Of a stretch of DNA of 64,000 nucleotides, positions 1-64,000 are shown piece after piece (positions within the stretch are counted from its first letter, which is position 1; each line of letters begins with the position of its first letter). The translations under genes and the position numbers were made by a program. The DNA comes from Desulfocapsaceae bacterium (GTDB lineage: Bacteria > Desulfobacterota > Desulfobulbia > Desulfobulbales > Desulfocapsaceae). The notes beneath the pieces were generated by a model. That model was not told the DNA's origin. It searched no databases and saw only the letters and a program-made list of their open reading frames with translations. The stretch spans positions 43,908-107,907 of the forward strand of contig JARLHL010000071.1 of the NCBI GenBank assembly GCA_031292275.1, given 5' to 3'.

Positions 1-150
1 CCCGCATTCATTCGCCGCCTGCACAGGCTGTGCTGCTCCAAAAGAGAGAGCCACCATTGAAAAGCCTGCAAGAACACGGAGGCTTCGATATTTTACAGAG
101 CCCCTGCTGATCCCAACGAGAAATCGCTGCCTTTGGAAATTTCGCTTCAT
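1..150 (-). CDS. N-terminus of a secreted protein, possibly an autotransporter (cut by window edge)
   Basis: The reverse strand has AGGAGGA, a short spacer and an ATG at 150-148, followed by 50 open codons to the window edge. The peptide has a long basic N-region (about 24 residues rich in K/R), a hydrophobic stretch (VLAGFSMVALSFGAA) and a probable signal-peptidase site after PVQA, giving a mature start ANECG. An extended signal peptide followed by NECG is common at the start of type V autotransporter passengers, so that is the first guess. Too little sequence is present to assign a function. Confidence 0.55.
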   Translation of the reverse strand, partial: MKRNFQRQRFLVGISRGSVKYRSLRVLAGFSMVALSFGAAQPVQAANECG

Positions 151-731
151 CGCTCTTCCTCCTGACATGTATTCTTTATTCGATAACGATATCTCCTCAC
201 AGTGTGAAATACATTATATTTACTACGTATCATAGGAATATACTATATTAAATGATTTTACGAAAGGATGTAACTTAAGTGAACTCTATCAAAAAAATAC
301 ATTAAGTCCCCGATCCATTTTCTAGCGGATTTCACAAAAAGCAAAATAGAGGGAAAATATGACAGGCCAGGTCAGGACCAGAGATCGCCGACCCAGGCCA
401 GACAGGAGGTCTGGGAAATGAGCGTATTGACAGAGCAGAGCTGGTATGACGGGGTGGGAATTTTTGAGGAAAAATGAAGGAAATCGTGGAGGCGGCCTGA
501 GAGAAAGCCTCTCAATAACTGCCTTCAGAACGTACAGGGCGAAACGAAACTACAGCCGGGACCGGCTTCAGGAATGTACAGATCAGGAGGGTAATTGCAG
601 TGCAGCATGAGGCTGCGCAGTCACGGGAGATTGTATTTATTGAACATGACGAGGGTCCTTCCCTGTTGCAGGATCGGGCCATATAAAAAAACCAAGGAGA
701 AATAACCGGAACGGGGGCCGGGCGAAAACAG
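151..731. other. Intergenic region without a recognisable gene
   Basis: The 180-300 stretch is AT-rich and would hold the promoter of the minus-strand secreted protein. The rest (300-731) contains no supportable ORF, and I see no clear terminator, RNA gene or repeat. Confidence 0.4.
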
Positions 732-1433
732 CTACAGGACCTTCATCACCAGGGTATCGACGCCGTTCTGGATCATGGAAAGCCTCTGGGCCACGCCATA
801 GGAGAGATCCACGTCACGTCCATCCACATAGGGACCGCGGTCGGTAACGACTGCAGTGATTGTTTGACCGGTACGCGGATTTTTCAGCTCCACCTTGGTC
901 CCCAGGGGGAGATCCTTGTGGGCTATGGTATTGGCGTACATATTATAGGGCGAACCATTGGCCATGGTCTTGCCGTGAAAGTCCTTCCCGTACCAGGAGG
1001 CGACGACCTGGCCTGGGGGCGGAGGCTCAGCCTTCTTGATGGTCAGCTTCTGTCCCACCTGAATTTTGTCGGGATCGTCGATTTGGTTATCCTTGGCCAG
1101 ATCCTCGACATTGACATGAAATTTGTTGACAGCCAGGCTCCAGAGGGTGTCCCCGGCCTGCACGGTGTAGTCGGCAGACGCTGTGGTCTTGCGGGTGGTC
1201 TGGGACTGTTGGGCGAGCGCTTTTTCTTTGGTTGCCTGATCAAGGGCAGCAGAAAAAGTCCTCTGGGCCGCCGGGGTCTTTATCCCTTCTCTGACGTACC
1301 AGTTGCACGACCTGCTCTGGTTGCTGATGGCAACCGGCCTCTGCCGGGCTGCAGCCTGCAGGTTCGTTTGAGCCTGGAAGTGCTGGATATAATGTGTCAG
1401 GATGTCATTTCTCTGCAGCATAATCTTATCCAT
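732..1433 (-). CDS. rlpA: RlpA-like septal ring protein with LysM domain
   Basis: The protein has a LysM domain (about residues 88-133, starting YTVQAGDTLWSL) followed by an RlpA double-psi beta-barrel (about 141-233, with VASWYGKDFHGKTMANG and TDRGPYVDGRDVDLS). RlpA proteins act at the cell envelope on peptidoglycan and are often lytic transglycosylases; LysM binds glycan strands. The catalytic-type residues of the barrel (the WYG..HG..TANG region and D of DLS) are visible. The ATG at 1433 is preferred to an adjacent TTG. No clear signal peptide or lipobox is visible at this start, which is odd for an envelope protein, so the true start may lie upstream. Confidence 0.8.
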   Translation of the reverse strand: MDKIMLQRNDILTHYIQHFQAQTNLQAAARQRPVAISNQSRSCNWYVREGIKTPAAQRTFSAALDQATKEKALAQQSQTTRKTTASADYTVQAGDTLWSLAVNKFHVNVEDLAKDNQIDDPDKIQVGQKLTIKKAEPPPPGQVVASWYGKDFHGKTMANGSPYNMYANTIAHKDLPLGTKVELKNPRTGQTITAVVTDRGPYVDGRDVDLSYGVAQRLSMIQNGVDTLVMKVL

Positions 1434-1501
1434 CAACCCTGCGGACGCATATGATCTCGCCCTGAAAATCCCGGAAGGGCCATGAATTGGGCCCAGCCTC
1501 T

Positions 1502-1531
1502 TTCCGGTCAGACACCTCTGCCTGACCGGAA
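1502..1531. terminator. Ten-base-pair hairpin between two minus-strand genes
   Basis: TTCCGGTCAG and CTGACCGGAA pair perfectly around a 10-nt loop. It lies between the aminotransferase stop (1687) and the rlpA start. There is no T-run on the minus side, so termination is only possible, not shown. Confidence 0.35.
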
Positions 1532-1686
1532 TCCGCTCCCGTTTTTCAATCAGCGAAAGACAGCGGCGGCTTACGGTCAGGTCTACAAAACAGTTTCTCT
1601 TACTTCTCTATCGGCCAATGAGAGAATTTCTTAAACCCGGGTGATTTTTTTCTCTGGATTTGGCAGATCATCCGGCGAAGCGAGAC

Positions 1687-2880
1687 CTATTTCAGGGCCT
1701 CTGCGATCGAATCGCAGACATATTCAATATTTTTCGAGGAGAGACCGGCCAGATTGATACGGCCGCCGCCAACCACATAAATCCCCTTCCTGTCTCTTAG
1801 CCAGGCAACGGTCTCATCCGAAATGCCGCTGAATGAAAACATCCCCCGCTGCTCCTTTATGGAGGAAAAATCTCCCCGCACACCCCTCTTGGCCAGACCG
1901 TCGACCAGGGCTGCCCGCATGCCGACAATACGCTCACGCATACCATTCAACTCTCCCAGCCATTGCGCATGCAGGGCAGGATCATTGAGGATGGTGGCGA
2001 CGACCAGACCGCCATGGGCCGGGGGATTGGAGTAACAGACGCGGACCGTGGACTTTAGATGGCTCATGGCGACTTTTGACTCTTCCGGACTGGGACTGAC
2101 AAGGGTCAGGGCGCCGGTTCGTTCATTATAGAGGCCGAAATTTTTGGAAAAGGAACTGGCGACGAAATAATCTTCCCGCAGCAGGGCAAACTGGGCAATG
2201 GCCAGACGGTCCTCAACGATGCCCTGACCCAGTCCCTGGTAGGCAAAATCAAGAAATGGGGTCCAGCCCTTCTGCCGGCTCATCTGTGCAACCTGCTGCC
2301 ACTGTTCGGCGGACAGATCGACACCGCTTGGATTATGGCAACAGGCGTGCAGAAGAACGATGTCGCGTTCGGGGATCGCCTCCAGACAGGCCAGCATTTT
2401 TTCAAAATCGACCTTTTTGGTCACGGGATTGTAATAGGGATATTCGTCCAGAGGAAAACCGGCGGACCCGAAGATTCCCTTATGATTGGCCCAGGTCGGC
2501 GCGCTGACCCAGACCTTGGCGTCGGGTTTGAACTTTTTCAGCAGATCGGCGCCTACCCTCAGGGCCCCCGTTCCGCCCGGGGTATGGACAGTTGCAGCAC
2601 GATACGATGCAATCACCTCACTCTCCTCACCGAAGAGGAGGTTCTGCACACCGGCAGCATAGGATGGATCGCCTGATATCGGCAGGTAAGTCTTGCTGCG
2701 TTCCTTCTGCAGCAGTATGGCCTCAGCGGCCTTGACGCAATGAAGAATAGGCGTATTGCCGTCGTCATCCTTATAAACACCGACACCCAGGTTCACTTTC
2801 CGGGGATTCGTTTCCTTCCTGAAGGCTTCAGTCAAACCCAGGATCGAATCCTCAGGTGCAGCGTTAATGTTTTTCCACAT
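1687..2880 (-). CDS. Aromatic/aspartate aminotransferase (class I, PLP)
   Basis: A 397-residue fold-type I aminotransferase, the usual size of AspC/TyrB. Visible features are the N-terminal KVNLGVGVYKDDDG, the HACCHNPSGVD loop, the FAYQGLGQG region, the PLP lysine in SFSKNFGLYNERTG and the C-terminal substrate arginine region GRINLAGL. It interconverts aspartate or aromatic amino acids with their 2-oxo acids. Start: ATG at 2880 with GGAGG eight bases upstream; an upstream in-frame start would add 11 residues unlike the family. The symbol is left blank because AspC and TyrB cannot be separated by eye. Confidence 0.88.
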   Translation of the reverse strand: MWKNINAAPEDSILGLTEAFRKETNPRKVNLGVGVYKDDDGNTPILHCVKAAEAILLQKERSKTYLPISGDPSYAAGVQNLLFGEESEVIASYRAATVHTPGGTGALRVGADLLKKFKPDAKVWVSAPTWANHKGIFGSAGFPLDEYPYYNPVTKKVDFEKMLACLEAIPERDIVLLHACCHNPSGVDLSAEQWQQVAQMSRQKGWTPFLDFAYQGLGQGIVEDRLAIAQFALLREDYFVASSFSKNFGLYNERTGALTLVSPSPEESKVAMSHLKSTVRVCYSNPPAHGGLVVATILNDPALHAQWLGELNGMRERIVGMRAALVDGLAKRGVRGDFSSIKEQRGMFSFSGISDETVAWLRDRKGIYVVGGGRINLAGLSSKNIEYVCDSIAEALK

Positions 2881-3083
2881 ATTCGTTTTCCTCCAAAACG
2901 CATTCTCGGTCAAAAAAGCAAACTTTTAAAATATCGTTTCAGGCAACTGGTGTCAACACTATTGCCCATTTAAATCATTTTTTTCTCCCGCAGCGGGACG
3001 ACAGCAGAAATACGTCAGGAAAGATGGTGGATTTTTCCCTTTTTTAAAGAAATTAAAAAACCCGGGGCTTGTTTATTTTCAAC

Positions 3084-3140
3084 TGGACACTACTGTTACT
3101 GAGTAGTATATAATCGGGAATATTCTACTACCTAGTAGTA
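3084..3140 (+). promoter_or_regulatory. Promoter and paired palindromic operators of the DUF1641-SQR operon
   Basis: TGGACA (3084-3089), 17 bases, then TATATA (3107-3112) form a good sigma-70 type promoter. Two related inverted repeats overlap it: ACTACT-N7-AGTAGT (3089-3107), filling the spacer, and TACTAC-CTA-GTAGTA (3126-3140) just downstream. Both share the core TACTAC/GTAGTA, so one dimeric repressor probably binds twice. The regulator is unknown. Confidence 0.6.
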
Positions 3141-3280
3141 TACTATTAGCCGTTGATCGTATTGGATATGGCGCCAGAAGAAGAGGTGTTCTTTCGATAC
3201 GGTCGAATGCATGAGATGAGAAAATCACCTTATTATGAATATTGCTTTGGCAATGTAACACAACAAAGAGAGCTGACGCG

Positions 3281-4198
3281 ATGGATGAAGCCTTAATTTT
3301 AGAAAAATTAGACAATCTTTCAAATGAGATCCAATCGTTAAAGGCTGGCGTTCTGGCAGAACTAAAACAGGAGATGATGCCTATTGTCCACCAGACAGGT
3401 CCGCTCGTCTCAGACTGTCTTTCGGAACTTGATCAGGAGCAGAGAAGAGATGACCTCGTTCATTTCATGCGCAGCCTTGTTTTGAATGTCGAGACCCTGA
3501 ATTCCCTCCTCACCACCGCCAAAGGTGCGATGGAACTCAAAAATGAAATCGAACCCATCGCCAAGCTGGTTGTGCCGGGGGCGCTGGAGCTCTTCTCGTC
3601 ACTGGAGGGGCAGTTCAACGCCGACGATGTGGTAGCATTGATCCGCAACAGCATCGGCAACATCCAGCATTTCAACACCGCCATCACCATGCTGAAGGCC
3701 GGTATGGAGCTGAAGGACGAGATCGAACCTATCGCCAAACTGGTTGTGCCGAGATTGCTGGAGACCTTTACCGAGCTGGAAGGACTGTACGACGGAGATG
3801 AAATCACTGCTCTCTTGCGGAACACCCTGAGCAATGTCCACAATTTCAACACCGCCCTTACCATGCTGAAGGCCGGTATGGAGTTGAAAGATGAGATTGA
3901 GCCCCTGGCAAAGCTTACCCTGCCGGGAATTATCGAATTCTTTAACGAAATGAGCGGAATGCTGAAAGTTGCCGGAGCAGCTGCGGAAGCGGTCAAAAAT
4001 CTCAAATGTTCTGACGCCCAGGCTGAAGCGATGAGTGCCGTAATACGCGGCATCGATTTGAGCAAATCAAATAGAATAGGACCTGTTGGCGCAGTCAAGA
4101 AACTCTATGATCCCAAAGTGCAGGAGGCTCTGGGGATTATATTCACAATGCTGGAAGCAGTGGGGGCAATCAGCCAGGCGCACCGGGACAACCAATAA
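3281..4198 (+). CDS. DUF1641-type helical protein of the SQR cluster
   Basis: 305 residues, almost all helix, no signal peptide. The region from about residue 84 to 198 contains two nearly identical units of about 58 residues, each starting with MELK(N/D)EIEPIAKLVVP and ending with FNTA(I/L)TMLKAG. A more diverged copy precedes them and a partial one follows at 200-220. Proteins of this type are commonly found next to sulfide:quinone oxidoreductases; their biochemical role is not established. Start at 3281 (MDEALILEKL) is chosen because upstream in-frame codons run into the promoter region. The gene is 135 bp upstream of the first SQR, in the same direction. Confidence 0.7.
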   Translation: MDEALILEKLDNLSNEIQSLKAGVLAELKQEMMPIVHQTGPLVSDCLSELDQEQRRDDLVHFMRSLVLNVETLNSLLTTAKGAMELKNEIEPIAKLVVPGALELFSSLEGQFNADDVVALIRNSIGNIQHFNTAITMLKAGMELKDEIEPIAKLVVPRLLETFTELEGLYDGDEITALLRNTLSNVHNFNTALTMLKAGMELKDEIEPLAKLTLPGIIEFFNEMSGMLKVAGAAAEAVKNLKCSDAQAEAMSAVIRGIDLSKSNRIGPVGAVKKLYDPKVQEALGIIFTMLEAVGAISQAHRDNQ

Positions 4199-4333
4199 TG
4201 AGCCGGTGTTTGCCCGCAGTGGAGCCATCTGATTGCAGCTTCCGGCGGAAGGGAGATCGGCAAAACACAAATGAAATGAACCGACGGAAAACTTTTTTTC
4301 TGAACTATACATAGAAAGGAGCAAGAAAACGCT

Positions 4334-5575
4334 ATGAAAAAGCTCGTGGTCCTCGGGGCCGGATGCGGCGGCACCATGATGGCCAACAAAATGCGAAAGA
4401 ATCTCGACCGCAAAGAATGGGCCATCACCGTCATTGATAAGGATAATATCCACGACTACCAGCCCGGGTACCTCTTTGTTCCCTTCGGCATCAATACCGA
4501 AAAGGAAATCAGAAAGACCAAGCGGGAGTTCATCAAGGCCGGTATCGATTTCGTCATCTCCGAAGTGGTCAATGTCGACTGGGACAAACAGGAGATAAGC
4601 ACGGCTACCCGGGGAAAATTTCAGTACGATATCCTGATCATGTCCACCGGTTGCGATACCCACCCCGAAGAGGTGGAAGGGCTTGCTGAGACCTGGGGCA
4701 AGGATGCCTACGGATTCTACCGCTACGACGACTGTGTGGCCCTGAAAAAAGGGCTGGCGCAATTCAACGGGGGCAAGCTGGTGATCAATATCGCCGAGAT
4801 GCCCATAAAGTGCCCTGTCGCCCCCATTGAGTTCGCCTTTCTCGTTGATTGGCATCTCCATGAGCGCGGAATCCGCGACAAGGTCGAAATCGAGTATGTC
4901 ACGCCGCTCACAGGCGCCTTTACCAAGCCCGTCGCCACCCAGATCCTGACGGCCGCCTTCGCACAGAAGAATATCAAGATTACCCCCAACTTTGCCCTTG
5001 GCTCAGTTGATGGTGAACGAAAGGTTCTTCAGTCCTATGACGGCACCGAAGTGAACTACGACATGCTGGTTTCCATCCCGCCCAACTTCGGTTCCCAGGT
5101 GATGATCGACTCCGGCGTGGCCGATCCCATGGGATATATCCCGGTTGACAAGTACACCCTGCAGCCCAAGGATCGTGACAACGTCTGGGTCCTTGGCGAC
5201 GGCACCAACGCCCCGACCTCCAAGGCCGGCGCGGTAACGCATTTTCAGGCCGATATCCTGGAGGAGAACATTATGGCCTTCATCGAAGGCAGGCCTCAGC
5301 ACGCGCGATCCGACGGTCATGCGACCTGCTTTATCGAGTCGGGTTACGGAAAAGGATATCTCATCGATTTCAACTATGATGTCGAGCCGGTTGTCGGGCA
5401 GTATCCCTTCCCGGCAGTCGGCCCTCTGGGGCTCTTGCAGGATACCGAACTGAACCACGTCTCCAAGCTGCTGTTCAAGTGGGCCTATTTCAACCTGCTG
5501 CTGGCCGGCACCTGGCTTGGACCGCCCGCGCTGCAGCTGGGTGGAAAACGCTTAGATATGATTCGAAAGAAATAG
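4334..5575 (+). CDS. sqr: Sulfide:quinone oxidoreductase, cysteine form
   Basis: 413 residues, a flavoprotein disulfide reductase. The N-terminal GAGCGGTMMANKM is the FAD dinucleotide-binding loop; VWVLGDGTNAPTSKAGAV is the second FAD motif. Cysteines expected for SQR are present: C107, C160 (in IKCPVAP) and C332 (in HATCFIESG), the last two matching the redox-active pair that carries the sulfane bridge in the family. The C-terminus has amphipathic/hydrophobic segments for membrane association. It oxidises sulfide and passes electrons to quinone. RBS AGGAGC upstream of ATG 4334. It is followed by a strong terminator and then by a close paralogue. Confidence 0.88.
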   Translation: MKKLVVLGAGCGGTMMANKMRKNLDRKEWAITVIDKDNIHDYQPGYLFVPFGINTEKEIRKTKREFIKAGIDFVISEVVNVDWDKQEISTATRGKFQYDILIMSTGCDTHPEEVEGLAETWGKDAYGFYRYDDCVALKKGLAQFNGGKLVINIAEMPIKCPVAPIEFAFLVDWHLHERGIRDKVEIEYVTPLTGAFTKPVATQILTAAFAQKNIKITPNFALGSVDGERKVLQSYDGTEVNYDMLVSIPPNFGSQVMIDSGVADPMGYIPVDKYTLQPKDRDNVWVLGDGTNAPTSKAGAVTHFQADILEENIMAFIEGRPQHARSDGHATCFIESGYGKGYLIDFNYDVEPVVGQYPFPAVGPLGLLQDTELNHVSKLLFKWAYFNLLLAGTWLGPPALQLGGKRLDMIRKK

Positions 5576-5601
5576 GAGGCCGATCAAGGTCACGGACACA
5601 C

Positions 5602-5636
5602 AAAACCCCATGGTAATCGTTACCCTGGGGTTTTTT
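5602..5636 (+). terminator. Rho-independent terminator after the first SQR
   Basis: AAAACCCCA and TGGGGTTTT pair, with a further inner GGTAA/TTACC stem, followed by a run of six T (5631-5636) and TATT. This is a textbook terminator. It implies that the second SQR has its own promoter or depends on read-through. Confidence 0.85.
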
Positions 5637-5850
5637 ATTCAACACCCGGAAATGCGAGTGCATCGCCAGGAGGCACAGAGGAACGGCCCCGCATAACGAA
5701 CAGGTCAGAGATGCCGGGGAATATTCGGGAGCTGTTGGCAGGGGAAGCCGATTTTGCCTCCCTCTTCACCCAGGTCGGCCTTGGCTGAAAAGGCAGTAAA
5801 GGGCTGGCCGGAACTCAATTTCAATAAACAGACAGGAGGGCGACTACGCT

Positions 5851-7092
5851 ATGAAAAAACTCGTCATTCTCGGCGCCGGATGCGGCGGTACGATGATGGC
5901 CAACAAGATGAGAAGGCATCTTGATCGTAAGGAGTGGAATATTACGATCATTGATAAGGACAATATTCACGACTATCAGCCGGGATATCTCTTCGTCCCT
6001 TTCGGTATCAATACAGAAAAGGAAATCCGGAAGACCAAGAGAGAATTCATACGCCCGGGGATAGATTTTATCATCTCGGAGTTGGTCAATGTCGATTGGG
6101 ACAAACAGGAAATCGCAACTGCGACGCGGGGGAAGTTTTTCTATGATATCCTGATCATGTCTACAGGTTGCGATGTCCGCCCCGAAGAGGTGGAGGGGCT
6201 TGCCGAGACCTGGGAGAAAAACGTTTACGGCTACTACCGTTTTGATGACTGCGTTGCATTGAAAAAGGCCCTGTCCCAGTTCCAGGGCGGCAAGCTGGTT
6301 GTCAATATCGCCGAGATGCCGATCAAGTGTCCGGTGGCGCCTCTGGAATTCGCCTTCCTGGCCGATTGGCATTTCCATCAACGGGGCATCCGGGACAAAG
6401 TCGAGATCGAATTTGTCACCCCCCTCACCGGCGCCTTCACCAAACCCGTCGCCACTCAGGTTCTGACCGAGGCCTGCAGGCAGAAAAACATCAAGATCAC
6501 CCCCAATTTCGCCTTAGGCTCCGTAGACGGCGACAGGAAGGTGATCCAGTCATACGACGGCACCGAGGTGAATTATGACATGCTGGTCTCCATTCCGCCC
6601 AACTTCGGCTCCCAGGTCATGATCGACTCCGGCGTAGCCGACCCCATGGGCTATATCCCGGTGGATAAATATACCCTGCAGCCAAAAGATCATGACAATG
6701 TCTGGGTCCTGGGCGACGGCACCAATGTGCCGACTTCCAAAGCCGGCGCGGTTGCCCACTTCCAGGCGGATATCCTCGAAGAAAACATCATGGCCTTCAT
6801 CAGCGGGGATGTCCAGCATGCCCGGTCGGACGGGCACGCGCTCTGATTCATCGAATCAGGCTTCGGGAAAGCCTACGTAATAGATTTCAACTACGACATC
6901 GAGCCGGTTGTCGGTCAATACCCCTTCCCCAGCATCGGCCCCATGGGGCTTCTGCAGGATACGGAAATTAACCATCTCTCCAAACTTATTTTCAAATGGG
7001 CTTATTACAATCTGCTGCTGGCAGGGACATGGCTTGGTCCGCCTGCGCTCCAACTGGCAGGTAAACGGATGGACATGATCAAAAAGAAGTAG
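5851..7092 (+). CDS. sqr: Sulfide:quinone oxidoreductase with selenocysteine (TGA at 6844)
   Basis: Reading through TGA 6844-6846 gives a 413-residue protein, exactly the length of the upstream paralogue and very similar along its whole length, including the part after the TGA (FIESGFGK through MDMIKKK, stop TAG 7090-7092). The TGA is codon 332 and aligns with catalytic C332 of the paralogue (HATC versus HAL-TGA, both followed by FIESG). C160 in IKCPVAP is kept, giving a Cys/Sec redox pair. A SECIS-like hairpin follows at 6858-6874. RBS is AGGAGG, about 13 bases before ATG 5851. Alternative: a nonsense mutation, but no other lesion occurs in the 82 codons downstream. Confidence 0.85.
6858..6874 (+). 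promoter_or_regulatory. SECIS-like hairpin of the SQR
   Basis: AGGCTT pairs with AAGCCT around the loop CGGGA. The loop begins 18 nt after the TGA (17 nt between) and has G at its second base, meeting the usual bacterial SECIS constraints. A second perfect hairpin starts at the TGA itself (TGATTC-ATC-GAATCA). Confidence 0.7.
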
Positions 7093-7097
7093 ACTAG

Positions 7098-7142
7098 AGG
7101 CTGACAGAATCCGCGGCAGGCGGCGGTGGATTCTGTCAGCCT
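7098..7142. terminator. 15-bp hairpin between convergent genes
   Basis: AGGCTGACAGAATCC pairs perfectly with GGATTCTGTCAGCCT. It sits between the SQR stop (plus) and the Trm5-like gene stop (minus, 7136-7138), so it could end transcription from both sides. There is no clear T-run. Confidence 0.5.
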
Positions 7143-7954
7143 ATCCTGGCATCGACGCATATTCTGTAGCGCCGAGGGCTGCAGTGGCCGCAGACGGCTG
7201 TATGCGTATCCGTCACTGGCCGATTGCCGCACCCCACTTTAATCGCTGCTACCGACTCCGGAAAGGTGTCGGGAGGCTGGAAATCGTAAAAATGAAGCCA
7301 GCCTCCGCGACGGCAAACCGTCAGGGCCAGGTCAAGATAGCGTCCTGCGGATCCTGGAAGAGGCATTAGCACCCGATCAAAAGTCCTCTGCAGCCGGGGC
7401 AGGACATCCCTGACATCTCCGGCAAGGAGGACGACGTTCTTTATCCGTCTGTTGGCGGCCAGACTCTTCAGCGCGTACCGGTGCGCATCGGGATTTTTTT
7501 CAATACCGACGATCTCCCCTGCCCTGCTGCCGGCAGCCAGAATCAACGGAAAGGCCCCGATTCCTGAAAACATGACCAGGATCTCCTCTCCGGGGCCGAT
7601 CAGGGCAGCGATACGCTGCCGTTCATGGCTGCTTCGGACGGAAAAATAGACCTTCTCCGGATTCAGGAGGAAACGAACCCCGTTTTCTCTGTGAACAGTC
7701 TCCCCTAGTCCCTCTCCGCCGATGACTTTGAGAGAGAGGGTCCGGAATTCCCCCTCATAGTTTCCGACCCGTTTGGCAACAGTCCGGATATTCCGGTGGA
7801 GCCTGAGAATCGCCGCGGCAATCAGATTTTCCTTCGCCTCCAGCAGCACCGGCACGATAATTATGGCGACGCTGCCGACAACATCGAAGGAGCCGACCAG
7901 CAGTCCCCTCTCTTCGGGGGTCAGGACCTCGCGCAGGGCCTCCTTCAGCTTCAC
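7136..7954 (-). CDS. Trm5/TYW2-like class I SAM methyltransferase, third gene of the hgc operon
   Basis: 272 residues. The N-terminal part (REVLTPEE..SFDVVGSVAIIIVP) and the core (VMFSGIGAFPLILAA, SAM motif I; GIEKNP, motif II; VLMPLPGSAGRYLD in place of the NPPY-like motif) match the archaeal-type Trm5/TYW2 tRNA methyltransferase family, which is unusual in bacteria. The NPP motif of true N-methyltransferases is changed to MPLPGSA, so tRNA modification should not be assumed. The GTG start at 7954 lies 7 bp after the hgcB stop, suggesting translational coupling and a role near mercury or corrinoid methyl chemistry (inference). Confidence 0.7.
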   Translation of the reverse strand: MKLKEALREVLTPEERGLLVGSFDVVGSVAIIIVPVLLEAKENLIAAAILRLHRNIRTVAKRVGNYEGEFRTLSLKVIGGEGLGETVHRENGVRFLLNPEKVYFSVRSSHERQRIAALIGPGEEILVMFSGIGAFPLILAAGSRAGEIVGIEKNPDAHRYALKSLAANRRIKNVVLLAGDVRDVLPRLQRTFDRVLMPLPGSAGRYLDLALTVCRRGGWLHFYDFQPPDTFPESVAAIKVGCGNRPVTDTHTAVCGHCSPRRYRICVDARIG

Positions 7955-7961
7955 GGACGCT

Positions 7962-8246
7962 TTAACAGCAGCAGCTGTCTGCCGGCATATTTTTCCCCTT
8001 CAGCCATCGCTTGATAATAAGCGAGGCGCAACCGACCCCGGGATTGACCCTGACGGCATCCACCGGGCAGTTCATGGCGCAGGCGCCGCACTCCATACAG
8101 CCGTCTCTGTCGTCGATACGGGCCTTTTTGGCGACCAGGATAAAGACAGCGTGCGGACAGACCTGGAGGCACATGCCACAGCCGATACAGGTCTCCTCAT
8201 TCAGTGTGATCGAACTTACCCCGTCAATATAGCGTATATCTTTCAT
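7962..8246 (-). CDS. hgcB: HgcB, 2[4Fe-4S] ferredoxin for mercury methylation
   Basis: 94 residues with two clusters, CIGCGMCLQVCP and CMECGACAMNCP, and a C-terminal cysteine tail (ADSCCC then TAA). Two bacterial-type [4Fe-4S] motifs plus vicinal cysteines at the extreme C-terminus are the hallmark of HgcB, which supplies electrons to reduce the HgcA corrinoid and may bind Hg(II) with the terminal cysteines. Start ATG 8246 with AAGGAG 7 bases upstream. It lies downstream of hgcA on the same strand, and the pairing makes the call secure. Three terminal cysteines rather than two are present. Confidence 0.92.
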   Translation of the reverse strand: MKDIRYIDGVSSITLNEETCIGCGMCLQVCPHAVFILVAKKARIDDRDGCMECGACAMNCPVDAVRVNPGVGCASLIIKRWLKGKNMPADSCCC

Positions 8247-8364
8247 TATCAATCTCCTTACCCGATAAACCGACAGGCTGGCCAAACTGGCAGAACCACA
8301 ACGAATTATGAAAGTGCGTCACTTCAGTATGTCTGGACCGGATGAGTCAGCCTCAACAAAGTGC

Positions 8365-8396
8365 GCGACCTTGTCACTCCGGCATGACAAGGTCGC
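8365..8396. terminator. 12-bp hairpin between hgcA and hgcB
   Basis: GCGACCTTGTCA and TGACAAGGTCGC pair perfectly around an 8-nt loop, in the 166-bp gap between hgcA and hgcB. It may be an intercistronic processing or attenuation signal, or a dispersed palindromic repeat; no long T-run follows on the minus strand. Confidence 0.45.
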
Positions 8397-8412
8397 TGCT
8401 TTTGGAGAGCTC

Positions 8413-9645
8413 TCATATAAAAGGGGACGCAATCCAGAACGCCAGGGCCCCGGCAAGGCTCACGGCCTGGAGAGGAATGGCCCATTTCATTTCTCTCTCA
8501 ACACCGGACGGCGACGTAAAGGGTGTCGACCCGGTGAAATTCATCGCCAGGTACGAACCGAGAGCAATAGTCAAAACGAGCATGCAGATCTTGTCGGGGA
8601 TACTGCCCGTTCCTCTCGTGGCCAGCAGGAGGAGAAACCCCATACCCAGACCGGCAGCAGAGCCTTTTAACGCAAATGCCCGACCGGGGAGCCAGGGCAG
8701 AAATATCGGCGCCAGTACTGCGCCGGCAAGGGTCCCTGCGGCAAAGGCTGCAAGGGCCAAACCTCCGCGTTCCACGGCCTGGCTCAACGAAAAAAGCCCC
8801 GGCTTCAGCCCCGAAATGAGCATCAGTACCGGCAGTGCCCACCATATTTTTTTTATGAACTGCACCAGCTCTACCGGGATCAGGACCATGCGTTCACGCA
8901 GGGTGAAGCTTACCTGGCGCATAGCCTCGTCTGCCGCATTTCCCTGCTGAAGAAAGCGTGGCAGATCCTTGGCCCGTATCGGTCCATAAATCACGGAAAA
9001 ACCGGTCTGTCTTTTCACCTCGTGAGCCGAGACCCCCGCGGCAGCCAATTGAGGCAGGATCAGACGACGGTGGCTGATTTTCTCCGCCAGGCCCGTCACA
9101 CGCAGCCGGTTGACGATCTCCCGGGTCGAAAAGGTCTTTTTCCCGGCGGCACACCAGACATTTATTCCACAGGTATCGAGGACCAGCAGCCAGACCTCGC
9201 AATCCCGCAACTCCTTTCTCACCGCATCAAATGTCAATTTATAGTTGGCGGTGACGATAACCGGCGACTCGGAATCGGGATTCCCGACCCCGTACAGACC
9301 GGGAGCAAGCCGATAGCCTTCCCGGTTGAGTCCAAGTCTTACCCGAAGAGTCCCCCAGTGATCCCCCAGAGAAAGAGCGGTCTTCACCAGAGGCACAAAG
9401 TCTGATCCCGTCTGCTTAAAGGCCCGCACAGAGGGGGACAAGGAATATCCGGGCCGTTCAAAAGGGTCACTGGGCGGAGGAGGCGGGCCGCCGCAGCAGA
9501 CCTCCGCCTTGGGATCCGCAGGCCTCCCGGTGCCGACTTCATACACCTGTCCCGTTGACGGGCAGCAGGAGGGGTTTTCCGTCGTAGCTCTCGGCCCGCA
9601 GCAGGAGCTCTCGGCCATGGGTATATTGAGTTTTTGTTCGTTCAT
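8413..9645 (-). CDS. hgcA: HgcA, corrinoid-dependent mercury methyltransferase
   Basis: 410 residues. Cytosolic corrinoid-binding domain (about 65-250) with the diagnostic cap-helix motif NVWCAAGK, whose Cys (residue 165) is the lower-axial ligand of cobalt in HgcA. About five transmembrane helices follow (from about 265 to the end). HgcA transfers a methyl group from its corrinoid to Hg(II), making methylmercury, together with HgcB. The first 60 residues are an unusual extension with three CC pairs (SSCCG, PSCCP, VCCGG) followed by a proline run, possibly a metal-binding tail. Start ATG 9645, weak RBS. Downstream are hgcB and a Trm5-like gene. Confidence 0.93.
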   Translation of the reverse strand: MNEQKLNIPMAESSCCGPRATTENPSCCPSTGQVYEVGTGRPADPKAEVCCGGPPPPPSDPFERPGYSLSPSVRAFKQTGSDFVPLVKTALSLGDHWGTLRVRLGLNREGYRLAPGLYGVGNPDSESPVIVTANYKLTFDAVRKELRDCEVWLLVLDTCGINVWCAAGKKTFSTREIVNRLRVTGLAEKISHRRLILPQLAAAGVSAHEVKRQTGFSVIYGPIRAKDLPRFLQQGNAADEAMRQVSFTLRERMVLIPVELVQFIKKIWWALPVLMLISGLKPGLFSLSQAVERGGLALAAFAAGTLAGAVLAPIFLPWLPGRAFALKGSAAGLGMGFLLLLATRGTGSIPDKICMLVLTIALGSYLAMNFTGSTPFTSPSGVEREMKWAIPLQAVSLAGALAFWIASPFI

Positions 9646-9883
9646 CCCGGACCTTCATAGAAATTATATCGCGTATTCTCTCGAAACGTACGCGAAACAT
9701 GCGTTGGCCGTAAACGTTTCTGAAAAGACTGAATTTGACAGAAAATGGAGAATGAAAAATATCTGCGTGGACTGTCAAAAGGAGGACCAGCACACACTTG
9801 CATCAATTTTAAGAAGGACATATCTCTTTTTAGAGACGCCTGCAACATCGGCCGGATCAAACCGGCGGTCTCCGGTCTCGGCT

Positions 9884-11617
9884 CTACTTCTTCTGCTTGT
9901 CCCGATCGGTCAGAGCGGGTTGCTGCGGTACACCGGCGACATAATCCGTTGGCCGAACCGATATTCCAGCTCCCTGAGATATGATGCTGTTATAGCTGGA
10001 GGTCAGTTTTTCCGGAGACCAGATCTGTCGATTCTTGCAGGCCACAGATTTGCAGAACCGTCCATCGGTAAGGGCATCAAACAAAAAATCCATATATTCA
10101 TAGTAGTGATGCGGCCATTCGGTATTCTTGCCCTGCGGACCGTCATAGATCCAGATATTCTGCCGGTATTCTCCACCGGGACTGACGATTCTATAGCCCA
10201 GGGTCTGGTAGGTCCTTGGGCCGAGATCGAGGGGCGGCAGATGGTCACTGGTAACCAGGATAATACCCCGCGGATCCATTTCCCTGAGTTTTTTCAGATA
10301 GTCGGCCAGGGCTCCGGCCCGATAGTAAAATTGCTGCAGGGCCAGGTAAGTCTGCGATCCCTTTCTTACGCCGACAATATCGACCATTGGCGGAAACCGG
10401 TTTGTGTCAGTTGCATGCGGCATATGCCCATAAATCCCCAGGACATAATTGAGAAAAGGCTGACCATCGGCAAGCAATTTCTGAACATAGGAGAGATTCT
10501 GATCAAAAAGGTCCCCGTCGAAGATATAGCTTTCAGGGATATCATATTTCAGGTAGGTCGGCCTGTTACCGGCATAGATGGTAGGGAAATTGGTCTCCTG
10601 GAATCCGAGGGAGCGATAGGCCTTGTCGGAATTAAAAAATTCCGGTTTGAACGGCTGGGTGGCAATAGTCCGATATCCCGCCCCGGCGAGCAGGCCTGGC
10701 AGACAGGGCGTTGCGGTGCCGTTGAGCATATTGAATTCAGCGGAAGAGTAGAGCTTGTAAGCCGGGACACCGCAAAGGACCTCGAATTCGGCCTGGGCCG
10801 TGCCGCCTCCAAAGACCGGAGATTGGGCGATATGCATGTTTTTCCGGAGGGGCTCAAAGCGGGCAGGAGCCGATGGGGTGCGGTATTGCAGTTTGGCAAA
10901 CTGTTGCGGGTCGAGAAAGGACTCCAGAACCAGGATGTGGATATTGCGTTTTTCTTTCAGTGCATCACTGAGCAGGGCCGGATCCCGTTCGGGGTCGCTG
11001 AGTGCCGGCATAATGCTGAGCCTTTCCAGGGCATCGCGTTTGTCGGCAGCAAAGAGAAAGAGAGAAAGCGTGCGTCCCATCACCGCCGATGTCGAGCAGT
11101 CGGACCAGGGGAGGAGATGGATTCCCAATATTTCAGCCCCGCGCAAAAAATGGCGCGGCGCCTTATAAGCGGCAAGGGGAGGACAGGCGGCCAGGATGAG
11201 CAGCAGAAGCGGGATGAGAAACTGCCTGGGCTGCCGCTTCAAGAGCAGAAGGAAGCCTCCGATCCACCCCAGCGCAAAAAAAGTTCCCAGGATCTTCATC
11301 CAGAGAGGTGAAACATTCAAGCCCTCGGGCAGCAGACTGATATCATCCAGCTTGAAAACGCTCTGCATGAAGATATAGAAAAGATCCATGCCGGCATAGA
11401 GAAGCATGAAGGGAATAACTGCAATCACGACCCGCCAAGGTCCGGGACGCATACAGTACAGAAGGGCGGCAAACAACAGAAAGAGATACGGAAGTTCAAA
11501 ACGGAAGGCGATGATAAAATCGTCTATACCGCCAATCGTTTGAAAACCCAAGGAAACACCAACGAGGAGCGCGGAAAATATGACGTACGGTAATATTTTG
11601 GAAAAATTTTTCTTCAA
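9884..11617 (-). CDS. Membrane sulfatase/phosphoglycerol-transferase-type (LTA synthase-like) enzyme
   Basis: 577 residues. The first about 170 residues hold around five membrane helices, then an extracytoplasmic alkaline-phosphatase/sulfatase fold. Seen in it are HILVLESFLD (metal site), SPVFGGGTAQAEFEVLCG (region of the catalytic Thr), GIYGHMPH and VTSDHLPPL (metal-binding D/H). This is the LTA synthase/OpgB-like family, which moves phosphoglycerol or phosphoethanolamine head groups onto envelope glycans. The start is TTG (11617); no ATG or GTG fits better, so expression may be low. The gene stands alone between hgcA and an uncertain small ORF. Confidence 0.78.
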   Translation of the reverse strand: MKKNFSKILPYVIFSALLVGVSLGFQTIGGIDDFIIAFRFELPYLFLLFAALLYCMRPGPWRVVIAVIPFMLLYAGMDLFYIFMQSVFKLDDISLLPEGLNVSPLWMKILGTFFALGWIGGFLLLLKRQPRQFLIPLLLLILAACPPLAAYKAPRHFLRGAEILGIHLLPWSDCSTSAVMGRTLSLFLFAADKRDALERLSIMPALSDPERDPALLSDALKEKRNIHILVLESFLDPQQFAKLQYRTPSAPARFEPLRKNMHIAQSPVFGGGTAQAEFEVLCGVPAYKLYSSAEFNMLNGTATPCLPGLLAGAGYRTIATQPFKPEFFNSDKAYRSLGFQETNFPTIYAGNRPTYLKYDIPESYIFDGDLFDQNLSYVQKLLADGQPFLNYVLGIYGHMPHATDTNRFPPMVDIVGVRKGSQTYLALQQFYYRAGALADYLKKLREMDPRGIILVTSDHLPPLDLGPRTYQTLGYRIVSPGGEYRQNIWIYDGPQGKNTEWPHHYYEYMDFLFDALTDGRFCKSVACKNRQIWSPEKLTSSYNSIISQGAGISVRPTDYVAGVPQQPALTDRDKQKK

Positions 11618-11624
11618 GGATGTA

Positions 11625-11876
11625 TCATATGCTCCATAGGCGTGAAAAAACAGGGAAGATAGAGGGAATCACCCTCCCAAGGAGGCTAAAGTATTCGATT
11701 CTCCTTCTCTTGGCAATAATTTTCAAGACGTCTCCAATCAAGGCCCCGGGAACGTTCAGGCTTGCCGGCTGTATCCATTCGGCGCCTCCCGTTTCGATAC
11801 AGTCTTTTAGGTGCCCCAGAACATATCCCCATGAAATTTTGCCGGCCTTTTTAAATGCGCCGATATCAGCAGACAT
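11625..11876 (-). CDS. Small hypothetical protein (uncertain)
   Basis: 83 codons just upstream of the sulfatase-type gene on the same strand (stop 7 bp before its TTG). The peptide has a plausible composition (GAFKKAGKISWGYVLGHL, basic C-terminus) but no domain I recognise and no clear RBS. It may be a remnant of a longer gene, or chance. Confidence 0.3.
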   Translation of the reverse strand: MSADIGAFKKAGKISWGYVLGHLKDCIETGGAEWIQPASLNVPGALIGDVLKIIAKRRRIEYFSLLGRVIPSIFPVFSRLWSI

Positions 11877-11904
11877 ATAACAGCCAGATGCCGTGAGATC
11901 TTAT

Positions 11905-12384
11905 CTATTCGGCCAGGTGACCATCTTTGGTCAGCCACAGTTCTTCCATCCTGTACATATGCCAGTAGTCATGCATCAGTACATGCCGGGCGAAGATAAA
12001 AAGAGTATAGCATTCGTATTCGGGATGGGTGGCACTCTTCTGCCAGGCTGCAGAATCCGCCCCTGCAAGGAGCTGGAGCTGTTTTTCCCGATAGCGGCTA
12101 AACTGATCGAGGGCAGCAGCCATTTCGAGCCGGCGAGGTGTGGCGAGTCCGTCTGCCGGGGGGATATAGGGAACGAAGACCGGATGGTCTTCCTGCACGA
12201 ACCGTTGAAAACGATCCAGCCCCATCACCTGCACCTCCGCCAGATGGCTGACATGCTCCGCTATGGTCCAGAAGCCCTTTCCTCTCCTCAGATCCAGGCG
12301 GTCTGCCGGAATGGATTGCACCATCTCGGACAACACCCTTGGCACCCGTTTCAGACCATCCAGAATATCTGTCTTCCTCTCCAT
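11905..12384 (-). CDS. DinB/YfiT-like four-helix protein
   Basis: 159 residues of the DinB superfamily. The N-terminal part has WTIAEHVSHLAEVQVMGLDRF with the first metal histidine, and the C-terminal part has FARHVLMHDYWHMYRMEELW with the remaining histidines of the expected three-His metal site. Such proteins are thiol-dependent transferases or of unknown substrate. Start ATG 12384 is chosen because GGAGG stands 6 bases upstream; an in-frame start further up (12477) adds 31 residues without an RBS. Confidence 0.72.
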   Translation of the reverse strand: MERKTDILDGLKRVPRVLSEMVQSIPADRLDLRRGKGFWTIAEHVSHLAEVQVMGLDRFQRFVQEDHPVFVPYIPPADGLATPRRLEMAAALDQFSRYREKQLQLLAGADSAAWQKSATHPEYECYTLFIFARHVLMHDYWHMYRMEELWLTKDGHLAE

Positions 12385-12573
12385 ATCCACCTCCGAGAGT
12401 GTAAATGCTGCGCCGTTTCCGCCACCACAGGCAGGAAATCGCCACGGTATTGCCTTGCCGAAGTAACGAGCTTTCATGATGCGCTGTGGCTGGCAAATCT
12501 GGTCCGGTTATGCTGGTCAGAGTAACAACTTCCTCTCGACACTGCAATCAATCCGGAAGATCTTCTTATCGAT

Positions 12574-12858
12574 CTAGTTGACAATACCCGCGCCGATAAG
12601 AATCATCTTTCCTTCTGCACACAGGGATATATACACTTCTGGAAAATGTTCGCGTAAACATTCCGGACAGATACTATGACTTATCAAAAAATCTGGAGGA
12701 GTCTGGTAAAACCGGCGGCCCTTCTCCCCTATCCCGGCAGCATTTTTCTGCTTGTCGCAATAGCAACAGATCAAGAGCAAACCCAGCAGTCCATTTTCTG
12801 ATTGCATATACGTTTGCATCGCTCTATCTCCAATCTGTAGTGTTGAAACGTATTGCAC
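12574..12858 (-). CDS. Small Cys-rich protein (zinc-ribbon-like)
   Basis: Up to 94 residues. It contains LICCYCDKQKNAAG ... FLISHSICPECLREHFPE, i.e. CxxC and CxxC pairs spaced about 38 residues apart. This layout is the small module often seen C-terminal to response regulators and PAS proteins (CSxCKKIRD...SHGICPxC). Here it stands alone, so it may be a free-standing adaptor or a fragment. ATG at 12819 (MQTYMQSENG) is an alternative start. Confidence 0.5.
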   Translation of the reverse strand: MQYVSTLQIGDRAMQTYMQSENGLLGLLLICCYCDKQKNAAGIGEKGRRFYQTPPDFLISHSICPECLREHFPEVYISLCAEGKMILIGAGIVN

Positions 12859-13158
12859 GCCTCCCCCCCACGCCTGAAATCCCTGCCGTTCTCACCATTT
12901 TCCACCTGCAAAGGCACACTGTACACACTGTAAAAAAGCTCTCATTACGCTCCTATGATTTTAGAATTAAAATCATATTGAGAGGCATTATCTGAAACGA
13001 TCGCGATTTTCTGGCGTGGCCGATAAAGCACACAACAAAACACTATCCTAATCATACTCTAATTATGGCATGGTACATGATGATCCGAGGCATATTGCGG
13101 CAGCAGTGATGACACCCAGCGAGGTCGTCTTGATTCGGAAACGGAACGGGAGTGAAAA
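12859..13158 (+). promoter_or_regulatory. Intergenic region with a perfect palindrome upstream of the EAL-GGDEF gene
   Basis: ATGATTTTA (12955-12963) and TAAAATCAT (12968-12976) form a perfect 9-bp inverted repeat with a 4-bp spacer, about 180 bp before the start codon at 13159. It looks like a dimer-binding operator. No coding region was found in the gap. Confidence 0.4.
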
Positions 13159-14901
13159 ATGGATAAAAGCACCGAAGATTTACTGAATACAACCATTGAA
13201 CAACAGAATATCAAAGTACATTTTCAACCGATCGTCCATCTGCAGACCCAACAGATCTACGGGTATGAAGGACTGGTCCGTGGACCGGTCAACACTGTAC
13301 TCCACTCCCCTACCCGGCTTTTCGAGGTGGCCACCTGGGCCGGCCGGCTGTCTGAGCTCGATCTTCTTTGTCGAAAGATAACCATCAAGCGGTTTGCGCA
13401 AATCGACTTGCCCGGCAGGTTGTTCATCAATGTCGATCCCTGCAGCATCGTCCACGAACACCTTTGCGAGGGACAGACCCTGACATATATTGAGCAATGC
13501 GGACTCAACCCCAACCAGGTCATAATCGAGCTGACCGAGACCCACATGGTTGAAGATGTCCGGATAATGCAGCAGGCCATGAACCATTACCGGGAGATGG
13601 GGTTCAGGGTTGCCCTGGATGACCTGGGGGCCGGCTACTCCGGGTTGAAACTGTGGTCTCAGATCCGGCCGGATATCGTCAAGATCGACCGGCATTTCAT
13701 TCAGGGCGTGGATGAAGACAGGACCAAGCAGCAGTTTGTCAGTGCCATCATCAACACCGCCACACTGCTCGGCTGCCGGGTCATTACCGAAGGGGTGGAG
13801 ACCGAAAAGGAATATGCCACCCTGCGTAAGTTAGGTGTGGAAATGGTGCAGGGGTACTATTTCTCCCGCCCGGTGGAAATACCCCCGCTGACCATTTCTC
13901 CCAAATTATTCAGGAGAGACCCGCGTACCCACAAGGAGGATGAATCACCGACCATAGAGATCCTGCTCAGGACAGCCGTCTCGGTACAGGCCGATACCAA
14001 AGTGGCAGTTGTCGGCGATCTCTTCACCTCCATGCCCGAGGAAAAATCGGTGGTCGTTCTTCACGACACCGAGGTGTTGGGAATGGTCCTGAGAAAAGAC
14101 TTTATGGATATTTACGCAAGCTTATACGGAAGATCCGTTTTCGGTAAGCAGCCGATATTCCGTTTTATGAACCGAAATATCATGCAGGTGGAAAAAAAAT
14201 TATCCCTTGAAGACGCCAGTTTTCGTCTAACGACCTCACTTGATATTTACACTGATGAATTCATTATCCTCGAGGACTGCTGTCTTGCCGGGAAAGGCCG
14301 GATAATTGATCTGCTTCATGAAATCACAAAGCTGCAGGTGAGCAAGGCCCGCCATGCCAATCCGTTGACCATGCTGCCGGGCAATGTCCCCATCCAGAAG
14401 CAACTGCAGAAACTCTTCAAGGACTCCGTATCCTTTACCGTCTGCTATTTTGATCTCGACAATTTTAAGCCATTTAATGATTATTTCGGTTTCAGCCGCG
14501 GCGATAAAGTCCTGGGGCTGGTTGCCGAACTGCTGGTGACCAACATCACCGGTCAGGATGATTTTATCGGCCATATCGGCGGCGATGACTTCGTGGTCAT
14601 CTTCCGGAGCGACACCTGGCAGACCTCGGTGACACGCATCCTCCAGCAGTTTGATGAAAGTATTGGCGGATTTTATAAAGACCATATCGGCAACGTTATC
14701 ACCGTTGCTAACCGGGAAGGGAAGGAACAGCAGTACAGTCGCATGACCCTGTCCGTCGGAGCTGTTATGGTGAAACCGTCGGATTTCCTATGCCGGATCG
14801 ACCTTTCGGAGGCCGCGGCCATTGCCAAGCATCATGCCAAGGCCCTGCGGGGAAGCAGCCTCTTTATTTATGATCTGCAACCCGCCACCTTAGAGGCGTA
14901 A
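13159..14901 (+). CDS. Cyclic-di-GMP enzyme with EAL and GGDEF domains
   Basis: 580 residues in the order EAL (about 15-250), a linker of CBS-like character (about 265-405), GGDEF (about 410-575). EAL motifs are intact: EGLVRG, NVDP, ELTET, DDLGAGYSG, KIDRHFI, EGVET, QGYYFSRP, so phosphodiesterase activity is likely. The GGDEF signature reads GGDDF, an allowed variant. The domain order EAL-CBS-GGDEF resembles proteins in which the cyclase domain senses GTP or the CBS part senses nucleotides (inference). No membrane helices. ATG 13159 follows GGGAGTG. Confidence 0.85.
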   Translation: MDKSTEDLLNTTIEQQNIKVHFQPIVHLQTQQIYGYEGLVRGPVNTVLHSPTRLFEVATWAGRLSELDLLCRKITIKRFAQIDLPGRLFINVDPCSIVHEHLCEGQTLTYIEQCGLNPNQVIIELTETHMVEDVRIMQQAMNHYREMGFRVALDDLGAGYSGLKLWSQIRPDIVKIDRHFIQGVDEDRTKQQFVSAIINTATLLGCRVITEGVETEKEYATLRKLGVEMVQGYYFSRPVEIPPLTISPKLFRRDPRTHKEDESPTIEILLRTAVSVQADTKVAVVGDLFTSMPEEKSVVVLHDTEVLGMVLRKDFMDIYASLYGRSVFGKQPIFRFMNRNIMQVEKKLSLEDASFRLTTSLDIYTDEFIILEDCCLAGKGRIIDLLHEITKLQVSKARHANPLTMLPGNVPIQKQLQKLFKDSVSFTVCYFDLDNFKPFNDYFGFSRGDKVLGLVAELLVTNITGQDDFIGHIGGDDFVVIFRSDTWQTSVTRILQQFDESIGGFYKDHIGNVITVANREGKEQQYSRMTLSVGAVMVKPSDFLCRIDLSEAAAIAKHHAKALRGSSLFIYDLQPATLEA

Positions 14902-15030
14902 CTGTAAATAAATTGTGAAGGATCGTGCCGATTGAACAAAATCACAAGCGTAACAGCGCTCCGGTGAGGATTGTGTGAGTGAGAAGCGAGCAATACAACT
15001 CAAACCCGGATGTGGGCACCATGGTCTTGC

Positions 15031-15069
15031 CTGCCTTTCGAGGATCCCGCAAGGTTCCTCGAAAGGCAG
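15031..15069. terminator. 14-bp hairpin between convergent genes
   Basis: CTGCCTTTCGAGGA pairs perfectly with TCCTCGAAAGGCAG around an 11-nt loop, between the EAL-GGDEF gene (plus) and the ComEA-like gene (minus). It is the likely shared transcription end, though T-runs are absent. Confidence 0.55.
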
Positions 15070-15077
15070 ATCACGGA

Positions 15078-15431
15078 TCAGATGGTTATAAAGGGTTTTA
15101 CCTTATCAAAAATCTTGGGGCCGATGCCCTTCACTTTTTTCAGATCTTCTATGGATGTAAAGTTTCCATGCTCTTTCCGATAGGCAACAATATCCTCAGC
15201 CTTTTTCTTGCCGATACCCTTGACCTTGACCAGGGCAGCCTCGTCCGCGGTATTGATATTTATCTTGTCGGCAATCGCAGCCCCGGGCGCAGGAAGGGGG
15301 GGCGGTACAGCGGGCTTTACGACCTGTGTATCCTTGGCAAGGTCAGTTGGAGTGGCCGCACGGGCAGCCGAAACGGAAAAGGCCAGCAGCAGACTCAACA
15401 TCATGGCAACCACTACGTTCATCTTTTTCAT
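15078..15431 (-). CDS. ComEA-like helix-hairpin-helix DNA-binding protein
   Basis: 117 residues. Signal peptide (MKKMNVVVAMMLSLLLAFSVSAARA), a proline-rich linker, then a double helix-hairpin-helix: ININTADEAALVKVKGIGKKKAEDIVAYR and DLKKVKGIGPKIFDKVKPF. This is the ComEA/soluble HhH layout for binding double-stranded DNA outside the inner membrane, as in DNA uptake. Start ATG 15431 with AAGGAG 6 bases upstream. No other competence gene is nearby. Confidence 0.85.
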   Translation of the reverse strand: MKKMNVVVAMMLSLLLAFSVSAARAATPTDLAKDTQVVKPAVPPPLPAPGAAIADKININTADEAALVKVKGIGKKKAEDIVAYRKEHGNFTSIEDLKKVKGIGPKIFDKVKPFITI

Positions 15432-15607
15432 TTGTTTCTCCTTTTGTTTTGACAGGTTGGCGTTATGCCTCAGACAATGCATCAAAGACTTCCCTCCTTC
15501 AAACCTATAACTCATCATCACTCTAACAAATAAACAACCCCATTTCCTCATAATTTTTAACGTACATTCAAAAAAATATAGGTTGAGTGGCATCGGGATT
15601 CCTGCCC

Positions 15608-15997
15608 TCAGATATCCAGACGAACCCACCGGGTGCAGAACCTATTGGCGGTCTCCAGGAGTTTCTTTATATTCTGCCCCTCCTGGGCAATGAGATGGAG
15701 TCCTCCCTGCACATCAACAGCAATCACCATACCAGCAGAAAGAGTCTCCTGATTCTCTTGCCAGACAACCGCGGCAGGGCCCTGCACAAACTCCACAGCC
15801 AGTTCTCCATCCTGGACCTGATAATAAACCATCTGAGCCAGAGCGTGGAACTCGTGTTTAGAATGGGCGGAGGCCTTGACGGTCATTGTCCGTATATATC
15901 CGGCCTCGTCTATCGCCCTCTCCGGGATGATGATTGCGCTGCTGCACTCCAGCATCCGGTTCTCTGCAAACTGTATAATGATGGCATCCTTGCCCAT
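15608..15997 (-). CDS. Hypothetical protein, about 129 residues
   Basis: Start ATG 15997 preceded by AAGGAGG. A soluble, acidic protein with alternating strands (IIIQFAENRMLECSSAIIIPE, MVIAVDVQGGLHLIAQEG) and no recognised domain. Codon use resembles its neighbours, so it is likely a real gene of unknown function. Confidence 0.55.
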   Translation of the reverse strand: MGKDAIIIQFAENRMLECSSAIIIPERAIDEAGYIRTMTVKASAHSKHEFHALAQMVYYQVQDGELAVEFVQGPAAVVWQENQETLSAGMVIAVDVQGGLHLIAQEGQNIKKLLETANRFCTRWVRLDI

Positions 15998-16435
15998 GGC
16001 ATTCCCTCCTTTTTCGCATAAGATCACAGGATTGCTATTGATTGAAATTTATTTTGTATAATAAGTAAGTTAACAATAAACTGATCTGTATTTTCCACAA
16101 CCGTCTCCTGGTGAAAGCAGTCACTGCCCCCTTTGCCGGAAATGAACCGGACCGCAATTCGACTAGCGGGAAAGAGGTCTGAAAATTTTTCTTGAATTTT
16201 GATTAATTATTTGTTAAGCAAAAATTATATACAGGTATCATCTTGTAGTGTTGGGCTTTATTACCGTATCTCCACCGGCCGCCACTGCAGCGACCCGTGT
16301 TTCATCACAACCAGGCTGGCCGGCCAAGCATGAAAGCGCATCACTTCACTCTGGCAAGGCCGCTGTTCCTGGCACGCTTTCATAGAAAAGTAATATGTTT
16401 ATCAACTTGCAGGAATCATCTTTTAAGGAGGTTCA
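15998..16435 (+). promoter_or_regulatory. Leader region of the metF-hdr-metVF cluster with an inverted repeat
   Basis: The stretch 16195-16240 is AT-rich (promoter-like). Further down ATGAAAGCG (16330-16338) and CGCTTTCAT (16375-16383) form a perfect 9-bp inverted repeat with a 36-nt interior. It could be a leader RNA structure or a repeat element. No gene was found in these 438 bases. Confidence 0.35.
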
Positions 16436-17323
16436 ATGGAAGCTGTAAACAACAGTATTACTCCCACCCCGTCCGATACTTCCTGTTATCTCATCGCCGA
16501 AATCGATCCGCCCAAGGGGGTGAACCTGGCCGGCTTTCTGAAGACCGCCCTCAGCATCAGAGGCCGGGTAAACGCAGTCCGGGTAACGGACAGTGAACAT
16601 GCCGTCATGCGGATGTCGCCCCTCGCACCGTGCCTGACATTAAAAGAGCGCAATATCGAGCCGATTATGATTATAACCGGCCGAGACCGTAACCGCATCT
16701 CTTTCCAGGCTGATCTCCTGGCCGCAGCAGCTCTGGGCATCAACAATATCGTCATCAAGGAGGGGCATGATCCAGCCGAGGGAGATCAGCCCGTGGCCCG
16801 GACCAGCGGAGACCTCGACCTGCAGTCCATGCTGAAATGCGTTGCCTCCTTGAACGCCGGCAAGGACCTGGCCGGAGAGCCGCTGGATGGCGCCACCCAG
16901 TTCTCCATCGGCGTTTCACTTGATCTCTCCGATGACGTCACGGTCAATAAGGAGCGTGCCGATTTCTTTCATATCATGCAGGATTACGGCGTCGGCTCCG
17001 TCACCCTCGGCCCCACCTACGATATAAACATCATAGAACAATTCCTGCCTGTGGCGGAGAAAACCGGCATAAAGCTCTTCACCTCGGTGATGTTTCTGAA
17101 GTCTGTGACCATGATCCGTTATCTCAACAATCTTCCAGGCATCCCCTCCATCCCTCAGGAGTTCCTGAAGAAAATGATGCAGGCCCCGGTCAAGAAAGAG
17201 GCCGGCATGCAGGTAGCTGCGGAATTTCTGAAAGAACTGGTCCCCCTGGGGGACGGCATTGTCCTTCTTGCCATTGGCTGGGGAGACAAATTGCCTGAAT
17301 TTCTCGATCTCATCCAGCGATAG
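16436..17323 (+). CDS. Methylenetetrahydrofolate reductase family protein (MetF-like, first copy)
   Basis: 295 residues with a MetF TIM-barrel pattern: EIDPPKGVNL, INAVRVTD..(V)RMS, GRDRNRISFQADLLAAAALGI, and IKLFTSVMFLKS. It resembles the other MetF of the same cluster (25169-26095) but is shorter, more diverged and has an insertion of different sequence at EGHDPAEGDQP. AAGGAGG precedes ATG 16436. Being first in the operon it may be a partner or regulator of the true MetF, or act on another pterin. Confidence 0.75.
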   Translation: MEAVNNSITPTPSDTSCYLIAEIDPPKGVNLAGFLKTALSIRGRVNAVRVTDSEHAVMRMSPLAPCLTLKERNIEPIMIITGRDRNRISFQADLLAAAALGINNIVIKEGHDPAEGDQPVARTSGDLDLQSMLKCVASLNAGKDLAGEPLDGATQFSIGVSLDLSDDVTVNKERADFFHIMQDYGVGSVTLGPTYDINIIEQFLPVAEKTGIKLFTSVMFLKSVTMIRYLNNLPGIPSIPQEFLKKMMQAPVKKEAGMQVAAEFLKELVPLGDGIVLLAIGWGDKLPEFLDLIQR

Positions 17324-17396
17324 CAGGTTTTTCGACCTCCTCTGCACAAGGAGGACAAGCACGAGGGTAATTTGGGCAAGGTTTTCTCTGTCCCGG

Positions 17397-19004
17397 ATGA
17401 GCAAGGGGTACCCGGACAGGCTGAAAGCAACACAGTATCAACGGTGGCCAAACGTGGATAAAACACAACTGTCATCCTATCCGAACCTGGATAAGGTCAC
17501 CCAGAGACTTGGGTCAAATCTCTATCTTTACCAGATACTTGACCAGTCGCCCAACGGAGTCGTCATCGTAAGCCTGGACCATCGGATTATCCACGCCAAT
17601 CCTGCCGCCAGCGCCTTTTTCGGCTCGCCGGACAACACACTCACCGACCTTGGCCTGGCAGAACTCCTGGGGCCTGACAATAGAGGCCTCTTGCAATCGA
17701 TCAAAGATTTTCTCAACAATCCAAAAAGGACGGAGGCGTCCCGGCTCAGGGCGGAGATCATCACCAACCCAGCCACCAGTTACCGCTGTGTTCTCGATAC
17801 GGTTGTCGCCTATCTCCCCTCGACGCCGGAATACTATCTTATATACCTTCATGATATTACAACAAAAAGACAGCTTGAACGGGAGCTGAGGCGACGAAAT
17901 GCCTTCTTCCATAACCTCATTGACTCCTCGGTCGATTCAATCATTGCCGCAGATATGAAGGGAACGATCATCCTATTCAACCAGGGAGCACAGGCCCTGC
18001 TGGGCTATAGTGAAAAGGAAGCGGTCTCAAATCTTCATGTTACCGGACTCTATCAGGAAAATGTCGCCTATGAGTTGATAAAAAGGATGCGCAGCAACGA
18101 TTTCGGCGGCCAAGGCAAGCTTCTTCGGCATGAGATCATCATCAAGCATAAGGACGGCCACAGTATTCCGGTCAGTTTTTCAGGGGGGATCATTTACGAT
18201 AAAGGTCAGGAAATCGCCACATTCGGGATCTTCACCGACATGCGGGCCATCCTCCAGATCGAAGAGGATCTGGAACACACCCACAATATGCTGATCCAGT
18301 CGGAAAAAATGGCGGGACTGGGGAGGCTTGCCGCCGGAGTGGCCCATGAGATCAACAACCCTATGTCCGGGATAATGCTCTATGCCAATCTGGTCCACGA
18401 GGAACTGGGCCGGGATCACCCTCTGCATGAGGATTTGAACACCATCATCAGAGAGGCTGAACGCTGCAAAGTCATCGTCGCCGATCTGCTGGAGTTCTCC
18501 CATCAGACGACCTATGAAATGGAATTGACCGATCCCAATTCCGTGATCCGCAAGACCTTGGGTGTGCTGAAAAACCAGCCGTTATTCCAGAATATCCAGA
18601 TTGACCTCAGGCTTGATGAGAACATTCTGCCGATCTTCGGCAATTCAATGCGCCTGAATCAGGTCATCATGAACATCCTGATCAATGCGGCCCAGGCCAT
18701 GGGAGGCCACGGCGGCCTGAAGATCATCAGCCGGACCAGGGCTAATAAAGACATCGATGAAATTATCATCGCCGATACAGGTCCGGGCATTGAAGAGAAC
18801 CTGCTGGAAAAAATTTTCGACCCTTTCTTCACCACCAAGGCCACAGGAGAGGGAACCGGTCTCGGTCTGTCCGTGTCCTACGCCATTGTCAAGGAGCATA
18901 AAGGCAGTATCAGAGTCACCTCCGCACCGGAATCCGGAGCCACCTTCACCCTTCGGTTTCCGGCAGTTATGCACAATCAAATTGGAGAAAACCATGAGCA
19001 ATAA
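17397..19004 (+). CDS. PAS-PAS sensor histidine kinase (NtrB-like)
   Basis: About 535 residues. Two PAS domains ([22 protein letters not shown]..., then [21 protein letters not shown]...), a HisKA box [19 protein letters not shown] with phospho-His, and an HATPase with N-box [16 protein letters not shown]1 DTGPGIEE and G2 [12 protein letters not shown]. No membrane segment, so cytosolic sensing. The start is uncertain: ATG 17397 avoids overlap with metF, but longer or shorter starts are possible. Its stop overlaps the hdrC start, placing a sensor kinase inside the metF-hdr operon. Confidence 0.8.
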
Positions 19005-19557
19005 CGCCATCAATCCGGAGAAAGGGAATAAAAAATTCCTGAATAAACTGGAGTCAATGAAAATCGATGTTCATGCCTGCTTCCAGTGCGGACGCTGTTC
19101 TTCCGGTTGCCCCGTGTCCGATTTCTTTGATCTCCAGGTCATGGAAGTCGTCCGCCTTGCCTCCTATGGCATGGAGGATATCCTGCTGAAGAGCAAGACC
19201 ATCTGGCTCTGCGCCGCCTGCGAGACCTGTGCCACGCGCTGCCCCAACGATATAGAAATCGTTGCTCTGATGGACGTTCTCAGGTCGCTAGCCCTGAAAA
19301 AAGGCGTCACGCCAGCCCAGCCGCGCATCCCGATCTTTCATCGATCTTTTTTGGATTCCGTTAAAAACTGGGGCCGCACCTACGAGGTGGGCATGATCGC
19401 CGGATACAAACTCCGTTCAGGAGACCTGATGGGCGACATAAAACTGGGCCTTGACATGTTCCGGAAGGGCAGGCTCGGGATCTTGCCGCATACCATTAAA
19501 GAAAAAACCGAGATCAGAGCGATTTTCTCGGGCAAGGGCAAGGAGTATGACAGATGA
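18994..19557 (+). CDS. hdrC: HdrC, heterodisulfide reductase iron-sulfur subunit
   Basis: 187 residues with two [4Fe-4S] motifs: CFQCGRCSSGCP and CAACETCATRCP, typical of HdrC. It relays electrons between HdrA and HdrB in the cytosolic bifurcating complex. GGAGAAAACC precedes ATG 18994, which overlaps the end of the kinase gene by 11 bp; its own stop overlaps the hdrB start (ATGA). Confidence 0.88.
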   Translation: MSNNAINPEKGNKKFLNKLESMKIDVHACFQCGRCSSGCPVSDFFDLQVMEVVRLASYGMEDILLKSKTIWLCAACETCATRCPNDIEIVALMDVLRSLALKKGVTPAQPRIPIFHRSFLDSVKNWGRTYEVGMIAGYKLRSGDLMGDIKLGLDMFRKGRLGILPHTIKEKTEIRAIFSGKGKEYDR

Positions 19558-20414
19558 GACTCTCCTACTACCCCGGCTGTTCACTCCAGGGGACGGCCCT
19601 GGATTACGACCATTCCGTCCGGGAAACCTGCGCCAGGCTCGATATTGACCTGGTGGAGATCCCGGACTGGAACTGCTGCGGCGCCTCTTCGGCCCATATG
19701 ACCGACCACGAAATCGGACTGCGCCTGCCCATCCGCAACCTGGTGCTGGCCCAGGAGGCCGGACATGACATCCTGGTTCCCTGCGCAGCCTGCTTTCAGC
19801 GCCTCTGCGCAGCAGACAAGGCGGTAAGGCACGACCCGGAACGATGGGACATCGAGAGTTATAACCCCGGCATGAAAATCATCCATATCAGCAGCCTGCT
19901 GGCCAGTGACGGCTTCCTGGAACGTATCACCGCCCGCGTCCGCAAGCCGCTTGGAGATCTCACCCTCGCATGCTATTACGGCTGTCTGTCGCTGAGGCAC
20001 CCCAGGATCACCGGCGCTGTCAATCATGAACGGCCCGAGACTCTGGAAAGCATCGTCAGGGCCATCGGCGCCAGTTCCGTATCCTGGTCGCATAAAACCG
20101 AATGCTGCTCCGGCAGCCTGACCATGGCCAGGCCGGACATCGCCCGGAAGCTGGTCGGGGACATCATCGCTGCAGCCAGGAAGGCAGGCGCCGCCGCCAT
20201 GGTCACTGACTGCCCGATGTGCCAGGCCAATGTGGAGAGTCGCCAGCTTTATAATGCCGGCGAGGACCCGCCGCTGCCTGTCTTTTTCGCCACCGAACTC
20301 ATCGCCGCCGCCCTTTCCGGCGATTACCCGAAAAAGCAGCAGAAGGTCCACCTGGTCCGACCTGATGCCATGACAGATCTCTTTCCCAATTCCCCAACGG
20401 AGGGTACTGCATGA
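19554..20414 (+). CDS. hdrB: HdrB, CCG-domain subunit
   Basis: 286 residues, starting MRLSYYPGCSLQGTA. Two Cys-rich CCG domains are seen: NCCGASSAH with PCAACFQRL, and CYYGC ... ECCSGSLTMAR ... CPMCQANVE. In methanogens these bind the two noncubane [4Fe-4S] clusters that reduce heterodisulfide. In a bacterium with MetVF the natural substrate is unknown. ATGA overlaps join it to both hdrC and hdrA. Confidence 0.87.
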   Translation: MRLSYYPGCSLQGTALDYDHSVRETCARLDIDLVEIPDWNCCGASSAHMTDHEIGLRLPIRNLVLAQEAGHDILVPCAACFQRLCAADKAVRHDPERWDIESYNPGMKIIHISSLLASDGFLERITARVRKPLGDLTLACYYGCLSLRHPRITGAVNHERPETLESIVRAIGASSVSWSHKTECCSGSLTMARPDIARKLVGDIIAAARKAGAAAMVTDCPMCQANVESRQLYNAGEDPPLPVFFATELIAAALSGDYPKKQQKVHLVRPDAMTDLFPNSPTEGTA

Positions 20415-23400
20415 ATCCGAACACAACATCCCGGCCTGGAGTCCACCCCACCGGAGCGGTCCTGGTTGTCGGCGGCGGCATCAGCGGCATGCAGTCCGCC
20501 CTGGATCTAGCCAACTCCGGATTCAAGGTCCATCTGGTTGAAAGATCTCCTGCCATCGGCGGCAAGATGGCACAGCTGGACAAGACCTTCCCGACCAACG
20601 ACTGTTCCATGTGCATCGTCTCGCCCAAACTGGTCGAGGTGGGCAGGCACAGGAATATCGAGCTGCTGACCCACAGCGAGGTCAAATCCCTGGACGGGCA
20701 GGCGGGCGATTTCACCGCCACGATCACCAGTCATGCCCGGTATGTGGACACGGTCAGGTGCAACGGCTGCGGTCTCTGCGAGATCACCTGCCCGGTCACC
20801 TGTACCTCGTGGTTTGCCGAACAGCCGGCCCCAGGCGAGAAGAAAAAGAAGATGAAATCCGTTGAAAAACGGCTTATTACCGGACCGGGACAACCCAAAC
20901 CCCAGTCCCTGTCCGGCTGGACCTTTACGGTGGATGAAGCCGCCTGTCAGAAATGCGGCAGCTGCTTCAAGGCCTGTCTGCACGAGGCCGTCGTCTGGGA
21001 AAAAGGAGACATCGCCCATATCCGGCCGGAAAAATGTACCGCCTGCGGCGCCTGCTTCGTCGCCTGCCCGGAAAAATTCTCGGCGGTTTCAGTCTCCGAT
21101 GCCCCGGAGATGGAAAAAGGCCTGGGTGCCGCCATCGTCGCCCGTTCCAACGCCATCAAGGGAGAGATTGCAGGCCAGGACCGGCGTGACTGCATCCGCT
21201 GCGGCCTCTGTGCGATGATGTGTGAGAAGGTGATGCATATCGGAGCCTTGAAGATGGTTGAGGAGGGCATCGAGGCCGGAATCGATATCTGTCAGGTCTG
21301 CGGTGCCTGCGTCTCCGTCTGTCCGGTGAACTTTCTTGAAATCAACCGTCTGACCAACAAGACGCCACGGCCCCTTCTCAATGCCTTCAATGAAGGGCTG
21401 AACACCAGAAAGCCGATCAATATCTTTTTTCCCCAGGCTGTGCCCCGGGTCCCGGTCATCGATGAGGCCAGCTGCGTCCATCTCAATACCGGCGCCTGCG
21501 GTATCTGCCGGTCCATATGCGGTCTGAAGGCCATTGATTACAGCCACACGGAATCCGAGTTGCAAATCGAGATCGGCTCGGTGATCTTCTCGCCCGGTTT
21601 TGAGGTCTTCGATGCAAAAAAACGCGGGGAGTTCGGATACGGCCACTATAAAAACGTTGTCACCAGCATCGAATTCGAGCGGCTCCTCTCGGCCTCCGGG
21701 CCGACCTCGGGCAAGGTGATCAGGCCTGGAGACGGCGGACACCCGAAGAAGATCGCCTGGATTCAATGCGTCGGCTCCCGCGATCACTCCTGCGACCGGG
21801 ACTACTGCTCTTCGGTCTGCTGTATGTACGCCACCAAGGAGGCCTTCATCGCCCGAGAGCATGACGCCTCCATCGAACCCACGATCTTCTATATCGACAT
21901 GCGGTCCTTCGGCAAGAACTTCGACGCCTATGTCTCCCGCGCCCGGGAAAAGAACGTCCGCTACGTCCGCGCCATGGTCAGCCGGGTCTTCGAGGACCCC
22001 CGGACCGGCAATCTCGAACTGCGGTACGTCTCCGAAGGCGCGAAACATACGGAGATCTTCGACATGGTCGTCCTCTCGGTTGGCATTCAGATTCCGGAAA
22101 GGACCAAGGAACTCGCCCGCCGGATAGGGATCGCGACGGACAGCTTCGGTTTTGCCGTTACCGGCGCCTTCACGCCCCTGGCCGCCTCCCGGCCGGGGGT
22201 CTTCGTCAGCGGTGCCTTCAATGGCCCCAAGGACATCCCCGAGACGGTCATCGAGGCATCTGCCGCAGCCCAGGCCGCTTCCGCCGGTCTTGCAAACTCC
22301 AGAGGCAGCCTGATCACGGAGGAGGTCCTTCCCGAAGAGCGGCCTCCTTCCCCCGACGAGGAACTGCGGATCGGGGTCTTCGTCTGCCATTGCGGAGCCA
22401 ATATAGCCTCGGTTGTCGAGGTGGACAAGGTTGCCGAGTATGCCAAAGGCCTGCCGGGAGTCGTCTATGCCGACCACCCGCTCTACACCTGCTCCCAGGA
22501 CTCCCAGGAGGCAATCCGGAAAATCATCGAACAGAACAAGCTGAACCGGGTGGTAATCGCGGCCTGTTCGCCGAGCACCCACGAGCCGCTCTTCATGTCC
22601 ACCCTCAGGCAGGCGGGAATAAATAAATATTTCTTTGATATGGCCAACATCAGGGATCAGTGCAGCTGGGTCCATCCCGCGGAGCCCGGCCCGGCCACTG
22701 AAAAATCCAAGAGGCTCATGCGCATGGCCGTCTCCAATGCAAGCCAGACCAGGCCGCTGACCGAGTTGGAATTCGCAGTGGATTCCAGTCTTCTTGTCAT
22801 CGGCGGCGGTGTTGCCGGGATGACCGCGGCAGTCGAGGCCTCCCGGCAGGGGTTTGGCGTCTATCTGGTCGAACAGCAGGCAGGCCTGGGCGGCCAGGCC
22901 CAGTCTCTGCGATGGACCTCGGACGGGATGGACATCGGCGGATACGTGCAGGATCTGAAACAGCAGGTGATGAACACCGAGACGATCAAGGTCTTTCTCA
23001 ACTCCATGGTCATCGATCAAAAGGGTTTTATCGGCTCCTTCGAATCGGAGATCATGACTCCGTCCGGCGGCACCAGAAAGATCAAGCACGGGGCGATCCT
23101 GGTTGCCACCGGCGCCGAAGAGTCGAGGCCGGATCTCTACGGCCTCGATACCCTTGACACGGTCGTCACCCAGACCGACTTCGAGATGATGCTTTCTTCC
23201 CCGGGCGCCACGGATGCCGTCGCGACGGTCGCCATGCTGCAATGCGCAGGCTCGCGCGACCCCGGCCACCTCGACTACTGCTCCAGGGTCTGCTGTAATC
23301 AGGCGGTAAAAAATGCCATCCGCTTCAAGGAACTGCACCCCGATGGCCGGGTCAATATCCTCTATCGCGACATGCGCTGCTACGGCACAGGAGAGCTGCA

Positions 23401-24061
23401 TTACCGGAAGGCCCGTCTTGCCGGGATCAACTTCATCCGATTCGACCCGGAAGAGAACCCGCCGAACATCAGGGCCGACGAACAGGGAATCGAGATACGG
23501 GTCGTCGATCCGTCCATCGGCAGACCGGTAACCATCATCCCGGAGATTCTGGTGCTCTCGACCGGGATCAAATCCAGGGATACCGAAGAGCTGGCCTCCA
23601 TGCTGCGCATCCCCAGAAACAGCGCCGGCTTCTTCATCGAGGCCCACGCCAAGCTCCGCCCCGTCGATCTGCCCAGCGAAGGCCTGTACATGGCGGGCAC
23701 GGCCCATGCGCCCAAGGACATCTCGGAGACCATCGCCCAGGCCCAGGCGGCAGTGGCCAGGGCAACCACCGTCCTCTCCAAGAAGTCGCTCAAACTCTCC
23801 GGCGTGGTCTCGACGGTTGATCCGGCCCATTGCGCGGTCTGCCTTACCTGCGTCAGGGCCTGCCCCTATGGAGTTCCGTTCATCAACGATCAGCACACGG
23901 CCGAGATCAATCCCGCCCTCTGCCAGGGCTGCGGCATCTGCGTTGCGGAATGCCCGGCCAAGGCCATCACCCTGGGACGCTATCTGGACAGCAACATCAC
24001 GGCCAAGCTTACGGCCTATACCGATCACGGCCCCGCGCCTGCAGAAGGAGGACAGCAATGA
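20411..24061 (+). CDS. hdrA: Double-length HdrA (two fused HdrA-type flavoprotein halves)
   Basis: 1216 residues. The N-half (about 1-640) has a FAD motif VLVVGGGISGMQSALDLA, several ferredoxin-type CxxCxxCxxxC clusters, and CVGSRD with CSSVCCMYA. The C-half (about 655-1216) begins with IGVFVCHCGANI, has its own FAD motif LLVIGGGVAGMTAAVEA, CAGSRD with CSRVCCNQA, and ends with two clusters CAVCLTCVRACP and CQGCGICVAECP. Normal HdrA is about 650-680 residues, so this is a tandem fusion with two potential flavins. HdrA is the electron-bifurcating flavin subunit. It is coupled by ATGA overlaps to hdrB and mvhD. Confidence 0.87.
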   Translation: MNPNTTSRPGVHPTGAVLVVGGGISGMQSALDLANSGFKVHLVERSPAIGGKMAQLDKTFPTNDCSMCIVSPKLVEVGRHRNIELLTHSEVKSLDGQAGDFTATITSHARYVDTVRCNGCGLCEITCPVTCTSWFAEQPAPGEKKKKMKSVEKRLITGPGQPKPQSLSGWTFTVDEAACQKCGSCFKACLHEAVVWEKGDIAHIRPEKCTACGACFVACPEKFSAVSVSDAPEMEKGLGAAIVARSNAIKGEIAGQDRRDCIRCGLCAMMCEKVMHIGALKMVEEGIEAGIDICQVCGACVSVCPVNFLEINRLTNKTPRPLLNAFNEGLNTRKPINIFFPQAVPRVPVIDEASCVHLNTGACGICRSICGLKAIDYSHTESELQIEIGSVIFSPGFEVFDAKKRGEFGYGHYKNVVTSIEFERLLSASGPTSGKVIRPGDGGHPKKIAWIQCVGSRDHSCDRDYCSSVCCMYATKEAFIAREHDASIEPTIFYIDMRSFGKNFDAYVSRAREKNVRYVRAMVSRVFEDPRTGNLELRYVSEGAKHTEIFDMVVLSVGIQIPERTKELARRIGIATDSFGFAVTGAFTPLAASRPGVFVSGAFNGPKDIPETVIEASAAAQAASAGLANSRGSLITEEVLPEERPPSPDEELRIGVFVCHCGANIASVVEVDKVAEYAKGLPGVVYADHPLYTCSQDSQEAIRKIIEQNKLNRVVIAACSPSTHEPLFMSTLRQAGINKYFFDMANIRDQCSWVHPAEPGPATEKSKRLMRMAVSNASQTRPLTELEFAVDSSLLVIGGGVAGMTAAVEASRQGFGVYLVEQQAGLGGQAQSLRWTSDGMDIGGYVQDLKQQVMNTETIKVFLNSMVIDQKGFIGSFESEIMTPSGGTRKIKHGAILVATGAEESRPDLYGLDTLDTVVTQTDFEMMLSSPGATDAVATVAMLQCAGSRDPGHLDYCSRVCCNQAVKNAIRFKELHPDGRVNILYRDMRCYGTGELHYRKARLAGINFIRFDPEENPPNIRADEQGIEIRVVDPSIGRPVTIIPEILVLSTGIKSRDTEELASMLRIPRNSAGFFIEAHAKLRPVDLPSEGLYMAGTAHAPKDISETIAQAQAAVARATTVLSKKSLKLSGVVSTVDPAHCAVCLTCVRACPYGVPFINDQHTAEINPALCQGCGICVAECPAKAITLGRYLDSNITAKLTAYTDHGPAPAEGGQQ

Positions 24062-24507
24062 GCGAGATCAGCGTCATCATCTTTGCCTGCCGTTACTGAG
24101 CATACAGCGCCGCCGACCTGGCAGGTTCGGAAAGACGATCATACCCCGCTTCGACCAGCATCGTGCTCTTGCCCTGCACGGGACGGATCGAGGAATCCCT
24201 GATGCTCAAGGCCTTTGAAAACGGCGCCGACGGCGTCATGGTCATGGGCTGCCTTGAAGGAAATTGCCATTTCGTCAACGGCAACTTCAGGGCCCGGGCC
24301 CGGCTTGCCCGGGTCTCCAGGATCCTGGAGACCATCGGAATCGGGGCAGAGCGCATCCGCATGTTCAATCTGAGTGCAGGCGAAGGGGCCAGATTCGCGG
24401 CATTTGTCAGCGAGTTTGCAGCCGAGGTCCAGCAACTTGGTCCCAGTCCCATCAATGTGGCCAGGCAAGAGGCCGCCAAAATCCCAACAGGAGAGATACG
24501 CGTATGA
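24058..24507 (+). CDS. mvhD: MvhD/VhuD electron-transfer subunit with selenocysteine (TGA at 24097)
   Basis: Read through TGA 24097-24099 (codon 14), the protein has 149 residues: MSEISVIIFACRY-Sec-AYSAADLAG, aligned with FACQWCTYAGADLAG of the Cys paralogue at 45553. The rest matches MvhD: PCTGRIEESLMLKAFENGADGV, GCLEGNCHFVNGN, LGPSPIN. MvhD holds a [2Fe-2S] cluster and passes electrons to HdrA; Sec at this site is known in methanogen VhuD. A SECIS-like hairpin with a bulged U follows. The start overlaps the hdrA stop, and the stop overlaps the metV start (ATGA). No Met start lies after the TGA before residue 49. Confidence 0.93.
24113..24130 (+). promoter_or_regulatory. SECIS-like hairpin of mvhD
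   Basis: CCGACCT pairs with AGGT-CGG (one bulged T at 24127) around the loop GGC. The loop starts 21 nt after the TGA. G-rich loop and bulged U match the classic bacterial SECIS of fdhF. Confidence 0.75.
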
Positions 24508-25169
24508 TAACCGGTACTCCCAAACCCATCGAAGAGATCCTGCAGATGCTGGAACCATACGACACTATTATTCTGGCAGGCTGCTACGGCTGCGTCACTG
24601 TCTGCCGCGTGGGCGGAGAAAAGGAAGTGGAGATCCTCGCCTCCACGATCCGTCTGGCCAGAGAGGCGTCCGGCAGGAAGATCGCCATCAGGGAGGTCTG
24701 CCTGGAACGGCAATGCGATCCGGAATATATCGAAACCATGCGCCCCTACGTGGAGGACTATCAGGCGGTCCTTTCCATCGCCTGCGGAGCCGGAATCCAG
24801 TTCCTGGCCGAAAAATATATGCTCACCCCCCTGCTCCCCGGCATCAATACCGGTTTTCTGGGCGTGACGGAACGCCAGGGCGAATGGGCGGAGCGATGCC
24901 AGGGCTGCGGCGACTGCGTGCTGCACCTGACCGGCGGGATCTGCCCTGTCACCCGCTGCGCCAAGTCGCTCTTTCATGGGCCGTGCGGGGGGTCCTCCAA
25001 GGGGATATGTGAAGTCGGCAAGGATGTCCCCTGCGGCTGGCAGATGATCATCGACCGGCTGAAATCCCTCAATCAGATGGACAACTACTCCAAGCTCAAA
25101 CCCTATAAAGGCTGGAATACTTCAAGAGACGGCGGCCCGCGCCGAATTGTCAGGGAGGATATGATCTGA
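24504..25169 (+). CDS. metV: MetV, zinc/Fe-S partner of methylene-H4folate reductase
   Basis: 221 residues. Begins MITGTPKPIEEILQMLEPYDTIILAGCYGCVTVC and has the Cys-rich C-terminal part CQGCGDCVLHLTGGICPVTRC, FHGPCGGSSKGICEV, CGWQM. This is the MetV family that partners MetF in acetogens (MetVF), linking its flavin to Hdr-type electron carriers. Overlaps mvhD (ATGA) and metF (TGATG). Confidence 0.88.
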   Translation: MITGTPKPIEEILQMLEPYDTIILAGCYGCVTVCRVGGEKEVEILASTIRLAREASGRKIAIREVCLERQCDPEYIETMRPYVEDYQAVLSIACGAGIQFLAEKYMLTPLLPGINTGFLGVTERQGEWAERCQGCGDCVLHLTGGICPVTRCAKSLFHGPCGGSSKGICEVGKDVPCGWQMIIDRLKSLNQMDNYSKLKPYKGWNTSRDGGPRRIVREDMI

Positions 25170-26095
25170 TGAAATCAGGAAGCAATCTGGAAAAGGTGTT
25201 GGCTGCCGGCCACTTCTCGGTGACGGCAGAATGCGGCCCCCCGCGCGGAGCGGACCCGGACGTGGTCCGCAGGAAGGCGGCTTTAGTCAAAGGCAATGTC
25301 GATGCCTGCAATGTCACCGACAATCAGACCTCCGTGGTCCGCATGAGTTCCACTGCCGGATGCATGCTGATCAAGGAGGAGGGGATCGAGCCCCTGCTGC
25401 AGATGGTGGTCCGCGACCGGAACCGCATCGCCCTGCAGTCCGATATCCTCGGGGCCTCGGCATTGGGCATCCGCAACATCCTCTGTCTGTCCGGGGACCA
25501 TCAGAAGTTCGGCGACGATCCCCAGGCCAAGAACGTCTTCGATATCGACTCGATGCAGCTTATCCACATGGTGAGGACCATGCGGGATGAGGGGGTCTTT
25601 CCCTCGGGAAACAAGTTGGATGGGGCCCCTCAATTTTTTATCGGCTGTGCGGTCAACCCCTTCGCCGATCCGTTCGAGATCCGCGTCCCGCGCCTGAAGA
25701 TGAAGATCGAGGCCGGAGCGGATTTTGTCCAGACCCAATGTATTTATAATATGGATAAATTCAAGACCTACCTGGACCTGGCCAAAAAGGAGGGCCTGCA
25801 CGATAAGGTGAAGATCCTGGCCGGGGTGACCCCGCTGAAATCGGCCGGCATGGCGAAGTTCATGAAGAAGATGGTCGCCGGCATGGACATACCCGATGCG
25901 GTGATCAAGCGCATTGCCGACGAGCCCAAGGAAAGGCAGGCCGCCAAGGGGATCGAGATGTGTATCGAACAGATTCAGGAACTTAAAGGAATGGAAGGAA
26001 TTGCAGGTATTCATGTCATGGCTATTGAATGGGAGGAAAAGCTCAGTGAGATTATAGGTGGCGCCGGCCTGCTGCCAAGGCCGCTTGTCGAATAG
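25169..26095 (+). CDS. metF: MetF, methylenetetrahydrofolate reductase
   Basis: 308 residues of the MetF barrel: SVTAECGPPRGAD, DACNVTDNQTSVVRMSS, RDRNRIALQSDILGASALGI, LCLSGDH, QTQCIYNMDKF, ILAGVTPLKS, IHVMAIEWEE. Reduces 5,10-methylene-H4folate to 5-methyl-H4folate in the methyl branch of the Wood-Ljungdahl pathway. With hdrABC, mvhD and metV directly upstream, the set matches the MetVF-HdrABC-MvhD complex described from Moorella thermoacetica. Confidence 0.92.
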   Translation: MKSGSNLEKVLAAGHFSVTAECGPPRGADPDVVRRKAALVKGNVDACNVTDNQTSVVRMSSTAGCMLIKEEGIEPLLQMVVRDRNRIALQSDILGASALGIRNILCLSGDHQKFGDDPQAKNVFDIDSMQLIHMVRTMRDEGVFPSGNKLDGAPQFFIGCAVNPFADPFEIRVPRLKMKIEAGADFVQTQCIYNMDKFKTYLDLAKKEGLHDKVKILAGVTPLKSAGMAKFMKKMVAGMDIPDAVIKRIADEPKERQAAKGIEMCIEQIQELKGMEGIAGIHVMAIEWEEKLSEIIGGAGLLPRPLVE

Positions 26096-26136
26096 GAGAA
26101 GTATTTCATCACATACGATTTTAATGGAGGCAACAC

Positions 26137-26523
26137 ATGGCTGAGAAAAAAAAGATTCTGCTGATTGATGACGATCCCGACTTCGTTGAGGCAGTCAAGG
26201 TCATAGTCGAAAACGGCGGCTATGAGGTCAAGGTGGCCTATGACGGCGAAGAGGGGCTTGAGGCGGTTGCCGCTGAAAAACCCAACCTGATCGTTCTTGA
26301 TGTTATGATGCCGGTCATGAACGGCCACGAATGCTGCGCCAAACTGAAGGCCGATCCGGCGACAGCCAAGATACCGGTCATCCTACTCACCGCGGTGGCC
26401 GACAGGGTCACGACCAGCACCTACACCCACCGCGACATGCTGGAAAGTGAGGCCGAGGACTATATGCCCAAGCCCGTGGAGCCGCAGGAACTGTTGAAGC
26501 TGATTAAAAACTGGCTGAAATAG
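26137..26523 (+). CDS. Single-domain response regulator
   Basis: 128 residues, a receiver domain only: ILLIDDDPD (acidic pocket), VLDVMMP (phospho-Asp about residue 54), LLTAVAD (T), KPVEP (K). It has an unusual insertion VTTSTYTHRDMLESEAED before the KP. A likely partner of the PAS kinase of this operon or of the hybrid kinase downstream. Good spacing behind metF. Confidence 0.85.
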   Translation: MAEKKKILLIDDDPDFVEAVKVIVENGGYEVKVAYDGEEGLEAVAAEKPNLIVLDVMMPVMNGHECCAKLKADPATAKIPVILLTAVADRVTTSTYTHRDMLESEAEDYMPKPVEPQELLKLIKNWLK

Positions 26524-26693
26524 CCCAGAGGGCCATCCTGTTTTGCCCCTGTCACCGGGCAATACGGTATGGTCCTCCTTATGGTTTCTACGTCCGTCCT
26601 CTGACAAGCGGTACTGTCTCAGTACATGAATCGTGATTTTTAGACAATTTTTCAATGCGATATATTATTTTCCTCTAATCCGGGACCCATACT

Positions 26694-28175
26694 ATGGCTG
26701 ATATCCGTATATTAATCATCGATGACGAAAAGGTGATCCGCGAGGGCGTCGAGCGTGCGCTGGCAGGGAGAGGCTACAACATCGACAAGGCGGAAAACGG
26801 AGAGTGCGGCATCCAGATAATCAAGGAAAAAGGCTTCGACATTGTCCTTCTGGACCTGATGATGCCAGGAATCGACGGTTTTACGGTCCTCAGCTGGATC
26901 AAGGAAAACGAGCCGCAGATCCAGGTGATTGTCATCACCGGTTTCGCCACCGTCTCCAAGGCCGTGACCGCCATGAAGCAGGGGGCATTCGATTTTGTCG
27001 GCAAACCATTTACCCCCGATTATATCCGGATCGTTATCGACAGGGCCATCGACAAGCTGACCCTCCAGGCGGAAACCGAAAAACTGAGGGAGGAGATGAG
27101 CCTGAGCCTGGAGGCCATCAATAAGGAACAGAGCAGACTGAAGACCGTCTTCAGTTGCATGGCCGAGGCCGTCCTGATCACTGACCGGCATGGGATCGTC
27201 GTGCATCACAACCCTGCCGCCATCAAGATCCTGGAAATCCAGACCGATCCGGTCATCGGCAAACCACTGTCCGCGTCCATCAGCGACGATGCGGCTGTCC
27301 AGATGGTGAGTGAAGCCATTACCGGGGCAATGGTGGTAACCCGTGAATTCTCACCGGGTTCCATTTCCCGAAAATTCCTGCGGGCCCATTGCGCGCCGGT
27401 CAGATCAGACACAGGCACAGTGCTGGGCTCGGTGACCGCCTTTGAGGATATCAGCACCCACAAGCAGATAGACAGGATGAAATCCGAGTTTGTCGCCATG
27501 GTGGCCCATGAGCTTAAGGCACCGCTGGCCTCCATTGAGCAGATGATCTACGCCCTGCAGACCGATTGTGAATACGAAGCCGCCCATTCCTGCAACAGGC
27601 TCCACAACAGGATCACGGTCCGGACCAGGGATCTTCTGCGGCTGATCGAGAACCTGCTCAATCTCTCCAAACTGGAAAGCGGGACGATCGTGTTCAACCT
27701 TGAGCCAATCAAAGGCCACGACATCATCCATGACATCGTTGAGATAGCCAGACCCCAGGCGGAGAGCAAAGACATCAGAATCCGCTACAGCCCATGCCGG
27801 GAAGACTGGTGGTTCAATGTCGATTATGATCATATCCGCACCGCCTTCATGAACATAATCTCCAATGCCGTCAAATATACCCCGGAAGGAGGATCACTGG
27901 AAATCAGCACCTCCGTTAACGGCGGCCTTGCCAATCTGACGGTCAAAGACTCGGGTATCGGCATCAGCACTGAGGACCTTCCCCACATCTTCGACCGTTT
28001 TTTCCGGGTCAAGGGCAAGGCCACCCGCCACATCACCGGTTCTGGCCTGGGACTGTCCCTGGTCAAGGAGGTGGTGGAGGCCCATAAAGGTTATATAGAT
28101 GTCCAGTCGGCCCCCGGCCTGGGTACAACCTTCACCCTGAGCTTTCCCGTTTCCGAGGTCAACCGGCCGGCCTGA
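26694..28175 (+). CDS. REC-PAS-histidine kinase
   Basis: 493 residues. N-terminal receiver (ILIIDDEKV, LLDLMMPG with phospho-Asp, ITGFAT, KPFTPD), a PAS domain (LKTVFSCMAEAVLITDRHG), HisKA (FVAMVAHELKAPLASIEQM) and HATPase (AFMNIISNAVKYTPEGG, DSGIGISTEDLPHIFDRFFR, GSGLGLSLVKEV). Cytosolic. With the receiver before it and the kinase in front of hdrC it forms a phosphorelay set attached to the MetVF-Hdr genes. What it senses is unknown. Confidence 0.85.
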   Translation: MADIRILIIDDEKVIREGVERALAGRGYNIDKAENGECGIQIIKEKGFDIVLLDLMMPGIDGFTVLSWIKENEPQIQVIVITGFATVSKAVTAMKQGAFDFVGKPFTPDYIRIVIDRAIDKLTLQAETEKLREEMSLSLEAINKEQSRLKTVFSCMAEAVLITDRHGIVVHHNPAAIKILEIQTDPVIGKPLSASISDDAAVQMVSEAITGAMVVTREFSPGSISRKFLRAHCAPVRSDTGTVLGSVTAFEDISTHKQIDRMKSEFVAMVAHELKAPLASIEQMIYALQTDCEYEAAHSCNRLHNRITVRTRDLLRLIENLLNLSKLESGTIVFNLEPIKGHDIIHDIVEIARPQAESKDIRIRYSPCREDWWFNVDYDHIRTAFMNIISNAVKYTPEGGSLEISTSVNGGLANLTVKDSGIGISTEDLPHIFDRFFRVKGKATRHITGSGLGLSLVKEVVEAHKGYIDVQSAPGLGTTFTLSFPVSEVNRPA

Positions 28176-28206
28176 TCATTGCATTGCCTCTTTCCGTTGT
28201 GATCCA

Positions 28207-28235
28207 TTGCCCGTTCCTGCAGACTGGAGTATAAT
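28207..28235 (+). promoter_or_regulatory. Probable promoter of the aconitase gene
   Basis: TTGCCC (28207-28212), 17 bases, then a perfect TATAAT (28230-28235), about 115 bp before the acnA start. Confidence 0.45.
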
Positions 28236-28350
28236 CAATCAGTATCGTCTGCAGATACCTGCAGGTCCTCACTTTTTTCATCCTTTGAGGTACTGCGAAG
28301 AGCGAAACGGCATCCCTACACAACAACCCATACCGGAAGAGTGACCAACC

Positions 28351-31095
28351 ATGGAGAGGAATGAATTCATCAGCCACATGCAGTCCGCTGGGAAGGGCTA
28401 TCATTATTACGATATTCAAGGACTTGAGAAAAAGGGCTTGTGCTCGGTCCGCAGACTCCCCTTCTCCGTCCGGATTCTGGTGGAAAATCTTCTCAGAAAA
28501 CTTGACCATGAAATGGTTAAGGAGGAGGATGTCAGGGCTATCGCCAACTGGCAGAAGTCCTATCAGACCCCGGTCGAAATCCCCTATCATCCCGCTCGCG
28601 TCCTGATGCAGGATTTCACCGGTATCCCGGCGGTGGTCGACCTCGCCGCCATGCGCGATGCCGTCAAAGCCCTGGGAGGCGATCCTGCCAGGATCAACCC
28701 GCTGGTGCCGGTGGAACTGGTCGTCGATCACTCCGTCCAGATTGATGCCTATGGCAGCCGGGACTGTCTGCACCAGAATGTAGCCAAGGAATACGAACGC
28801 AACAACGAACGGTATACCCTGCTCAAATGGGCGCAGAAAAGCTTTAACAACTTCATGGTCGTTCCGCCGAATTCCGGCATCTGCCACCAGGTCAACCTGG
28901 AATATCTTGGCCGGGTCGTCATTGCCGACCAGACACCGACTGGCCTTCTTGCCTATCCGGACACCCTGGTCGGGCTCGATTCCCATACCACGATGATCAA
29001 CGGCATCGGGGTCCTGGGTTGGGGCGTCGGCGGTATCGAGGCTGAAGCCGTCATGCTTGGTCAACCTTACTATATGTCCATCCCGGCTGTGGTCGGAGTC
29101 AGGTTGACGGGCAGCCTCCGCCCCGGGATCACGGCAACGGACCTGGTTCTGACCATCACCCAGATGCTGCGCAGGCATAAGGTCGTGGAAAAATTCGTCG
29201 AATATTTCGGCCCGGGACTGAAAAATCTCTCCATTCCCTATCGCGCCACCATATCGAACATGACACCGGAGTACGGAGCCACCGCCGGTTTCTTCCCGGT
29301 TGATGAAAAAACTCTGGAATATCTGCGGCTGACAAATCGCTCGGCCCAGGCCGTTTTGACAGAGGCCTACACCAAGGCCGCGGGACTGTTTTCTACAGGC
29401 GATACCGAGCCTGAATACAGCGAGGTCATTGACTTTGATCTGGCAACCGTCGAACCCTCGCTGGCCGGCCCTTCAAGACCGCAGGACCGCATCTCGCTCA
29501 CGGGAATGCGGGAGGCCTTTACCAACATTATGGGCTGCGCCTATGACCATGACACCGGCATCAAACATGCCTCCCTCTTCCACGAGGAATCCGGCTGTGA
29601 TCCCGTCAAGCCGCCGCAATGTGTACCGGCACAACCGAAACAGACAAAGCTAACCCTTGATGAGACGTCTGTGCCGCTTAGTGACGGCAGCGTTGTCATT
29701 GCCGCAATCACCTCGTGTACCAACACCTCGAACCCGCATGTACTTATCGGCGCCGGTCTGGTTGCCCGGCGGGCAGTGGAAAAAGGACTGCGCGTCCCTC
29801 CCCATGTCAAGACCTCGCTCGCCCCCGGCTCCAAGGTTGTTTTGGACTATCTGAACAATGCCGGATTGATGGACAGCCTGGAGGCCCTAGGGTTCCATCT
29901 TGCGGCCTTCGGCTGCACGACCTGTATCGGCAACAGCGGCCCCCTTCATCCCGAAATCGAACGGGCCATACAAGAGAACAACCTCAACGTGGCAGCAGTA
30001 TTGTCCGGAAACCGGAACTTCGAGGCTCGTATTCATCAGAGCATCAAGTCGAATTTCCTGGCATCACCGATGCTGGTGGTCGCCTTTGCCCTGGCGGGAC
30101 GTATTGATATCGACCTGACCACAGAGCCCCTGGGAACAGGATCAAACGGCGCCTCCGTCTATTTACGGGACCTCTGGCCGACGGATGCGGAAATCGACGA
30201 TCTGGTGCAAAGCAGTGTAAAGACTGAGGCCTTCTCCTATGAATACGGGAGGATATGCGATGGGGATGTCTTCTGGGACAGACTCCCGATCGCTGAAAGC
30301 ATTACTTATGACTGGAAGCCTGACTCTACCTATATTAAAAAGCCGCCCTACTTTGACACATTCGATCTCACCCTCAAACCCATACAGGACATCATCAATG
30401 CCCGGCCGTTCCTGCTGCTGGGGGACTCTGTGACCACCGATCACATCTCGCCGGCTGGATCCATCCCTGCGGCCTACCCGGCCGGGCAGTATCTCAGGTC
30501 CCTGGGGGTCCCGGCCGAGCAGTTCAACTCCTACGGTTCCCGCCGGGGCAACCATGAGGTCATGATGCGCGGGACATTCAGCAATATCCGGATTAAAAAC
30601 CATATGGCCGGCCTTAATGAAGGAGGATATACATTCAAGTATCCTGAAAAAAAGGAGATGTACAATTACGATTCGGCAATGGCCTATAAGCGGGACAACA
30701 TCCCTCTGATCGTGCTCGGCGGCAAGGAATACGGGACCGGTTCATCGAGGGATTGGGCGGCCAAAGGTACAAGTCTGCTGGGAATCAAGGCCGTTCTGGT
30801 TGAATCGTTTGAAAGGATACACAGGAATAATCTCGTCGGCATGGGCGTGCTGCCGCTAATCTTTTCGGCAGGCGAAAACGCAGACAGTCTTGGCTTCGAT
30901 GGATCAGAGACATTTCATATTGAAAATCTGGCAGATTTGCAGCCCCGCCAGCACATCCCCATCCGGGTGGTTAAAGCGGACGGGGCGGAGATGACCTTTA
31001 CGGCAGTCTGTCGGCTGGACACGGAGATCGAGATCGCCTATTTCAAGAATGGAGGCATCCTTCCCTATGTCTTGCGCCAGCTGATAAAATCCTGA
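28351..31095 (+). CDS. acnA: Aconitate hydratase A
   Basis: 914 residues, the size of AcnA/IRP-type aconitase. Seen: PYHPARVLMQDFTGIPAVVDLAAMRDA, VDHSVQID, GICHQVNLEYL, SHTTMINGIGVLGWGVGGIEAEA, the Fe-S cysteine ITSCTNTSNP, GCTTCIGNSGPL with the other two cluster cysteines, GDSVTTDHISPAG and KEYGTGSSRDWAAKG in the swivelling C-domain. Interconverts citrate and isocitrate. Stands alone with its own promoter. The TCA step fits an anaerobe with an oxidative or reductive TCA cycle. Confidence 0.95.
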   Translation: MERNEFISHMQSAGKGYHYYDIQGLEKKGLCSVRRLPFSVRILVENLLRKLDHEMVKEEDVRAIANWQKSYQTPVEIPYHPARVLMQDFTGIPAVVDLAAMRDAVKALGGDPARINPLVPVELVVDHSVQIDAYGSRDCLHQNVAKEYERNNERYTLLKWAQKSFNNFMVVPPNSGICHQVNLEYLGRVVIADQTPTGLLAYPDTLVGLDSHTTMINGIGVLGWGVGGIEAEAVMLGQPYYMSIPAVVGVRLTGSLRPGITATDLVLTITQMLRRHKVVEKFVEYFGPGLKNLSIPYRATISNMTPEYGATAGFFPVDEKTLEYLRLTNRSAQAVLTEAYTKAAGLFSTGDTEPEYSEVIDFDLATVEPSLAGPSRPQDRISLTGMREAFTNIMGCAYDHDTGIKHASLFHEESGCDPVKPPQCVPAQPKQTKLTLDETSVPLSDGSVVIAAITSCTNTSNPHVLIGAGLVARRAVEKGLRVPPHVKTSLAPGSKVVLDYLNNAGLMDSLEALGFHLAAFGCTTCIGNSGPLHPEIERAIQENNLNVAAVLSGNRNFEARIHQSIKSNFLASPMLVVAFALAGRIDIDLTTEPLGTGSNGASVYLRDLWPTDAEIDDLVQSSVKTEAFSYEYGRICDGDVFWDRLPIAESITYDWKPDSTYIKKPPYFDTFDLTLKPIQDIINARPFLLLGDSVTTDHISPAGSIPAAYPAGQYLRSLGVPAEQFNSYGSRRGNHEVMMRGTFSNIRIKNHMAGLNEGGYTFKYPEKKEMYNYDSAMAYKRDNIPLIVLGGKEYGTGSSRDWAAKGTSLLGIKAVLVESFERIHRNNLVGMGVLPLIFSAGENADSLGFDGSETFHIENLADLQPRQHIPIRVVKADGAEMTFTAVCRLDTEIEIAYFKNGGILPYVLRQLIKS

Positions 31096-31271
31096 AGACG
31101 CAATCACTTTTTTCGAGCCGAAGACCCGCACGACGATTACCGGGGCACCAGCAAGCCCCCACCACCTTCCTGGCCCGGTAATCTGCAGTATTCAACCAGT
31201 CTCCTGCCCCAGATCCGCGCCATTGCCGGAAAGAAGTCTCTCTCTTTTACTCCATTGACGCTCTGAAGGAA

Positions 31272-32090
31272 TCAGACACCGGATACATACACTCTGCACC
31301 GATAGATCTTCATATATATTATCCAGGGAATAGGGGGCTGAGTAGCAAACGGACGGAAAGTAGGCATAAGCTTCTTCGCCGCCATAATTTTTTCTGCTTC
31401 ACTACGTAAGGGACGTAATTCGCCTCTTGCCATGGCTTCTTCAGTCATTAAGAAGTAATACCTCCCAAGGAAAGTAATATGATCGAGTAAAGAGGTTCGA
31501 CCTTCTTTTTCGACGGCAAGGAGATCCTGCAACCGAGATTTCTGGTCTGGAATAAGGCCACGTCCAAGCATACTCCATAACCGCTCTTCAACTCGGACTC
31601 GCAATCGCAGGATGAACCGTTCCAGCATACTGCTTCCTGGCAGCAGGATTTATGAGACAATAACCATGCCGTGGCACGCTCAAAAAGCGTGCTTGGCCGA
31701 TCGACTCCTGCCCAGCATAGCGAAAACAACCAGCGGCTGAGAAGAAAACCGACCAGAGGCTCAATAATTTCCCAGTAACCATAGGACTCACGAATGTTTT
31801 CAATATGGTCCCAACGCCGTTCACTGTCTGAATAAGCCTGAAGTCGGTCAAGATTTTTAATGTGCAGTTGCCGGGATATCGATTGTACGACCGACGCTGG
31901 CACAGCCAGCGGATCATTCAGGAAGGTGCCAAGGTGGCGAACAGTGGTGAGTTGCAAAGCATATAACCCCTGCGGTTGTGATCGCCTCGACAGGTCCTGA
32001 TCTGGAGCAAATCATCATCGTTAAGATGGAATAACTGATGTAAATGGCGATGGATCATTAAAAGAATCGGGGAAGGCTCTGCTTAACAGC
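31272..32090 (-). pseudogene. Remnant of a Tn3-family transposase (N-terminal part, frameshifted)
   Basis: Three frames of the minus strand carry consecutive parts of a Tn3 TnpA N-terminal domain: LNDDDLLQIRTCRGDHNRRG (about 32000-32060), QLTTVRHLGTFLNDPLAVPASVVQSISRQLHI ... LFERATAWLLSHK (to about 31640), then SMLERFILRLRVRVEERLWSMLGRGLIPDQ (to about 31300). At least two frameshifts separate them and the catalytic DDE part is missing. No inverted terminal repeats were identified. Confidence 0.75.
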
Positions 32091-32174
32091 CCAACCCCAT
32101 CGGTTCAATCAAGTACTGCTTGATATTATTGGTCAGAAGTTTAAACCCATCACACCAGACAAGGACTTTTCACT

Positions 32175-32325
32175 ATGCAGACACAGACAGTAAAAGAAAA
32201 AATAGCGAAGGCTTGTCTTATCGCAGCCGGAAGACGCCACATACGACGAGATCCTGAAGGAATTGGCCTTTGCAAAAATGGATGATCGCGGATTGGAAGA
32301 TGGCAAAAACAAGATGGCCAAATGA
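32175..32325 (+). pseudogene. Frameshifted antitoxin gene
   Basis: Begins MQTQTVKEKIAKA and, after a shift near 32217, continues in another frame as PEDATYDEILKELAFAKMDDRGLEDGKNKMAK. That is the pattern of the small antitoxins paired with ParE/RelE toxins. The toxin start codon (32300) lies inside its end. Confidence 0.55.
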
Positions 32326-32512
32326 AGCCGAGCAATGGCTCAGAGAAATCTACCAATATATCGCCAAAGACAACCCTTCCGCTGCGGAAAAAGTCGTTTC
32401 CGGCATCTATGACAAGGCTCAGATTCTGAGCGATTTTCCCCAACTCGGCCATAAATACCGCGAAGAATAAGAAGGAGATATCCGTGTACTTCTCTATGGA
32501 CGGCACCGTGGC
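32300..32512 (+). pseudogene. ParE/RelE-type toxin broken by a stop codon
   Basis: MAKTRWPNEAEQWLREIYQYIAKDNPSAAEKVV ... FPQLGHKYREE, then an in-frame TAA, then EGDIRVLLYGRHR in the same frame, which is the expected toxin C-terminus. A single nonsense change would explain it. The remainder runs into unrelated sequence. Confidence 0.65.
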
Positions 32513-32524
32513 GACAACCTCAAT

Positions 32525-32716
32525 TTGAGTTCAACCTGGTTGTGCTCACGCAATGATTTGATTGCCAATGTTGGCGTACTTATAGCCGCTGGCGGTAGCT
32601 ACCTGCTCGCCTCCCGTTGGCCAGACATCGTCATCGGCGCTATCATAGCAAGCCTATTCCTAAACTCCGCCCTCGGTGTATTGCGGCAGTCATTCCGGGC
32701 ATTACAGGCGGCTTAA
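32525..32716 (+). pseudogene. C-terminal fragment of a cation diffusion facilitator
   Basis: CSRNDLIANVGVLIAAGGSY..WPDIVIGAIIASLFLNSALGVLRQS is the final membrane-helix pair of a CDF (CzcD/ZitB type) metal efflux protein. The rest is absent, and it is fused to toxin debris. Confidence 0.6.
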
Positions 32717-32805
32717 AGGGGTTAAGCCCTAAACCGCGGAATTCCCCCTTTTACGTAATTACAGTGCCTTACAACAGATCAAGGCTGGCCAGTATAGTAT
32801 TCAGG

Positions 32806-33489
32806 TCAATCGAGTTTTGTCGAAAACAACACATCGCCAGTCACTGCAAGAAAACCGCCAAGGGGGATTCTTTGGGGCCAGCACCTTTCCACTGTTCTGG
32901 CGAATGCGGGACCATTCGGTAGAACGATTGCAGTGCGTAATCGTAAGTTGTCAAGCGGAAGCTTCGAGAATACTGCCAAGAGCTCCTTACGGGTATGCCA
33001 GTGAGCACCCTTATATCCGCCAATTCCACCTGTGCGGCCCTTCATCAAATAGAGGAGGCTGTGACGGTTCAATAAGCCCAGCACGAACCGTCGACGTGTA
33101 ACCCGGATCAGTTCGCGCAGTGCAAGTTCCTGACGATCGACGAAACTGAGGGCTGTCACGGATACGGTGAAATCAAAGCTTCGATCGGGAAAGGGGAGTG
33201 ACTGTGCCAAACCGGCAACATACCGCTCTCCCTTAGCCGCGTGCGTGGCAGCATATATCAGCCAATCTTCATTCAGATCGAGACCCACTACTCGTCCCCG
33301 TATATCGCTGGCAAACATGCGCGTAAAATGTCCTGTCCCGCAACCAATGTCCAAGAGAGAAGAACCGGGTTCTGGTCGAAGGAGCGACTGGAGAAGAGCG
33401 TACTCGACGGTTCCGATCCACCGTCCTCGGGGCGAGTCATACCACGCTTGATAGGTTTCAGGTTTCATAACCATCACCCATTGTTCCAT
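32806..33489 (-). CDS. Class I SAM-dependent methyltransferase (UbiE-like)
   Basis: 227 residues. Motif I LLDIGCGTGHFTRMFA, GLDLNEDWL, and motif FDFTVSVTALSFVDRQELALRELIRV. Substrate unknown. ATG 33489 overlaps the stop of the upstream sterol-desaturase-family gene (ATGA), so the two are co-translated and may modify the same lipid. ATG 33468 (MKPETYQAWYDSPRGRW) is an equally good start. Confidence 0.8.
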   Translation of the reverse strand: MEQWVMVMKPETYQAWYDSPRGRWIGTVEYALLQSLLRPEPGSSLLDIGCGTGHFTRMFASDIRGRVVGLDLNEDWLIYAATHAAKGERYVAGLAQSLPFPDRSFDFTVSVTALSFVDRQELALRELIRVTRRRFVLGLLNRHSLLYLMKGRTGGIGGYKGAHWHTRKELLAVFSKLPLDNLRLRTAIVLPNGPAFARTVERCWPQRIPLGGFLAVTGDVLFSTKLD

Positions 33490-34304
33490 CAGTGCCGGTT
33501 AATGGGCACAACACCCGAATCGCCCACGAATGGCATAATCAAGAGTCGAATCAGAGAGAGTTTGCGCTGGTCTCGATATTGAGCCAGACCGATCAGCATC
33601 TCCGTGTGGCCATTGGCGGGTTGATCTTTATATGTGCCGAAGAGACGGTCCCACCACGGCAGATTAAAACCGAAGTTACTGTTGGTCTCCCGGATGATCA
33701 CCGAGTGATGAACACGATGCATGTCTGGAGTAACGGCCAACATCCGCAGTATCAGGTCGATCTTTTGAGGAATTTCTATATTGCTGTGGTTGAACATCGA
33801 GGTGGCGTTCAGAACTATTTCGAAGAGCAGTACAGCCAATGGCGGCGGGCCGATGGCAGCCACGGCAGCCAGCTTGACAAGCATGGATATAACGATTTCA
33901 AGGGGATGAAATCTCAAACCGGTGGTCAGATCAAAATCCAGATCCGCGTGATGCACCCTGTGCAGCCTCCAGAAGGCCGGAATCGCGTGGCTCAGGACAT
34001 GTTGCGTGTAAAGCACAAGATCCAGCATCACTATGCCGCTGATGATTTTCAGCCAAAAGGGAAGGGCCGAATGGTTGAGCAAGCCCCAATTATGCTCCGC
34101 CGCAAGCTGAGCCATACCCATGGGGAGAAGAGGGAAAACCAGCGCCACCGACAGAGGATTGAGGGCGACAAGAGTCAGATTGATAAACCACCGTTGAGCC
34201 TTGGGAACGGTTTTTTCCCTTCGGGGAGTAAGGGTCTCCATGATGGCCAGCACCATCAAAATACCGAGGAAGGTGCTGAAGCGAATGATTTTTTCCGCTT
34301 CCAT
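33489..34304 (-). CDS. Sterol desaturase / fatty-acid hydroxylase family membrane protein
   Basis: 271 residues with several membrane helices and the di-iron histidine motifs HVLSHAIP, HRVHHAD and HRVHHS. The family hydroxylates or desaturates lipids and usually needs O2, which is odd in an apparent anaerobe; some members have other functions such as ether-lipid cleavage. RBS AAGGAGAG before ATG 34304. Confidence 0.82.
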   Translation of the reverse strand: MEAEKIIRFSTFLGILMVLAIMETLTPRREKTVPKAQRWFINLTLVALNPLSVALVFPLLPMGMAQLAAEHNWGLLNHSALPFWLKIISGIVMLDLVLYTQHVLSHAIPAFWRLHRVHHADLDFDLTTGLRFHPLEIVISMLVKLAAVAAIGPPPLAVLLFEIVLNATSMFNHSNIEIPQKIDLILRMLAVTPDMHRVHHSVIIRETNSNFGFNLPWWDRLFGTYKDQPANGHTEMLIGLAQYRDQRKLSLIRLLIMPFVGDSGVVPINRH

Positions 34305-34467
34305 TCCAGAAAACTCTCCTTAATTCTCGATTTTGAACGGATATCACTTGAATAATTTCATCATCAGGAACCAACTGGTTACAGAATAACCGCCAGCCTA
34401 CAACCCGCGATGAACGGCCCGACCACTTCACAAGACTTCGGACATGTCACAAAAATGAAAGGATTGG

Positions 34468-35178
34468 TTAAAAACGTCCCTTGGAAAACCCAGCCCTTCG
34501 TGATGCCTTCAGCCGTTCAACGAACTTCGGAATAAAGAATGAAAAAGCAAAAAGCCCAAGAGACAAGAACACCTTCCAGGACAGCAGCCCCTCCCATTGA
34601 CCGCTCGACCAGACTTCTTTAAGTGTCCCGACAAAGAACGTGAAGATAAATGTGCCGACAATGATGCCTAAAGCCGTCCCGGAAAAATAATCCCTGAAAT
34701 GCACCCTCGTCAGCCCCATGCCAAAGTTCATCGGGGTGAACGGAAAGTAGACCAGACGCAGATAAAGGACCGTGGCAAATCCGTTTCGCTCGATGGCTTC
34801 ATCGTATTTCCTGAGTCGATCACCGATGAGTGAAGCGGCGAAGTCTCTCCCTAAGTAGCGCCCGATAAAAAACGAGAGGCTTGCACCGAGCATAGCCCCT
34901 ATCCAGACATAGATAAAGCCGAAGTAAGGGCCGAAGATCGCCGCGCCGATAGTTGTCAGGAGGGTCCCCGGCAGGAAAAGGCAGACACCAACGGCATATG
35001 TGCCGATGAAGGCCACAGGCGCCCAGGGTCCGGTAGTCGCAAGCAGCTGCCCCAGCCTTTCGGCGGTGAGATAATCCCGCAAAGGTGTGAAACGAGCGAC
35101 CACAACTGCCGTGACGAGAAAGAGAATAAAAAAGGCTGCCTTAACTATCGAGCCCTTGCTATGATTATTCGATTCCAT
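34468..35178 (-). CDS. TVP38/TMEM64 (DedA-like) membrane protein
   Basis: 236 residues, about six hydrophobic segments, with the VTT/SNARE-associated core: FLPGTLLTTIGAAIFGPYFGFIYVWIGAMLGASLSFFIGRYLGR and YLRLVYFPFTPMNFGMGLTRVHFRDYF. Start ATG 35178 (MESNNHSKG) is preferred because AGGGG lies 8 bases upstream. It overlaps the end of the Sec permease gene by 14 bp, so it belongs to the selenoprotein operon. E. coli relatives (YdjX/YdjZ) sit next to a rhodanese and have been linked to selenium/tellurium metabolism (memory). Confidence 0.82.
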   Translation of the reverse strand: MESNNHSKGSIVKAAFFILFLVTAVVVARFTPLRDYLTAERLGQLLATTGPWAPVAFIGTYAVGVCLFLPGTLLTTIGAAIFGPYFGFIYVWIGAMLGASLSFFIGRYLGRDFAASLIGDRLRKYDEAIERNGFATVLYLRLVYFPFTPMNFGMGLTRVHFRDYFSGTALGIIVGTFIFTFFVGTLKEVWSSGQWEGLLSWKVFLSLGLFAFSFFIPKFVERLKASRRAGFSKGRF

Positions 35179-36448
35179 AAACATATCCCCTGACTCCGGA
35201 ACCTTCATGATTTTTCATAGGCGACCTTCTCTTGAGGTACGGTATTCCATTTTGTAAAGAGATACCGATTGAACATGCACTTTTGACAGCATTGTGATTC
35301 ATGTTTCTCTCATGCTGGAGGAATTTAGAAAAAATCATGATAAAAACAATCGATGCCAAAACCGTACTCATGTAGTTCACGACTGCAAAGATCGAAGCGG
35401 AAAAATAAAGACCGTCAATATTTGCTCCCAAGACCTGGGAGCCGACAAACGCTCAAACCATGCTCCATTGAGGTGGAGCAAAATCACTTTTCTGAAAAGA
35501 ATGGATCAAATAATTACTAAGCAGATAAATGCAAAAGAACCCCCATATCACAGCAATGATGTAGGAGAATGCCAGTATTGAAAATTGCAATACCTTCGTG
35601 TCCAAAAGAAAGTGATTATGGAGATAGATGGCTAATCTGTAAAAACTGAATCCGTATAGGCATGAAATCGGTATTAAAATGAATTATGCCGGCAGTATAT
35701 TTTCAGTGGGCATCCTCTCTGCTTTAATGTGTATATAAAACAGGCACGTGAGTTTGGCGACCAGCAGGAAAATACCGAATATCAAAGTACACAAGGAAGC
35801 AACCGCCGCAATTGATGCGATGTTCGTACTGAGTGACATAACGGCAATTCCTGTTCCTACCAGGCTCACCAAACCAAATGCAAACACATCAAGAAGCCAG
35901 ACAAAACTCAGTTTCTCTAAGTCAATGGGTTGAATGAACCACGTTTTAAGAAATCCAAATTCAAGCCTGAAAATACTAAACCACAGAATTCCGAAGAATA
36001 TCACACCAGGTAACATCAGTACCTGAAGGTTCGACGATAAATACGGAATAAAAAATTGCACAGGAGCCATAATCACACATGCTGTCATGGAAAGGGAAGC
36101 GACAGGCACGAAAATCCCCACACCGAGCGTCGGAGGCCCGGACATGAACTTTAGATATTCGCCCTTATTGGCAATCCATGCTATGAACTGTTTCAGACAC
36201 ACTATCAGAGTCCCCAGGTTTATCAGCGTAAACACCAGCATGATAACGATCAAAGGCCAATAGAGCCCGAGCTGCTCCGCTGTCAGTACTGCCGACATGA
36301 CATCCAGTATGTTCACCATTCCTTTGCCATGAGGGATCACGTATTGGAGATAATTGAAGGCCATGAGCGCTATCCCTCCAGCGGCAAGAGGAATCTGAAA
36401 TTTCAATGGAGTAAATTGCATCTTGCTATCTTTGGTAATGTCCGGCAT
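35165..36448 (-). CDS. TDT/TehA-like permease with selenocysteine (TGA at 35453) and an internal TAA (35684)
   Basis: Translation from ATG 36448 (GGGAGG upstream) gives 254 residues with about six membrane helices, then TAA 35684-35686. The same frame continues without another stop except TGA 35453-35455 to 35165, adding a convincing four-helix half (FILIPISCLYGFSFYRL ... AVIWGFFCIYLL ... QWSMV-Sec-AFVGSQVLGANIDGLYF ... FAVVNYMSTVLASIVFI). A perfect SECIS-like hairpin with the loop GGTCT follows the TGA. Together the halves make a 10-helix, 427-codon protein like tellurite/dicarboxylate permeases; Sec is codon 332. The TAA is probably a recent nonsense change (one base from TTA, Leu) or a sequence error; two separate genes are the alternative, but no RBS or start is evident for the second. 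May match a family I recall as 'TsoY (seleno)protein'; unverified. Confidence 0.7.
35424..35442 (-). promoter_or_regulatory. SECIS-like hairpin of the permease
   Basis: On the minus strand GCTCCCAGGTCTTGGGAGC: a perfect 7-bp stem with loop GGTCT, the loop sequence of the E. coli fdhF SECIS. The loop starts 18 nt after the TGA. Confidence 0.8.
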
Positions 36449-36506
36449 TGGATGCCTCCCTGGCCTACTAATATAGTCCATGCTTGTTTTCCCTGGCAGA
36501 TCCGTA

Positions 36507-36779
36507 TTATTGAGACAGTCCAAGATGCCTGGCAATTGCGGCTTCAACTTTCTTTTCGTCAATGTCACAGCCCTGCACAACCAGTTCATCCCCCACCATG
36601 ATCGCCGGAGCAACCGGCAAACCCGATTTTCTATACTCTTCGGTATGATACTCGTCTCTCGGTTTAGCAAAGGTCTCGATTACGATATTGTACGTATTCC
36701 CCAACCTGGGGATTAATTCGGCAAAGTGACTTCATGTCTTGCCGCCGGGCTGGTTCAAAAAAACACTCACCTTGAGCAT
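36507..36779 (-). CDS. Small thioredoxin-fold-like selenoprotein, copy 2 (TGA at 36732)
   Basis: ATG 36779 with GGAGG upstream; codon 16 is TGA (36732-36734), then 74 more codons. The protein reads MLKVSVFLNQPGGKT-Sec-SHFAELIPRLGNTY, a helix and strand region, then LPVAPAIMVGDELVVQGCDIDEKKVEAAI, which is the cis-Pro/strand/helix end of a glutaredoxin/thioredoxin-like fold. 90 residues. Parallel to the next gene upstream in length, Sec position and SECIS. The Sec lies at the end of the first strand loop, where the CxxC of thioredoxins sits. The redox partner is unknown. Confidence 0.85.
36698..36712 (-). promoter_or_regulatory. SECIS-like hairpin of thioredoxin-fold copy 2
   Basis: On the minus strand TCCCC-AGGTT-GGGGA; the loop starts 25 nt after the TGA (24 nt between). 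Same loop and spacing as copy 1, but with changed yet still paired stem bases. Confidence 0.78.
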
Positions 36780-36892
36780 ATTCTTTCCTCCATTCGATAA
36801 ATCATTTCCGTTCCGCACATCATTGCGGTGTTTGACTGAGAGGCTGTCTTTTAACAAGTATCTCGGAATTGAACGACCAGCTCCCCCTCCCC

Positions 36893-37213
36893 TTACATCC
36901 CAAAAATGCGGCCAAAAATCCCTTTCTTTTCGGATTCCGGTTCGGATATTCCCAAATGCCGGCAAATAACCTTTTCTACCTTATCCTCGGAAATATTGGC
37001 CCCTTCAACCACAATCTCATCCCCGACCATAACAGCCGGAGCCACAGGAAGATCGAGTGCGAAGTAGTCATCATTCTGGTACTCTGCCTTGGGTTTGGAT
37101 GTAACTTCAATCACGATATCCTTGTATTTTTCGCCCAACCTGGGCATCATTTGCTTAAAGTTCATTCACGGTTTGCCGTTGGGCTCATTGAGGAAAAATC
37201 TCACGTTCAACAT
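36893..37213 (-). CDS. Small thioredoxin-fold-like selenoprotein, copy 1 (TGA at 37166)
   Basis: ATG 37213 with AAAGGAG upstream; codon 16 is TGA (37166-37168). Protein MLNVRFFLNEPNGKP-Sec-MNFKQMMPRLGEKY ... LPVAPAVMVGDEIVVEGANISEDKVEKVICRHLG plus a basic tail SEKKGIFGRIFGM, 106 residues. It aligns end to end with the neighbour (36507-36779), both with Sec at 16. An ATG follows the TGA directly but has no RBS and would delete the first strand. Same operon, 22 bp after the rhodanese-DsbD gene. Confidence 0.86.
37133..37145 (-). promoter_or_regulatory. SECIS-like hairpin of thioredoxin-fold copy 1
   Basis: On the minus strand GCCC-AGGTT-GGGC; the loop starts 25 nt after the TGA. The stem differs from copy 2 at a base pair that stays complementary, i.e. 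covariation. Confidence 0.78.
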
Positions 37214-37235
37214 ACTTTCTCTCCTTTTGCTTTTC

Positions 37236-38993
37236 TTATCTGTCGTCCTTTTTGATTATTGCCATTCGGCCCAGGAACTGATCAGGTGGGAGATAATCCA
37301 CCAAACGCAGGTCCTGTCTTTCCTTACCGTTTATGTCCAGAAACACGATGGTCGGAACGCCTTTGATTCCGTATTCTTTCAGCAATCGTTCATTAACCGG
37401 GTTACCGGCCTTGGTTACATCCACCTTAATCATCACAAAATCGCTCTCTGCTTGCTTCACCACCAAAGCATCATGAAAGGTGACTTCATCGAGTGCTACA
37501 CACGGTGTACACCAGGTGGCGTAGAAATCGATAATGACAGGTTTTTTGAGGTTCAGGGCCTCTTTTAGAGTTTCTTCTGCATAGGGTCTCCAGGGAACGC
37601 CCGCCCCCTGCATGGCCAATGACGTGAGGAGAAAGGCGGCAAGGACAAGGCAGGCAATGCCTGTTCCGCCCTTGAGCCAGGGGAAGGCCCGGAAGTTAGC
37701 CTGATTCTTGTCAATCCATCCGAGGTGCAGTCCCGCAGATAAAGCGACCAAAGCGACCAGAATCGTCCCTCCATGGCCGGGGAGGAGCGGTCGGACGAAA
37801 TGTGCCGCCATTCCGACCAGGACCCACCCCATAAGTGTCCGCACCCAGTTCATCCAGCCTCCCGAACGGGGAAGTTTTTTCAGCTGTCCCGAAAACATCG
37901 CCAACAGGAACAGCGGCAGGCCAAGCCCCAGACTCAACGTGAAAAAGATAACGAACCCGAGCCAAGGACTTCCCATACTCGCAACCCAGGTGAGAAGACC
38001 CAAAACGAAGGGTCCTATACAGGGAGCCGCTACCACCCCAAGGGTCAGCCCCATAAAGAGACTTCCGAAATAACCGGTGTAGGATTTAGCGGCAGCCTGA
38101 GTCAGGCCGCTTGGCAAACGCATCTCCCACAGCCCGAAAAGACTGGTTGCAAAAAAGACAAGAACCGCCGCCACAGCCACCAGGACAAAAGGATTCTGAA
38201 GCATTCCCCCCATCAAGCCGCCGGTTAGGGATGCAACAACACCAAGCAGTGAGTTGGTCAAAGCCAGGCCCAGCATATAGCAAAAACCATGCACAACGAG
38301 GGTTCCTTTGCCTTCCCCTTCTCTTGTGGCCTGACCGCCAAAGTACGAGACGGTGATCGGGATCAGGGGGTAGACGCAAGGGGTGAGATTTAAGGCCATG
38401 CCGCCGGCAAAGATCCCGAGCAGGGTCCAGATCATGGCCCACCCCGAGAGAGGTCCCGGTGCCTTGGATTCTGCAGGTGTTTGCATAAGCCCGGCGGGAG
38501 TGCTTTCAACGGGCAGGCCCTTGCCCTGCCATTCCGGGTAGCCATGGGGGTCACGATAGACGTTTTTATAACCAAGTTTCACGGCCACACGGGCCGCCGA
38601 GTCGCTGCGGACTCATGTGAGGCCCGCTCAGTAAAAGATGATCGTGCGATTCTTATCCGGCCCTAAGAAGGTTTCAAGTGCTCCAGCCTTGCGCCACCTT
38701 GACCATGCCGTCGGCTCCATGGGAAAAAGCACTGCGCCTTGGATATGTCCCGTCCGGTATTCCCAATCCTGGCGGGTATCCACCAGAAAAAGTCTACTGG
38801 CGTCCTTCGGGTATTGCTCAGACAACTCTCCGGTGGTTATGATTTTATAGCCTCCGGCCTTCGCTTCGGCCAGGACATCATCCCATCCAGCCTGTTTGGG
38901 GGGAACAGCGCGATTGGTCAGCCAGAGGGCTCCAATCGTCAGCACTACCGCGACAAAGGCTATGAATGCCGTTTTCCTATTCTGCATCCCCAT
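37236..38993 (-). CDS. Rhodanese-DsbD-thioredoxin fusion with two selenocysteines (TGA at 38628 and 38613)
   Basis: 585 residues in one frame when two TGAs are read. Order: signal anchor (TAFIAFVAVVLTIGALWL), rhodanese (about 35-155, FLVDTRQDWEYRTGHIQGAVLFP), active site NRTIIFY-Sec-AGLT-Sec-VRSDSAARVAVKLGY (Sec 122 and 127), then a DsbD membrane domain with LTPCVYPLIPITVSYFGG and AAPCIGPFVLG cysteines, and a C-terminal thioredoxin domain FYATWCTPCVALDE. Rhodaneses of this type read YCxGxxCxxS, so both Sec replace conserved cysteines. DsbD moves reductant across the membrane; the fusion implies delivery of electrons, or of sulfur/selenium, to a periplasmic rhodanese. Without read-through the pieces lack a start and an active site. 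Confidence 0.9.
38582..38596 (-). promoter_or_regulatory. SECIS-like hairpin for the second rhodanese Sec codon
   Basis: On the minus strand CGGCC-CGTGT-GGCCG; loop begins 22 nt after TGA 38613-38615 and has G in its second base. Confidence 0.68.
38599..38614 (-). promoter_or_regulatory. SECIS-like hairpin for the first rhodanese Sec codon
   Basis: On the minus strand GAGTC-CGCAGC-GACTC; loop begins 19 nt after TGA 38628-38630. The second TGA lies partly inside its 5' arm. Confidence 0.68.
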
Positions 38994-39023
38994 ACCTCTT
39001 TTCTCAGTGATGATTGTTCAGGT

Positions 39024-39473
39024 TTAGAGTTTTTTTTCACGCTTGAGCTTTGAGAGGAGAAATGTTGCGCCTCTTAAAGAGAGCCCGAGTTTATCGGCAA
39101 GCTCAGGAGGACCAAGAGGGCCGTGCGTATTGACAAGCGAGATGATCTCCTCTTCCAGCTCTTCGAACCAGTCTTCGAACAGGACCAACAGCTCAGGATC
39201 GGTGATCGCCATCAGCTGTTTTGATTGAGCCACCTTTTCCACCAGCCTCTGGCACATCTGCGTCGGGTCGACACCTTCGCCCATGCATTCGGCCAGTCAG
39301 AGATGGACCAGGCTCGATACCTTGTCGCCTCGGGATTCTCCCATGAGATTCCAGAGGAACTGTGAACGAGCTTCTTCCTCCAAGGTAGAGAACAGCACTT
39401 TCAAGACCTTGGCTATCTCGTCGAGCGCGTCTTCCGGATCCATACCATCAACAATTTTCAATATCTCTTTCAT
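39024..39473 (-). CDS. Winged-helix-like protein with selenocysteine (TGA at 39297)
   Basis: 149 residues when TGA 39297-39299 (codon 59) is read: MKEILKIVDGMDPEDALDEI ... DKVSSLVHL-Sec-LAECMGEGVDPTQMC ... and a C-terminal helix-turn-helix region ISLVNTHGPLGPPELADKLGLSLRGATFLLSKLKREKKL. Mostly helical with acidic stretches. The Sec is four residues before a Cys (Sec-L-A-E-C), a possible selenenylsulfide switch. A SECIS-like hairpin follows. Start ATG 39473 with GGAGG 11 bases upstream. Directly after the ArsR gene. No family name recognised. A redox-sensing regulator or adaptor is a guess. Confidence 0.78.
39265..39282 (-). promoter_or_regulatory. SECIS-like hairpin of the winged-helix gene
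   Basis: On the minus strand GGGCGA-AGGTG-TCG-A-CCC: a six-pair stem with one bulged A and loop AGGTG, beginning 21 nt after the TGA. Confidence 0.65.
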
Positions 39474-39495
39474 GCGGATGATCACCTCCCCATCC

Positions 39496-39897
39496 TTAAA
39501 AGGTTTTCCTTGCGGTTAACAGGTCAGTTGCCACTGTGCTCAATGTTTGAACGACATCAAGGATTCGGGGGTCAACCAATTCATAATAGATAAATGGGCC
39601 GTTGCGCTCGATTTTGACCAGAAGCGAACGCTTGAGTTCCTTCAGGTGATGGGAGACAAGAGGCTGAGAGAGACCGAGTTCCTCAACGATAGTCGAGACG
39701 GATTTTTTGCCGTTGCTCACACAAAGGATGATCCGGAGCCGGTTCTCATCGGAGAGGCTTTTGGCCAGAAAGGCAACCGGGTGGAAATGTTCGTCCGCCA
39801 GCACTTTACCCTGCCGTTTTGCAGCCAAGGATGTATCACCATCTTTTTCTGCGGCATAAAAACCTTGCACCGATTTTCTTCGGGCTATCTTTTCCAT
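39496..39897 (-). CDS. ArsR/SmtB-family transcriptional repressor
   Basis: About 133 residues. A winged helix at about 45-120: LSDENRLRIILCVSNGKKSVSTIVEELGLSQPLVSHHLKELKRSLLVKIERNGPFIYYELVDPRI. The classic alpha-3 metal site (ELCVCDL) is not present; one Cys lies in LCVSNG, so the ligand is not evident. An N-terminal basic extension of about 30 residues is unusual. ATG 39897. First gene of the selenoprotein operon and its likely repressor. Confidence 0.85.
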   Translation of the reverse strand: MEKIARRKSVQGFYAAEKDGDTSLAAKRQGKVLADEHFHPVAFLAKSLSDENRLRIILCVSNGKKSVSTIVEELGLSQPLVSHHLKELKRSLLVKIERNGPFIYYELVDPRILDVVQTLSTVATDLLTARKTF

Positions 39898-39917
39898 AGA
39901 CAATCATCCATTCAATT

Positions 39918-40042
39918 TCAGGAGCCTCCGGGGTTTGCGGCGACTGTTTCCAGGCTCATTGTGCCGGCCTTTCTCATTTCAACGAAGTGGGCAGCCCGCC
40001 GGGACCGCCGCCTATGATGACGCAATCATGAAGTTGTGACAT
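39918..40042 (-). pseudogene. Remnant of an FAD/NAD(P) oxidoreductase start
   Basis: GGGAGG and ATG 40042 start MSQLHDCVIIGGGPGGLP, a dinucleotide-binding N-terminus of thioredoxin-reductase type, which stops after 22 codons (TGA 39974). A shifted frame continues AHFVEMRKAGTMSLETVAANPGGS to TGA 39918. Looks like a gene reduced by an internal deletion. It precedes the ArsR gene on the same strand. Confidence 0.5.
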
Positions 40043-40672
40043 ATAAAGCCTCCCATGGCGATTACAGAAATTTCGTGGAGCCTGAATGGGGAAATTGCCT
40101 CTTCGACCTCACAGCTATTTTGTCCGATTTTAAATACCTTTAAATTTATGATAGTTAGGGGTATTACACAAACATAACAACATATCAGTAATTATTTATA
40201 TATGGATGACAGAGAAAAGTCAACACCATTTTATGGCTGAAGTTTAATCCACCATGAGTATAGATTCAGATCGCCCCCGACATTCGTGCAATGAGGGGCA
40301 TTTGCAATCACTTAGATGTCAGATCTAGCCCGGATCGGCACGGCGCTGAGTTCACGCAATCAAGGTCCCGATTCCTTAGAGTGCATTTTCGCGCGAATGT
40401 TCGCTGTACCCTTGAAGCAGAATAAATTATGGTGGCGAAGAAGCTTTTGCCGACTTTCCGTCCATTTGCTATTCAGCCCCCCGGAATACGGCTTATCGTC
40501 AGCCTGCCGCCGGTCTTCATGATCAAAAAATCATCTTAAAAATTGCAGCCGATGCTCCTTTTTTTATTCAGGATATTTCATTGACATTTCGTTGACAAAA
40601 CGCCCCCCTGATGTTTATGCTAAAAAAACAGCAGCGCTATTCTACGTTCATGATATCTCAAAAGGTGAAGCT
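40043..40672. other. Intergenic region upstream of the selenoprotein operon
   Basis: 630 bases between the minus-strand operon and the plus-strand lipoprotein. The part 40120-40210 is AT-rich and should hold the operon promoter, but I could not fix a convincing operator. No supportable gene; short ORFs here have no RBS or family. Confidence 0.35.
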
Positions 40673-41116
40673 ATGAAGGAATATTTTGTAATGGGTTCGT
40701 TGGTTGTTTCTCTTTTTTTGACCTCCTGCACAGGAGAGTTCAACAGGGCAGAGTCAGGGACGGCAATGGGGGCCCTTGGCGGGGCCGTAGTCGGACAGGC
40801 CATAGGCAGAAATACAGGAGGAACTGTGATTGGCGCCCTGGTTGGCGGGGCCGTCGGATATATGATCGGCAACGAGATGGACAAACAAGACCAGCAGCGA
40901 CTTAATCAGGTGTATGAACAGGGGGTATCCGGCCAGACATCGTCATGGCGTAATCCTGACAACGGCAATGCCTACAGTGTCACCCCGGAGCCGGCTGTAA
41001 CAAGCCAGGACGGACCTTGCAGAAAGGCGAAAATCTCTTCGGTCATCGATGGAAAACCGCAGACCGTCTATACAAATGCCTGCAGGAATTCACAGGGGGA
41101 ATGGGTTCTCCAATAA
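40673..41116 (+). CDS. Glycine-zipper outer-membrane lipoprotein
   Basis: 147 residues. Lipoprotein signal MKEYFVMGSLVVSLFLTSC with lipobox LTSC, then a glycine-zipper (GTAMGALGGAVVGQAIGRNTGGTVIGALVGGAVGYMIGNEMD), then a C-terminal surface-antigen-like domain (SSWRNPDNGNAYSVTPEPA ... CRNSQGEW) as in the Lpp0805/RT0821 group. Anchored to the envelope, role unknown. Start ATG 40673 after AAAGGTG. Confidence 0.8.
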   Translation: MKEYFVMGSLVVSLFLTSCTGEFNRAESGTAMGALGGAVVGQAIGRNTGGTVIGALVGGAVGYMIGNEMDKQDQQRLNQVYEQGVSGQTSSWRNPDNGNAYSVTPEPAVTSQDGPCRKAKISSVIDGKPQTVYTNACRNSQGEWVLQ

Positions 41117-41964
41117 ACAGACTCCTGATCTGGGCTGCGAACCAAATCCCGACGATGGGTTTTCTCAAAGCCAGCAGGTTCCTATCGTAAACCCTCAGAC
41201 ATATCGCGTGCAGGACCCATTAAGCTTTCCTCACACGGGTCTTGCACAATCTTCCGGTCGCATGCCTCAATGACCGTACGGAAACGCCCCTGAACGGTCC
41301 TGCCTTCGGCACGTCTCGCTGTCGCATTGGCTGAATATTCTTTCATTCTTCGGCGCTGGATTATTCCAAAACCTTTTGCAAGAGCCCATCTTCTCAGGAG
41401 CTTACAAAGCAGTCTCAAGATATATCCCAGCTCCTTCTCCCCCAAGCTGTGCCTCTTCCCCCAAATCGTTGCCAAATCAATCTGAGCTTCTCCCTTGCCT
41501 GCCCGTTCCACCTTATTTGAAAAAACAAGTTACCATTTTAGTATCTTCTCACAGCTGCATACATTCATGACTTCGCCTACTCAGGCCTGAATCCGAAATC
41601 CCCTGATTTGATTTTTTTTCTGCATCCCTCCACTTTTCGCTTCCTCAAGGAAGCAAGCACAGGGGTATCTGCCCTCAGTCTGGCACATCCTGCCGACACC
41701 CTGAGCAGAGATCCTCAACGAACAGGGCAGACGCACAATACGTCATGTGCTACTTGTGCATAATGTATATTGAGATATTTTCTTAAAAAATTTTGTAAAT
41801 TTAAAAATGAATACCCCCTCATTCATTATTCATCGTATGTTATACTATAATATTAAAATGTTATCCAATATTATTCTTTGTTATTTTTTGATATATTACG
41901 CAAATATTGTTGATGCATTCATGCTACATCGTGGTGTTTTGGTCAAATGTAAACAAAAACTTAT
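41117..41964. other. Long intergenic region without a supportable gene
   Basis: A reverse-strand ORF at 41182-41511 has an atypical composition, no RBS and no recognisable domain. The rest up to about 41760 contains nothing I can name, and from 41770 it is strongly AT-rich, leading into the hdr-mvh promoter. Confidence 0.4.
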
Positions 41965-41995
41965 TTGACAAATAATATATTTTGAATTCTTATAT
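41942..41995 (+). promoter_or_regulatory. Promoter and operator of the hdr-mvh operon
   Basis: A perfect TTGACA (41965-41970) with TATA-rich sequence 17-21 bases downstream (TCTTATATG). GTCAAAT (41942-41948) and ATTTGAC (41963-41969) form an inverted repeat with a 14-bp spacer that covers the -35 box, so a repressor site is likely. The leader to the hdrA ATG is about 90 bases. Confidence 0.5.
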
Positions 41996-42081
41996 GCATA
42001 TTTTGAACAATTCGACCAACAATAAAGCGAAATATACGATCAGTTCAAAGATATGGTTCTTTAACGCTAACGGAGGTAAAC

Positions 42082-44094
42082 ATGGCAAAAGTTGGAGTGT
42101 ATGTCTGTCATTGCGGTTCCAATATCGGCGGTGTCGTCGATGTTGAAGATGTCTGCAAGCATGCAGAAACCCTGTCGGACGTGGTTGTTTCCCGGCAGAA
42201 CCTTTTTATGTGTTCAGATCCGGGTCAGGAGATCATTCGCCAGGATATCAACAACGGCCTTGTCGACAAGGTTGTCGTTGCCGCCTGCACTCCGCGGACC
42301 CATGAACCCATATTCCGGAAAGTCCTCGAAGGAGAGGGCCTGAATAAATATTTATTTGAAATGGCGAATATCCGCGATCAGGACAGCTGGGTTCACGCCA
42401 ACGACAAGGCCGGCGCCACCGCCAAGGCCAAGCAGATTGTCGCCAGTGCCGTAGCCAAGGCCAGAAATCTGCAGCCCCTGGAGGATAAATATGTGGATGT
42501 GACCAAGGCGGCCCTGGTGATCGGCGGCGGCGTGGCTGGAATTTTTGCAGCCCTGGACCTCGCCAACATGGGCAACAAGGTCTATCTGGTGGAGAAAGAG
42601 CCGTCCATAGGCGGCGTCATGGCCCAGTTGGACAAGACCTTCCCCACCAATGACTGCTCGGCCTGCATCCTGACCCCGGTCATGGTCGATGCGGGAACCC
42701 ACCCCAACATCGAACTCCTGACCTACTCGGAAATCGACTCCGTCGAAGGGTATATCGGCAATTTTGATGTAAAGATCCGCAGAAAACAGGCCTACGTCGA
42801 TTGGGAGAAATGCACCGGCTGCGGCGCCTGTGCCGATGCCTGTCCGGCCAAGACGCCTGACGCCTTCAATGCCGGCCTCAACAACCGCGGCGCCGCCTAT
42901 ATCCACTTTCCCCAGGCAGTCCCGAAGAAGGCCGTCATCGACATGACCCACTGCATCAACTGCGGCGGCAGGAAGATCGGCAGCGAACCGAAGATCAGCA
43001 AAAAGACCGGCAACCCCATCCTCGCTCCCTGCGAAAAGGCCTGTCCGGCCGGAGCCATCAACCGTTCCGTAGCTGTGGACGAAGGCGGCCGGATTATGGA
43101 TGTGAAGGTCGGCGCCATCGTTGTCGCCACCGGTTATAAGGTCATGGAGAAGGAAAACTTCAAAAATCTCGCTCCCGATTCCCCCAATGTCCTGACCGCC
43201 CTCCAGCTTGAACGCCTGATCTCAGCCACCGGGCCTACCGGCGGCCAGTTCCTGCGTCCCGGCGACGGCAAGAAACCCCACACCATCTCCTTTCTTTCCT
43301 GCGTCGGCTCGCGTGACGAACGGCACCATACCCACTGCTCCCGTGTATGCTGCATGTATATGATAAAACAAGCAAAACTTTTGAAGGAAAAATATCCGGA
43401 CCTGGAAATCTACATGCATTTCATGGATGTCAGGACCCCAGGAAAAGACTTTGATGAATACTATACCGGTGCCATCGACATGGGCATCAACATCATCCGC
43501 GGCCGGGTCGGCGGCATAGATACGCTTCCGGAAGGCAATCTCAGGGTCATGGGCTACGATTCGGATCTGGCCGCCAATATCGAAATCGACGCGGACCTGG
43601 TCGTACTGGCCACCGCCATCGAGCTGCAGGACGACATCAAACCCTTCGCCCAGAAGCTTAGTCTGACCCTCGATGGTTCGGGATTCTTCAAGGAACTCCA
43701 TCCGAAATTGAAGCCCGTCGATACCCCCGTAGAGGGTATTTTCCTGGCCGGCTGCTGTCAGGGGCCCAAAGATATTCCCGACACTGTCGCCCAGGCAAAA
43801 GGCGCAGCGGCCTCGGCCGCCGTACCGCTGTCCCAGGGCAGGGTCAGGATCAATCCGACCATCTCTGAGGTCAATCAGGAGAAGTGCAGCGGCTGCGGTA
43901 TCTGTGAGCCCCTCTGCCCCTATGCCGCCATCAGTATGATTGAAAATGTGGCCGGTCATCCGCGGGCCCGCATCGAGATGACCCAGTGCAAGGGCTGCGG
44001 AGTCTGCACCACCGCCTGTCCCTCCACCGCCATCCAGCTGTACGGCTACACAGAAGACCAGATCATGGCGCAGATATGTGCCTTAACTGCATAG
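42082..44094 (+). CDS. hdrA: HdrA, bifurcating flavoprotein
   Basis: 670 residues, normal HdrA length. Begins VGVYVCHCGSNIGGVVDV, FAD motif ALVIGGGVAGIFAALDLANMG, KTFPTNDCSACI, ferredoxin clusters CTGCGACADACP and a second pair near 290-330, SCVGSRDE with HCSRVCCMYM, and two C-terminal clusters CSGCGICEPLCP and CKGCGVCTTACP. Central subunit of HdrABC-MvhADG, splitting electrons from H2 between ferredoxin and a heterodisulfide-type acceptor. GGAGG precedes ATG 42082. Confidence 0.92.
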   Translation: MAKVGVYVCHCGSNIGGVVDVEDVCKHAETLSDVVVSRQNLFMCSDPGQEIIRQDINNGLVDKVVVAACTPRTHEPIFRKVLEGEGLNKYLFEMANIRDQDSWVHANDKAGATAKAKQIVASAVAKARNLQPLEDKYVDVTKAALVIGGGVAGIFAALDLANMGNKVYLVEKEPSIGGVMAQLDKTFPTNDCSACILTPVMVDAGTHPNIELLTYSEIDSVEGYIGNFDVKIRRKQAYVDWEKCTGCGACADACPAKTPDAFNAGLNNRGAAYIHFPQAVPKKAVIDMTHCINCGGRKIGSEPKISKKTGNPILAPCEKACPAGAINRSVAVDEGGRIMDVKVGAIVVATGYKVMEKENFKNLAPDSPNVLTALQLERLISATGPTGGQFLRPGDGKKPHTISFLSCVGSRDERHHTHCSRVCCMYMIKQAKLLKEKYPDLEIYMHFMDVRTPGKDFDEYYTGAIDMGINIIRGRVGGIDTLPEGNLRVMGYDSDLAANIEIDADLVVLATAIELQDDIKPFAQKLSLTLDGSGFFKELHPKLKPVDTPVEGIFLAGCCQGPKDIPDTVAQAKGAAASAAVPLSQGRVRINPTISEVNQEKCSGCGICEPLCPYAAISMIENVAGHPRARIEMTQCKGCGVCTTACPSTAIQLYGYTEDQIMAQICALTA

Positions 44095-44103
44095 GAGACA
44101 AAG

Positions 44104-44619
44104 ATGGCAGCTATCAATCTTACCAAAATGGATAAAAAGGAAGTTATCCAGAAAGTTATAGAAAACGGGGGGACGGGCATCACCAAATGCATCCAGTGCA
44201 ACGCCTGCGCCTCGGTCTGTCCTGTGGCCAAGGCCGGGTTCCCCCTCTACGGCCGGCTCCTCTTCAGAAAACTCCAGACCGGACATTTCGAAGAGATTAT
44301 CGAGGATTCTTCAAGCTGGGCCTGTCAGGCCTGTAACCGCTGCACCGAAATCTGTCCCCGGGACGCAAAGCCCTTCGAGATGGTGTTTGCCTTCCGCCGG
44401 ATGCAGGCAAACGAGCTTGCCATTTCCACATCGGCATTTACCCCGCTGATGAATCTCCACGCAACCGGCCATGCCGTCTACTCAGAGGCGTCAAAAGACC
44501 TTCGCGTCAGTGTGGGCCTGTCCCCGGAACCGGTGACTTCCATCAGCAGCGAAGAGGCCCAGCAGGAGATGCGGACACTATTAGACAACAGCCCGATGGG
44601 TGAACTCGGTATTTTTTAG
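44104..44619 (+). CDS. hdrC: HdrC
   Basis: 171 residues with CIQCNACASVCP and CQACNRCTEICP [4Fe-4S] motifs. Electron relay of the Hdr complex. 9 bp after hdrA. Ends just before hdrB. Confidence 0.9.
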   Translation: MAAINLTKMDKKEVIQKVIENGGTGITKCIQCNACASVCPVAKAGFPLYGRLLFRKLQTGHFEEIIEDSSSWACQACNRCTEICPRDAKPFEMVFAFRRMQANELAISTSAFTPLMNLHATGHAVYSEASKDLRVSVGLSPEPVTSISSEEAQQEMRTLLDNSPMGELGIF

Positions 44620-44632
44620 GAAGGAGAATATT

Positions 44633-45541
44633 ATGGATAAATGCGGAATGTACTTGGGATGTAATATCCCTTTCAAGGCCCCGGATATCGAGCAGTCCTT
44701 CTACAAGGTGTTCCCGGCCTTAGGCATTGAAGTTGTCGACATGGAAGGCGCCACCTGCTGTCCCGCCTGGGGAACAGCGCCATCCTTCGACGTGGACACC
44801 TGGCTGGCCGTCTCCGGACGCAACATCACCATTGCCGAGCAGAAAAATGTCGATATCATGACCGGCTGCAACAGCTGTTTCGGAGTGCTCAGCGAGGCCC
44901 GTCACATGATCAATCATGATCCCGAACGGAAAAAGACCGTCGACAGGAACCTTGGGCTGATCAACCGAAAATTTCAAGGCACCTCGGAGATCTACCACGT
45001 CTCCCATGTGCTGTATAAAAATATCGGCGTGGACAAGATCAAAGAAAACATCACTCACCCTCTGACAGATCTAAAGATTGCGGTCCAACCCGGCTGCCAT
45101 ATCCTCTGGCCCTCCGAGGTCATGGCGGTGAAGGAAAAGAACTCCTTCTTTCCCACCATCCTCAAAGAGCTGTGCCAGGCCCTGGGCGCGGACGTCCCCC
45201 ATTACAGCAAGCTGAACGCCTGTTGCGGCATGGGCGCTATGCGCAGCACCGATCAGGTGCGTTCCCTGGGACTGGTGAAGGACAAACTGATCAGCATGCA
45301 GGAGGAGATCGCTCCGGACATGATCGTGACCACCTGCTCATCCTGCTACCTGCAGTTCGACGGAGCCCAGAAGATCCTGAGGGAAAAGGGAGAGATCGAT
45401 TTCCAGATCCCGGTCTTCTACTATACCCAGCTTCTGGCCCTCTGTATGGGATTTGATCCAAAGCAGGTGGCGGCCATCAGTGAAACCCCGCGGGATGCAA
45501 TCATTCAAAAAATCCAGGGCGCGACACGCCTGGTCAACTAG
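44633..45541 (+). CDS. hdrB: HdrB
   Basis: 302 residues beginning MDKCGMYLGCNIPF. CCG domains: ATCCPAWGTAPS ... TGCNSCFG, and QPGCHILWPSE ... NACCGMGAMRS ... TTCSSCYLQFD. Catalytic heterodisulfide-reducing type subunit. AAGGAG 7 bases before ATG 44633, so the in-frame upstream codons are not used. Confidence 0.9.
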   Translation: MDKCGMYLGCNIPFKAPDIEQSFYKVFPALGIEVVDMEGATCCPAWGTAPSFDVDTWLAVSGRNITIAEQKNVDIMTGCNSCFGVLSEARHMINHDPERKKTVDRNLGLINRKFQGTSEIYHVSHVLYKNIGVDKIKENITHPLTDLKIAVQPGCHILWPSEVMAVKEKNSFFPTILKELCQALGADVPHYSKLNACCGMGAMRSTDQVRSLGLVKDKLISMQEEIAPDMIVTTCSSCYLQFDGAQKILREKGEIDFQIPVFYYTQLLALCMGFDPKQVAAISETPRDAIIQKIQGATRLVN

Positions 45542-45552
45542 GAGTTTATCAT

Positions 45553-45975
45553 ATGGAATTTGTACCTAATATCATAGGATTTGCCTGCCAGTGGTGCACC
45601 TACGCAGGCGCCGATCTCGCCGGCAATCTCCGTTGTAAATATCCGCCAACCGTGAAACTGATCAAGGTCCCCTGCTCCGGTCGGGTCAAGCCTGAATACG
45701 TGATGCAGGCCTTGGCCCAGGGTGCTGACGGCGTCCTGGTCGGCGGCTGCCACTTTGGCGACTGCCACTATAAGGACGGCAATCATAAGACCAAGAACCG
45801 GATGGACATGCTGAAATCAATGCTGGGAGATCTAGGATTTGACCCTCGCCGTTTTCGACGCGAATGGATATCCGGGGCCGAGGGCAAAAAATTTGCCGAG
45901 GTCATCACCGACTTCACCAAGGAACTGATTGAACTTGGCCCCAACCCGCTCAAAGGAGGAGAGAACAATGGCTGA
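45553..45975 (+). CDS. mvhD: MvhD, cysteine form
   Basis: 140 residues: FACQWCTYAGADLAG (cysteine where the 24058 copy has Sec), PCSGRVKPEYVMQAL, GCHFGDCHYKDGNHK, LGPNPL. The [2Fe-2S] subunit linking hydrogenase to HdrA. The end overlaps the start of mvhG by 8 bp. Confidence 0.92.
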   Translation: MEFVPNIIGFACQWCTYAGADLAGNLRCKYPPTVKLIKVPCSGRVKPEYVMQALAQGADGVLVGGCHFGDCHYKDGNHKTKNRMDMLKSMLGDLGFDPRRFRREWISGAEGKKFAEVITDFTKELIELGPNPLKGGENNG

Positions 45976-46945
45976 AAAAGTAAAGGTCGGCTTTCTGCTG
46001 TTGGGCGGATGTGCCGGCTGCGAGATGTCGGTGGTGGATCTGTCTGAAAAACTGGTCGATGCCCTTGAGCATCTGGAGGTAGTCTTCTGGGCCCCCACCG
46101 TGGCCGACGTCAAATACAACGACCTGGCGTCCATGGCCGACAAGTCCATAGACGTTGCCTTTATCGACGGAATGGTACGGCTTGACGAGCATATTCACAT
46201 GGCCAAAATCATGCGGGCCAAGGCAAAGACTCTGATTGCCTTCGGTATCTGCGCAGCATTGGGCGGCACCGCAGGGCTCAGCAGCCTGCACACCAAGGAA
46301 GAGCTCTTCCAGAAGGCCTTTAAAAATACCCCGACCACCGACAATCCGGACAACATTTTTCCGCAACCCAGTTGCCTGGTGGACGGTAAATACGACCTGA
46401 CCCTGCCCGCCTACGAGGATAAGGTCCGGACCTTGAACCAGATCGTCGACGTGGATTATTATATCGGCGGCTGTCCTCCCCACCACTCCCATGTGGGTGC
46501 AGCCATCGGCGCCCTGGTCAGCGGCCAGTTGCCTCCCAAAGGTTCCTGGATCACCAACGGCAAGGCGGTCTGCGATGTCTGCAGACGCAACCCAGCAAAA
46601 AAGGAAGGCAGCAGCCAGCATAGGACGATGCTGAGCAAGGTCATGCGGACCACCGAGGGAACACCGGATCCCGATATCTGCCTCCTCCAGCAGGGCTATA
46701 TCTGCTTTGGGGCAATCACCCAGGGGGATTGCGGCGGCTCCTGCCTGAATGTCAATATCCCCTGCCGCGGCTGCGGCGGCCCCATCCCCGGCAACGAGGA
46801 CTACGGCGCCCAGGCCCTGAGCACCATGGGTTCCATTCTCAAAGACGAAAAGGCGACCGCAGAGCTGATGAGCAAATATCCCAACCTGGCCAAGTTCTTC
46901 TACCGTTACGCCCTGCCCTCAGGCACGCTTCCAAAGAAAATGTAA
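45968..46945 (+). CDS. mvhG: MvhG, small subunit of F420-non-reducing [NiFe] hydrogenase
   Basis: 325 residues: GGCAGCEMSVVDL (proximal cluster), FGICAALGG, GGCPPHHSHVG, CDVCRRN, and CFGAITQGDCGGSCLNVNIPCRGCGGP. Carries the three Fe-S clusters that pass electrons from the NiFe site. Start ATG 45968 after GGAGGAGAG. Confidence 0.92.
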   Translation: MAEKVKVGFLLLGGCAGCEMSVVDLSEKLVDALEHLEVVFWAPTVADVKYNDLASMADKSIDVAFIDGMVRLDEHIHMAKIMRAKAKTLIAFGICAALGGTAGLSSLHTKEELFQKAFKNTPTTDNPDNIFPQPSCLVDGKYDLTLPAYEDKVRTLNQIVDVDYYIGGCPPHHSHVGAAIGALVSGQLPPKGSWITNGKAVCDVCRRNPAKKEGSSQHRTMLSKVMRTTEGTPDPDICLLQQGYICFGAITQGDCGGSCLNVNIPCRGCGGPIPGNEDYGAQALSTMGSILKDEKATAELMSKYPNLAKFFYRYALPSGTLPKKM

Positions 46946-46981
46946 GGCCGAGTGCGGATCAGACCTAAAAGGAGTACTACA

Positions 46982-48445
46982 GTGAAAAAAATAGAAATTA
47001 ATCCCATGACCCGACTTGAAGGTCACGGAAAGATAGCGATCTTCCTCGATGATAACGGCAATGTCGACGAGGCCTTCTTCCAGGTCGTCGAATTCAGGGG
47101 TTTTGAAAAATTCCTGGTGGGCCTGCCCATCGAGGAAGTCCCGCGGACAGTCTCGACCATCTGCGGCGTCTGCCGCGGTGTCCATTTTACCGCGGCCATG
47201 AAGGCCTCCGACGGCGTCTACGGGGTCCAGCCGACCCCGACCGCCAGGAAACTGCGGGAACTGTTCTTCAACGCCCACTATGTGGAAGACCACGCCGTCA
47301 TCCTCTATGCGCTTGGACTACCTGATTTTGTTGTCGGGCCTTCAGCCCCTGCCGCCCAGCGTAATGTGGTCGGCCTGATCAATGTGGTCGGTGCCCAACT
47401 GGGCCGGGAAGTCCTGAGAAAACGGGGCTGCGCAGTAAAAATATTCGAGATGCTGGGCGGCAAGCCCAACCATCCCGTGGCAGCCCTCCCCGGCGGCTGG
47501 TCGAAAACCATCAACGAGTCCGAACGGGCCCAGATCGAGGAATGGTCGCTTGAGCTCATCGAGCTCAGCAAGCTGACCTTGAAGGTCTTTGAGGAAGTGG
47601 TGCTGGGCAACCCCGCCTATATGGAACTGGTCACCGGTGACATGTACCGGGTACCGGTCAACTATATGGCCACCACCGATGCCGACGGCATGCTGACCCT
47701 CTACGACGGCACCCAGAAGGTCATTGATGTCAACGGCAATCAGATCGCCTCCTTCACCGGCAAGGAGTATATCGATCACATCTCTGAGCGGGTACTGCCC
47801 TGGACTTACCTGAAGATGCCCTACCAGAAAAAGATCGGCTGGAAGGGTATTGTCGACGGTGAGGGAACCAGTCTGTACAGCGTCGGCCCGCTGGCCCGAT
47901 TCAATGTCTCCAAGGGTATTCCCACGCCCCTGGCCAACGAGGAGTATAAAAAATTCTTCGCCACCTTCGGCGGCAGGCCTGTCCACAACATCCTGGGATA
48001 TCACTGGGCCCGGGCCATCGAGCTTCTCCACTGCTCAGAGAGGTGCCTGGAGCTCTCCCGCGATCCGGAGATCACCGGCAGTGATAACCGGGCCCCGCTG
48101 GGCGAGGTCACCGGCGAAGGCATCGGCATCATCGAGGCCCCGCGCGGCACCCTGATCCATCATTACAATACCGATGAGAAGGGTGTCGTTACCGACGCCA
48201 ATATCGTGGTGGCTACCACCCACAATAAGGGGCCGATCAACCTGGCGGTGCGTAAGGCTGCCAAGCATTTCATCAAGAACGGCAATGTCGACGAGACCAT
48301 CCTCAACCATGTGGAGATGGCTTACCGCCCTTACGACCTCTGTCTTGGTTGCGCTACCCATGCCATCAGGCCCGGCTCATCCCCGATCGAGGTTACGATC
48401 TACGATGATAAAAAAGAAGTCGTGAAATCACTGCGGAACTTCTAA
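46982..48445 (+). CDS. mvhA: MvhA, large subunit of F420-non-reducing [NiFe] hydrogenase
   Basis: 487 residues. NiFe ligands are in ICGVCRGVHF (near residue 60) and in YDLCLGCATHA near the C-terminus; both cysteine pairs are Cys, not Sec. About 12 residues follow the second motif and a cleavage site is plausible after the ATHA region, matching the protease gene downstream. GTG start 46982 is chosen because AGGAG is 7 bases upstream and the family begins KIEINPMTRLEGHG. Confidence 0.92.
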   Translation: MKKIEINPMTRLEGHGKIAIFLDDNGNVDEAFFQVVEFRGFEKFLVGLPIEEVPRTVSTICGVCRGVHFTAAMKASDGVYGVQPTPTARKLRELFFNAHYVEDHAVILYALGLPDFVVGPSAPAAQRNVVGLINVVGAQLGREVLRKRGCAVKIFEMLGGKPNHPVAALPGGWSKTINESERAQIEEWSLELIELSKLTLKVFEEVVLGNPAYMELVTGDMYRVPVNYMATTDADGMLTLYDGTQKVIDVNGNQIASFTGKEYIDHISERVLPWTYLKMPYQKKIGWKGIVDGEGTSLYSVGPLARFNVSKGIPTPLANEEYKKFFATFGGRPVHNILGYHWARAIELLHCSERCLELSRDPEITGSDNRAPLGEVTGEGIGIIEAPRGTLIHHYNTDEKGVVTDANIVVATTHNKGPINLAVRKAAKHFIKNGNVDETILNHVEMAYRPYDLCLGCATHAIRPGSSPIEVTIYDDKKEVVKSLRNF

Positions 48446-48489
48446 GCAGCATGGCCGGTCAACAACGGCCGGCCCCGACAATAACCATG

Positions 48490-48533
48490 AAGGCCCCTTC
48501 CGGCATTACAAGACCGGTATGCCACGGGGCCTT
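48490..48533 (+). terminator. Hairpin after mvhA
   Basis: AAGGCCCC pairs with GGGGCCTT, with inner GGCAT/ATGCC. It ends in TTTC, so partial termination is likely before the protease gene. Confidence 0.6.
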
Positions 48534-48551
48534 TCATGGAAATCTTCTTCA

Positions 48552-48580
48552 AGCGAGGTCCCGTTATTCAGGACCTCGCG
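48552..48580 (+). promoter_or_regulatory. Second hairpin just upstream of the protease gene
   Basis: GCGAGGTCC and GGACCTCGC pair around a 9-nt loop, 14 bases before the start codon. It may limit translation of the maturation protease or protect the mRNA. Confidence 0.4.
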
Positions 48581-48593
48581 TTTGGACTACCGG

Positions 48594-49070
48594 ATGAAAT
48601 CGAAATTTCTTGTCTGTGGAATCGGAAATCCCATGCTAAAGGACGATCGTGCGGGGATTGAGGTCGCTGAGCGGATTGAGCGGTCGGACTTGGCCGTTGA
48701 CACCGAGGTTATCTACGGCGTCGGTTTCGAGGTCAACGACAAGATCATGGGCTATGAGGATGTGATCATCATCGATGCGGCCAAGGTCGGTTATCCTCCC
48801 GGAACAGTCACCGAGGTGACTGTCGATGACATTTTCACCGATCACAATCTCGCCATATCACACGCCGTGACCCTGGGATCGACCCTGAAGGTGGGCTACG
48901 ATCTCTTCCCCGACGAGATGCCGAAAAAGCTAAGAATTTTCCTCATTGAGGCCGAGGATTATTTCGAGTTTACCCGGCAATGTTCTCCCAAGGTCGTCGA
49001 AGCAATCGACAGGGTCGTCGCCTTAATCCACCGGCACTTTACCGGCGGCACTACCGAGACAACACATTGA
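48594..49070 (+). CDS. Hydrogenase maturation protease (HyaD/HycI family)
   Basis: 158 residues: FLVCGIGNPMLKDDRAGIEVAERI with the Asp/Glu nickel-binding residues, IIIDAAKVGYPPG and SHAVTLGS. Cleaves the C-terminal tail of the NiFe large subunit after Ni insertion; MvhA lies directly upstream. ATG 48594 is the family start (MKSKFLVCGIGNP); its RBS is weak. Confidence 0.87.
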   Translation: MKSKFLVCGIGNPMLKDDRAGIEVAERIERSDLAVDTEVIYGVGFEVNDKIMGYEDVIIIDAAKVGYPPGTVTEVTVDDIFTDHNLAISHAVTLGSTLKVGYDLFPDEMPKKLRIFLIEAEDYFEFTRQCSPKVVEAIDRVVALIHRHFTGGTTETTH

Positions 49071-49185
49071 GTTCAGCACCGAGCAAAACTTAATGTAATA
49101 TATAATTATAACGCGATATAATATTGTTTATTCAATGCTATAACGCATTATATATTCTCATCGCTTTTTCGTGCGCGCCAAAAAC

Positions 49186-49980
49186 CTAGCCCTTTGATCC
49201 CAGGCGCAGCCCGCCGTGGATGAACACCGTCTCCCCCGCCATGGCCTGATTGCGGTACAATTCGGCCACCAGGCTGACCACCTCTTCGGGATCGATTAAC
49301 CGGCCGATCGGCACCTGGTCAATAATTTTCGCAAGAACGGTTTCGTTCATCTTCTTCACCATGGCAGTCCCCACATAGCCGGGAGCGATGGCCATGCATC
49401 GAATCCGGTCGGCAAATCCCCGTCTGAAAAATTCCGCCGTCAGGACCTTGGGCATCACCGATATTGCCGCCTTCGATGACGCATAATTTATCTGTCCCGC
49501 AGTCCCCAGCGATCCGGTGGAGGAAACCAGGCAGATCAGTCCGATGCAGCCGTTGTTCACCATTGCCTCCACACACTCCCTGACCGTCAGAAACACCCCG
49601 GTCAAGTTGATATCTATGACCTTCTGAAACTGCTCCAGCGACATCTTACCCGTGACCTTCCCAGTTTCCCTGTCCGTTTTGATAAAAAGTCCATCGTTTG
49701 TAATCCCTGCAAAGGGTGCTACCAGATTGATTGCGCCAAAGGCTGCAATGGAAAGTTCTGCAAGCTTTTTGCAGTCTTCCTCATCTGTGACATTGCAGCA
49801 GCACGAAACCACGGAGGGGCTGATCATTCGCAGTTCGGCCTCCGCCTGAAGCAGAGGTCCTTCTGCAACATCGGCTATTACAACCCTGCCGCCCTCCCTC
49901 AGCCAGAACTCTGCCAAGATCCTGCCGATACCGCTGCCGCCGCCGGTAATGACGGCTACCGCATCATGAATAGTTAGCAT
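49186..49980 (-). CDS. Short-chain dehydrogenase/reductase, likely 3-hydroxyacid dehydrogenase
   Basis: 264 residues of a classical SDR: TGGGSGIGRILAEF (NAD(P) site), NLVAPFAGI, catalytic S...YASSKAA (S-Y-K) and PGYVGT. AAGGAG precedes ATG 49980. A sigma-54-type promoter lies upstream. The neighbouring CoA-transferase and GntP permease point to oxidation of an imported hydroxy acid such as 3-hydroxybutyrate (inference). Confidence 0.8.
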   Translation of the reverse strand: MLTIHDAVAVITGGGSGIGRILAEFWLREGGRVVIADVAEGPLLQAEAELRMISPSVVSCCCNVTDEEDCKKLAELSIAAFGAINLVAPFAGITNDGLFIKTDRETGKVTGKMSLEQFQKVIDINLTGVFLTVRECVEAMVNNGCIGLICLVSSTGSLGTAGQINYASSKAAISVMPKVLTAEFFRRGFADRIRCMAIAPGYVGTAMVKKMNETVLAKIIDQVPIGRLIDPEEVVSLVAELYRNQAMAGETVFIHGGLRLGSKG

Positions 49981-50075
49981 TATTTCTCTCCTTTTTGGCG
50001 TTTTCCACCGGTTCTGAATTGGACTTGATGCACTTATCAACGTACTGTCCGGTTCTCTGCCTTCATGATGGTCAT

Positions 50076-50091
50076 AGCAATTTTCAGGCCA
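50076..50091 (-). promoter_or_regulatory. Sigma-54-type promoter of the SDR gene
   Basis: Minus strand TGGCCTGAAAATTGCT keeps the -24 GG and -12 GC elements with correct spacing (TGGC-N8-TTGCT). About 100 bp before ATG 49980. Confidence 0.55.
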
Positions 50092-50130
50092 AACCTTCTT
50101 CAATCCGATCCATGATTGCCGGATGTAATC

Positions 50131-50146
50131 TGGCATCTATTTTGCT
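50131..50146 (+). promoter_or_regulatory. Sigma-54-type promoter of the CoA-transferase gene
   Basis: TGGCATCTATTTTGCT matches TGGCAC-N5-TTGCT at nearly all positions. 85 bp before ATG 50231. Confidence 0.65.
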
Positions 50147-50230
50147 TTGCTGGCTGTATATCGTCCTTGTGTCTTGGCGCACACTATGCCGGGGCATCAC
50201 AATCAACGAAAAAATACAACATATATTATT

Positions 50231-51850
50231 ATGAAAAAACAGCCTCTTACTCTATCTGAACCAGAAGTCAGGCAAGCCGGATTCCCCTCCGGCTTTAAAA
50301 GAAAAGAGAAAATCGTATCGGTGAAAGAGGCCATCGCCCTGATCAAGGACGGAGACACCATTGCCACCGGCGGCTTTGTCGGCATCGGTTTTCCCGAACA
50401 TCTGGCAGTGGGGCTGGAAGAGCGCTTTCTTGAAACCTCCCTGCCCCGGGATCTGACCTTTGTGTATGCCGCAGGCCAGGGAGACGGAAAAGATCGAGGA
50501 CTCAACCATATGGGTCACATCGGCCTTGTTCGTCGCGTAGTCGGAGGACATTGGGGCCTTGCCCCCAAACTGCAAAAGCTGGCTGTTGAAAACAGGATTG
50601 AGGCCTACAACCTGCCCCAGGGTGTGATCGCCCATCTCTATCGGGATATTGCCGCACACAAGCCCAGGACCATCACCGCGGTCGGACTCGGAACCTTTGT
50701 GGATCCCTTGCATGGAGGAGGAAAAATCAATGAAATCACTACAGAAGACATAGTAGAAAGAATCAGCTTTGATGGAAAGGACTATCTGGCCTATAAGACC
50801 TTTCCCATCAATGTTGCCCTCCTGCGCGGCACGACTGCCGACACCGACGGCAATATCACCATGGAACATGAGGCCTTGATCCTCGAGTCTCTGGCCATTG
50901 CAACCGCCGCCCACAATTCCGGCGGGCTTGTCATCGTGCAGGTGGAGAGAGTGGCTGAACGCCGGACCCTCTACGCAAGAGACGTTCAAATTCCCGGAAT
51001 CCTGGTTGATTACGTTGTCGTATCGCCTCCAGCCGATCACTGGCAGACCTTCGGAACCCAGTATGATCCCTCCTATAGCTGCGCAATCAGAATACCTGTC
51101 CGGTCTTTGCCGAAAATCGAGATGAGTGATCGTAAAATCATCGCCAGAAGGGCGGCATTGGAGCTTACGCCAAACAGCATCGTCAACCTCGGGATCGGAA
51201 TGCCCGAAGGAATTTCCAATGTAGCAAACGAAGAAAATATCCTTGATTATTTTACTCTTACAGCCGAACCGGGCGTGATCGGAGGACTGCCTGCAGGCGG
51301 GCTCAATTTCGGTGCTGCCTTGAATACCGATGCCTTGATAAGCCAGCCCTCGCAATTTGATTTCTATGACGGCGGAGGGCTGGATCTGGCATTCCTCGGT
51401 CTGGCTCAGGCCGATCAGGCTGGAAATCTCAATGTCAGCAAGTTCGGGGCTCGTCTTTCAGGGGCCGGAGGGTTCATCAATATCAGTCAGAACGCCAAAA
51501 AGGTGGTCTTTGTCGGAACCTTTACCACTGGAGGCCTGGAAATTTCCGTGTTAAACGGAAAGCTGGTTATTGAGAGAGAGGGGTCGGTCAAAAAGTTCGT
51601 CAGACACGTCGAACATGTTACCTTTTCAGGACCTTACGCAATAACCAAAGACCAGACCATCCTCTATGTCACCGAGCGCTGCGTCTTCTCCCTGTGCCGA
51701 GATGGAATGGAATTGATAGAAATTGCTCCGGGCATCGACCTGGAAAAGGATATCCTGGCGCACATGGAGTTTCGACCGGTCATCAGAGACACGCTGAAGA
51801 TGATGGATATGCGGATCTTTATGCCTGAATCCATGGGATTGGGCGCGTGA
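50231..51850 (+). CDS. Acyl-CoA:acetate/3-ketoacid CoA-transferase (alpha and beta fused)
   Basis: 539 residues. Alpha-like part (about 20-280: [44 protein letters not shown]) and beta-like part (about 300-539: [26 protein letters not shown], with the catalytic Glu region [18 protein letters not shown]). Class I CoA-transferase of the propionate/acetoacetate type. Moves CoA between short-chain acids. Start ATG 50231 has no obvious RBS. Divergent to the SDR gene and under its own sigma-54 promoter. Confidence 0.85.
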
Positions 51851-51897
51851 CCGCAACTGCAGGCAAACGGAAAGAGACTGAGGAATGCATCACTTGG

Positions 51898-51933
51898 AAA
51901 ACACCATGTAGACAATTGGCTACATGGTGTTTT
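51898..51933. terminator. Bidirectional rho-independent terminator
   Basis: AAAACACCATGTAG pairs over 14 bp with CTACATGGTGTTTT, with A-run and T-run flanks. Between the CoA-transferase (plus) and the sigma-54 regulator (minus). Confidence 0.85.
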
Positions 51934-51973
51934 ATCGATTTTTCAGGATGAAGCAGGCGAGTTCGAAAATTTT

Positions 51974-53383
51974 CTACATCCCGTTCTGTAATGAGAGGCC
52001 GTATTTTTTCATCTTTTTATAGAGCGAAGTCCGGTGAATTCCCAGCAGGTCTGCGGCCCTGGCCTTGTTGTTTTGCGCATTCCGCAAAGCCTCAAGGATG
52101 GCACTGATTTCCGTATCAGATCTAATATCCTTAAATTGTTTTATATTCCCGGATACTGCGGGCAATGCCTCCTTTCTTTGCGCAAAAGGCAGATCGGATA
52201 TCAGGATCTCGTCGCCTTGCATGACCAGCAGGGCACGTTCAAGGATATTTGAAAGTTCGCGAACGTTTCCCTGCCATACATGTCCGGTAAGGGCCTGCAT
52301 GGCTTTGGAACTGATTTTCGCTGAGGCGCAACCGTTTTTTTGTGCAAGCCTTGTCAGAAGATACGAGGCTATTGGTATAACATCTTCCGGCCTCTCCCGA
52401 AGAGGAGGGATGCGCAGAGAAATAACATTCAATCGATAAAACAGGTCCTTACGGAAGTTTCCCTTAGCTATGAGGCTCTCCAGATCCTGATTGGTGGCGG
52501 CAATGAGCCTGAAATTCGAGCGGATCAGCGTGTTCCCCCCTACCCGCTCAAAACACTTCTCTTCCAGGACTCGAAGCAGTTTCGGTTGCATTTCCAAAGA
52601 CATATCACCGATTTCATCCAGAAAGATAGTCCCCTGATCCGCCATCTCGAATTTTCCCGGTTTGCCTGTGGAAAGCGCACCGGTAAATGCCCCGCGGTCA
52701 TAACCGAACAGCTCGGATTCAAGCAGATCCTTTGGTATTGCAGCGCAGTTGATATGGATGAAGGGCTGCAGCCTTCTTTGGCTCGCATGGTGTATGGCCT
52801 GGGCAAAGACCTCCTTGCCGGTTCCGCTCTCTCCTGTGATCAGTACCGGAGAGGAATTGGCCGCGGCCATCAAGGCCTCTTTTTTCAAGGCGAGAATGGC
52901 CGTACTGGTTCCAAGAACACAGTCCAGGGTAAACCGCGTCGACCTGAGTTTCATCAACTCCTTCTCGTAACACCTGACCTTTGATTCGAGGAAATGCATT
53001 TTTTTGGAAAGCTTTACGACCTCGCTGATATCCTGGAACATAACCAGGCCGAAGACAGCAACAACTTTATCGCCTCGTTTCAACGGGATACGATGCACAA
53101 CGATATTCTGCCCCCTGATCATATGGATCTGGTTGATCTCGGGGATACCGGTCTTACCGACAATATGCATGCGGGAATTTTCGACAACCTCCGAACAATG
53201 CTTCCCGACGCTTTTCCTGGGATCCATGCCGAGAAAATCAGCATAGGGCCTGTTTAAATGGGTAACGATACCATCGGGATCGGTGATCATGGCACCGCCC
53301 GGTATATTGTCGAAGACCAGGTTAAAGAGTTCCATCTTGTCTATATTCCGCTGTAAATCAATATGTTGAGGGATGTCTCTCAT
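51974..53383 (-). CDS. Sigma-54-dependent transcriptional activator (PAS-AAA-Fis)
   Basis: 469 residues. PAS sensor (about 20-125), AAA+ domain (Walker A GESGTGKEV, sigma-54 contact loop GAFTGA, Walker B GTIFLDEIGD, arginine-finger region) and a Fis-type helix-turn-helix at the C-terminus (ILEALRNAQNNKARAADLLGIHRTSLYKKMKKYG). AGGAG precedes ATG 53383. It lies in the middle of three genes with -24/-12 promoters, so it is the probable activator of the SDR, CoA-transferase and GntP genes in response to a small ligand. Confidence 0.9.
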   Translation of the reverse strand: MRDIPQHIDLQRNIDKMELFNLVFDNIPGGAMITDPDGIVTHLNRPYADFLGMDPRKSVGKHCSEVVENSRMHIVGKTGIPEINQIHMIRGQNIVVHRIPLKRGDKVVAVFGLVMFQDISEVVKLSKKMHFLESKVRCYEKELMKLRSTRFTLDCVLGTSTAILALKKEALMAAANSSPVLITGESGTGKEVFAQAIHHASQRRLQPFIHINCAAIPKDLLESELFGYDRGAFTGALSTGKPGKFEMADQGTIFLDEIGDMSLEMQPKLLRVLEEKCFERVGGNTLIRSNFRLIAATNQDLESLIAKGNFRKDLFYRLNVISLRIPPLRERPEDVIPIASYLLTRLAQKNGCASAKISSKAMQALTGHVWQGNVRELSNILERALLVMQGDEILISDLPFAQRKEALPAVSGNIKQFKDIRSDTEISAILEALRNAQNNKARAADLLGIHRTSLYKKMKKYGLSLQNGM

Positions 53384-53827
53384 GTGTTTTCTCCTGTCTG
53401 TTCCTCCGAGATAGCCTCATTCCCCATCAAAAGAATCCGTGCCTCTGCCTGAAAACACAACATGTAGCCTATTTGATACACAACCCGAAGCGTTTTGTCT
53501 ACACAAACGGATACAACATCACGATTTTTGCCAGGATTGAAGAATACGGCAGATCTTTTTTGCGGCATACGAGGTAATCCGCACCCATTCATATATGTAC
53601 GACACTCCCGCGTAACGACTCCCCCTCCTGGTCCCCAAAATACTGGCATACCTATTGCTATATCAGGCCGTATGGAAGCTCTGACAATTCATAAAAATAA
53701 AAGGAGAGGAATGACGGAACCGGCAAGGCGTCCGCTGCGGCATTGAGACGATTAACCATGAGCGAACTCAGGTACATGGCTGCGTCACTGACAAAGATCA
53801 AAAAACTATGAATGGGGTGAAATATCT
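53384..53827 (+). promoter_or_regulatory. Control region of the GntP gene with a -24/-12 promoter at 53644-53659
   Basis: TGGCATACCTATTGCT at 53644-53659 is a near-consensus sigma-54 promoter reading toward the permease (start 53828). The upstream 200 bases should contain activator sites; no clear dyad was fixed. No gene seen in the 444 bases. Confidence 0.65.
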
Positions 53828-55234
53828 ATGGAAATTATCATAATTTTGTTGGCGCTGGGTTTTCTCATGTTTGTAGCCTACAGGGGCTTCAGTGTTATTT
53901 TATTTGCTCCGATCTGCGCGTTATTCGCGGTACTGCTCACCAATCCGGGCCATGTCCTGCCGTTTTATTCGGGAATTTTTATGGAGAATATGGTTGGGTT
54001 TGTGAAATTGTATTTTCCGGTTTTTCTTCTGGGAGCAATATTCGGCAAGGTTATCGAGATGTCCGGCTTTGCCAAATCGATCACCCGCGCCATTATCGGC
54101 ATAGTCGGCGCTCAACGCGCAATGCTGGCCATCGTCCTGGTCGGCGCCACCTTGACCTACGGCGGCGTCTCTCTCTTTGTTGTCGCCTTCGCCGTTTATC
54201 CGTTTGCGGCAGAACTCTTTCGAGCCGCCAACATTCCGAAACGTCTTATTCCCGGAACGATAGCGCTGGGAGCCTTCACCTTCACCATGGATGCCTTCCC
54301 CGGGACCCCGCAGATACAGAACATCATCCCCACCACCTTTTTCAAGACCAATACCTGGGCCGCACCATGGCTGGGATTGATCGGCGGACTTTTTGTCTTT
54401 ATAATCGGGATGACCTACCTTGAATGGCGGCGGCGGACAGCCCTCAAGGCCGGAGAAGGATATGGCGAGGGACATATCCAGGAACCCGACCCCCTTGCCT
54501 CCGATGAAGCCCTTGCCAATCCGTATCTTGCCATAGCTCCCCTGGTGCTCGTCGGTGTGCTCAACAAAGTTTTCATCAAAACCCTACCGCTCCATTATGG
54601 AACTTCCTTCAATTTCGCCTCAACGGGGATAGCAGCGGTTGCCAAGGTCGCCCCGGTCAGCGTGGATAAGCTTGTCGGCATCTGGGCCGTCGAAGGCGCG
54701 CTTCTTTGCGGCATCCTGCTGGTGCTTGCCTGCAGTATCAGCAGGGTCAGGAAAAATTTCAATGTGAAAATAAACGCATCCATAGCAGGATCGCTTCTTG
54801 CTACCATCAACACCGCCTCCGAATACGGTTTCGGAGCCGTCATTGCCTCGCTTCCGGGATTTGCCGCGGTAAAAGACCATATCGGCGCAACCTTCACCAA
54901 TCCACTGGTCAACGAGGCCGTGACCACGACCACCCTTGCAGGTGTCACCGGCTCGGCATCAGGAGGCATGAGCATTGCGCTCGCGGCCATGGGACAGACC
55001 TATCTTGAACAGGCGCAGAAATTCGGCATCGACCCTCAAGTGCTGCACCGTGTTGCCGCCATGGCAAGCGGCGGCATGGATACCCTGCCCCACAACGGCG
55101 CGGTGATTACCCTGTTGACCATCACCGGGCTCACCCACAAGCAATCCTATAAGGACATCTTTTTCCTGACCTGCATTAAAACCGTCGCCTGTTTTTTTGT
55201 CATCGGCGTCTATTCGGTCTTCGGAATCGTCTGA
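53828..55234 (+). CDS. GntP-family permease
   Basis: 468 residues, around 12 membrane helices. Features of the gluconate/hydroxyacid:H+ symporter family: VVAFAVYPFAAELFRAANIPKRLIPGTIALGAFTFTMDAFPGTPQIQN and the C-terminal GSASGGMSIALAAMG, SGGMDTLPHNGAVITLL. Imports a hydroxy- or keto-acid. Its sigma-54 promoter and neighbours tie it to the SDR and CoA-transferase. Start ATG 53828 after GGGGTG. Confidence 0.88.
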   Translation: MEIIIILLALGFLMFVAYRGFSVILFAPICALFAVLLTNPGHVLPFYSGIFMENMVGFVKLYFPVFLLGAIFGKVIEMSGFAKSITRAIIGIVGAQRAMLAIVLVGATLTYGGVSLFVVAFAVYPFAAELFRAANIPKRLIPGTIALGAFTFTMDAFPGTPQIQNIIPTTFFKTNTWAAPWLGLIGGLFVFIIGMTYLEWRRRTALKAGEGYGEGHIQEPDPLASDEALANPYLAIAPLVLVGVLNKVFIKTLPLHYGTSFNFASTGIAAVAKVAPVSVDKLVGIWAVEGALLCGILLVLACSISRVRKNFNVKINASIAGSLLATINTASEYGFGAVIASLPGFAAVKDHIGATFTNPLVNEAVTTTTLAGVTGSASGGMSIALAAMGQTYLEQAQKFGIDPQVLHRVAAMASGGMDTLPHNGAVITLLTITGLTHKQSYKDIFFLTCIKTVACFFVIGVYSVFGIV

Positions 55235-55298
55235 TCTTCCGGTTTAATAATTGGAGACCTTCCGGGGTTGCCAAAGCATGGGGAAAAGAATGATACAC

Positions 55299-55330
55299 CT
55301 GTCCCGTTGACCTTCACTGTCACGGGACAG
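55299..55330. terminator. Hairpin after the permease gene
   Basis: CTGTCCCGT and ACGGGACAG pair around a 14-nt loop, 65 bases after the stop. No strong T-run. Confidence 0.5.
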
Positions 55331-55410
55331 ATGTCGGATACATCTTCTACAACTGAACACGTCATCTGCAGACACCGGTCAGCGCATCCCAGGACAGCAG
55401 AATGGCGCGG

Positions 55411-56200
55411 TTAATTTTGGAAGAGAGGAACTGCAATATTGTCATTCCCAACCCGCGCGTTCGCTTCAGCAACCAGCGCATCGCATACTTGATACGCAGT
55501 GACAGTAGCGCCATGGCGCATCTTGATCTCAGCCACTTTATTTGACAACTCACCTGTTTTATGAAAGTAATTCCAAAGCCCATCCGTACAGAGAAGGACG
55601 ATATCGCCTGGACTGAGAGCAGTGGATGCTGCATGAATTGTAACTTTATCGTGTTTCATTCCGAGAATCTGCGTCACCCAGTCCGCACGCCGGTCCTCAC
55701 TTGCTTCTTCACGGGAAACGTGTCCGGCCTTGACAACTTCTTCAACCCATGAGTTATCAACAGTGAGCTGCATCTCCCTGGTGTCAGTTACACGATATAC
55801 TTTTGAGTCTCCGCCCCATCCGAACGTAACGAAGCCAGCTTCAATGACAGCGGGGCCGCAACGGTGCATTCCGGATCGTCCAAATTCGGAATATTCCCGC
55901 TCGGAAGCGCCATTGCTGCTTCATGTGCTGCGGCAATGGCATTCTTCATCGCAATCTCCGGTTCATCATCAACAGAGGCAGACAACAAGGAGTCTTTAAC
56001 AACCCTCGTGGTTGATGCAGACGCGCCAGCTGCATGAAATGATGTCGAAACACCATCAGAGACCACCATGACAATTCGTCCGTTCGGCTTTGCTGCAATA
56101 TCTCCACAGTCTTGGTTATGTGCGTGTCGGCGTCTAATATCGCTTACCAGCGCAAGCCGTGCGTCAAGTTCCTGGTGCAGTATTTGGGGACGTCCTTGAA
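55411..56200 (-). pseudogene. PP2C-type protein phosphatase, frameshifted
   Basis: The N-part (HNQDCGDIAAKPNGRIVMVVSDGVSTSFHAAGASA) and C-part (FVTFGWGGDSKVYRV ... GDIVLLCTDGLWNYF ... NDNIAVPLFQN) of a PP2C phosphatase lie in two frames that switch near 55860, after TVAA. The metal-binding aspartates (SDGVS, CTDGLW, NDNIAV) are kept. The far N-terminus is also unclear. A broken gene, or one sequencing frameshift. Confidence 0.72.
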
Positions 56201-56564
56201 TAATTAAGCAGAGGGGACAGAATTATTTTCCATCCAATCCCCATTGCCATTTCTTTTCTTTACAGCTTTATAAATGCAAGAAAAATGTATTCTACCCCGA
56301 CATGTGAAAAATCCTACTATGTGGGAAGTATTTGGACTATTGAAGGATTTGATTTTATTGCCATACTTGACCAGAAACCTTCCTCAGGATAAGGTCAAGT
56401 TACCCTGGTTCTTCATGAGCTAACCTTGCCAAGGCGAATGTAGTAGGATTACAAACAGTTTTGGTTCATTTCCGGTTGGGAATGAATCTTCAAACACCAG
56501 ATTTGGCAATAACTGATGAAATAGACGGCTAACTGACTATTATGTCGACCATATCGTTACGGTA
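56201..56564. other. Intergenic region, nothing recognised
   Basis: AT-rich sequence between a broken phosphatase and the end of the diguanylate cyclase gene. No gene, hairpin or repeat that I can support. Confidence 0.4.
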
Positions 56565-58793
56565 TTATTTATTTCTTTCCCCTGCATCCACCCGGTTTTT
56601 GCCACTACGCTTTGCACGGTACAAATTCTGGTCGGCACGTGACAACAGGGCATTGACCATCTCGCCGGAAACCAGTTGGGCGACCCCGATACTCACAGTT
56701 TTGCTGACAACCGTTTCTGGTGCAGGAGAAAAGATTTCCCGCAAGAATTCCTGGCGGATTCTTTCCGCAATAAACACTGCCTCTTCCTGCGGACTTTCCG
56801 GCAGGAGAACGGTGAATTCCTCGCCACCGTAACGAAAGGCCGAATCAGTTTTGCGGATGCACCGCCTAATTGTATCCGCAAGGCGTTGCAGCACCAGATC
56901 TCCTTTAAGGTGGCCAAAGCTGTCATTGTAAGATTTAAAGTCGTCCATATCGAGCATAAGCAAACTGAGCGGCCGCCCATAACGCTCAGCCCTGTTTATT
57001 TCCTCAACAGCCCGGAGATGAAGATATCTGGCGTTGTAGAGGTTGGTCAGATCATCGGTCATACTTAGTTCGCGATAGCGTTCTTTGCTGACCCTTAAGG
57101 CGTCTTCAGCCTTGCGGCGGCGGGTGACATCCTGCAGGGTCTCAATGGCGCCGATGACCACTCCTGCCTCATCCCGCAACGGCGAAGCAGTAAAAAACAG
57201 CCATTTTCCTTCTGCTTCCTGCATCGGTATGAAATCCTCAACCTCATATCCTTCCCCGACCAATGAGAGACAGAATTTATCACCATACTGCATGGAAATT
57301 TCCTCTTTTGAGACCCCATCGAGGATAAAATCAGCTAACACCGGGCGCTGCTTCGCAGAAAAAGCCTTCCACTGGTTGCATGTTCCTATCATCTGTTCCG
57401 CCTTGAAGCCGGTCATGTTTTCGCAAGCGATATTCCATTCACGGATACGGTGTTCGCGATCGAGGACAAAGGTCGGTACCGCACTTCCCTGAATAATTTG
57501 CGAAAGCCAGCGCTGACTTTCGGCAAGCGCATGTTCGGCCTTCCGGCGGTCGGTAATGTCCTGCAGAGTCTCCAGCGCCCCGACAATCTCCCCCGAGGCG
57601 GACCGCAACAAAGCTGAGGTGAAAAAGATCCAGCATCCTTCCTTCCCCATATGGGGGAAATAACCCTCTGCCTCGAAGCCGTTCCCGAGCAAGGCCCGGC
57701 GATATCCGCTGGTATAATGTTTGGCAATCTCGGACTCAAGAACATTGTCGACAATCAGATCCGCCATGGTCGGTCTGGCTTGCGGATAAAAGGCGCACCA
57801 CTGATTACCGGTATTGATAACTTGCTCGGCCGGTATTCCAGTCAACATCTCGCAGGCGTGGTTCCAATGGGTTAATCGATGATTGTTATCAATGACGAAA
57901 GTCGGCACAGTACTGCTATTCAGAATTTGAGTAAGCCAAGTGGAGGTTTGCTCCAGTCTCTCCACGGCACGCCGGATCTCGGTAACGTTCTGAAGAGTGG
58001 CAATGGCTCCAAGAACTCGTCCTGCACAGTCTTTCAAGGGTGCGGCAGTGATATACAGCCAACCACCGCCGTTATGTAAAGCCGGAAAGTAATCTTCTGC
58101 TTCATAGCCCTCTCCCAGAGGAGACTTGCGATATTCATCGCCAGAATGTTTTGCTAGTTCGCTCTCTATCAGACCGTCGACAACCAGATCCGCCATCGTC
58201 GGTCTGGGAAAATTGTAGAATGCCCGCCAGGAATCCTTGGTTCCGAGAATTTCTTTGGCCGAAAAACCGGTCAAGGCTTCACAGGCCCGATTCCAATCGG
58301 TAACGCAGTGCTCGTTATCAATGACAAATGATGGGACCGTGCTTGCTTCGACGATTCGCTTCAGTCGTTTTAGACTGTTACGCAACCCTTCAACAGCCAT
58401 TTCTCTTTCCAACCGATCCAGATGGTGGCGGGCAATTTTCTGGAGGGTAGTCGGCAACACGGAAAACTGATCAACGGTGGTAGGTTTGAGCAGACAGGCT
58501 TCAATTCCAGTATTAAGCGCCGCATTGAGAAGGTTTCCAAGCTTTTCGGAAACAAGCAGGACCAGAGGTAAAGTTATCCCCTGACTGAGTAACTGACGAC
58601 TGAATTCAAGTCCGGTCACTCCCGGCAAATCGTGGTCAATCGCCACGAGGTCGAAATCTTTGGGAGCGGCAATAAGTGTTCCCCGCGCCTCATCTGCAGA
58701 TCCGCAGATCTTGAGTACTTTGACCACAGGACTATCCTGCAAGGTACTCAAACACCCCTGCTCTGTATTCCTTCCAACAAATAAAATTCGCAT
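56565..58793 (-). CDS. Receiver-PAS-PAS-PAS-GGDEF diguanylate cyclase
   Basis: 742 residues: an atypical receiver (about 1-120, LVAIDHDLPGVTG with phospho-Asp and CLLKPTT), three PAS domains of one shared subtype (each with P(S/T)F(V)-ID/LD..H.. WN.ACE..TG and GxGYE/FEAE(D/G)YFP), and a GGDEF domain with FRYGGEEFTVLLPE. The active site is intact, so it should make cyclic-di-GMP. Its sister gene (59476-61599) has the same architecture but a different output. Confidence 0.88.
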   Translation of the reverse strand: MRILFVGRNTEQGCLSTLQDSPVVKVLKICGSADEARGTLIAAPKDFDLVAIDHDLPGVTGLEFSRQLLSQGITLPLVLLVSEKLGNLLNAALNTGIEACLLKPTTVDQFSVLPTTLQKIARHHLDRLEREMAVEGLRNSLKRLKRIVEASTVPSFVIDNEHCVTDWNRACEALTGFSAKEILGTKDSWRAFYNFPRPTMADLVVDGLIESELAKHSGDEYRKSPLGEGYEAEDYFPALHNGGGWLYITAAPLKDCAGRVLGAIATLQNVTEIRRAVERLEQTSTWLTQILNSSTVPTFVIDNNHRLTHWNHACEMLTGIPAEQVINTGNQWCAFYPQARPTMADLIVDNVLESEIAKHYTSGYRRALLGNGFEAEGYFPHMGKEGCWIFFTSALLRSASGEIVGALETLQDITDRRKAEHALAESQRWLSQIIQGSAVPTFVLDREHRIREWNIACENMTGFKAEQMIGTCNQWKAFSAKQRPVLADFILDGVSKEEISMQYGDKFCLSLVGEGYEVEDFIPMQEAEGKWLFFTASPLRDEAGVVIGAIETLQDVTRRRKAEDALRVSKERYRELSMTDDLTNLYNARYLHLRAVEEINRAERYGRPLSLLMLDMDDFKSYNDSFGHLKGDLVLQRLADTIRRCIRKTDSAFRYGGEEFTVLLPESPQEEAVFIAERIRQEFLREIFSPAPETVVSKTVSIGVAQLVSGEMVNALLSRADQNLYRAKRSGKNRVDAGERNK

Positions 58794-58866
58794 AGACTTT
58801 CCCGTTGGTCAATAATATGATATTGTTTTAAATGGAGCATGTATTTATTAGTATTTCCTCGTATAT

Positions 58867-59133
58867 TTATGAGACAGCACTGATTTCCCCTGATAAAATT
58901 GCAATCGTTGTGAGAGAACCACCCATGCAGTAACCTACTGCTGTACCAAAACCGCTGATGGCGTCCGGTTCAACCCGAATCATTGCCTCATTGGCCACAG
59001 GTCGAAGTCCTGCCTTTCTTAATGCTGCCTTCAGCGTAATTGCACCAAGTTGCACCACCGCCATAGATTGAAAACTTCCACCAAATGCCCCGACAGGCGT
59101 TCTCACTCCAGCAACAATGACAACATCTTTCAT
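58867..59133 (-). pseudogene. Thiolase N-terminal fragment fused to unrelated sequence
   Basis: MKDVVIVAGVRTPVGAFGGSF ... AITLKAALRKAGL is the start of an acetyl-CoA acetyltransferase. After about 40 residues it leaves the family and ends in FGTAVGYCMGGSLTTIAIL. Active-site cysteine and histidine regions are missing, so it cannot be a working thiolase. Confidence 0.65.
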
Positions 59134-59475
59134 GTATTTTTTCCTTTTTGAGTATGCACCACTGCGTGATTCAGCACCAACGTTTTCATAACCACTTAGG
59201 TTGCCAAACATTTCTTCTTGCTTTGATATTCCTTGATATTAGAGAGGAACACAATACGGAATAATTCAGTATGCATTAGGTAGATGGAGTACCTTAGGCC
59301 CACCCAGATTGACAGAAATTTCTTGTCTTGATCGGGCAAGCGGGATACAATTTTAGATACTAATCAGGTTCTTAGTCTTGGCCTGACGAGCCGGTATTCT
59401 TGAGTTTTTTACATGAAATATCCCTGCGCTACTGTCCCACTGCTCTACCTAACCTGTTTTACCATTGAGAGTCCT

Positions 59476-61599
59476 ATGCGAATTCTACTTGTCGAAAGGA
59501 ATACAGAGCAGGGATGTTTGAGTACTTTACGAAACAGTCCCTTGGTTGAGAGTCTGAGGATCTGCCATTTGATTGAAAAGGCTCGGGAAGCAATTCTTAC
59601 CGCAGCCGAAGATTTTGACCTTGTAGCCGTTGACCACGATTTGCCGGGAGTGACCGGACTGGAATTCTGTCGGCAGTTGCTTGATCAAAGGGTGTCCTTA
59701 CCCCTTGTCCTGCTTGTGCCCGAAGGCTTTGGAACACAGGTTCACATGGCGCGCAGTTTCGGGATCGAAGCCTGTCTGATTAAGCCTACCACTAAAGACC
59801 AGTTTTCCATGCTGTCGACAGCCCTACAGGAAATTGCCCGTCACCACCGGGCTCGGCTGGCAAGAGAAAAGGCTGTTAGGGGATTACGCAACAGCCTGAG
59901 AAGGCTGAAGCGTATCGTTCAAGCAAGCACGATCCCCTCTTTCGTAATCAATAACGAACACCAAATTACCGATTGGAATCGGGCTTGTGAAGCCTTGACC
60001 GGTTTTTCGGCCCAGGAAATGCACGGCACCAAGAATTCCTGGCGGGTATTCTATCCTTCGCCCAGACCGACGATGGCAGATCTGATTGTCGATGGTTTGA
60101 TGGAGAGTGAACTGGCCAAACATTCCGGACATGAATATCGCAGGTCTCCTTTGGGCGAAGGTTTTGAAGCGGAAGATTATTTTTCGGCTCTGCCTGATGG
60201 CGGCGGATGGTTGTTTATTACCGCGGCGCCGCTGACAGACCGTTCAGGACAGATTCGCGGGGCCATTGTCACGATTCAGAACGTTACCCAGAGCCGGCGT
60301 GCATTGGAAAACCTGAAACGAACCGCCTCCTGGCTTAAGCAGATTCTCGACAGTAGTACGGTACCGACTTTCGTCATCGACCACAACCACCATCTGACAC
60401 ATTGGAACCATGCCTGCGAGGTGCTGACAGGCATACCGGCCGAACAGGTTATCGGTACCTCTAATCAGTGGCGCGCCTTTTATCCGCAAGCCAGACCGAC
60501 CATGGCGGATCTGATTGTCGACAATGTCCTTGAGTCCGAGATTGCCAAACATTATACCAGCGGATATCACCAGGCCTTGCTCGGGAACGGCTTCGAGGCA
60601 GAGGGTTATTTCCCCCATATGGGGAACGAAGGATGCTGGATCTTTTTCACCTCAGCTTTGTTGCGGTCCGCCTCGGGGGAGATTGTCGGGGCGCTAGAGA
60701 CTCTACAGGACATTACCGACCGCCGGAAGGCTGAACATGCGCTTGCCGAAAGCCGACGCTTGCTTTCCCAGATTATTCAAGGAAGTGCGGTTCCGACCTT
60801 TGTCATTGATTGCGGCCATCGCATCTGTGCATGGAACACCGCCTGCGAAATCATGACCGGTTTCCTGGCGGAGCAGATGATCGGTACACGCAACCAATGG
60901 ATGGCCTTTTCAGCGAAACAGCGACCGGTGCTAGCCGATTTCATCCTCGATGGGGTCACAGAAGAGGAAGTCGCCACACAGTATGGCGACAAGTACCGTC
61001 GCTCTCTGCTCGGGGAGGGATACGAGGTGGAGGATTTTTTCCCCACACTTGGAAAAGAAGGGAAATGGCTATTCTTTACAGCCTCACCTCTGCGAGACGC
61101 GGCAGGGGCGATCATCGGTGCCATCGAGACACTGCAGGATGTTACCCGCCGCCGCAAGGCTGAAGACGCCCTGCGGGTTAGTGAACAACATTATCGAGAC
61201 CTCAGTAAGGTCCTTTTAAAACAAATAGAAATGGATAAAGAAGAAATAGGTCAAGTATTTCAGAAGAATGTTAATCAACTGGTCTTGCCCTTCTTTTCCA
61301 AACTACGCGAAAGCAAGACGGGTTTCAACCAAGACTTAATAATTAAATCAATTGAAAGCAACCTGCGACAAATCAACTCACCTTTTGCTCACCGAATTAC
61401 AACCCTTTATTCAAAATTAACCCCGGCAGAAATCCAAATAGCTAACCTGATAAAAAACGGTCACTCAAGTAAAGAGATTGCTTCTCTTCTCAACATTTCC
61501 GAAAAAACCGTCTATACCCACAGGAGAAACATTCGGAAAAAAAGTGGCATCACAAACCAAAAAATTAATCTGCAAACCATACTCCATCAGCTTGAGTAG
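59476..61599 (+). CDS. Receiver-PAS-PAS-PAS-LuxR response regulator
   Basis: 707 residues from ATG 59476 (MRILLVERNTEQGCLSTL), which matches the start of the sister gene. Receiver (LVAVDHDLPGVTG), three PAS domains nearly identical to those of the diguanylate cyclase (especially the second, NVLESEIAKHYTSGY), then a helical linker and a LuxR/GerE helix-turn-helix (LTPAEIQIANLIKNGHSSKEIASLLNISEKTVYTHRRNI). A DNA-binding output thus replaces the GGDEF domain. The last third (after 61200) is AT-richer than the PAS part. Confidence 0.86.
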   Translation: MRILLVERNTEQGCLSTLRNSPLVESLRICHLIEKAREAILTAAEDFDLVAVDHDLPGVTGLEFCRQLLDQRVSLPLVLLVPEGFGTQVHMARSFGIEACLIKPTTKDQFSMLSTALQEIARHHRARLAREKAVRGLRNSLRRLKRIVQASTIPSFVINNEHQITDWNRACEALTGFSAQEMHGTKNSWRVFYPSPRPTMADLIVDGLMESELAKHSGHEYRRSPLGEGFEAEDYFSALPDGGGWLFITAAPLTDRSGQIRGAIVTIQNVTQSRRALENLKRTASWLKQILDSSTVPTFVIDHNHHLTHWNHACEVLTGIPAEQVIGTSNQWRAFYPQARPTMADLIVDNVLESEIAKHYTSGYHQALLGNGFEAEGYFPHMGNEGCWIFFTSALLRSASGEIVGALETLQDITDRRKAEHALAESRRLLSQIIQGSAVPTFVIDCGHRICAWNTACEIMTGFLAEQMIGTRNQWMAFSAKQRPVLADFILDGVTEEEVATQYGDKYRRSLLGEGYEVEDFFPTLGKEGKWLFFTASPLRDAAGAIIGAIETLQDVTRRRKAEDALRVSEQHYRDLSKVLLKQIEMDKEEIGQVFQKNVNQLVLPFFSKLRESKTGFNQDLIIKSIESNLRQINSPFAHRITTLYSKLTPAEIQIANLIKNGHSSKEIASLLNISEKTVYTHRRNIRKKSGITNQKINLQTILHQLE

Positions 61600-61669
61600 A
61601 CTTCAAGATATTAGAAACAGTAACGAAATAGAGCACGTGTTCAGGTAATCCCATAACAGATTCCTATCC

Positions 61670-61790
61670 CCCCTGCACAATAATCTAAGTGAACGCGACA
61701 TCCGCGAATATGTCATTAAACGAAAGATCAGTGGCAGCACTCGCTCGGAAAATGGCAGACGATGCCGGAATACATTTACCAGCCTAAAAC
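61670..61790 (+). pseudogene. IS66 transposase (TnpC) 3' fragment
   Basis: PLHNNLSERDIREYVIKRKISGSTRSENGRRCRNTFTSLK is the conserved end of the IS66-family transposase; it is cut off on both sides. Confidence 0.7.
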
Positions 61791-62016
61791 TTGCATTTAC
61801 GGGCAGTAAGTTTGTAAATTTGCTGAAACCCTTGCTGGCCCAGGGTTTCAGCCGGGTGGCGTTTGTGGTCGTGTTACTACAGATTTTGACCTTGTTCGGT
61901 CATGTGGATGACCCGTGATGCTGGCTTTATCTTCAATGATTTAAAGATATTTACTGCTACTTCAGTCACCTCGTTGCCTATGAGCACACGATATTTAGAG
62001 TCTCCTCAAAAAACGA
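61791..62016. repeat. Mobile-element junk with a hairpin
   Basis: TGAAACCCT and AGGGTTTCA (61824-61850) pair around 9 bases. The hairpin lies between fragments of two IS elements. No ORF. Confidence 0.3.
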
Positions 62017-62385
62017 CTACTCTAAAAGCATGCTCATTTCTGAAAATCTGAACATACCCTGAAGAACAGTGGCAATTCGAGTAAAGCAGATATGAAACAA
62101 GAAGAAGCACACGTTTCTTCCCCGAGAAAGGAGCTCGTCATACAACTCCCTTAGCAGAACCATCAGGTTCATAACCAGGAAGGTACTATTGATCCATGCT
62201 TCCGATGTCTTCAGAAGTCTTGCTCGGATAGAGTTGAGCCGGTAGCCGTTTTTCCCCTGGCCGAATTTTCCTTCAATGGGAATCCGGTCCAAAGCATCCC
62301 GACGGCGCTGCTTTTTCTCTTGTTTCAATTTTTCCGCATTGCCACGATGTCTCTTTCGGTGGACGGCCAAGTGGTCTGCCACCAA
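62017..62385 (-). pseudogene. IS5-family transposase C-terminal fragment
   Basis: RRDALDRIPIEGKFGQGKNGYRLNSIRARLLKTSEAWINSTFLVMNLMVLL is the end of an IS5/IS1182-like DDE transposase. The N-terminal two thirds are absent, and it runs into IS66 sequence. Confidence 0.6.
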
Positions 62386-62394
62386 ATCGAATGC

Positions 62395-62625
62395 CGTGTT
62401 CTGCAGGCGCCGTCAGTCCATGTAGACGAGACATCGTGCCGGGTTGAAAAGAAGAATCACTGGATCCATGTCTATTATTCCGGCGGAACGACCTTGAAAT
62501 TGCTGCATTGCAAACGAGGCAAAGAGGCTATTGTCGAATTGAATATCATTCCTCGATATGGCGGGGTGATCATCGTAACCGCCAGAACAACCGCATCTAC
62601 CCACCTGCACAGTAATCTGTCATAG
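62395..62625 (+). pseudogene. IS66 transposase (TnpC) core fragment
   Basis: CRVLQAPSVHVDETSCRVEKKNHWIHVYYSGGTTLKLLHCKRGKEAI ... IIPRYGG is part of the IS66 catalytic core (VHVDET). Truncated. Confidence 0.6.
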
Positions 62626-62656
62626 TCCCCCGTAAATTCTACAAAGAGGAGGCACT

Positions 62657-63016
62657 ATGCAACCAAAGACAAAACAAGACACCAGGAAGGACGACAAAAA
62701 CAATCGCCGATTCTGGCAGGCTCATATGAAAGTCTTGCTAACAAGCGGATACAGCCGGGCAGAATATTGCCGCTTGAATAAGCTATCTTATCATGCCTTG
62801 GCATACTGGCAAAAAAGAATTGGAACCGAGGTCGAACCGAAAATGACGAGTGTCATCGTACCGGTGGCACAGATCCCCGCTCGGCAGATTTCTCTACAGG
62901 CAACCACACACCCGAGCTTTACAGTAGACCTGAAAGGCCGGTTCAAGATTGAAGTCGGAGAGAACTTTTCTCCGAGCATGCTTATTCGGCTGATAAACAC
63001 CCTTGAGGCATGCTGA
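62657..63016 (+). CDS. tnpA: IS66-family TnpA (OrfA) protein
   Basis: 119 residues with the helix-turn-helix of IS66 TnpA: FWQAHMKVLLTSGYSRAEYCRLNKLSYHALAYWQKRI, and a C-terminal VDLKGRFKIEVGENFSPSMLIRLINTLEA. RBS AGGAGG before ATG 62657. Overlaps tnpB (TGATG), as usual in IS66 elements. Probably part of an inactive copy. Confidence 0.75.
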   Translation: MQPKTKQDTRKDDKNNRRFWQAHMKVLLTSGYSRAEYCRLNKLSYHALAYWQKRIGTEVEPKMTSVIVPVAQIPARQISLQATTHPSFTVDLKGRFKIEVGENFSPSMLIRLINTLEAC

Positions 63017-63201
63017 TGTTTCCAACTCTGCCCGCAGTCCGTGTCTACCTGGCTACAGGAGTGACGGACATGAGAAAGTCTATTAATGGACTTTCGATTC
63101 TGGCAGCAGAACATCTGAAACTGGATCCCTTTTCCGGCCATCTGTTCGCCTTCTGTAACCGTAAGCGGGATATTGTATACTTTGAAATCGCTCCAGGTTA
63201 A
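63016..63201 (+). pseudogene. tnpB: IS66-family TnpB, truncated
   Basis: MFPTLPAVRVYLATGVTDMRKSINGLS ... LDPFSGHLFAFCNRKRDIV matches the first half of IS66 TnpB (about 115 residues normally). It diverges and stops after 61 codons, so the element was cut here. Confidence 0.72.
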
Positions 63202-63220
63202 GGTTACTACTATTGCTCTT

Positions 63221-63244
63221 AGGGCGAGGAAAACGCCTCGCCCT
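63221..63244 (-). terminator. Terminator-like hairpin at the recombinase end
   Basis: AGGGCGAGG and CCTCGCCCT pair around 6 bases, 10 bases after the recombinase stop (minus strand). Confidence 0.5.
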
Positions 63245-63253
63245 TTCAAACAA

Positions 63254-63999
63254 CTACCCATAAAGAGTCTCGATCCATCTGATGGCTTCAGAATCGTTAA
63301 CTTTGCCAAGGTATCTCTGTGTCGTTGATAAATCAGCATGCCGCAAAATGACTTTGCTGACAATTTCTATTGGAGTACCTGATCTCGATGCATACGTTGC
63401 CGCATGCCGGCGCAGATCATGGGGACGAAGCTCGATATTAACCAGCTTCCCTGCTTTTTTGACCATAGACCAGGCAGCAACATACGAAATGGGGAAAATT
63501 CGGTCACTTTTGCCAATTCCATTGGCTTTTACATAGTCGGTTAACCTTACCAATATTTTGCGTGGAATATAAACCGTTTCTCCAACCCGACCACTTTTCG
63601 GATTCTTGATAGCCAGGGTCCTCTCCTGGATATCGGCCGTGTGAGGTTTAAAACTTCACCGACTCTCATTCCTCCCCGGGCCATGAGTTCCAGCATAAGC
63701 CTGTTCCGGGTATTCATAGTCCGGGAAATGATCTCATCAATGGTTTCTTTGTCGACAATGTTCCACTGAATAGCCTGAGGGCGTTTGAATATCTTCCTGA
63801 TAACAGAGCTGTTGCAGGGATTGGTGAGGGTAGGAAATCCTGTATTGATGCTGAAATTGTAGAAAGATGCGAGTACTGAGTACCGGTTTCTCTTTGTTGC
63901 CTGCTTGCTATTCTTGGTCAAAGAAAGAAGGAATTCCAGCACCTCTTCTTGAGAAACGCTGGCTAAATCACGTTTACCGAATTGAGGAGCATTGAATCG
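63254..63999 (-). pseudogene. Tyrosine recombinase/integrase, frameshifted and cut by the window edge
   Basis: The N-part from the window edge (RFNAPQFGKRDLASVSQEEVLEFLLSL ... LMARGGMRVGEVLNLT with the first catalytic Arg) changes frame near 63645 into ... VRLTDYVKANGIG ... RPHDLRRHAATYASRSGTPIEIVSKVILRHADLSTTQRYLGK, which carries HxxR, H and the Tyr nucleophile. All catalytic residues exist, but in two frames. A single frameshift would inactivate it. Confidence 0.75.
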
Positions 64000-64000
64000 G

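Follow-up and report, generated by a model that had tools for sequence, protein, structure and literature searches.

The minus strand of a 64,000-nucleotide stretch of contig JARLHL010000071.1 of a Desulfocapsaceae bacterium (the window) carries an operon of the Tso system, and our preferred reading, to which we give a probability of about one half, is that this operon is repressed by TsoR at an upstream inverted repeat and relays cytoplasmic reductant to a periplasmic selenocysteine (Sec) rhodanese. Membership of the Tso family, comparative support for Sec at six UGA codons, the conserved upstream element and the presence of a thioredoxin reductase gene (trxR) behind that element in some relatives are established. 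According to passages of the review PMC13188914, Tso is the "three selenoprotein operon" of Haft and Tolstoy (2025, mSystems), comprising TsoA, TsoB and TsoC together with TsoX and TsoY, and is among the few described operons with Sec in several neighbouring genes. A literature search, which included those passages, found no described function for Tso. This work adds the upstream inverted repeat, a second operon, trxR at the operon head in some relatives, and the exchange of tsoR-tsoA apart from tsoB.

Gene content and relation to the Tso system

All the genes claimed by the first-pass annotation lie on the minus strand (Table 1), from ArsR, the winged-helix protein (TsoA) and the rhodanese-DsbD fusion through the pair of small thioredoxin-like proteins to the TDT/SLAC1-like permease and the TVP38 (VTT) protein, and they are as tightly spaced as it had stated, with gaps of 10, 30, 22, 113 and 25 nt followed by a 44-nt overlap. 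Its hunch that the names TsoX/TsoY might apply was right, the whole set being the described Tso system; the set cannot be called undescribed, because TsoR, TsoA, TsoB, the two TsoC and TsoY match NCBIfam Tso models, TsoY passing the curated cut-off by its first part alone. TsoA, TsoB and both TsoC are adjacent on one strand and above their cut-offs, in the order tsoR-tsoA-tsoB-tsoC, and tsoR lies upstream, as it does within 300 nt of tsoA in 39 of 41 listed loci (the remaining two are without upstream DNA). The locus differs from the described system in having two tsoC copies, found in 20 of the 47 listed loci that hold TsoB (one more has three), in a tsoY that lies within the run but is broken, in the predicted operator, and in a second tso operon of the same genome, whose TsoA carries Arg for Sec with the SECIS stretch kept; Arg in place of TsoA Sec54 was seen only in this copy. 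No TsoX match was found in positions 25001-50000 of the window, and four of 55 listed tso loci have one. The Sec-assisted organometallic operon (SAO) is likewise a multi-selenoprotein operon in the passages of PMC13188914; its families, in contrast, are absent among the profile-search matches here.

Table 1. Features of the tso locus, in window positions.
Feature	Position	Strand	Evidence
Predicted TsoR operator, a conserved inverted repeat of the ATATAAAT-N4-ATTKATAT type	40179..40201	-	1 mismatch to pattern
Likely thioredoxin reductase gene remnant	39954..40063	-	blastx against four tso-linked TrxR proteins
TsoR, ArsR/SmtB-type regulator	39496..39903	-	NF045707 171.5 bits, cut-off 115
TsoA, helical, C-terminal winged-helix-like end; Sec codon 39297-39299	39024..39485	-	NF045695 228.5 bits, cut-off 170
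tsoA SECIS stem-loop, apical loop AGGTG	39264..39283	-	stem pairs kept in relatives
TsoB; Sec codons 38628-38630 and 38613-38615	37236..38993	-	NF045694 993.7 bits, cut-off 805; Pfam Rhodanese, DsbD_TM, Thioredoxin_7
tsoB tandem SECIS-like stem-loops (two), loops CGCAGC and CGTGT	38581..38615	-	row pairing
TsoC, first copy; Sec codon 37166-37168	36893..37213	-	NF045708 144.6 bits, cut-off 45
TsoC, second copy; Sec codon 36732-36734	36507..36779	-	NF045708 132.9 bits, cut-off 45
tsoY, SLAC1/TDT-like permease, broken; TAA 35684-35686, Sec codon 35453-35455	35165..36481	-	NF047643
TVP38/VTT-domain membrane protein	34468..35208	-	PF09335 90.7 bits
Fatty-acid-hydroxylase superfamily protein, possibly same transcript	33489..34304	-	PF04116 97.7 bits
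Class I SAM methyltransferase	32806..33489	-	PF08241 68.7 bits; gap -1 to fatty-acid-hydroxylase-like gene

Selenocysteine codons and the broken tsoY

All six in-frame TGAs reported at first pass are present, and the selenoprotein reading is well supported by retention of the UGA in relatives, by conserved sequence after it and by the sel genes. The stem-loops were also found with essentially the loops claimed; taken alone they do not rise above chance. The z-scores for folding ranged from -2.76 to -0.01 across the six sites, and a hairpin of -8 kcal/mol or lower was found at 110, and one of -4 or lower at 524, of the 2318 control TGAs examined in the window. SECIS detection by single-sequence folding, which gave no excess over shuffles or control TGAs, was dropped in favour of comparative tests.

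Sec and Cys were counted in 43 loci at 58% identity or above, drawn from at least 79 distinct loci. Among the loci listed, the UGA is almost always kept and Cys forms are few: it is retained in 31/31 TsoA, in 54/56 TsoC (the exceptions are TGC in the first copy of L043 and TCA in a fragment in L032), and at each site in 40/40 TsoB, a count which omits two matches in L026 and one in L043, all at 30-37% identity, that are other rhodaneses, the Sec columns being absent in L050, L053 and L057. Matches above the cut-off in 395 genomes gave the UGAs in 34 of 35 TsoA and 23 of 24 TsoB. Sec in Tso is thus almost without Cys forms among the relatives examined; a Cys/Cys TsoB (codons TGC/TGT) occurs in L161, which fits redox-active columns. 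At four-fold codons within 18 codons after the UGA, third-base identity was 0.78 in TsoA, 0.59 in TsoB and 0.74 in TsoC, against 0.39, 0.42 and 0.385 elsewhere. The stems are kept in relatives with a little covariation: the tsoA pairs in 37 to 41 of 41 listed rows, with GC/AT covariation at one pair, and the second tsoB stem in 42 to 44 of 44; the first tsoB stem is less certain, the consensus fold having picked another partner. As selA, selB, selC (tRNA-Sec) and selD are all in the genome, the sequence evidence for UGA read as Sec includes both predicted SECIS elements and the decoding genes.

Five consecutive selenoprotein genes had been claimed, and this stands for the sequence and probably fails for function because tsoY is broken by an in-frame TAA, overlooked at first pass, which the Sec reading leaves without explanation. 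NF047643 scores 328.5 bits before the TAA and 164.9 after it, and in relatives the TAA column holds Tyr or Phe in 123/123 aligned rows (4 loci plus 119 of 201 proteins found). The other four TsoY genes above the cut-off in the 395 genomes have one TGA each and no further stop. This is the only TsoY match in the genome, so the accessory gene is not intact here and is apparently dispensable. There are apparently four intact selenoprotein genes (five Sec codons) and one broken one.

Upstream element, TsoR and TsoA

Of 39 listed loci, 34 carry an inverted repeat in front of tsoR or trxR, as compared with 1 of 195 shuffles (33 of 38 when L035 and L162, which are the same DNA, are counted once). The window gave two overlapping matches at up to 3 mismatches, where 0.03 were expected, and at up to 2 mismatches the genome has matches only before its two tso operons; the 9 further matches, all with 3 mismatches, compare with 7 for the reversed pattern. 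The palindromic one among these 9, at C33, lies inside a coding frame and was set aside as chance. The repeat is likely the TsoR operator, the control switch of the tso operons; a literature search that covered Tso through passages of the review PMC13188914 found no account of such an operator.

The element also precedes trxR matches in L026, L035 (same DNA as L162), L041 and L045. TrxR matches occur in 8 of 55 listed tso loci (7 distinct) and in none of 36 control loci, the controls being loci of distant DsbD relatives, mostly from other phyla and unmatched for phylogeny, and the 55 including same-genome sets (window and L140; L161 and L162; L106 and L163) and the L035/L162 DNA twice. Near-full-length matches are present only in L022, L029, L035/L162 and L041; those of L026 and L045 are without the N-terminal part, and that of L049 is cut by a contig end. 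L022 and L029 have trxR behind tsoC and not at the operon head. In the window a blastx search, very small in size, returned an N-terminal end (39962-40063) and a C-terminal end (39954-39995) with the middle missing, at E 1.8e-5 and 0.03; trxR has likely been lost here and left a remnant.

Among solved structures, the ArsR entries 6o8k-6o8o (about 2e-10), which we take to be SqrR, come closest to TsoR. The BigR model gives TsoR 45 bits against a cut-off of 155, and 27 of 31 listed rows have fewer than two Cys (4/31 have at least two), the commonest being C61 (21/31). TsoR thus differs from the sulfane-sulfur repressors SqrR, BigR and SoxR, which share two conserved sensing Cys according to passages of PMC10451225. 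The only fully conserved His are H85 and H86, within an S-H-H stretch of the HTH; considering Cys and His, TsoR therefore has no conserved site outside the recognition helix of the kind expected of ArsR metal sensors.

As TsoR is without a thiol pair and TsoA is always adjacent, TsoA would be the likeliest sensor of the signal. The two genes lie side by side in all 39 judgeable listed loci, and the pair is present without tsoB and tsoC in L103, L104, L164 and L167. Trees were built from 32 loci with TsoR, TsoA and TsoB, 31 of these different; in L018 tsoR-tsoA was exchanged as a unit and tsoB was not (AU p 8e-5, 4e-4 and 2e-4, with test groups named after the trees were seen). TsoA has Sec54 and the invariant C58 and C69 (numbered from the KIVDG stretch at 39458). 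Its structural model is of mean pLDDT 69.8, below 50 in the Sec region, and a fold search gave only short, weak winged-helix matches to the C-terminus (best Foldseek E 0.44); the best profile match among PDB sequences, E 0.22, was taken as nothing. We tentatively entertain the idea, on balance doubtful, that TsoR and TsoA together make up a sensor of two proteins, with the TsoA selenocysteine and not the repressor reading the signal. If so, a transcription switch would have a selenoprotein as its sensing subunit, and the second operon, with its Arg TsoA, would be a desensitised copy.

TsoB, the proposed relay and its alternatives

TsoB consists of an N-terminal anchor, a rhodanese domain with two Sec (PF00581 51.4 bits; sulfur transfer putative), a DsbD-type membrane core and a C-terminal thioredoxin (WCTPC). 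Among the loci listed, the DsbD-type cysteines C206 and C325 are kept in 41/41 and 42/42, and C495 and C498 of the thioredoxin in 41/41. TsoB thus shares with the DsbD/CcdA thiol-disulfide interchange proteins the DsbD_TM core with its membrane Cys pair and the C-terminal CxxC thioredoxin; it differs in having a rhodanese with two Sec as N-terminal domain, and its 232.5 bits fall short of the 330 that the NCBIfam DsbD subfamily model requires. DsbD has 8 membrane segments; a simple hydropathy scan of TsoB gave 6 core segments and the anchor. The Sec rhodanese is likely on the outer face, and both topology and electron order are predicted from DsbD homology. The first TsoC copy is modelled with a thioredoxin-like fold (mean pLDDT 87.7); the best TsoC profile match among PDB sequences, E 0.039, was taken as nothing.

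In the proposed relay NADPH would reduce thioredoxin reductase, a chromosomal enzyme standing in here since only a trxR remnant is present. Thioredoxin or the Sec protein TsoC would hand electrons to the TsoB membrane pair C206 and C325, from which they would pass to C495/C498 of the C-terminal thioredoxin and on to U122/U127, the two Sec in the fused rhodanese domain. This domain would reduce or strip a sulfane-sulfur or related substrate, and TsoY, where intact, may move product or substrate. The first-pass suggestion that reductant and sulfane sulfur move across the membrane agrees with how TsoB is built and with some of the neighbours (thioredoxin reductase, DsrE-like protein), and is the one we prefer, as an inference. 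Five tso loci (L103, L104, L105, L164 and L167) have room for TsoB but show none within reach, and the respective genomes (G195, G145, G357, G184 and G240) have no TsoB above the cut-off at all, which means that the relay does not form the core of all Tso loci.

A minority of tso loci have sulfur-linked neighbours: of the 55 listed, 6 have a DsrE-like protein (28% identity in one case), 3 an oxidoreductase labelled by eye as SQR-like and 2 an additional rhodanese, with none in the 36 controls. An ArsM-like methyltransferase is found in 8/55 (6/55 at 50% identity or above), and 3/55 have an ArsP_1 permease (219.9 bits) together with a Thioredoxin_3 protein, both 0/36 in controls. The remaining recurrent neighbours were labelled by eye in 16 of 25 clusters.

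The DsbD-type core and thioredoxin end of TsoB, and the link to trxR in some loci, would also suit a DsbD variant that acts as a general reductase of periplasmic disulfides or selenenylsulfides, repairing oxidised proteins and having no particular sulfur substrate. We consider this unlikely, as the acceptor is a fused rhodanese whose paired Sec is kept in 40/40 listed loci showing the columns, the operon has its own conserved element, and the DsrE-like and rhodanese neighbours of some loci point to sulfur. Handling of metalloid oxyanions had also been suggested; if the system dealt with metalloids or organometals (As, Se, Te, Hg), TsoR would be the metalloid sensor, and reduction, transport or export of the metalloid would fall to the selenoproteins, in line with what is proposed for SAO. 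TsoR belongs to the ArsR/SmtB superfamily, TsoY is SLAC1/TDT-like, a superfamily that includes the tellurite-linked TehA, and the ArsM-like and ArsP_1 neighbours are confined to tso loci in our comparison; the regulator, without a conserved Cys or Cys pair, lends no support, and exporter neighbours are no commoner than in controls (ABC-type ATPase 9/55 against 7/36, HlyD-type 3/55 against 3/36, a MacB-like permease 3/55 against 0/36), which makes this account improbable. That the TGAs are ordinary stops in decaying genes, as the extra stop in tsoY, the trxR remnant and the UGA lost from the second TsoA might suggest, is negligibly probable, given that almost every relative retains the UGAs, that the stems and the sequence after the UGAs are conserved, and that the Sec machinery is complete. 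The predicted operator, trxR behind the element in some relatives, the lone Cys TsoB and the natural Sec-to-Arg TsoA are handles on the inducer, the sensing protein and the need for Sec, and the element makes the purpose of Tso testable.

Downstream, TVP38/VTT matches are found in 28 of the 55 listed tso loci and fatty-acid-hydroxylase-like matches in 8, with none of either in the 36 controls. Judged by spacing, the operon may extend to 32806, through the fatty-acid-hydroxylase-like gene (gap 163 nt) and the methyltransferase gene (overlap 1 nt). A C-terminal Sec in the fatty-acid-hydroxylase-like protein was considered, a TGA following directly on the conserved end in most of 8 rows, and was ruled out because TAA takes the place of the TGA in one relative, another diverges and conservation is lacking in the tails; this TGA looks like an ordinary stop.

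The Tso operon of the window and its second copy

The minus strand carries a run of nine closely spaced genes, whose products include TsoR, TsoA, TsoB, two copies of TsoC and, as far as its TAA, TsoY, all scoring above the NCBIfam cut-offs (see the table); tsoY is followed by genes for a VTT/TVP38 protein, a fatty-acid-hydroxylase-like protein and then a SAM methyltransferase. This is a Tso system, of a kind already published. TsoA, B, C, X and Y are named in a 2026 review (PMC13188914), which describes Tso as a three selenoprotein operon with reference to Haft and Tolstoy 2025. The first-pass annotation had claimed five consecutive selenoprotein genes with six selenocysteine (Sec) codons; as sequence this stands, the six Sec codons being spread over five genes, except that one of the five, tsoY, is broken by an in-frame TAA. 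Upstream of the operon lies an open frame which by eye reads like a glycine-zipper lipoprotein.

Features of the window, of its second tso operon and of related loci
Feature	Location	Strand	NCBIfam score (cut-off), bits	Identity of C109 copy
Nine-gene run with the tso genes	window 39903 to 32806	minus
TsoR		minus	171.5 (115)	76%
TsoA		minus	228.5 (170)	81%
TsoB		minus	993.7 (805)	81% (both TGAs)
TsoC, two copies		minus	144.6 and 132.9 (45)	75% (TGA)
TsoY, part before TAA		minus	328.5 (250)
VTT protein				79%
In-frame TAA of tsoY	window 35684-35686
Apparent trxR remnant	window 39954-40063
Conserved element	window 40179-40201
Lipoprotein-like open frame	window 40592-41116	plus
Second tso operon	L140 (G000:C109) 2016-5894
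Second selD	G000:C64:33414-34343
Small gene ahead of tsoR	L104 7257-7706
TsoX and DsrE-like selenoprotein	L104 8402-8987
Small gene ahead of tsoR	L105 11512-11838
Cys/Cys TsoB	L161 5526-7265
Another rhodanese	L043 7225-7533
TsoB-like fragment	G278:C40:4874-5368

Homology to TsoY runs on at both sides of the TAA, which occupies a column where each of the other 123 rows in the TsoY alignment has Tyr or Phe. Among 395 genomes, four further TsoY genes pass the cut-off, each with one TGA only. No second TsoY over the threshold was found in the window's own genome. A near relative (L017, TsoB 88% identical) has just a tsoY fragment of about 32 codons, and a tsoY DNA search of 58 relatives' genomes recovered a 97-nt piece from one congener and nothing from the other, with weaker hits to three genomes further removed. 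From these observations TsoY seems to be undergoing loss in this genus, with TsoA, B and C retained. Three contigs have a recorded protein of 254 aa that stops at this TAA; the assemblies behind them are perhaps not independent.

The same genome carries a second tso operon, on contig C109, in which TsoA has AGA (Arg) where the window copy has TGA. Since the 51 nt compared after the Sec codon are identical in the two tsoA copies, versus 353 of 432 positions over the whole gene, the SECIS stretch of the C109 copy is still kept; the change from TGA to AGA looks recent, or else the AGA could be an assembly error.

Evidence for selenocysteine

Single-sequence folding at the window TGAs gave no decision for or against Sec. 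The Sec reading of the first-pass annotation is borne out by the homologues, which among the matches listed keep TGA at the same columns in TsoA (31 of 31 relatives), in TsoC (54 of 56 copies) and at both TsoB positions (40 of the 40 loci showing them, out of 43 compared at 58% identity or more, from at least 79 distinct loci). Across 395 genomes of the phylum, one TGA was present in 34 of the 35 TsoA matches over the cut-off (33 genomes) and two in 23 of the 24 TsoB matches (22 genomes). The one TsoB match that departs from this stands alone and has Cys codons at both places (TGC, TGT), its genome also carrying a tso operon of the Sec type; methyltransferase genes adjoin it on the other strand. 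The machinery required by the Sec reading is present in the window's own genome as selA, selB, tRNA-Sec and two selD genes, the second of which contains an in-frame TGA, the other none.

Constraint at synonymous sites was measured as pairwise third-base agreement at four-fold codons, comparing the 18 codons after the UGA with the rest of the gene. Agreement was 0.78 versus 0.39 in tsoA (2 of 83 circular shifts as good), 0.59 versus 0.42 in tsoB (5 of 392) and 0.74 versus 0.385 in tsoC (1 of 49). The stems after the UGA are kept in relatives, with a GC/AT exchange in tsoA (29 versus 11 of 41 rows) and a G-C/C-G exchange in the tsoC copies (30 versus 5 of 41 rows). Two further sequences were encountered: a rhodanese at tso locus L043, 37% identical to the domain of TsoB, with Cys at the first column and TGA at the second, and a probable pseudogene, a TsoB-like fragment that contains two TGA and one TAG.

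The conserved element, thioredoxin reductase and the tsoR-tsoA pair

An inverted repeat, ATATAAAT-N4-ATTKATAT, lies upstream of tsoR, or of the thioredoxin reductase gene trxR where that comes first. With up to three mismatches in the best match it was found in 34 of 39 loci having at least 120 nt upstream (33 of 38 when a doubled locus is counted once) and in 1 of 195 shuffled sequences, a count that is more description than independent test, as the pattern was derived from the same loci. The better check is the whole-genome scan: a longer pattern with up to two mismatches matched solely the window site and one on C109, each before a tso operon, while up to three mismatches gave 13 matches, 9 of them elsewhere, and 7 for a reversed control pattern. 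No conserved Cys pair was found in the TsoR alignment, whereas the sulfane-sulfur repressors SqrR, BigR and SoxR have two Cys in common (PMC10451225). A second ArsR-type gene stands on the opposite strand between the tsoC copies in six loci (L035, L036, L040, L048, L049, L162), and four further tso loci have similar genes at other positions, as do 2 of 36 controls.

Of 55 tso loci, 8 have a thioredoxin reductase match, or 7 when L035 and L162, the same DNA, are counted once; none of 36 control loci has one. The copy of L029, a locus of the cultured strain Desulfoprunum benzoelyticum DSM 28570, scores 357.5 bits against TIGR01292 (cut-off 343.45). The gene is near full length in L022, L029, L035/L162 and L041, cut by the contig end in L049 and without its N-terminal part in L026 and L045. 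In L022 and L029 it follows tsoC and precedes the VTT gene; in the other loci it is ahead of tsoR, directly after the conserved element in L026, L035, L041 and L045. L019 has a short C-terminal piece only, and the window apparently keeps both ends with the middle missing. These element-linked copies, partial copies and the window remnant suggest that in some lineages trxR stood at the head of the operon, and that it was eroded repeatedly.

In 39 of 41 loci tsoR is found no more than 300 nt upstream of tsoA, and in the remaining two the contig has no room for it; tsoB is missing from five loci with room for it, and their genomes contain no TsoB over the cut-off. In trees, TsoR and TsoA of locus L018 group with L043, L163 and L047, and its TsoB with the window and its paralogue. 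Placing L018 with the window and paralogue was rejected at p 8e-5 for TsoA and at 4e-4 for TsoR; for TsoB it was the reverse placing that was rejected, at 2e-4. The groups had been named after the trees were seen, and the TsoR tree has few well supported forks. By these discordant groupings and rejected alternatives, tsoR and tsoA moved as a unit in L018, which fits a shared task. In the literature searched, which was without Haft and Tolstoy 2025, we found no description of the element, of the link to trxR, of the exchange of tsoR-tsoA or of the Sec-to-Arg paralogue.

Redox parts and neighbouring genes

TsoB keeps its DsbD Cys pair, thioredoxin CxxC and two Sec columns in every row covering them. 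The TsoC model has a thioredoxin-like fold (mean pLDDT 87.7), and Foldseek matched it best to thioredoxins (TM-scores near 0.55).

Neighbours were counted in 55 tso loci and in 36 control loci, which are distant DsbD loci mostly of other phyla and hence not matched; none of the following occurred in the controls. ArsM-like methyltransferase matches were found in 8 tso loci (6 at 50% identity or more), that of the window being a weak match of its own methyltransferase; in 3 loci an ArsP_1 permease occurs together with a Thioredoxin_3 protein. DsrE-like proteins were found in 6 (L103, L104, L106, L164, L166 and L167; one match has 28% identity). Three loci have a Pyr_redox_2 oxidoreductase that by eye resembles SQR, and two have a further rhodanese. 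The rhodanese and DsrE partners make us lean towards sulfane sulfur rather than a metalloid as the substrate class. At L104, TsoX and a DsrE-like selenoprotein are encoded between tsoA and tsoY, and in two tsoY-type loci, L104 and L105, a small protein gene precedes tsoR, the two being alike by eye.
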